This document shows positions 1 through 22,958 of a stretch of DNA of 22,958 nucleotides, piece by piece. The first letter of the stretch is position 1, and each line of letters starts with the position of its first letter. Source of the stretch: a virus; the IMG/VR virus record IMGVR_UViG_3300029309_000365, positions 1-22,958 of that record; one strand, written 5' to 3'. Position numbers and translations under genes: made by a program. The notes beneath the pieces were generated by a model, which searched no databases, was not told the origin of the DNA, and saw only the letters and a program-made list of their open reading frames with translations.

Positions 1-67
1 AAAACACAAGCAACGCCCCTGAAAAATGCCTAATATCTTTTGCGACACCGTTTGTAGGTAATTTCAT
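1..67 (-). CDS. Partial ORF cut by the left window edge, unknown function
   Basis: A start codon at 67 opens a frame that runs off the left edge. The 22 visible residues begin MKLPTNGVAKDIRHFSG and turn hydrophobic (ALLVF). The ATG shares a base with the stop of the preceding small membrane-protein gene (TAATG), which suggests translational coupling. The position after tail-fibre genes and a holin-like gene would suit a lysis-module protein, but the visible part is too short to assign a family. Confidence 0.5.
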   Translation of the reverse strand, partial: MKLPTNGVAKDIRHFSGALLVF

Positions 68-210
68 TATTTATTTTTAACTTCGTTTCTAATTTTAAGC
101 ACTGTATAAATAATAGTGCCTATTAATACAAGTATTCGTAAACCGTCTTCTATTTGAGGAATAAAACTTATTAAAATTGCACCTGTATTTATAGCTGCTA
201 ACTGTTTCAT
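67..210 (-). CDS. Small membrane protein, possible holin-like (47 aa)
   Basis: This 47-codon ORF starts ATG at 210 and ends TAA at 69-67. The protein begins MKQLAAINTGAILISF and has two hydrophobic stretches, about residues 4-17 and 24-40, separated by a short acidic turn (PQIEDG). It ends in a basic, polar tail (KIRNEVKNK). Two short membrane passes with a charged C-terminus are typical of small phage holins, and the gene lies after the tail-fibre genes where lysis genes often sit. It starts 13 bases after the preceding gene and overlaps the next start. The holin role is an inference from size, topology and place; another small inner-membrane phage protein would look the same. Confidence 0.55.
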   Translation of the reverse strand: MKQLAAINTGAILISFIPQIEDGLRILVLIGTIIYTVLKIRNEVKNK

Positions 211-223
211 TTTTTTTTAATTA

Positions 224-586
224 TCACCTGCTATCCCAAGTTTTATTTTCTTCATTCCAAACGTAATTAAATGGAGAATAGTCGTCAGGATAATCAACAG
301 GCGGTTGCCAATCAAAATTACTATCTAAAGCCCAACTGTTAAAGGGTTGAGGTCGAATAAATACATCATTTTCTGAGTCATATTTAAAGCCAATTCCAGC
401 AAACTGTTTTCTAAAATTATGATTATAAGATGTTTGCACCCATTTACTTTGTCCTAATAAGTTATTTAAAAATTTTTTTCCTTTTAATTCACTTTCAGTA
501 TTATCAGCTTTTAATAGAACATCATTGTTTACTACTAAAACACTTACTACTATATTATTGTTATCTAATTTTGCAAAATGTGCCAT
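224..586 (-). CDS. Conserved marine-phage protein, putative virion-associated (120 aa)
   Basis: The protein opens MAHFAKLDNNNIVVSVLVVN and contains WVQTSYNHNFRKQFAGIGFKYD (about residues 49-70), then IRPQPFNSWALD, and ends in a tryptophan-rich region (FDWQPPVDYPDD, YVWNEENKTWD). This pattern, an N-terminal 'hFAxhdxxNhVhxVhVV', a central 'FAGIGYxYD' and a C-terminal 'PxxYPDD...YxWxExxxxW', is familiar from small proteins widespread in cyanophages, pelagiphages and other marine phages. They usually lie next to tail-fibre genes; no biochemical role is established to my knowledge. The ATG at 586 lies two bases after the stop of the glycine-rich adhesin gene, consistent with a fibre/adhesin cassette. 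No signal peptide or membrane segment is visible. Confidence 0.7.
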   Translation of the reverse strand: MAHFAKLDNNNIVVSVLVVNNDVLLKADNTESELKGKKFLNNLLGQSKWVQTSYNHNFRKQFAGIGFKYDSENDVFIRPQPFNSWALDSNFDWQPPVDYPDDYSPFNYVWNEENKTWDSR

Positions 587-588
587 AT

Positions 589-1545
589 CTAATGTGTATA
601 ACTACCGCTTCCGATAAATTTAATTATTGTATCACTACCACTTGTTGTTACAGTCGGACTTCCTGTTGTTGTGCCTGAATAGTTAGCTGTTGGCATTCTT
701 AAAATTACAACACCAGCACCGCCTGCTCCACCAACATTATTTGTGGCGTGAACATTAGATGTTCCACCACCGCCACCGCCACCAAGATAATCAGTTCCTG
801 AGCTTCCAGTTGTTCCACCACCAGCAGATGGTGTAGTCCCACCATTTCCACCACCACCAGCACCACCAGTTCCAGCAGTGTATGTAAGATGGTCACCGTG
901 GTAACCACCACCGCCACCACCAGCATACATTATTGCAGAGCCAGTTATTGAACAAGATTGACCAGCACCACCGTTTCCTGATTTTAACACACTAGGAGAA
1001 ATATCACCGTCAGCACCAACAGCAGAAGCACCACCACCGCCACCTGCTGCATACATTCCACCATCAGCACTACCACTATGAAAACCGTCACCACCAGCTT
1101 TTCCCTCTCCTGTTGTACCAGCAGAGCCAGAACCACTATTAGTAAATGCAGCCCCACCACCACCAGAGCCACCTACTGTGCTTGTTCCACCATTTCCACT
1201 TGTACCAAATGGAGTTGCACCACGACCACCACCAGTCGATGTGATTGTTGTTATATCAGAACCGCTTAAAGACGAATTAACTCCAGCAGCAGAATTACCT
1301 GCTCCATAAGTACCACTACTTCCACCACCACCAATTGTAACAGTATAAGTTGTACCCGGGTTAAATGTTATTGATGACAATGCTGATGCACCACCACCTG
1401 AAAATGAGCCAAAAGATGATTTAAAACCACCTGCTCCACCACCTGCAAGACCTGCTCCACCGCCACCAGCTACAACTAAAAAATCTACAGTTGCTGATGT
1501 AGCTGTTGGACTTCCAAAACTTAAAAATCTTCTGCCTAATGTCAT
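589..1545 (-). CDS. Glycine-rich tail fibre / receptor-binding adhesin (318 aa)
   Basis: After an N-terminal segment (MTLGRRFLSFGSPTATSATVDFLVVAG), about residues 29-285 are dominated by glycine runs (GGGG up to GGGGGGG) separated by short Ser/Thr/Asn-rich loops. A non-glycine C-terminal segment (VVILRMPTANYSG to FIGSGSYTH) follows. The opening 'VDFLVVAGGGG' and closing 'GGAGGAGVVILR' are typical of glycine-rich tail-tip proteins in marine phages. In T4-like phage S16, the gp38 adhesin folds similar tracts into a polyglycine type II sandwich whose loops contact the receptor; a similar fold is an inference here. The loops between tracts would be the variable receptor-contacting surface. The repetitive sequence shows on the plus strand as CCACCA/CCGCCA runs and makes this gene more GC-rich than its surroundings. 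It lies three bases after the upstream fibre gene. Confidence 0.75.
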   Translation of the reverse strand: MTLGRRFLSFGSPTATSATVDFLVVAGGGGAGLAGGGAGGFKSSFGSFSGGGASALSSITFNPGTTYTVTIGGGGSSGTYGAGNSAAGVNSSLSGSDITTITSTGGGRGATPFGTSGNGGTSTVGGSGGGGAAFTNSGSGSAGTTGEGKAGGDGFHSGSADGGMYAAGGGGGASAVGADGDISPSVLKSGNGGAGQSCSITGSAIMYAGGGGGGYHGDHLTYTAGTGGAGGGGNGGTTPSAGGGTTGSSGTDYLGGGGGGGTSNVHATNNVGGAGGAGVVILRMPTANYSGTTTGSPTVTTSGSDTIIKFIGSGSYTH

Positions 1546-1548
1546 ATC

Positions 1549-2307
1549 TTATGGTGTATTATCACTTGCAAAAGTGGCTATTGAATAAAAGAAAATAGCG
1601 TCTGTAGAACTATCATCAACACACTCAATTTGTAAAATACTTGCAGTTGAATTATCGTAATCTACACCACCAATTTTGTTAAAAGTATTTGTGCTTGACC
1701 CTTGAGCAGCCAAGGTTATTGACTGTGCTTTTAAAGGAAAAATAGTAATAATTTGTCCTTTTTTATAATTGGATAAATTAATTGTATATGCACCTGTTAA
1801 ATCACCACTTAGTTTAAAATTACTTGCAGTTGAGCAATCAAAAGCAACAGTACCAGTTAAAGTTGTAATACTTGCTTGTGCTGTGTATCTATTTTCTAGC
1901 ATTGAGTGTTCTACTGAATCGTTAGCAATAGTTAAAGCACCACCTGCCGCTATTGTTGCATCACCACTTACATTACCAAATATAGAATCTTCTAAATTTG
2001 ATGTAGTCATATTTTTTAAATTACCTGAATCTGATGTATCTGATAATATTACTAGGTCATCTTGTGCAAAATCTGTTAAAGACCCTGCCAAAGAATCACC
2101 ATCTAATTTATCCATATCAATTGCCGCATTAGTTGCTATTCTTGCATTGGTTATTTCAAATGCTGTACCTGTTGTTAAATCACTTTCGGCTGTACCAAGA
2201 CCATATATCTCAGCAAACATAGCCGCTACGTTTGTCGCAAATGTTCTCAGGTTATCGCCTGTTCCATCATCTGCGCTACTTCCTATATTAATGTCTATCG
2301 ATGCCAT
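1549..2307 (-). CDS. Tail fibre-like protein (252 aa)
   Basis: The N-terminus (INIGSSADDGTGDNLRTFAT, then MFAEIYGLG) matches the 'G(T/S)xxDDGTGDxLRxAFxKhNxxFxEIY' motif at the start of many marine-phage tail fibres. The middle carries fibre-like repeats (NARIATNAAIDMDKLDGDSLAGSL; FGNVSGDATIAAGGALTIANDSV) that resemble trimeric beta-rich fibre segments. About residues 165-252 look like a beta-sandwich tip domain (TINLSNYKKGQIITIFPL, ILQIECVDD). Its role would be to project from the tail and link to the glycine-rich adhesin encoded just downstream, three bases away. I see no intramolecular chaperone autoprocessing motif. Family-level confidence is good; the exact position in the virion is inferred. 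Confidence 0.7.
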   Translation of the reverse strand: MASIDINIGSSADDGTGDNLRTFATNVAAMFAEIYGLGTAESDLTTGTAFEITNARIATNAAIDMDKLDGDSLAGSLTDFAQDDLVILSDTSDSGNLKNMTTSNLEDSIFGNVSGDATIAAGGALTIANDSVEHSMLENRYTAQASITTLTGTVAFDCSTASNFKLSGDLTGAYTINLSNYKKGQIITIFPLKAQSITLAAQGSSTNTFNKIGGVDYDNSTASILQIECVDDSSTDAIFFYSIATFASDNTP

Positions 2308-2312
2308 ATTTT

Positions 2313-2528
2313 TTAAATTGTTGTTTGACTTATTTTTATTGTTGTTGTATCTACGGTAAAGCTAGTCAAATCAACAGTAAGTGCTAATGTGTCTATCTGA
2401 TTACCAGTTTTTGGGCTAGTAAAACAACTGGGTGCAGAGAATGCAGGAATGCTTTCAATGATAGTTTTAGTTTCTTGCCCCCATTCTGTAAAGCAATAAA
2501 TTTTTCCCCAGTTAATATTATTTGCCAT
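2313..2528 (-). CDS. Small conserved phage structural-region protein (71 aa)
   Basis: The protein begins MANNINWGKIYCFTEWGQ and has an IPAFSAPSCF segment followed by a short beta-rich, Thr-rich tail (LTVDLTSFTVDTTTIKI). The 'NINWGxIYC' opening recurs in small proteins of marine Bacteroidota phages located between head-tail connector and fibre genes; the function is unknown. Two cysteines (in KIYC and PSCF) are present. It starts inside the end of an overlapping 29-codon ORF and stops five bases before the tail-fibre gene, so it fits the operon spacing. It could be a minor tail or joining protein, but nothing in the sequence decides this. Confidence 0.6.
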   Translation of the reverse strand: MANNINWGKIYCFTEWGQETKTIIESIPAFSAPSCFTSPKTGNQIDTLALTVDLTSFTVDTTTIKISQTTI

Positions 2529-2607
2529 TTTTCTCTAATTTTAAAAACCTTTCTAATTTAATAACGTATTCTAGCTTAGGTTTATAGTTTTTCCTTTTCT
2601 TTTTCAT
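2518..2607 (-). CDS. Very small lysine-rich ORF (29 aa), hypothetical
   Basis: A 29-codon frame starts at 2607, overlaps the connector stop by four bases (ATGA), and ends 11 bases inside the next gene. The peptide starts MKKKRKNYKPKLEYVIKLER and is very basic, with a predicted amphipathic helix in its second half (EYVIKLERFLKLEKN). It fills an otherwise empty gap exactly and uses the same ATGA coupling as the other junctions in this block, which argues for a real gene. The length is too short to exclude chance, and no family is recognised. Confidence 0.45.
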   Translation of the reverse strand: MKKKRKNYKPKLEYVIKLERFLKLEKNGK

Positions 2608-3104
2608 AACACCCACCCTTGAAATGTTGTATCTTTATCAGGGTGTATATCTTCATTACTGTTTGTATTATACTCAGGATAGTCTTGTTGGTTATGTGAC
2701 ATAAAGTCTATAAACCTTTGTGTATAATATTCAGCAAATTCCCTTTCTTTATTTATTAAAAAATCAACTTCTTCCTTGCTTACACTTTCTGCATTTTCAG
2801 ATGTGTGTTTAAATACACCACCATTTTTTACACTATACGCTGCAAAAGGTAAATATTCTACATTACTCCAGTGTATAAGCATAGGCACAACGTATGTGTT
2901 TTTAAGTGTTAAATATGTACCTGATAGTGTACCTGCAATTATATCACTTTGTAACTTGTTATATAAATCTGTACCAAGATAATTTCTAACGTGAATTTCT
3001 TGCGCTATCTTTACAAATTGTATAAACTTATCCGTATCAATATTGCCATCTAGTATAGTGTTCTTAACTAAATCAGTTCTTGTTAAAAATAGTGCTGTTG
3101 CCAT
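2604..3104 (-). CDS. Head-tail connector / adaptor protein (166 aa)
   Basis: The sequence (MATALFLTRTDLVKNTILDGNIDTDKF, IQFVKIAQEIHVRNYLGTDLYNKL, VPMLIHWSNVEYLPFAAYSVKNGGVFKH) is mostly helical. It matches the connector-like proteins found next to portals in Bacteroidota phages (DUF6712-type), which play the role of the HK97 gp6 adaptor. They form a ring under the portal that joins head to tail. Diagnostic features are the 'L(G)TDLYxKL' motif near residue 45 and the 'SVKNGGVFKHTSENAESVSKEEVDFL' segment near residue 90. It directly follows the portal gene, sharing one base (TAATG), as expected for portal-adaptor pairs. The C-terminus is polar and Asp/Asn-rich. Confidence 0.75.
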   Translation of the reverse strand: MATALFLTRTDLVKNTILDGNIDTDKFIQFVKIAQEIHVRNYLGTDLYNKLQSDIIAGTLSGTYLTLKNTYVVPMLIHWSNVEYLPFAAYSVKNGGVFKHTSENAESVSKEEVDFLINKEREFAEYYTQRFIDFMSHNQQDYPEYNTNSNEDIHPDKDTTFQGWVL

Positions 3105-4846
3105 TATCTTTTATATTTATATCCTTTATCTGCTCTATCCCTTGGTTTTTGTGCTACTTGTTTTGGCTCACCCTTTTTGCCAAAACCCTTGTTAGGTGCT
3201 TTAATACCTTTTGTTTCTCTTTCTTGTTTATATACAGGTTTAAATTCTTGACCTTTAAACATAAATGTTTTTCTTAAAAAATAATGACCACAATTTGCAC
3301 CGCCTTTGTGTAACCATATATTATACGACTTTTCTCCCTTAGCCGCTAACTCACCATTGGCTGTACTGTTCTTGTTTAAATCTTCTTTACGATATATTTT
3401 TCTAGCCTGAACCATTTTTCTACAAAACTCCCTGCTGTTATTTTTTACTGCTAAAGGTGCATATTGATAACGTACTAAAAATTTCTCACCCTCTTTAGTT
3501 TCACCATCTAAATCACTATCACCTCTAGGTCTGCTTTTTGGTACAGTTGCTAGACTAAGCATTTTATCTAATACATCTTCTTGTTCTAAATCTACTGGTC
3601 TTTCATCAACAAGTTCATAACCCATATCCAAAAGTTCTTGTTCATCTTGCCCTAAGTTCTCCAAACTTTCTACCATTTTAAGGTCATCAAAATCTAGGTC
3701 AGAACTCATTTTAACACCTGTTTCTTCTTCTCTAGTTTCTTTGTCAGTAACATTTGTTAAGTCAGTAAATTCTAAAGGCTGAAGTGTCTTAAAATACAAA
3801 TTAAGGCTTATATTATTATATGCTAATATTTGGTCAAAAGCATCTATAAGTATATCTTGAAAAGGTCTGATTGTAGTATTGTCCGTTAATATACTAGCTG
3901 TTTTTAATTCATCTGCATTATTACCTAAACCTGTTTGGTCTTTAATACCAAATAACATTGGTGATACTATTCTATGACTAACAAGTATTTTTTTACTGCT
4001 TTCTTCACTTAAAAACTGGTATTGATTATGTGCATCATTTAATTGTATTGGCTCTATATTTGCTTGTGTATCTGCATTATCATTAAATGCTAAAATAAAT
4101 TTACCACTGTTACTAGACCCTGAAAACTTTTGATAAATTCTTTGTTCTATAAGTGTACGCTGTTCTTCTGTTGGTGTTCCATTGTTAAAGTTGATAAGCA
4201 TACTAGGTGCTAAACCTTGCTTTATATTTGCTAAATGATAATTTGCAATTTCTTCTTCTAGTTCTGCATACTGTAAACCACCTTGATAATCTACAGGTGA
4301 ATAATAAAAGTACCCTGCCTTATATGGTTTTATATACATTAATTCAATAGCTTCTTTAGATTTACCAAAACAAGGAATTTTAAGTGGTTCATCTTTTCTT
4401 GTTATATTTTTCCAATCTTCAAAATAATAATATGCTTCAATCTCACCATCTTCATTTGCTTTTTCTGCCCTTAATGTTTCTACTGGTAAGTGTTCTAATT
4501 GTGCTATAGTTTTTCTATCTTTTGAATATATAATTTGTACTGCACATTGTCCTAAAAGTTTATAATCATATACCAATTTTCTAACTACATCTTTTTTAAA
4601 TAAAGACATCATTTTAGCATACTCATTAGTTTTGCTTTCACTATCAGTGGCATCTAGACCGTGACCATAAATCATAGCTGATATGCCATTTATTATAGCA
4701 TTATTTGTAGGGCTACCATTATATCTATCTATAATGTATTCAAAATAATTATTATCTTCACCGTAAGCTACCCAGTCTTGGTTTTTGACTTCCTTGATTT
4801 TAGGACTTGCATAATTACTTAAATTAACAATACTTATATCACTCAT
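3104..4846 (-). CDS. Portal protein with extra C-terminal Cys/His domain (580 aa)
   Basis: The portal forms the dodecameric ring at the capsid vertex through which DNA is packaged and ejected. Portal features include WVAYGEDNNYFEYIIDRYNGSPTNNAIINGISAMIYG (about residues 25-61), LEHLPVETLRAEK (118-129), the FSGSSNSGKFIL segment (241-252), and ILVSHRIVSPMLFGIKDQTGLGNNADELKTA (287-317). These resemble the PBSX/HK97-like portal core. After residue 370 comes an acidic linker (ETGVKMSSDLDFDD; LGQDEQELLDMGYELVDE). Residues 455-530 hold a module seen attached to structural proteins of Bacteroidota phages: FLVRYQYA, then EFCRKM (C475), then KGGANCGHYFLR (C519, H521). A highly basic tail follows (from about residue 545). 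The core is near 370 residues, so the C-terminal third is an addition of unknown role. It overlaps the upstream gene by ATGA. Confidence 0.85.
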   Translation of the reverse strand: MSDISIVNLSNYASPKIKEVKNQDWVAYGEDNNYFEYIIDRYNGSPTNNAIINGISAMIYGHGLDATDSESKTNEYAKMMSLFKKDVVRKLVYDYKLLGQCAVQIIYSKDRKTIAQLEHLPVETLRAEKANEDGEIEAYYYFEDWKNITRKDEPLKIPCFGKSKEAIELMYIKPYKAGYFYYSPVDYQGGLQYAELEEEIANYHLANIKQGLAPSMLINFNNGTPTEEQRTLIEQRIYQKFSGSSNSGKFILAFNDNADTQANIEPIQLNDAHNQYQFLSEESSKKILVSHRIVSPMLFGIKDQTGLGNNADELKTASILTDNTTIRPFQDILIDAFDQILAYNNISLNLYFKTLQPLEFTDLTNVTDKETREEETGVKMSSDLDFDDLKMVESLENLGQDEQELLDMGYELVDERPVDLEQEDVLDKMLSLATVPKSRPRGDSDLDGETKEGEKFLVRYQYAPLAVKNNSREFCRKMVQARKIYRKEDLNKNSTANGELAAKGEKSYNIWLHKGGANCGHYFLRKTFMFKGQEFKPVYKQERETKGIKAPNKGFGKKGEPKQVAQKPRDRADKGYKYKR

Positions 4847-5190
4847 ACTAATATTAATTCATTATCATACGTTGAATCAGTTGTATATTCGCCACTATTT
4901 ATTGTATAATAATTGTTGGTTGATTGTTGTACTGTTTGGTCAGTACAAAATATTTTATCTTTATATATTACATTACTACCATCTTTTACTTCTAGGTCAT
5001 AATATCGTCCCTCTTTTAAACTAAAAGCCTGACTTAAAACCATATAATCACCACTTGTAGTTGGTGTTACTGTATAACTTACACTGGTATTAGCACTATC
5101 ATCCCTAACAGAAACACTAACAGAACTAACATAACTTCTTGGTATTATTTTTAAAGTTTGTGCTGATGTGCTTGTGGTAAGTTTCTTCAT
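4843..5190 (-). CDS. Small beta-rich phage structural protein (115 aa)
   Basis: The chosen start is the ATG at 5190 (MKKLTTSTSAQTLKIIPRSY). A longer frame opens upstream from a TTG at 5325, but it would run through a strong terminator hairpin, and its extra 45 residues look non-coding. The protein is beta-rich (SVSVSVRDDSANTSVSYTVTP; YYDLEVKDGSNVIYKDKIFCTDQTV) and ends in DNELILV. Proteins with 'AQT(I/L)K(F/I)IPR' at the N-terminus and 'hYxDKIFCTxQ' near residue 85 occur in Bacteroidota phage structural clusters; I infer a minor head or tail component. It carries the CGTTATAT element four bases before its ATG and overlaps the portal start by ATGA, so it is probably the first gene of the portal-fibre transcript. 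Confidence 0.65.
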   Translation of the reverse strand: MKKLTTSTSAQTLKIIPRSYVSSVSVSVRDDSANTSVSYTVTPTTSGDYMVLSQAFSLKEGRYYDLEVKDGSNVIYKDKIFCTDQTVQQSTNNYYTINSGEYTTDSTYDNELILV

Positions 5191-5194
5191 AATT

Positions 5195-5202
5195 ATATAA
5201 CG
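5195..5202 (-). promoter_or_regulatory. CGTTATAT start-site element (copy 1)
   Basis: On the minus strand CGTTATAT is followed by AATT and then ATGAAG, the start of the 115-aa gene. The octamer and the four-base spacing match the sites before 7845, 11836 and 19269. The 12-base upstream block is identical to that at 19269. It contains a TATAAT-like string. It may be a promoter giving a very short leader, or a translation-initiation signal. No Shine-Dalgarno sequence is present. Confidence 0.5.
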
Positions 5203-5226
5203 TAACAATTTACGATATTTGTATGT

Positions 5227-5258
5227 AAAAAAAAAACCCCTACATTTCTGTAAGGGTT
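5227..5258 (-). terminator. Strong intrinsic terminator with GAAA tetraloop
   Basis: Reading the minus strand, AACCCTTACA pairs with TGTAGGGGTT around a GAAA loop. This is a 10-bp stem with one T-G wobble, followed at once by ten T residues (5236-5227). It is the best terminator in the window. It lies upstream of the 115-aa gene and downstream of the hairpin-rich, gene-free stretch, so it would end any transcript coming from 5260-5550. Confidence 0.85.
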
Positions 5259-5393
5259 CTATGCTTGGGTGCTTATAGCATATTAGAAGATAGCACACCC
5301 ACCTATCAGGAATTATATTTGCCAAATAAGTTTATAAGACTTATCTGTTTAAATTGGTTGCCCTAAAGGAACACTAATATCATCCGTAGATTT

Positions 5394-5443
5394 AAGCATA
5401 TCTGCTTATTAGCTTGAAACTTTAGGAAAAGCATATCTGCTTT
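5394..5443 (-). repeat. Two direct copies of a short hairpin repeat
   Basis: The minus-strand sequence AAGCAGATATGCTT occurs at 5394-5407 and again, extended by one pair as AAAGCAGATATGCTTT, at 5428-5443. Each can fold into a 5- to 6-bp stem with a GATA loop, and each holds an ATG. A third partial copy, AGATATGCTTTTT, lies at about 5681-5693 just after the putative tail-tube gene, where the complementary left arm is missing. Confidence 0.6.
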
Positions 5444-5523
5444 ATTTTGACCTTTACAACCTAGTAACCAAAGTTGCAAATACTTTACCTTGCTTTTTAA
5501 GACTTTCAATATTTTAAAGAACT

Positions 5524-5539
5524 AAACCTAATTAGGTTT
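5524..5539. repeat. 16-bp perfect palindrome
   Basis: AAACCTAATTAGGTTT reads the same on both strands. It lies in the gene-poor stretch at the upstream end of the candidate RNA. It could be a dimeric-protein binding site or a hairpin stem. It has no T-tract on either side, so I do not call it a terminator. Confidence 0.55.
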
Positions 5540-5611
5540 TGTTTTATGATGTAAATATATAATAAATTTTGTTAATAAAAAAATATTTTATTAAAAATTT
5601 TTATCTTTTTT

Positions 5612-5642
5612 AAAAAAAAGGGTAACATCTCTGCTACCCTTT
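5612..5642 (-). terminator. Intrinsic terminator after the putative tail-tube gene
   Basis: On the minus strand AAAGGGTA pairs perfectly with TACCCTTT around a 10-base loop (5617-5642), and a T-tract of eight (5619-5612) begins within and follows the right arm. It sits 64 bases beyond the stop of the gene at 5706-6230. Between them is only a 15-codon frame (MLFRNLFANSSTYRN) whose TAA overlaps the stem. Confidence 0.8.
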
Positions 5643-5705
5643 AATTTCGATATGTACTAGAATTTGCGAACAAATTCCTAAAAAGCATATCTAATATACA
5701 AAAAA

Positions 5706-6230
5706 TTAATTTACTTCTAATTGTGCGCCATTAATCTCAGGCGTTAATACACCCGGTTGTACAAAATTAGGTGGTGCTGTTTCTTGTGCTGTAAATGTCA
5801 AAGTGAAACCTGAAAGGTCGCCCATCGCCGCACCAGTTACTATTGTACCACCTGTTAAGTCCGCACCATTTTCTAAGCCTACCATATAGTATCTATCATC
5901 ATATCCTTCAACTACTATATGTGGTCTGCCTACTGCAATTAATTTTATTTCTTCTTGTGTTGCCCTATCTAAAAAAGGTAAAGTAATATTTAGTACTGAT
6001 TCATAAAAAGTTGTACCATTTTCCCTACTTGTAGTAATGGTAGTTTCTAATGAGTTAGCACCCTTTAATTCATACTTAAACCAATTTGTTGAGCCTGACA
6101 TATCAGTGATTTCACCGACAGTCAACGTAATATCGCCTAAAGTTCCAAAGTCAGCGAAATAAACATTTCTTATCCCACCAACGCCAGACTTACAGGGTAC
6201 TTTACGCCCAGTTGTTAAATTACAAGCCAT
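5706..6230 (-). CDS. Putative major tail (tube) protein (174 aa)
   Basis: The protein starts MACNLTTGRKVPCKSGVGGI and continues RNVYFADFGTLGDI, FKYELKGANSLETTI, TSRENGTTFYESVLNITLPF, and IAVGRPHIVVEGYDDRYYMVGLENGADLTGG. The end of the fold is GAAMGDLSGFTLTFTAQE (about residues 135-152). This set is characteristic of a small family in Bacteroidota siphophages that is generally assigned as tail-tube or major structural protein. The beta-rich content and the 'GAxxTGGxxxTGxAMGDLSG(Y/F)TLT' ending fit a tail-tube fold. The gene is flanked on both sides by terminators, as is common for highly expressed virion genes, and follows the major capsid gene. An alternative is a capsid decoration protein. 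Confidence 0.65.
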   Translation of the reverse strand: MACNLTTGRKVPCKSGVGGIRNVYFADFGTLGDITLTVGEITDMSGSTNWFKYELKGANSLETTITTSRENGTTFYESVLNITLPFLDRATQEEIKLIAVGRPHIVVEGYDDRYYMVGLENGADLTGGTIVTGAAMGDLSGFTLTFTAQETAPPNFVQPGVLTPEINGAQLEVN

Positions 6231-6243
6231 AGTTTAAATTTTT

Positions 6244-6282
6244 AAAAAAAAGGTAAGTAGGCATAACCCCACCTACCCTTTT
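6244..6282 (-). terminator. Intrinsic terminator after the major capsid gene
   Basis: On the minus strand a GTAGG/CCTAC stem is extended by AAAGG/CCTTT across a three-base bulge, and eight T residues (6251-6244) begin within and follow the right arm. It lies 14 bases beyond the capsid stop and before the next gene's ATG at 6230. The bulge suggests partial read-through, which would reduce but not stop downstream transcription. Confidence 0.7.
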
Positions 6283-6295
6283 ATGTTAATATTAA

Positions 6296-7234
6296 TTATA
6301 CAGTTGGGTGATATAAAACTACATCACTACCAAAACCAACTTGGATACCTGCTGTAAATCTCAAAACAACTCTTACATTTTGTGAGCCATCTAAGTCAGC
6401 CATATCAATAACCTTTGCTTCGTTAGTATCGTTTAGTAAACCCGTTCCAAAATAAAGATTTGATTTTCTAGCCGCAACCATTGTGTTATCGCCCATACCT
6501 TTTGCAGTTACAACTGGTATGCCTTCAAAAGTTAAAGCACCATTTTGATACCACATAGAACCTTGAGCATTTACACCTGCTGCACCTAAGCCACTTGTAC
6601 CGAATCCGCCTAATGCTCTAACGTAAGCCTTAGCAACATTAGAAGATACATATAATAATAAATCTTCACTGCCATAAACCTTAGAATCGATAGCTGTAAC
6701 CACCTTGCCCATATCCTCAATTACGTTCGCGCTAGTCACTGCTTGACCACTGATATCGCTAACTGTACTATCAGCTGACAATAAATTAAAGAAACCATCA
6801 AATTGTCCTGCTGTTGCATTAGTACCATTCCATATGTTTGTTTCAATTCTTTGTGCTACTTTATCTGCAACGTGAGCCAATAAGAAATCTACAAAAGAAC
6901 TAGGTAGGTTATCGTGTACGCTAATGCCCATTTGAGCCGCATCCCAGTCACTTCTAAAGTCTTTCTTACATAATTGTAAGTTCACTTGAAATTCCTCAGG
7001 CTGAAGAATTTTTTCTGCTAATGTAAGCGTGCTTGTTGCATCGAAATCACACGTTGCATTTTTTACCAAATCATCTGATGTAGCACCTGTTTTTAAAACC
7101 TCTTTATATTTAATATTTGGTTTAATTGTGATTAAATCGTTTGCAAGTGTGCTACCTGATAAAAGACTCGCTGATATGTAACCTGCCGCCTTTTCCCCTG
7201 CATACGTTGTTGTAATACTAGTTGTTGTTGCCAT
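6296..7234 (-). CDS. Major capsid protein, HK97-like (312 aa)
   Basis: The gene has the length and sequence pattern of an HK97-fold capsid protein from Bacteroidota phages: a flexible Thr-rich N-terminus (MATTTSITTTYAGEKAAGYI); an N-arm and E-loop region with FDATSTLTLAEKILQPEEFQVNLQLCKKDFRSDW (about residues 63-96); a helical stretch LAHVADKVAQRIETNIWNGT (about 118-137); and a C-terminal A-domain with LTFEGIPVVTAKGMGDNTMVAARKSNLYFGTGLLND. It ends in a beta strand region (NVRVVLRFTAGIQVGFGSDVVLYHP). It follows the scaffold gene by five bases and is followed at once by a terminator, an arrangement suited to high expression. No N-terminal delta domain is fused, consistent with a separate scaffold. 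Confidence 0.85.
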   Translation of the reverse strand: MATTTSITTTYAGEKAAGYISASLLSGSTLANDLITIKPNIKYKEVLKTGATSDDLVKNATCDFDATSTLTLAEKILQPEEFQVNLQLCKKDFRSDWDAAQMGISVHDNLPSSFVDFLLAHVADKVAQRIETNIWNGTNATAGQFDGFFNLLSADSTVSDISGQAVTSANVIEDMGKVVTAIDSKVYGSEDLLLYVSSNVAKAYVRALGGFGTSGLGAAGVNAQGSMWYQNGALTFEGIPVVTAKGMGDNTMVAARKSNLYFGTGLLNDTNEAKVIDMADLDGSQNVRVVLRFTAGIQVGFGSDVVLYHPTV

Positions 7235-7239
7235 TTTAA

Positions 7240-7845
7240 TTAATTTTTAAATTTTTCTAAATTCTCAAGCACTCTGCTATACGTTGAATTTTTTTCTGTG
7301 TTAATATTTAACAGTTTTTTTAATTCTGTTTTTGATTCAGGTTTATGAACAATTGGTTTTGCCGCTGCTTCTGAAAGCTGTTCTTTTAGTTCAGCATTTT
7401 CTTCTTCTTGCTTAGACATTGTTTCCTTTTTTTCTTCAACCATTTTTTTTATTTCCTCTACTAATTTCTTAACTTCTGCAAGTTCTTCTTTAGTAGCATA
7501 TCTCATATCCTCTTTTTTTTCATCTTCTAAATCAGTTTCTGCTTCAACTTCTGCTGATGCTTCTTCTTTTTCTTCACCAATAGATACGATTTTGCCATCC
7601 TTAGCAACTAACACTTCAGAACTTTCTAAAGTATATGTGCCATCAGGTAGTGGTACTTTTTCATCATCAGTCACAATAAATACATCATTACCCTCACTCA
7701 TTGCTTCTGCTTCAATTACAGCACCATTTTCAAGTTTTGCTGTTGCTAACTCAACTGCTTTTACAGTTTCATTAGGTTTATCCTCAGACAATTCGATGCC
7801 CAATAGATTTTTTATGTCATTAATCATTTGTTGTGCGTTTTTCAT
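7240..7845 (-). CDS. Capsid scaffolding protein (201 aa)
   Basis: The N-terminal half carries a beta-rich module (KLENGAVIEAEAMSEGNDVFIVTDDEKVPLPDGTYTLESSEVLVAKDGKIVSIGEE, about residues 37-92). This is familiar from scaffolds encoded just before capsid genes in Bacteroidota phages. Next comes an acidic linker (EEASAEVEAETDLEDEKKED) and a long coiled coil (about 116-165, KEELAEVKKLVEEIKKMVEEKKE and on). The C-terminal basic helix (TELKKLLNINTEKNSTYSRVLENLEKF) would bind the capsid protein. Acidic, coiled-coil, non-enzymatic proteins in this position direct procapsid assembly and are then removed, probably by the protease encoded two genes upstream. The start at 7845 is supported by the CGTTATAT element. 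Confidence 0.75.
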   Translation of the reverse strand: MKNAQQMINDIKNLLGIELSEDKPNETVKAVELATAKLENGAVIEAEAMSEGNDVFIVTDDEKVPLPDGTYTLESSEVLVAKDGKIVSIGEEKEEASAEVEAETDLEDEKKEDMRYATKEELAEVKKLVEEIKKMVEEKKETMSKQEEENAELKEQLSEAAAKPIVHKPESKTELKKLLNINTEKNSTYSRVLENLEKFKN

Positions 7846-7849
7846 ATAG

Positions 7850-7857
7850 ATATAACG
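7850..7857 (-). promoter_or_regulatory. CGTTATAT start-site element (copy 2)
   Basis: On the minus strand CGTTATAT, then CTAT, then ATGAAA opens the scaffold gene. It occupies part of the 37-base gap after the Ig-repeat protein. Octamer and spacing are identical to the copies before 5190, 11836 and 19269, although the flanking bases differ (GGGTGT upstream here). Confidence 0.5.
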
Positions 7858-7882
7858 ACACCCCTAAAAAATTTTGCATTTA

Positions 7883-10240
7883 TTAACTCATAGATGTTAC
7901 AACACCACTAGCTAAAGCACCTGATGCACTTGTTGTAGAATAGTTACCATCAGGAAATGCAGTAACACTTTCTGACTGCCTAGTGAATTCATTAGCACCC
8001 TGACAAGTTGTAATCAATAATTTGTTATAAATAGTTGCACCTACTATACCCCCATCTACACCTGCTGATGTAAAGTTACAATAATCAACTATTGACTTAA
8101 CTCTAAATTGTCTAAATGTGCCTGACGGTCTATCTTGGTGTGACTGCACATCATTTGATGCAAATGTATCTGCTTCACTAGAACTATTTGGGCTAAAATA
8201 TAATGTGGCACTTGAACTATTAGCACAACCCCAACTTGTAGATGTACTGCCACTATCTGTAAATGTAGGGTTGTCTGTTCTACCTGATACTACCACTGGT
8301 GTTGTTTGTGAATGTAAAGTAGTACACCCTTTTAGTACTAAATCTTGGCTAATTGATGTACTACCATTTATTGTGGTGGTAATTCTATAAGTACTAAATT
8401 GTGTATAGTCTGCTGTAAAAGTCCATACCTTATGTATGTTGCCCGGTAATGCAGGTCTAGTAACATCACCTATTACACCACTTAAACTAGAACCACTATT
8501 TGCATAAATGCTTGTTACCGCAACACTGGCTAATACTTGTATTGTAGCTGTAGATGTACTAAGCAATAAATTACTTGCACTTGTATTAGGGTTTAAAAAG
8601 CTACTATATCCATAATTGTTAAAAGTAGGTGACTGGTCTACATTATTAAATCCAAAGGTAGTATTAACAAAGGCATCAAAATCAGGCTCGTTGCTATCTT
8701 GAACACTATCACTATCCCTATCTTCAAAAGCACCTGTATTTCTATTGTATTGTGCAAAGTTTGCATTGTGTACTCTACCACCTGATGTGTCAAATACAAG
8801 TGGGTTATTATCACTTAATGTACCTAACATACCTATTGTAAGTGTTGTTAGTGGTTGATTTGCAGTAGTTGTACACACTATATTAGACCCTGCATTAAAA
8901 AACCCACTAGGTGCTGTTATAGTTGCACTTAAAGTTCTTGATGTTACTGTATATACTATGCTATCAAAACTTGCAGGGCTAGTGCTTACAAGTGTGCCTA
9001 CATCAACTGTAGGTGCTGTTATAACTCCACCTGAACTAACAGCAAAACCACTTAGTGTAACATCAGAACAACTAAATGTAGGTGTTGCAGTTTGTGTTGC
9101 AGTAGTGGTACAGGTAATTGTAGAACCAGTATTAAAATAACCTGCTGGTACAGTAATGTTTACCGATAATGTTCTTGTTGTGTTTGTGTCTACAATGGCA
9201 AAACTGCTTGGTGAACTACTAGCAATTGTACCTGCACTTAGGCTAGGTAGTGTAATTACACCTGCTTGTGATACTGCAAACCCTGTTAATGTTACATCAC
9301 TACAGCTAAATGTAGGTGTTAATGGTTGTGTAGCAGTAGTTGTACAAGCAATAGAACTGCCTGAATTTAAAAATGTACTGGGTGCTGTTAAATTAACAGT
9401 CAATGTCCTACTTGTATTAGTACTTACTATTGCAAAACTAGATGGGCTTGTTGATGTAATAGTACCTACAGAACTACTTGGTGCAGTGACCACACCTGCT
9501 TGGCTAACTGCAAAGCCTGATAGTGTAGTGCTAGTACATTCATAAGTATCTCTTAATTGTGTTGCTGTTGTAGTACAAGTTATTGTGCTACCAGTATTAT
9601 GATAATTTGCAGGTACAGTAATTGTTAGTGTTAAAGTTTGTACAGTATCAGATGTAACAACTGCATAACTACTAGGGCTTTTTGTAAAGCTACAACTAAC
9701 ACCTGTACTTGTTACTGTTACTGTAGGGTCTGTAATAACACCTGCATCACTTATAGCAAAACCGCTAATTGTTAAATCACTACAAGTCAAACTTGGTGCA
9801 TTTTGGTTTGCTGTTAAAGTACATTCTAAAAAACTACCCTCATTTGCAAAACCTTGTGGTGCAATTAAAGTTGCAACAACACTTCTTTCTGTTGTAGTAG
9901 TAACTGTACTAAAACTTGTGGGGGTATAACTAACTAACTCAGCTGATGCTAAAGATAAACTTGTAGCACCTGTATCACTTACTGTAAAAGTTGCACTGAC
10001 ATCACTACAAGTAAAATTAGTTGCATTAGAATTATTAAGCAATACTTGTTGGGTGTTTGTTTGTGTAACAGAATTACTTTTATTTTGCCCTGCTACTACA
10101 GAATATTCATTTGTATTTTGACCAACTAAAGAACCTATGCCTTGATTTAGTATTAAACCTTTACAACATTCCTTTTTATATGTGTTATCTTCACACAAAC
10201 ACGCCCTATTCCCTCCAATAGGTGATGTAGTTCTTTGCAT
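7883..10240 (-). CDS. Ig-like repeat virion protein, putative head decoration or fibre (785 aa)
   Basis: The N-terminus has a Cys cluster (C14, C16, C25, C26 in ACLCEDNTYKKECCKG) followed by LILNQGIGSL, an opening seen in structural proteins of marine Bacteroidota phages. Residues about 77-462 are five tandem Ig-like repeats of about 72-80 residues. Each runs TCSD(V/L)T-SGFAVS-AGVIT, a Ser-rich centre, RTLxVxxTxPxGF-NxGS, and ends CTTTATQ. Each repeat keeps one Cys near the start and one near the end (78/140, 153/222, 235/299, 313/377, 391/456). The C-terminal region (about 465-785) is non-repetitive and includes FDTSGGRVHNANFAQYN, a calcium-loop-like DRDSDSVQDSNEPDFDAF segment (508-524), and a final domain with YCNFTSAGVDGGIVGATIYNKLLITTCQGA. 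Surface-exposed Ig domains on phage capsids and tails often bind host or mucus glycans. Its place between protease and scaffold suggests a head-surface protein, but this is inferred. Confidence 0.6.
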   Translation of the reverse strand: MQRTTSPIGGNRACLCEDNTYKKECCKGLILNQGIGSLVGQNTNEYSVVAGQNKSNSVTQTNTQQVLLNNSNATNFTCSDVSATFTVSDTGATSLSLASAELVSYTPTSFSTVTTTTERSVVATLIAPQGFANEGSFLECTLTANQNAPSLTCSDLTISGFAISDAGVITDPTVTVTSTGVSCSFTKSPSSYAVVTSDTVQTLTLTITVPANYHNTGSTITCTTTATQLRDTYECTSTTLSGFAVSQAGVVTAPSSSVGTITSTSPSSFAIVSTNTSRTLTVNLTAPSTFLNSGSSIACTTTATQPLTPTFSCSDVTLTGFAVSQAGVITLPSLSAGTIASSSPSSFAIVDTNTTRTLSVNITVPAGYFNTGSTITCTTTATQTATPTFSCSDVTLSGFAVSSGGVITAPTVDVGTLVSTSPASFDSIVYTVTSRTLSATITAPSGFFNAGSNIVCTTTANQPLTTLTIGMLGTLSDNNPLVFDTSGGRVHNANFAQYNRNTGAFEDRDSDSVQDSNEPDFDAFVNTTFGFNNVDQSPTFNNYGYSSFLNPNTSASNLLLSTSTATIQVLASVAVTSIYANSGSSLSGVIGDVTRPALPGNIHKVWTFTADYTQFSTYRITTTINGSTSISQDLVLKGCTTLHSQTTPVVVSGRTDNPTFTDSGSTSTSWGCANSSSATLYFSPNSSSEADTFASNDVQSHQDRPSGTFRQFRVKSIVDYCNFTSAGVDGGIVGATIYNKLLITTCQGANEFTRQSESVTAFPDGNYSTTSASGALASGVVTSMS
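8855..10012 (-). repeat. Five tandem Ig-like coding repeats
   Basis: Five in-frame units of roughly 215-240 bases encode the Ig-like domains at about residues 77-146, 151-228, 234-305, 311-383 and 389-462. Units 3, 4 and 5 are most alike in protein sequence (GFAVSQAGV/GFAVSSGGV, SPSSFAIV, GSTITCTTTATQ). The first is the most divergent. The pattern suggests growth by internal duplication. Confidence 0.7.
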
Positions 10241-11836
10241 TTATTTTGGTTTTTTTGGGTGTTTACTAGGTAATAAATCAAAATCTCCTGTATAATTTTT
10301 ATTTTGTGGTCTGCCGTTTTTTACTAAATATAAAAAGGCATTAACTCTTGCTTGTGCCCAAGCTGTAGCACTTTTAATTCTTGGTGAATGACTTACATTA
10401 AATGCCCCCATACCTCTTTGATAAACAGCCCTTAGCATACCAACAGTTACACCATATCCTAATTTTTTCTTGTACCTTTCGTTAAATTCATCAGCTTTTT
10501 TTTGTAAAACTTTTTCATCCCTTTCTGTTACTTTAGCACTTCTTGTATTACCTGCATTACCTTTTGCTGTGCCTTTGCCTTTAGGATTTCTGTTTGGTGT
10601 ATCACCTTTTGGTGCTTTAGGTGATTTTCTTATGCCACCTCTTTCACCAATTTCAGCCATTTTTACACATTTGTGTTTTTGATAATCTTTTTTATAACCT
10701 TTTGGGCATTTGTATTTTTTAAATTTTTCAACACTCATTTTATGTTTTTCACAAGCCATATACCATTTTTTGCCATCTAGTTCGTGAATATGAAAACCAT
10801 TGCAACCAATATCTTTAGCCGCTTTCATAGCAGGTTCAACAGTGCTATAAGCTAATCTGTTATCTATAATAGCAAATTTATCACTTATAACTTTAGTCAC
10901 ACTTTCTTCCTGTAATTCCTCTAAATCTTTTAATTTTTTTTCAGCCCATCTTTTACCTGCTAAACCACCCCATAGTAAATAAGAAATTGTACCACAAGCA
11001 TCAGGTTTGTCAGGGTTATAATAAGTTTCAGCCCTACTTAAAAAACTATACATTCTTTTAATTGTTTCTAAAGTCACCTTACCTTTTTTGGCTAAAGTGG
11101 ATGCCCTAACTTTACCTACTTGTGTAGCACATTTATTTTCAACTTTAGCATTTAAATCTATACCCCTTTGTGCATTATTAGAAACAGCATCAGGGTAATC
11201 ATTGTAACTTTGTAAAGTAATTTTATCATCACTTATTATTGATTTTAATTGCTTTACTATGTGTATTCTTTCTTGTTCTTCAATTTCAGAAAGTTCATCT
11301 TTTACACCTTTGTCTTGTGGTTTCTCAAATTTATCTGCAAAATAACCCTCAATACTAAAACCTTTTACCATACCTGTTTTTACAAACTCATTCCATACTT
11401 TATCTGAATTTACTTTTACAGCACCCACCCAAGTGCCTAGTGGTAAATCCATATCATACATTCTTGTTTTGTCGTGTAACTTGTCCTCAACTATCCAACT
11501 TTCTACAAGTGTTAACCCTTTAAGTGTGTGTTGGTGTTCTAGTGTTGTATTGTTTTGGTTACCTGCTGTAAGGAATTTTTGACTCGCTTTTTTTACTGTA
11601 TCACGACTAAAATATATATAATATTCTTGGTCACCTGCTTTTCTATAAATAGGTTTGTTGGGTACAAGTAAAGCACCAATAAGTAATCGTTGGTCTTTAT
11701 CTACCTCTGCTAATTTAAATTCTTTGTTTTTTAAAGCAACAAAATCTTCTTGTATGGCAGGTGATTCCACCAGTGATATTGCTTCAATACCATTTAGTTC
11801 ATCATTTTCATCAATGATTAGTTCTACTATTTTCAT
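10241..11836 (-). CDS. Prohead protease-like (XkdF/S78-type) multidomain protein (531 aa)
   Basis: Residues 1-170 look like an XkdF-like putative prohead protease: MKIVELIIDE..GIEAISLVESPAI, LLIGALLVPNKPIYR (51-65), YYIYFSRDTVKKASQKFL (72-89), TTLEHQHTLKGLTLVESWIVEDK (97-119), and WNEFVKTGMVKGFSIEGYF (148-166). H101 or H103 and S161 are candidate catalytic residues. Three more modules follow. Residues 210-305 hold YNDYPDAVSNNAQRGIDLN and ACGTISYLLWGGLAGKRWAE, a recurrent marine-phage domain. Residues 342-395 hold a Cys/His-rich segment (GFHIHELDGKKWYMACEKH; C362, H365, C377, C390). Residues 441-526 resemble DUF5824 (KKADEFNERY, GMLRAVYQRGMGAFN, AQARVNAFLYLVKNG). The start is marked by the CGTTATAT element; the stop abuts the next ATG. 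The protease role would be scaffold and capsid maturation; the roles of the added modules are unknown. Confidence 0.7.
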   Translation of the reverse strand: MKIVELIIDENDELNGIEAISLVESPAIQEDFVALKNKEFKLAEVDKDQRLLIGALLVPNKPIYRKAGDQEYYIYFSRDTVKKASQKFLTAGNQNNTTLEHQHTLKGLTLVESWIVEDKLHDKTRMYDMDLPLGTWVGAVKVNSDKVWNEFVKTGMVKGFSIEGYFADKFEKPQDKGVKDELSEIEEQERIHIVKQLKSIISDDKITLQSYNDYPDAVSNNAQRGIDLNAKVENKCATQVGKVRASTLAKKGKVTLETIKRMYSFLSRAETYYNPDKPDACGTISYLLWGGLAGKRWAEKKLKDLEELQEESVTKVISDKFAIIDNRLAYSTVEPAMKAAKDIGCNGFHIHELDGKKWYMACEKHKMSVEKFKKYKCPKGYKKDYQKHKCVKMAEIGERGGIRKSPKAPKGDTPNRNPKGKGTAKGNAGNTRSAKVTERDEKVLQKKADEFNERYKKKLGYGVTVGMLRAVYQRGMGAFNVSHSPRIKSATAWAQARVNAFLYLVKNGRPQNKNYTGDFDLLPSKHPKKPK

Positions 11837-11840
11837 ATCT

Positions 11841-11848
11841 ATATAACG
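11841..11848 (-). promoter_or_regulatory. CGTTATAT start-site element (copy 3)
   Basis: On the minus strand CGTTATAT, then AGAT, then ATGAAA opens the protease-like gene. It occupies half of the 17-base gap after the tape-measure stop, leaving little room for a separate long promoter, so a translation role is as likely as a promoter role here. Confidence 0.5.
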
Positions 11849-11853
11849 TTAAA

Positions 11854-13479
11854 TTATCCAATACTTGCTGATTCTATAATATTTCTATCTAATGCTTGTG
11901 CTGTACTTACTTCATCTGACACTACAAATGCCTTTACTGGTTGTTGTTGTTGCCCTGCTATTGTTTCTGCTAATTGGTTTTCAGGTGCTTGTCCAACTAC
12001 ATTAAATGCAGGTGGTGTACTAGCAATTGTTGGTGCTGATACGCTTGGCGTACTACCACCAGTAGCACCCATTTGACTAGCTGACTGTTTTGCTTTTGCT
12101 ACAGCTTGTATCATACTTTTAGCAGTCATTGCTGCTTGTGCAACTGCTATTGCCGCAGGTATTGCATTTAAAGGTGGTGGTGCTGATGCAAATGCTTTAC
12201 CAATACCTTTAACACCATCTGCCGCTGCTTCTGTTGAACTCATACTTACTTTAGCTATCGCAGCTTTAGCATTAGCTATTTGTTCTTTTAAAATTAATGA
12301 CTGTTTAGCTAAAAATAATGCTTTACCTATTGCTGTTTCTGCACCTACTAATTCAGTAAATAAATCAAAGGTTTGATTTCTTGCATTTCTAATCGCTTCT
12401 TCATTAGCTATTGTTTCTTCTGCTTTTGTTTTTTCTAAATCAATACCCTCTTGTATTAATGAATTTTCATTTGTTAATTGTTCTGACCTAAACCCTGCAA
12501 CAGTTGCCCTAACATCTGCCATTTCCATTTCAGCATTAATTAAAGCTATTCTATTTTCTTCATTGTCATTTAATTCTTTATTAGCTTTTGCCGCATCAAG
12601 TGTAGCTTGTGCATTAGCTAACATTAATTTTTCTTGTTCATCTAATACTTCACCTAACCTTTTATTCGCTGCAATTCTATCTTCTATACTAGCTGAGGTA
12701 TCATCTCTTAGTTGCCTTTGTTTCTCAGCTTGTAAATCAAATTGTTGTAATAGCAAAGCGTTTTGTGCTTCAGCTACCCTTGCTGATTTATTAACCTCAG
12801 TTTGTGCTTTAGCTTGTTTTATTATTTCTGATGTATAACCTTTTGTAGCTTTTATTATTTTACTTGTAGTGTTTGCAACTTTATCTACAGAATTATCAAC
12901 ACCAGTTAAAATATCAACACTTTCCTTACCTGCTTGTTTTACATCTTCTAATGCACCTGTAAAATCACCTGAAAAAACTTTTTTAACAGCACTAGCTAAA
13001 AAACCTAAAGTGTCAAGTAAACTATTAAACCTTTCTGTTATATTGTCTTTTATAGACTGCCCAAAATCTTTTAATGAACCAACTGGGTCTTCAAATATAG
13101 CCTTAAAAAAATTCACTATATTTTGCCCTTGACCTATTACTAAATTAATAAAATCATTAAAAGCAATATTTAGTGCATTATTTGCAGTTGTAAAAAAATC
13201 AATAGCTGTTTGATTTCTTGTAAGTACATCAGCTAATTTAGCAAATGCCGCAACAGCTAAACCAATACCTGCTTTTTTTAGTGCATTACCAAAACCAGTA
13301 ACAGCTTTACCAACACCTCTAAAACCTTTACCAAGTGTATTAGTAAACTTATTACCTTTTTGTTGTGTTTGTGTTATTTCTTTATTAGTAGCTTTTAGCT
13401 TTTTATTTAAACCCTCAACTGATTTTAAAGCCTGACCTGTTGCTAAATCTAATTCTGCTTGTATTACTTTCTTTGCCAT
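11854..13479 (-). CDS. Tail tape-measure protein (541 aa)
   Basis: The protein is almost wholly helical. A basic, Gln/Lys-rich N-terminus (LNKKLKATNKEITQTQQKGNKF) leads to a hydrophobic segment (about residues 66-85, AGIGLAVAAFAKLADVL). Long coiled coils follow (about 215-360, including QAEKQRQLRDDTSASIEDRIAANKRLGEVLDEQEKL). The Ala-rich C-terminal region has the 'GKAFASAPPPLNAIPAAIAVAQAAMTAKSM' pattern found in tape-measure proteins of Bacteroidota phages, then a low-complexity end (GGSTPSVSAPTIASTPPAF, QQQQ). In siphophages the tape measure sets tail length at about 1.5 angstrom per residue; 541 residues would mean a short tail of about 80 nm (inference). It starts inside the end of a 48-aa gene. 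Unusually, the two large tail proteins precede it in transcription order. Confidence 0.75.
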   Translation of the reverse strand: MAKKVIQAELDLATGQALKSVEGLNKKLKATNKEITQTQQKGNKFTNTLGKGFRGVGKAVTGFGNALKKAGIGLAVAAFAKLADVLTRNQTAIDFFTTANNALNIAFNDFINLVIGQGQNIVNFFKAIFEDPVGSLKDFGQSIKDNITERFNSLLDTLGFLASAVKKVFSGDFTGALEDVKQAGKESVDILTGVDNSVDKVANTTSKIIKATKGYTSEIIKQAKAQTEVNKSARVAEAQNALLLQQFDLQAEKQRQLRDDTSASIEDRIAANKRLGEVLDEQEKLMLANAQATLDAAKANKELNDNEENRIALINAEMEMADVRATVAGFRSEQLTNENSLIQEGIDLEKTKAEETIANEEAIRNARNQTFDLFTELVGAETAIGKALFLAKQSLILKEQIANAKAAIAKVSMSSTEAAADGVKGIGKAFASAPPPLNAIPAAIAVAQAAMTAKSMIQAVAKAKQSASQMGATGGSTPSVSAPTIASTPPAFNVVGQAPENQLAETIAGQQQQPVKAFVVSDEVSTAQALDRNIIESASIG

Positions 13480-13610
13480 TTTAAATCTCTTTTAAATTTT
13501 CTAAATGCTTCTTTAATATTTTTTGGGTAAGCATATTTGCCCTTTGCTATTTTAATATTTTCTGTTTCATCATCTGCCAGTTTCAATATTTCTATAATTG
13601 TTTTTATCAT
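13464..13610 (-). CDS. Small gene between tail protein and tape measure (48 aa)
   Basis: This 48-codon ORF starts at 13610, sharing one base with the preceding stop (TAATG), and ends 16 bases inside the tape-measure gene. The peptide starts MIKTIIEILKLADDETENIK and ends in a basic helix (EAFRKFKRDLKWQRK). It fills the 130-base gap exactly, with the same overlap style as the neighbouring genes, so I regard it as real. No family is recognised. Its place immediately before the tape measure recalls small tail-assembly factors, but its sequence gives no functional clue. Confidence 0.65.
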   Translation of the reverse strand: MIKTIIEILKLADDETENIKIAKGKYAYPKNIKEAFRKFKRDLKWQRK

Positions 13611-15862
13611 TAATCTGCATCAATTGTTTGTTCTACTGTATCTATTGTTAATTTAGTGCTATCTATTGTTATAAATGGTTTACTAATTAAATCACCTAAA
13701 TGTTTAGGGCTATCTACTAATGTAAAGTTTTCTGTTTCATTAATAAGTTCTAGTTCACTTATACCAGTAGCAAAATTAGTTTTTAAACTATTTATTTTAA
13801 ATATTGTGTCAAATGCTACTAGCTTATCTGCTAAACTTAAATTTAGTATTATGCTTAATGGTAAATATGCTTTTACTTTATAAAGCCTAGTTCTAATATT
13901 AAATAAACCTGCTATATAACTTTCAAAATATGTTTTAAACAAACTAGTATTAAAAAGTGTTTTAGCATATTCATTATATTCACTGCCAAAATTTATTGTT
14001 TGTGAATCTGTAAGTGCTAAACTATTTGATGGTACATAATATTGTGTAATGCTTGTTTGTGATGATGAACTTGACAAAACACTAATTGCTGTACCACTTG
14101 TAACTTTAACAGGGTAAAATAATAATGGCTCACCTAAATATGGCTGTTGATTATCATCAACGTGATATCCAACTTGAACAGTAGTATCAACCCCTGATAA
14201 CACTGATTGGTCTCTAAGCCTTTCAAACTTCATATGCTCAAAGGGTAATTCAATTTTAAATTCTTGACCCTCAACTTTTTCATCACCACTAAATTTTAAA
14301 GACCCCCACTCTAAACCAAACCTTTCATTATGGTCATTTGCTAAAAATGTTTTAGTGCCTTTATATTTTAAATTAAGTTTTGCAAATGGTAAAACGCTTT
14401 CTACATCAACTATTGTTGTATCTAAATATTCTGTTATATCATAATTAGTTGTGCTGTTATTATAAAATTCATTTAGTGATTCTACCACTATAATATTTCT
14501 ATCATTTTGGTAAGCTATTAAATTAAACATTTTAAATATACTGCTTAAAAAATCTATAACAGTCATTTTAGGTAATTGGGAATTTGTACTAAATTCAGCA
14601 TCAGTAGTAATTTCTACTGACCCAAAAGCTGTTGCAGTTCTATTATTACTTCCTAAAAATTTCTTAACAGTTTCTTTTAATCTTAATTCAACTAAAAAGG
14701 TACTAGTTGTATCACAACTTATAAACAGTGTATATTGCCCTGCTTCTGCTAACATAAACTCAGTATCAAATGCAGTAAAAGAACTTCCCATAAAATTAAA
14801 ATTTAAATCACTTTGTGTTACTGTTTGCCTGTAATGTTCTTCACCATCTCTTTCAATAATGATGTCAAAACTTGTTGTTAGTGGTGGTGGTGTAACTATT
14901 ATAGCGTGTCTAATTTCAACAGTTTTTGTATTTTGTGGTTGCCTTATATTCCAATATGAACTTTTAACTTTTGGTTGCCAAAAATTTCTATCTGCTGTAT
15001 TAGTACCTGACAAATCACCCCAGTTTTTACACTGTTGAACAATACTATCATCTTCAAGTACTCCACCTTTTTTTCTATGTAACCACAAATACAAATTATA
15101 AAAAGGCAGGTTATCTTTGTTAAAAAAATCTCTGCTAAATTTTATGTCTTGTGAGTAACCATTTTCAATATTGTATTTATCTTCAATAGCTTTTATAATT
15201 GTAAATATTCTTAAAGCAGGTTTTAATTGTTCAAATGGTACACCTTGCACAACAGAACTGCTTACAAATAAATTTTTTTGACCTGATACATTTGTGTTGC
15301 TATTATAAAACAATCTATCTGTATGTGTAATTAAAGGTACTACAATGGCATCATCATATTGTTCATTTTCACCATTAACATTTACTGTAAAATCTTGACC
15401 ATTTTGCAGTGCCGCTATTACATTTGTAGCATTATAATCAAAACTAAAGTTACTTAGATAACCTAAAGAACCTAATAAATCTTTACCAAAAAAATCTTTT
15501 AAATTTATTGATTCACCAAAAAATGTTAAATTATAGGTATGTGGTTTGTTACCTAATAATTTTACTGATTCAAGTTTTACTTTTCCTTTTTTAAATAGTT
15601 GGTGGTTTAAATATAATTGTGCTTCTTTTTTTTGTCTTGATGTAAAACCATCTATATCATACCTATAATAATGTCTAAATAATTTGTTGTTATTTTTACT
15701 TGCAGGTACAGCAAATGTTTTACTAAAATCACTAAATACTTTCTCTACATTTTTTATGTTTTTTAATGTTTGAATAAGTGTAACTGATTCATCTTTGAAC
15801 ATCTCAACTTCCGTTAATGTACCTGCTTCATCTGCAATAAATAAATTAAGTCTTAGTGGCAT
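13610..15862 (-). CDS. Large putative tail tip / baseplate structural protein (750 aa)
   Basis: The N-terminal region (MPLRLNLFIADEAGTLTEVEMFKDE, VFSDFSKTFAVPASKNNNKLFRHYYRYDIDGF, LYLNHQLFKKGKVKLESVKLLGNKPHTYNLTFFGE, about residues 1-118) matches a family common in Bacteroidota phages and usually annotated only as tail or structural protein. 'FSKxFxVPASKNNNKhFxHYY' is its hallmark. The middle is beta-rich. A segment near residue 430 (LPKMTVIDFLSSIFKMFNLIAYQNDRNIIVVESLNEFY) resembles the hub-like 'hh..hh..h.hhh......hhVE' pattern of distal tail or baseplate proteins. It lies between a 332-aa structural protein (one-base overlap, TAATG) and the 48-aa gene. I infer a distal-tail or tip protein; it could instead be a large minor virion protein. 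Confidence 0.6.
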   Translation of the reverse strand: MPLRLNLFIADEAGTLTEVEMFKDESVTLIQTLKNIKNVEKVFSDFSKTFAVPASKNNNKLFRHYYRYDIDGFTSRQKKEAQLYLNHQLFKKGKVKLESVKLLGNKPHTYNLTFFGESINLKDFFGKDLLGSLGYLSNFSFDYNATNVIAALQNGQDFTVNVNGENEQYDDAIVVPLITHTDRLFYNSNTNVSGQKNLFVSSSVVQGVPFEQLKPALRIFTIIKAIEDKYNIENGYSQDIKFSRDFFNKDNLPFYNLYLWLHRKKGGVLEDDSIVQQCKNWGDLSGTNTADRNFWQPKVKSSYWNIRQPQNTKTVEIRHAIIVTPPPLTTSFDIIIERDGEEHYRQTVTQSDLNFNFMGSSFTAFDTEFMLAEAGQYTLFISCDTTSTFLVELRLKETVKKFLGSNNRTATAFGSVEITTDAEFSTNSQLPKMTVIDFLSSIFKMFNLIAYQNDRNIIVVESLNEFYNNSTTNYDITEYLDTTIVDVESVLPFAKLNLKYKGTKTFLANDHNERFGLEWGSLKFSGDEKVEGQEFKIELPFEHMKFERLRDQSVLSGVDTTVQVGYHVDDNQQPYLGEPLLFYPVKVTSGTAISVLSSSSSQTSITQYYVPSNSLALTDSQTINFGSEYNEYAKTLFNTSLFKTYFESYIAGLFNIRTRLYKVKAYLPLSIILNLSLADKLVAFDTIFKINSLKTNFATGISELELINETENFTLVDSPKHLGDLISKPFITIDSTKLTIDTVEQTIDAD

Positions 15863-16860
15863 TATCTTACATTGTTTATTTTGTCAAAGGCAAATTCAAA
15901 TCTAATCTCGTGATTTATAAGTTTGTCATTTAAACTTGTTTTAAAAGTCATATCCATACTTTTACATAATACTGGTAAAGTTTTATTTTCAAACCTTATC
16001 CAAATATGTTCACTAATTAAAAGTTCTTCTACAGCTAAATTAAAATCTTCATTTACATATCCTGTATTTAAAACTAAACTTGTTTTTGCTTCAGTATTGT
16101 ACCTTTGTTTTTGTCCTTTATAGGTTGCATAAGTAACAGTAGAATTATCTATTGTGTTAGTTTTAAAAACCTCATCAGTAACAGCCATTCTTTCTGTAGT
16201 CTTTTTATAAAAATATATATCTTGATATGCACCATATTTGTTTACAAATGTTACTTTAAAAACTGTATGTTTTGGTTCACATACATTTACAATAGTAACA
16301 GTTTTATCTAATGTTGAATCATTAGTGTCATAAATTTGTATAGTGCTACTATTTGCAGGTATTGTAATATATTGTATTTTTTGGTTGCTATTACCATTGT
16401 CAGTTATTTCTGTTGTAGTGCTATCTATAATAACTTTGCCTACACCTTCTGCTAATATAGGAAACTTACCTGCTGTGTTTTCAGGTAAATAAAAAGTGCT
16501 ATTACTAAATAGTGCATTGTCTGATAATTGTGGGTTAATACCATCTTCAAAATACCCATATCCATCAAGTGCTAAAAAACTTTGTGTTACTGGTGACCCT
16601 GTTGCAAACTCACTATCATTACTTGCAGTTTCATACAGCTTAGTTATACAAGTTACCCAAGCAGTCACACTTGCATAATCATTATTAAACGAGTGTGTTA
16701 AATAATCTCTTACCAACTCACCTATCTCAAATAAGACATTTGCTTGTGTTGATATTTTAGTTTTCTCTAAACTGTATCTTAAATTTGTTGCACTAGGTGT
16801 ACTGGTAACTGTACCTGTATAAATATATATTTGTAGTGCCGCTTTATGTAGTGTTGGCAT
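15862..16860 (-). CDS. Putative tail-associated structural protein (332 aa)
   Basis: No precise family name can be given. The protein starts MPTLHKAALQIYIYTGT and has an N-terminal domain with LRYSLEKTKISTQANVLFEIGELVRDYLTH (about residues 27-56). A beta-rich centre follows (LDGYGYFEDGINPQL; STIQIYDTNDS). The C-terminal domain is the most recognisable: VFKVTFVNKYGAYQDIYFYKKTTERMAVTDEVFKTNT (about 204-240), RYNTEAKTSLVLNTGYVNEDFNLAVEELLISEHIW, and KTSLNDKLINHEIRFEFAFDKINN. 'KhTFVNKxGAhQDhhFxKK' followed by 'NTGhVxExxNxhhEELLhSExhW' recurs in structural proteins of Bacteroidota phages. It is coupled by TAATG to the 750-aa tail protein and probably acts with it. An in-frame TAA six bases before the ATG fixes the start region. 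Confidence 0.55.
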   Translation of the reverse strand: MPTLHKAALQIYIYTGTVTSTPSATNLRYSLEKTKISTQANVLFEIGELVRDYLTHSFNNDYASVTAWVTCITKLYETASNDSEFATGSPVTQSFLALDGYGYFEDGINPQLSDNALFSNSTFYLPENTAGKFPILAEGVGKVIIDSTTTEITDNGNSNQKIQYITIPANSSTIQIYDTNDSTLDKTVTIVNVCEPKHTVFKVTFVNKYGAYQDIYFYKKTTERMAVTDEVFKTNTIDNSTVTYATYKGQKQRYNTEAKTSLVLNTGYVNEDFNLAVEELLISEHIWIRFENKTLPVLCKSMDMTFKTSLNDKLINHEIRFEFAFDKINNVR

Positions 16861-16873
16861 ATCTTTTTATTTT

Positions 16874-16930
16874 TTATGTTCCTGTATATTGCAAAAAAAA
16901 TGGACTTCTTGCATTTATTCTATTACTCAT
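16874..16930 (-). CDS. 18-codon mini-ORF resembling the N-terminus of the upstream gene
   Basis: The ATG at 16930 lies one base after the stop of the 201-aa Ig-like gene, and the peptide MSNRINARSPFFLQYTGT ends at 16874. It resembles the first residues of that upstream gene (MSDLIFARSPFTIKHT), with the same spacing of MS, I, ARSPF and T. It contains a run of eight T residues (TTT TTT TTG). It may be a truncated duplicate left by recombination, or a tiny gene in its own right. A frameshift into the next gene is ruled out by an in-frame TAA before that gene's start. Confidence 0.45.
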   Translation of the reverse strand: MSNRINARSPFFLQYTGT

Positions 16931-16931
16931 A

Positions 16932-17537
16932 TTATCCTATTACTTTTTTGTTCGCTGCTATATAAGCATCTGTTATTTGATACGTTACTGCTAAAACACC
17001 ACCTACAGAATAACGATAATCAAAGTTTGATAAATAAGGGTGTTTTACATCAATTGTTGTAGTACTGTTTGCACCTGACAAAGTACCTGACTGACTAGCA
17101 TTACTACAGTCTGTATAATTAAATACCATATCTGACTGTGTATGTATAGCACTAAAATTAAATAATTTAAGTCTTATACAAGTAGGTGTCGCTGCCCCTT
17201 GTGTAACCTCAATTTCACAAGTATGTGAACTAGCACTAAATCCACTAGGTATATTAAATGTAACTCTTAAACTTACTGTTGTAGCTGTAGTAACTGTTGG
17301 AAAACTTGTAGCACCACTTGTTGATGTTACAGATGTAACAGTTAAACTTGCACCAGTTGCATTGTCAATTACATTGCCAGTTTGTATAGCCCCTGCTGAA
17401 TTAACACTAAAGTTTTCAAAACGTGCAAACCTACCATATATGTTAGTTCCATAACATTCATATACTGGTGGTGGTGGGTCTGCCACTGATGTATGCTTTA
17501 TTGTAAATGGGCTTCTAGCAAATATTAAATCACTCAT
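16932..17537 (-). CDS. Ig-like structural protein (201 aa)
   Basis: After an opening with ARSPF (MSDLIFARSPFTIK) and a proline stretch (DPPPPVYECYG), residues about 28-113 form one Ig-like unit: FENFSVNSAGAIQ, a Ser/Thr-rich centre, VSLRVTFNIPSGFSASSHTCEIEVTQ. This unit has the same layout as the five repeats of the 785-aa virion protein, including the flanking cysteines (C28 and C107). A second, different beta domain follows (about 120-201; CIRLKLFNFSAIHTQSDMVFNYTDC ... YRYSVGGVLAVTYQITD). The gene overlaps the upstream one by ATGA. I infer a tail surface protein carrying a shared adhesive domain. A tail-tube protein with an added Ig domain is an alternative that I cannot exclude. Confidence 0.5.
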   Translation of the reverse strand: MSDLIFARSPFTIKHTSVADPPPPVYECYGTNIYGRFARFENFSVNSAGAIQTGNVIDNATGASLTVTSVTSTSGATSFPTVTTATTVSLRVTFNIPSGFSASSHTCEIEVTQGAATPTCIRLKLFNFSAIHTQSDMVFNYTDCSNASQSGTLSGANSTTTIDVKHPYLSNFDYRYSVGGVLAVTYQITDAYIAANKKVIG

Positions 17538-18073
17538 TCAAATATATTTTTATCTTTTAAATTATTAGGTAAAAATGTTTCTAAGTCTAAGGCATAGGCA
17601 TCCTGTATTTCTTTGTCTATATTTGCAAATGCTTTTTCAAAAGGTCTAGTAAAAAACAAACTAGGCTTAATACCTTTTTGATAAATTGACCTTGCAATAA
17701 TAAATGCCATACTTTTGTAACTCATAAACCTACCTGTTTCATCATCTAGCCATTGAAATCTTTTTCTTTGAATCCATTTTAATATACCATCTCTAAGCCC
17801 ACCTCTTTTACCTGTACCAGTGCCAAATTGAAAAGGGCTAGTTCTATTGTTTATTGAACTACCTGCACCCTTAACACCTTGGTCTACAAATGAACCATAA
17901 GGTGCTATAAACCATTTTACCCTGATTGAGTTAGGCATTTCTTTTGCAACATAAGAAAGGCTTTTATATAAATTACCACCTGCTTTTTTTTGCCTAGTCA
18001 AATTACTTCTACTAGCCTTTATTACATTTTTGGCAAACCTGTTTAGTATAGTTTGTACATTTTTTAGTTGCAT
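17534..18073 (-). CDS. Tail completion / HK97 gp10-like protein (179 aa)
   Basis: The N-terminal helix (QLKNVQTILNRFAKNVIKASRSNLTRQKKAGGNLYKSLSY, about residues 2-42) and the central VKWFIAPYGSFVDQGVKGAG (about 54-73) match the HK97 gp10 / tail-completion fold. There, a 'hxxxAxYaxxVExG'-like strand follows a helix with a 'GxLxxSh' motif (here GGNLYKSL). It continues with FQFGTGTGKRGGLRDGILKWIQRK and SMAFIIARSIYQKGIKPSLFFTRPFEKAF, the latter resembling the 'hAhxIARxIhxxGIKPxxFFxxP' ending of such proteins. It would sit at the head-tail junction or at the end of the tail tube. It overlaps its upstream neighbour by 10 bases and its downstream neighbour by 4. Confidence 0.65.
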   Translation of the reverse strand: MQLKNVQTILNRFAKNVIKASRSNLTRQKKAGGNLYKSLSYVAKEMPNSIRVKWFIAPYGSFVDQGVKGAGSSINNRTSPFQFGTGTGKRGGLRDGILKWIQRKRFQWLDDETGRFMSYKSMAFIIARSIYQKGIKPSLFFTRPFEKAFANIDKEIQDAYALDLETFLPNNLKDKNIFE

Positions 18074-18537
18074 ATGTCTATGTCATTTGGTATTAAAATA
18101 TCCATTGTCAAAGCCCATCCACTAACAGCATTTTCAAATCTATCTACAAAAGGTTCACAAGTTGGGTTACCATCTAATTGGTATAGGTTTCTGTTTAGTG
18201 TACCCTTTCTTAATATTTGTACTAATTTATTTTGTACTGCTAATTGTGTATTGAGTACATCGTGTTCATTATTATTACCCCTAAATTGGTCTGTAGTTTC
18301 TGATTTAGATATATCTACTACATCCATACTTATAACACTAATAGAAAATCTAACAAGGTTTTCTTCTAGGTTTGCACTGTTTACTATTATATGTGATAGT
18401 GGGTATATAGTAGCCTTGTTTAAATCTACATCTGTAATATCACCTGTAGTTACTGTATTTACATTTGGGTCTAATAATAATTGTGATTCTATTTGTTCTG
18501 TTATTAAATAAAATCCCCTTGCACCTTTGTTAGCCAT
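18064..18537 (-). CDS. Putative tail terminator-like protein (157 aa)
   Basis: The protein (MANKGARGFYLITEQIESQLLLDPNVNTVTTGDITDVDLNKATIYPLSHIIVNSA) has a helix followed by a beta-rich core. It contains FSISVISMDVVDISKSETTDQFRGNNNEHDVLNTQLAVQNKLVQIL (about residues 65-110) and ends YQLDGNPTCEPFVDRFENAVSGWALTMDILIPNDIDIC. This sequence is highly typical of a conserved family in flavobacterial and marine Bacteroidota phages. The size and alpha-beta layout fit a tail terminator (lambda gpU-like) role, with a neighbouring completion protein and tail chaperone, but the assignment is by context rather than by a named domain. Its ATG lies inside the last codons of the frameshifted chaperone extension, an 8-base overlap that suggests coupling to the longer product. 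Confidence 0.6.
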   Translation of the reverse strand: MANKGARGFYLITEQIESQLLLDPNVNTVTTGDITDVDLNKATIYPLSHIIVNSANLEENLVRFSISVISMDVVDISKSETTDQFRGNNNEHDVLNTQLAVQNKLVQILRKGTLNRNLYQLDGNPTCEPFVDRFENAVSGWALTMDILIPNDIDICN

Positions 18538-19269
18538 TTTGTTTTTTCTTTATATTTTTCATCTCTAATATATTTTTTTCTTTTTCAAACATCAGAAAAT
18601 TTAAACATTTATGCACATTTAATTTAGTGATATTTTCAAGTTGTCTAATATCCCCCTTAGATAACCCATATATGCTGGAGTACCATCCCCATCTAACTCC
18701 GAATTGATGTACTGCACTAACTGATGTTCCTGTTTCTCCGTTAAATAAGTTATCATAGTTTGTGACAAGTCGTTTCCTAAATGATAAAAAAAAAGTATAG
18801 AACCCATTACTGCATCCATTGGCATATGTAATAAATTATCATCTATCTTGGCTTCATATTCTTTTATGTTGTACAGGTCTTTATCTTGTGTTTCTATAGG
18901 TCTATACAGCACTGACATCGCCTTGTGCATATTATCCCAACTTTGCAGGTATGTGTCTAAGTCTACATATTCACCAAAAGACATTTCATCAAGGTTAGGT
19001 ATAAAACCATACCTTATACCCCTTACTCTTATAACTCTTTGCAGGTCAGTTTTTTCAGTCATCATTGCTTTTAGTATTTCAACTATAGCATAAGCATCAT
19101 TTACTTTTAGACCTTTTACAATTTCAGGTGAAACATTACAAAATATTTCTATCATTTTAGTGGCTAGTACATTTTCATCTTCTGTTGAATCCTGTACTTT
19201 TAAGAACCTTTGATACTGATGTAATGTAACATCTTCTAAACCTTGTGGCACTTCTATATCAATCTTCAT
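18530..19269 (-). CDS. Tail assembly chaperone, long -1 frameshift product (gpGT-like, 246 aa)
   Basis: Translation starts at 19269 and, after codon 161, can slip back one base at T TTT TTT (18793-18787). The -1 frame stays open for 85 codons to TAA at 18532-18530. The new segment begins LSFRKRLVTNYDNLFNG and holds FGVRWGWYSSIYGLSKGDIR (fusion residues about 190-209) and LNVHKCLNFLMFEKEKN (about 217-233). The 'WGWYxxIYxLxxGDIxxhxxhTxLxhxxCLxhLxFEKxK' pattern is typical of the T part of tail-assembly chaperones. There is no ATG in the -1 frame until deep inside this block, so it needs the upstream start. By analogy with lambda G/GT, the rare long form would bind the tape measure while the short form coats it. 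A homopolymer sequencing error is the main alternative. Confidence 0.75.
18619..19269 (-). CDS. Tail assembly chaperone, short form (gpG-like, 216 aa)
   Basis: Without slippage the frame ends at 18621-18619 after 216 residues. Recognisable family features are MKIDIEVPQGLEDVTLHQYQRFLKV (residues 1-25), EIFCNVSPEIVKGLKVNDAYAIVEILKAM, and IRYGFIPNLDEMSFGEYVDLDTYLQSWDNMHKAMSVLYRP (about 84-123). The MPMDAVMGSILFFYHLGNDL segment (about 148-167) spans the slip site. Proteins of this type are encoded in tail modules of Bacteroidota phages. The start is supported by the CGTTATAT element and ATGAAG. In this phage the gene directly follows the large terminase, 27 bases away, rather than directly preceding the tape measure as in lambda-like phages. 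Confidence 0.7.
   Translation of the reverse strand: MKIDIEVPQGLEDVTLHQYQRFLKVQDSTEDENVLATKMIEIFCNVSPEIVKGLKVNDAYAIVEILKAMMTEKTDLQRVIRVRGIRYGFIPNLDEMSFGEYVDLDTYLQSWDNMHKAMSVLYRPIETQDKDLYNIKEYEAKIDDNLLHMPMDAVMGSILFFYHLGNDLSQTMITYLTEKQEHQLVQYINSELDGDGTPAYMGYLRGILDNLKISLN
18787..18793 (-). promoter_or_regulatory. -1 ribosomal frameshift slippery site, T TTT TTT
   Basis: In the chaperone frame the codons are CTT TTT TTT TAT, a run of nine T residues (18794-18786) that contains the canonical X XXY YYZ heptamer as T TTT TTT. The -1 frame has a TAA upstream (before 18837), so the overlap window where a shift is productive is short and includes this site. A 7-bp inverted repeat (18787-18781 with 18756-18750) begins right at the site, too close for a standard stimulatory stem. 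Confidence 0.75.
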
Positions 19270-19273
19270 AATT

Positions 19274-19281
19274 ATATAACG
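19274..19281 (-). promoter_or_regulatory. CGTTATAT start-site element (copy 4)
   Basis: On the minus strand CGTTATAT, AATT, ATGAAG precedes the tail-chaperone gene in the 27-base gap after the large terminase. It is identical over 12 bases to the copy before 5190. It marks the point where the chain of overlapping genes from the right end is broken, so it may start the tail transcript. Confidence 0.5.
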
Positions 19282-19296
19282 TATTTTTATTAGTAT

Positions 19297-20457
19297 TTAT
19301 TGAATAGCATATTTTCCAAAATTTGGTTTGCTTAGTATATTAAAGGTAGCGTATCTAAGGGAATCTAACAAATGGTTATGTTTGTCTATAGGTATGTTAG
19401 TAAGTTTACCTGTTTTATCTTCACTCCATTTATAGTTTCTAAATTCTTGTATTAGGTTTTTGCTATTAGGTGTTACATATAATTTATACCTTTTAAGTAA
19501 ATCTATACCTGCAATAATACTATCCCTGCCTTTTACAGTTGGTCTAATATTCCAACCTGTTCTTCTTAGATAGTCATTAAGTCTTGGTTCACTACTATCA
19601 CTATATATTATTTTATCACCCACATTAAGTATTTTAAAATGTGAATGTATGTCCTCAGCAGTCATCATAGTTTTGTAAAGGTGTTCTTCTACATATAAGT
19701 TATGTCCTTTTTTATATACTGAAATATGTGCAGTTGGGTCATTGGTATATCCATAGTCTACACCCATAGATAAAAACTCAGCATCTTCAGGTATGTTGCT
19801 TTCTCGATAGCTAAATATAGTTGATTTACTTATACCTTTTTGCCCTAGCCCATATATCTGCCAATATTGTGGGTCAGTTTCTTTTAGCCTTTCTATTTCT
19901 TTTATAAGGGCTTGTTCTAAAAATGTATTGTCTTTGTAAGTTGTAATATAAAAATCAGCATCATCTCTAGTTATAACTTTGTCATATATCCAACTGTATT
20001 CATCAGATGGGTTATAATCTATTATTATTTTTTCATTAGTTCTAAATAACAATTGTTGCCAGTCCTCAAAATAAAGTTCATTAGCTTCATTGATAAATAA
20101 TACATCTCTTTTTCTACCCCTTACTTTTTGTGGCTCATCTAAACTTATAAATTCTACAAGATTGTTGTATAAATTATATTCGCTTGATGATTTATTGTGA
20201 TTTATTTCATTATACATTTTATGTGTTTTAAGTATATCAAAAAAATCACGCATTACAGTTGCTCTTAAACTGGGAAAACTTTTGCGACAAATTGTAATTA
20301 TTTTACCTGTGTTTTGTGTGCAATAACTAAATATTATCCATAATAATATATTATACGTTTTTCCAGAACGTGTACCGCCTTGCTCAACTATAATTTTTTT
20401 TTGGCTTTTTAAAAGGTGTTTAAAAACTACATTAGTCTTTATTTTCATTTTTTTCAA
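19297..20457 (-). CDS. terL: Terminase large subunit (386 aa)
   Basis: The large terminase is the DNA-packaging motor and headful/cos nuclease. The ATPase part has a Walker A motif GGTRSGKT (residues 27-34), an adenine-binding-like region before it (KKIIVEQ), and Walker B with catalytic Glu in DVLFINEA (118-125). A coupling segment IIIDYNPS follows (144-151). The nuclease part has the RNase H-like acidic residues D234 (GVDYG), D287 (IIYSDSSE) and D365 (NHLLDSLRY). The order and spacing fit PBSX-type (Terminase_3/6) enzymes. The start MKKMK at 20457 overlaps the small subunit by 26 bases; an ATG nine bases further in is equally possible. No intein or insertion is visible, and the length is normal to slightly short. 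Confidence 0.92.
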   Translation of the reverse strand: MKKMKIKTNVVFKHLLKSQKKIIVEQGGTRSGKTYNILLWIIFSYCTQNTGKIITICRKSFPSLRATVMRDFFDILKTHKMYNEINHNKSSSEYNLYNNLVEFISLDEPQKVRGRKRDVLFINEANELYFEDWQQLLFRTNEKIIIDYNPSDEYSWIYDKVITRDDADFYITTYKDNTFLEQALIKEIERLKETDPQYWQIYGLGQKGISKSTIFSYRESNIPEDAEFLSMGVDYGYTNDPTAHISVYKKGHNLYVEEHLYKTMMTAEDIHSHFKILNVGDKIIYSDSSEPRLNDYLRRTGWNIRPTVKGRDSIIAGIDLLKRYKLYVTPNSKNLIQEFRNYKWSEDKTGKLTNIPIDKHNHLLDSLRYATFNILSKPNFGKYAIQ

Positions 20458-20788
20458 TAATCTCTACAATGACATTATTTGGTAAACCATCTGCACCTGT
20501 TATTTCTTGTCTTTCAACATAACCCCTTTTTTTACCTTTTGTTTTTAACAAGAATATTGTCGCTGCTGTATTTCCTTTTTGTATCTGCTGATGTAGTTGG
20601 CTTTCTGCAAAATCTAAAGTGATGTTTTCTAATTCATCTACCCTTTGCCTAAATTCTACATCATCATTATAGTATTTATAAAATGTAGTTCTGCCTATAT
20701 CTGCTTGTTTACAAGCTGTTGTAACTACACCTAAAGATTTTTCTAATGCTTCTAATAATGCTTTTTTATTGTGTTCACTTTTGTTCAT
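20432..20788 (-). CDS. terS: Terminase small subunit (118 aa)
   Basis: This subunit recognises the phage DNA to be packaged and hands it to the large subunit. Residues about 10-45 form a helix-turn-helix (LLEALEKSLGVVTTACKQADIGRTTFYKYYNDDVEFRQRV). The oligomerisation part has DFAESQLHQQIQKGNTAATIFLLKTKGKKRGYVERQE (about 64-100), the classic 'AExxLxxxIxxGNxxAxxFxLKxxxKxRGYxERxE' pattern. The C-terminus (VIVEIIEKNENKD) would contact the large terminase. It overlaps the glycosyltransferase gene by ATGA upstream and the large terminase by 26 bases downstream. Confidence 0.88.
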   Translation of the reverse strand: MNKSEHNKKALLEALEKSLGVVTTACKQADIGRTTFYKYYNDDVEFRQRVDELENITLDFAESQLHQQIQKGNTAATIFLLKTKGKKRGYVERQEITGADGLPNNVIVEIIEKNENKD

Positions 20789-21654
20789 TTTTTATATTTT
20801 TGGTTTAATATTTTTGGTACTGCATTATTCCATTTTATTTGGTGATGTAACCTTTTATTTTTATTGCCCATTAATGTTATATTAGTACAACTTGGACTAA
20901 ATAAAACAGTATAAAAAGATTTAACATAAGTACCTGAATCTAAATAAAATTCAGTTAAGCCACCTGTGTTGCTTTGTGTGTCTAATTGTTCTAAACGTAT
21001 ATCGGCAATAGTTAATAAAAGTTCACCAATATTACCTTTTTTTACATAAGAGTTGACATCTTCATTTATTCTGCCTAAAAATTCTAAAGGGTTATTTACA
21101 TTAAACATAAAAAAGTTCATCGCCTTTCTTGTTACTTTTTTTTGAAACACTCTGCTCATTTCACCACCGATAAAATCACCGCCTTGTGCTATACATAACG
21201 TTTTTATACCTACATTTTTTTCTATTAACTTATAATAAGAAAGTAAATTTAAAAACATAACATTTAAATTTTTAATAATTTTTTGTTTAGTTAAATATTT
21301 ACCATCAGCATCACTTGTGTATCTAAAAGAAGTATAGTCGTCATCTAAAACAATAATATATTTATATTTAGTTTTTTTGGCTAAATCATATATTGCATTT
21401 CTTGCAAATACAACAACTCTGTTATCTTTAAAATTATCACCAATATCAAATTTATTACTATAATCTTTTTTATTAAAAACTAATTTCTGTACGTTTTTTA
21501 TTTCTTTATACTTATTTAACGTTTTATCATCTTCACTACAAACCAAAAATATATCACCTGTATAATTTTGTTTTCTAAGGGTGTTTAATGTATGTATTTT
21601 TTCTGGTCTTCCATACGTTAATATAAATACAGCTAAATTATTCTTGATGCTCAT
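20785..21654 (-). CDS. TET-associated-type DNA glycosyltransferase (289 aa)
   Basis: The fold is a GT-A-like glycosyltransferase. A nucleotide-sugar binding start (LAVFILTYGRPEKIHTLNTL, residues 7-26) leads to IFLVCSEDD (35-43) and VVFARNAIYDLAK (81-93). The acidic metal-binding motif is IVLDDDY (D104-D106). Later motifs include QGGDFIGGEMSRVFQKKVTRKAMNFFMF (157-184), GRINEDVNSYV (194-204), and TGGLTEFYLDSGTYVKSFYTVLFSPS (230-255). This ordering matches the TET/JBP-associated glycosyltransferase family, which in phages adds sugars to oxidised cytosine in DNA (described by Iyer, Aravind and colleagues; TET-linked cytosine hypermodification shown by Burke and colleagues). A ParB-like protein lies directly upstream, as in such clusters. 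No TET dioxygenase or cytosine methyltransferase is in the window. A role on another substrate cannot be excluded. Confidence 0.75.
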   Translation of the reverse strand: MSIKNNLAVFILTYGRPEKIHTLNTLRKQNYTGDIFLVCSEDDKTLNKYKEIKNVQKLVFNKKDYSNKFDIGDNFKDNRVVVFARNAIYDLAKKTKYKYIIVLDDDYTSFRYTSDADGKYLTKQKIIKNLNVMFLNLLSYYKLIEKNVGIKTLCIAQGGDFIGGEMSRVFQKKVTRKAMNFFMFNVNNPLEFLGRINEDVNSYVKKGNIGELLLTIADIRLEQLDTQSNTGGLTEFYLDSGTYVKSFYTVLFSPSCTNITLMGNKNKRLHHQIKWNNAVPKILNQKYKK

Positions 21655-22354
21655 CTAAATATTGTTGAGTTATTTTTTTATTTAAATTTACATAACCGCT
21701 TTCTATTGCTTTTTCAAAATCTATAATTACAAGGGCTTGTTCTTCAAATAAATTTTGTTCGTCTTTATTTAAATGCGGATATAAATCTGCAATTTTACTA
21801 AAGTCTAAAGTTATAAATCTAGTTGCAGAAAGCAGTAAAAATTCTTTAAGATTTTTATTCAGTTTACTGTCATTTATATTTTTTACCAAAGCATTATATT
21901 TATCAATATTATAACACTCTTTTAAATTTGGTTTAGTTTCACCTGCTTCATATTTAGGTGCTTCTATTTTTTTGGTATAAGGATTTTCTTCCAATAAAGT
22001 TTTATTTAAATCTAAACCCCAGTCATCAAGTAAATCTAAATCCCATTCGTTGGCTAATATATCCCAGTCCCATTCACCAAAGCTTGTATTATCTTTAATT
22101 ATAAATTGTTTCTTTTGTTCATCTGACCAGTTTTTAACCTGATGAACAGGTACTTTTTTTATACCTGCTTGTTTCATTGCCCTTAGTCTCATATTGCCAC
22201 CTAATACAATCATATTTTCATCAATGACTATTGGTCTAACATTTATCATATCAGGTAATTCTTTAAGGCTTTTTACAAGTTTTTTGAATTTATCTTCTGT
22301 AATTGTTCTTGGGTTGTCAGGGTTTTCTTTTATTTTGTTTATATCTAATATCAT
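21638..22354 (-). CDS. ParB/Srx-fold domain protein (238 aa)
   Basis: Residues 1-90 form a ParB N-terminal-like (ParB/sulfiredoxin) domain: ILDINKIKENPDNPRTITEDKFKKLVKSL, VRPIVIDENMIVLGGNMRLRAMKQAGIKKVPV. The motif region is GGNMRLRA (52-59). A short tryptophan-rich link follows (FGEWDWDILANEWDLDLLDDWGLDL, about 92-116), as seen in phage ParB-methyltransferase proteins. But instead of a methyltransferase, the C-terminal 110 residues form a helical domain with FLLLSATRFITLDFSKIADLYPHL. Such proteins have NTPase, nuclease or DNA-directing roles and are found in phage DNA-modification clusters. Here it is coupled to the glycosyltransferase (17-base overlap) and to the HNH gene (ATGA). A role in guiding the modification is an inference; it is not a plasmid partition protein, since no ParA is present. 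Confidence 0.75.
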   Translation of the reverse strand: MILDINKIKENPDNPRTITEDKFKKLVKSLKELPDMINVRPIVIDENMIVLGGNMRLRAMKQAGIKKVPVHQVKNWSDEQKKQFIIKDNTSFGEWDWDILANEWDLDLLDDWGLDLNKTLLEENPYTKKIEAPKYEAGETKPNLKECYNIDKYNALVKNINDSKLNKNLKEFLLLSATRFITLDFSKIADLYPHLNKDEQNLFEEQALVIIDFEKAIESGYVNLNKKITQQYLDEHQE

Positions 22355-22857
22355 AAATCTAATTTATACTGATTTTTATTTGGGTCATATGATGGTATTG
22401 TTGTAGATATACTATTATAATTACCACCTTTAGCAAAAATGTGATACTTAATATAGTTTTCACTTATTGTAACAAGTTCTAAATTTTCATATTTAGGGTT
22501 TTTTTTATTATGGTCTATATGATTTATATGATATTTAGTATAATCTAAAGTAGTATCAACATCTGCAAAAGTAAAATAAACTAATTTATGTACTCTTAAA
22601 GTTTTTGTCAGTAGTTTATCATTTGTTCTTAAAAATGGCGATTGCTGTAATGTAACAAATGGGTATTCTGTGTCTTTGTATCTTACTTTTCTTTCTTTCC
22701 ATTCTTGCCTTTGAAAAGAATATTTTAAGACCACACCAATTTTGTTTGTTGCTACAGATAATAAATTATATAAAAAGTTATTTTTAAGGTCAGGGCTTTT
22801 TGTAAAAAGATAACGTGCTTTTTTAAATCCATTTGGTGGTGGTGGTACATATCTCAT
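22351..22857 (-). CDS. HNH endonuclease (168 aa)
   Basis: The C-terminal half holds an HNH_3-type nuclease motif: VHKLVYFTF (residues 89-97), then YHINHIDHNKKNPKYENLELVT (109-130). H110, H113 and N125 are candidate metal or catalytic residues, with the usual 'HINHIDxNKxNPxxENLEhVT' layout. The N-terminal half (about 38-88; GVVLKYSFQRQEWKERKVRYKDTEYPFVTLQ) would be a DNA-binding part. Many phages carry an HNH gene close to the terminase, where it can assist the large subunit in DNA cleavage during packaging; others are homing endonucleases. The NUMOD-like lead and free-standing form leave both possible. The gene overlaps both neighbours by ATGA. Confidence 0.8.
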   Translation of the reverse strand: MRYVPPPPNGFKKARYLFTKSPDLKNNFLYNLLSVATNKIGVVLKYSFQRQEWKERKVRYKDTEYPFVTLQQSPFLRTNDKLLTKTLRVHKLVYFTFADVDTTLDYTKYHINHIDHNKKNPKYENLELVTISENYIKYHIFAKGGNYNSISTTIPSYDPNKNQYKLDL

Positions 22858-22958
22858 ATTTCATCATCTAAGTTATTTATTATTCTATAATAAGCATCCC
22901 TTGCATCTGCATAACTTTTTTTATTTAGCATTGATGCAATAAGCACACTAATTATTTG
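22854..22958 (-). CDS. Partial ORF cut by the right window edge (last 34 residues)
   Basis: The last 34 codons of a gene end at TGA 22856-22854, overlapping the HNH start by four bases. The visible C-terminus (SVLIASMLNKKSYADARDAY, then YRIINNLDDEI) is helical and acidic at its end. The family cannot be told from this fragment. The ATGA overlap shows it belongs to the same operon. Confidence 0.6.
   Translation of the reverse strand, partial: QIISVLIASMLNKKSYADARDAYYRIINNLDDEI

Follow-up and report, generated by a model that had tools for sequence, protein, structure and literature searches.

The window (the whole 22,958-base IMG/VR record IMGVR_UViG_3300029309_000365, in which nearly all genes lie on the minus strand) contains a gene that probably gives rise to two proteins from one start, by slippage on a run of nine T residues, and that probably serves as a tail assembly chaperone pair. 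Standard decoding would produce G, a protein of 216 residues (18619..19269, minus strand), of which 161 precede the slip and 55 lie beyond it. Slippage on the T9 run (18786..18794, minus strand) would lead into the -1 frame, where an 85-residue segment named T (85 codons and a stop; 18530..18787, minus strand) replaces the last 55 residues of G and gives the fusion GT (161 + 85 = 246 residues). Comparison of related sequences gives strong support to a programmed -1 transition by which the protein gains a conserved C-terminal segment. Its molecular cause is a separate question and is considered below.

The layout was recomputed from the sequence, and everything that the original prediction had said about the letters proved correct. 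In the sense orientation the run reads CTT TTT TTT TAT in the codons of G, and the T_TTT_TTT heptamer on which the original prediction was based is present in frame at 18793-18787. An open -1 frame extends from 18836 to the stop at 18532-18530, and both the 85-codon length counted from the slip and the 246-residue fusion are as predicted. It was also correctly stated that the segment has no start before its last third: the earliest candidate is a GTG at 18616, codon 58 of 85, and no ATG, GTG or TTG occurs earlier. The next gene (157 residues; 18064..18537, minus strand; phrog_30964, unknown function) begins, as had been noticed, within the final T codons with an ATG at 18537, and in the relatives an ATGA overlap is usual at this place. 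The terminase large subunit gene terL (19297..20457, minus strand; Pfam Terminase_3, 1.7e-21) lies directly upstream of G. An A9 run is found in the sense of terL near its 5' end (20394-20402 of the window).

Relatives were gathered by scanning viral contigs and GTDB genomes, which yielded over 300 loci. The whole set comprises 369 related loci, which fall into about 168 clusters; 333 of the loci have both parts readable and were reduced to 158 representatives at 90% nucleotide identity. In every one of the 333 readable loci T is encoded in frame -1 relative to G, with a junction of T9 (275) or T10 (58), and 35 further relatives carry T9-T11 in another register. Altogether, 368/369 related loci combine an unbroken stretch of 9-11 T with a T segment in the -1 frame downstream of it. 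An in-frame T_TTT_TTT is present in 99/99 and 158/158 members of two non-redundant sets, which is trivial for runs of at least nine. The alignment of relatives therefore bore out the prediction, as the run and both frames are kept and no readable locus lacks a homologue of the -1 segment.

The only isolates found in the set are the Nonlabens phages P12024S and P12024L. Their genes 38+39 and 40+41 (phrog_32199 and phrog_38404) show the same G, the same T9 context and the same -1 T frame as the window, but their 0-frame tail is only 25 codons long. They are annotated as two hypothetical proteins each, namely G (gene 38/40) and the last 55 T codons (gene 39/41). In bacterial genomes the G/T pair was detected in several flavobacterial MAG contigs and on a 320-kb scaffold of the cultivable Flagellimonas onchidii XY-359 (L175, NZ_SRXX01000003.1). 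The location on so long a scaffold suggests that the Flagellimonas onchidii locus is a prophage.

A nine-base homopolymer is a typical site of sequencing error, and the two frames could in principle be an artefact of sequencing or assembly that hides a single 246-residue frame. One relative, L383 (278-306), has T8 and a G-T frame relation that is off by one base; this is probably a homopolymer or assembly indel in that contig. However, the same frame relation is found in 368/369 contigs, from independent metagenomes, two isolate genomes and the Flagellimonas onchidii genome, and contigs both nearly identical to and distant from the window independently carry the same run. Selection moreover acts on the 0-frame tail past the run as well. 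The conservation of the run and of the frame relation refutes an assembly error, and the chance that one underlies the two frames is negligible.

T behaves as a protein-coding segment. Its length varies little among relatives (81-91 codons), while the 0-frame tail ranges from 25 to 88. The T alignment contains an invariant F-R-x-R, Y, F, WGW and L, and conserved residues can be followed down to 23% identity; in the window the corresponding stretches include F-R-x-R, KWGWYSSIY, GD and FEKEKN. The pattern WGWYSSIY...GD had been called typical of T segments of tail chaperones. Its conservation was borne out, but none of the searches made returned a similarity to a known T domain. When the 0-frame protein was fixed and synonymous codons were redrawn, only 0.5% of trials per sequence left the overlap free of -1 stops. 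In several relatives, L007 and L052 among them, the -1 frame is closed by a stop just 2-8 nt ahead of the run, and conserved F-R codons appear a few nucleotides past it, which places the frame switch in the run itself.

These data also bear on the idea that T is a separate small gene, expressed by re-initiation or from an internal start. This is how P12024S and P12024L are annotated, with the last 55 T codons as a gene of their own. Yet only 3/158 representatives have an ATG among T codons 1-35, for which reason an independent T start was rejected, and conserved T residues are already found 1-3 codons past the run. A gene of its own would also need neither the run nor a fixed frame. A separate T gene is very improbable, and T is best regarded as an extension of G.

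Codon-phase and open-frame tests suggest that the roughly 55 codons past the run (18619..18786, minus strand) are both read and selected in the two frames. When T was fixed and its codons were redrawn, on average just 0.9% of trials kept the 0-frame open over the length seen in the real sequences. Differences at third codon positions of T were at 0.173 in the overlap, against 0.260 in T after the G stop and 0.328 in G upstream of the run. It is from these trials and from the lowered third-position differences that selection on both frames is concluded. The third frame is closed early, with a +1-frame stop 0-7 codons after the run in 167/168 clusters. A nearly invariant TTTAGG (18776..18781, minus strand) encodes FR in the -1 frame and LG in the 0-frame and provides a stop (TAG) in the +1 frame. 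It was considered as a separate nucleotide signal and rejected as such, because its conservation is explained by the joint coding of FR and LG.

Uninterrupted counterparts of the two-frame gene were detected in siphophages of Duneviridae and Helgolandviridae. The G+T profile aligns end to end with single-frame proteins of 259-301 residues from these families (hhalign E 1.8e-8, columns 4-241 of 250), and G alone aligns over less of them. T alone against the Duneviridae C-terminus was not significant (E 0.54), and the 157-residue gene following T showed no detectable homology to the Duneviridae gene that follows the GT-like protein. Flavobacterium phage 23T gp10, laban6-1 gp017, Cellulophaga phage Ingeline gp05 and Polaribacter phage Leef gp02 all resemble G+T over their entire length, and since each is one uninterrupted frame, no frame switch takes place in them. 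Flavobacterium phage 6H was tried as a second case of frameshifting and dropped because its relatives 23T and laban6-1 are single-frame. The 6H gp10 has 191 residues, while the near-identical gene of 23T encodes 293 in one frame (L335, NC_021867.1, 9586-10927; L341, NC_041859.1). The shorter 6H gene is therefore probably due to sequence indels, or else to a real disruption.

The identity of the protein is supported by its architecture, its siphovirus context and remote similarity, from which G/GT is probably a tail assembly chaperone pair. The original prediction had named it a tail assembly chaperone; the two-frame layout agrees with that, but no Pfam, PDB or PHROG match names a chaperone. 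G matches phrog_32199 (unknown function) and the Flagellimonas T matches phrog_38404, while searches of Pfam and PDB sequences, and of PDB folds with G, returned no match. A fold search with G against BFVD gave 39 matches below 1e-3. Most of these are proteins without a name from uncultured phages, and Flavobacterium phage 6H is among them; the matches annotated as chaperones were found only at E 0.13-0.37. The AlphaFold model of T alone is poor (pLDDT 64).

The site belongs to the structural module of a tailed phage. It adjoins terL and lies about 5 kb from the gene of a probable tape measure protein (541 residues; 11854..13479, minus strand; phrog_3336, tail length tape measure, 4.2e-7; phrog_21537, virion structural, 1.9e-25). 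The order terL - G/T - ... - tape measure differs from the usual order of tube, chaperone and tape measure. Both the proximity to terL, at a distance from the probable tape measure gene, and the lack of an annotated chaperone among the strong fold and family matches would fit a real pair of slip products with another role, such as a neck or connector protein that also has a longer, minor form. Against this speak the frame-shifted two-product layout in a tailed-phage structural module and the weak fold matches to proteins annotated as chaperones. In addition, the co-linear single-frame relative in Ingeline_1 is located three genes upstream of the tape measure gene. A role other than that of a tail assembly chaperone is unlikely, and for a chaperone pair the expected picture would be a common G and a rarer GT, with GT bringing the tube protein to the tape measure.

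The established precedent, which the prediction had invoked, is gpG/gpGT of phage lambda. There too one start gives two products, of which the minor one carries a -1-encoded T segment, and the gene lies among siphovirus tail genes. The parallel holds for the layout. No sequence similarity to the lambda proteins was detected, and the flavophage pair is set apart by its slip site, a long and drifting T9-T11 run rather than a short heptamer, and by a 0-frame that stays under selection for about 55 codons after the slip. The slip itself is possibly made by RNA polymerase. In the E/E+E' tail genes of P2, an enterobacterial myovirus, a T-rich slippery heptamer is combined with a long -1 overlap. P2 thus shares the T-rich slip site and the long overlap with the flavophages, but its site is a heptamer whereas theirs is a conserved run of at least nine.

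Two mechanisms of slippage have to be weighed. If RNA polymerase slips on the 9-11 T, a fraction of transcripts would receive an added U and would be translated into GT. Alternatively, the ribosome would perform classical -1 programmed frameshifting on T_TTT_TTT and the extra T residues would be incidental; this concerns the polymerase step only and leaves the two products untouched. Frameshifts in tail chaperone genes are well established and those described so far were reviewed as ribosomal (PMC5009743, PMC3711429, PMC10885494). Every intact relative has the in-frame heptamer, and as any T9 always contains one, a site for ribosomal slippage is always at hand.

The length of the run is more than a heptamer needs. 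It is at least nine T in all but one of the 168 clusters, while a heptamer takes seven. Two patterns of relatives were sought in the viral collection: a heptamer not followed by a T, and a T8 run. The first brought up 35 relatives among its matches, in all of which additional T residues on the opposite side lengthen the run to T9-T11; the T8 pattern yielded one relative, L383. The 3' T was lost in 15 intact clusters, which corresponds to about five changes on the G tree, and each time except in L383 the run was held at nine or more. A 5' extension is present in 15/15 clusters that lost the 3' T and in 8/152 of the others (Fisher 6e-16, uncorrected for relatedness). Such retention of at least nine T with a drifting phase argues against a purely ribosomal site. 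Part of it may be explained otherwise: hydrophobic residues encoded in the two frames account in part for the T residues on either side of the heptamer, which fits the ribosomal mechanism, and a preference for three aromatic residues at the protein level could mimic the rule on run length.

Long T runs are rare elsewhere in these phages. The count covered 1,364 other ORFs of the related loci (1.09 Mb), with the expectation taken from codon shuffles, and agreed with an earlier count on 710 ORFs. Five runs of nine or more T were found, of which four were G genes, leaving one real run against 19.1 expected; T8 runs numbered 14 against 52.5. In coding regions of the related loci long T runs are therefore strongly depleted from T8 up, whatever their codon phase. 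T7 runs with an in-frame heptamer (100 observed, 158 expected; 0.63) were not scarcer than those without one (34 and 62; 0.55), so the in-frame heptamer is not specifically avoided in other coding regions, which speaks against a ribosomal site. The avoidance of long T runs could also reflect instability during replication. Runs of A9 and longer are likewise below expectation in related phages. In bacteria, selection against slippage commonly becomes visible at a run length of nine nucleotides (PMC1088944).

Window folding of 50 relatives gave no signal of a downstream stimulatory RNA structure (mean z about 0; pseudoknot-free folding), and on inspection of the codon table no Shine-Dalgarno-like element stood out. 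U_UUU_UUU is also a much weaker -1 site in E. coli than A_AAA_AAG (PMC5009743). Genes with known transcriptional slippage, such as Thermus dnaX (A9), Shigella spa13 and those of IS elements (PMC1088944, PMC5009743), similarly rely on a homopolymer of about nine or more, independent of phase, with a nearby stop in the unwanted frame, and in spa13 a C-terminal extension is encoded in another frame, as in the flavophage G/T.

Because the run is kept at nine or more, its phase drifts, long runs are avoided and no structure was detected, slippage by RNA polymerase is the most likely mechanism, with a probability slightly better than even. Ribosomal slippage is a serious alternative that falls somewhat below even, and both may contribute. 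In a literature search that covered few subscription papers, no tail chaperone with transcriptional slippage and no report on this phage group were found.

According to these results, a protein encoded by hundreds of uncultivated phages of flavobacteria is currently overlooked, and phrog_32199 and phrog_38404, both of unknown function, would be the two halves of one product. For selection on two frames at once, the 55-codon dual-coded overlap is an unusually strong example. It is tentatively proposed, with chances a little short of even, that flavobacterial tailed phages of a large lineage control the ratio of their tail chaperone products by polymerase slippage on T9-T11 instead of ribosomal frameshifting, followed by about 55 dual-selected codons. 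If polymerase slippage is true, control of the ratio of a phage tail chaperone would lie at the level of RNA; the literature searched describes no such route for this class of genes.
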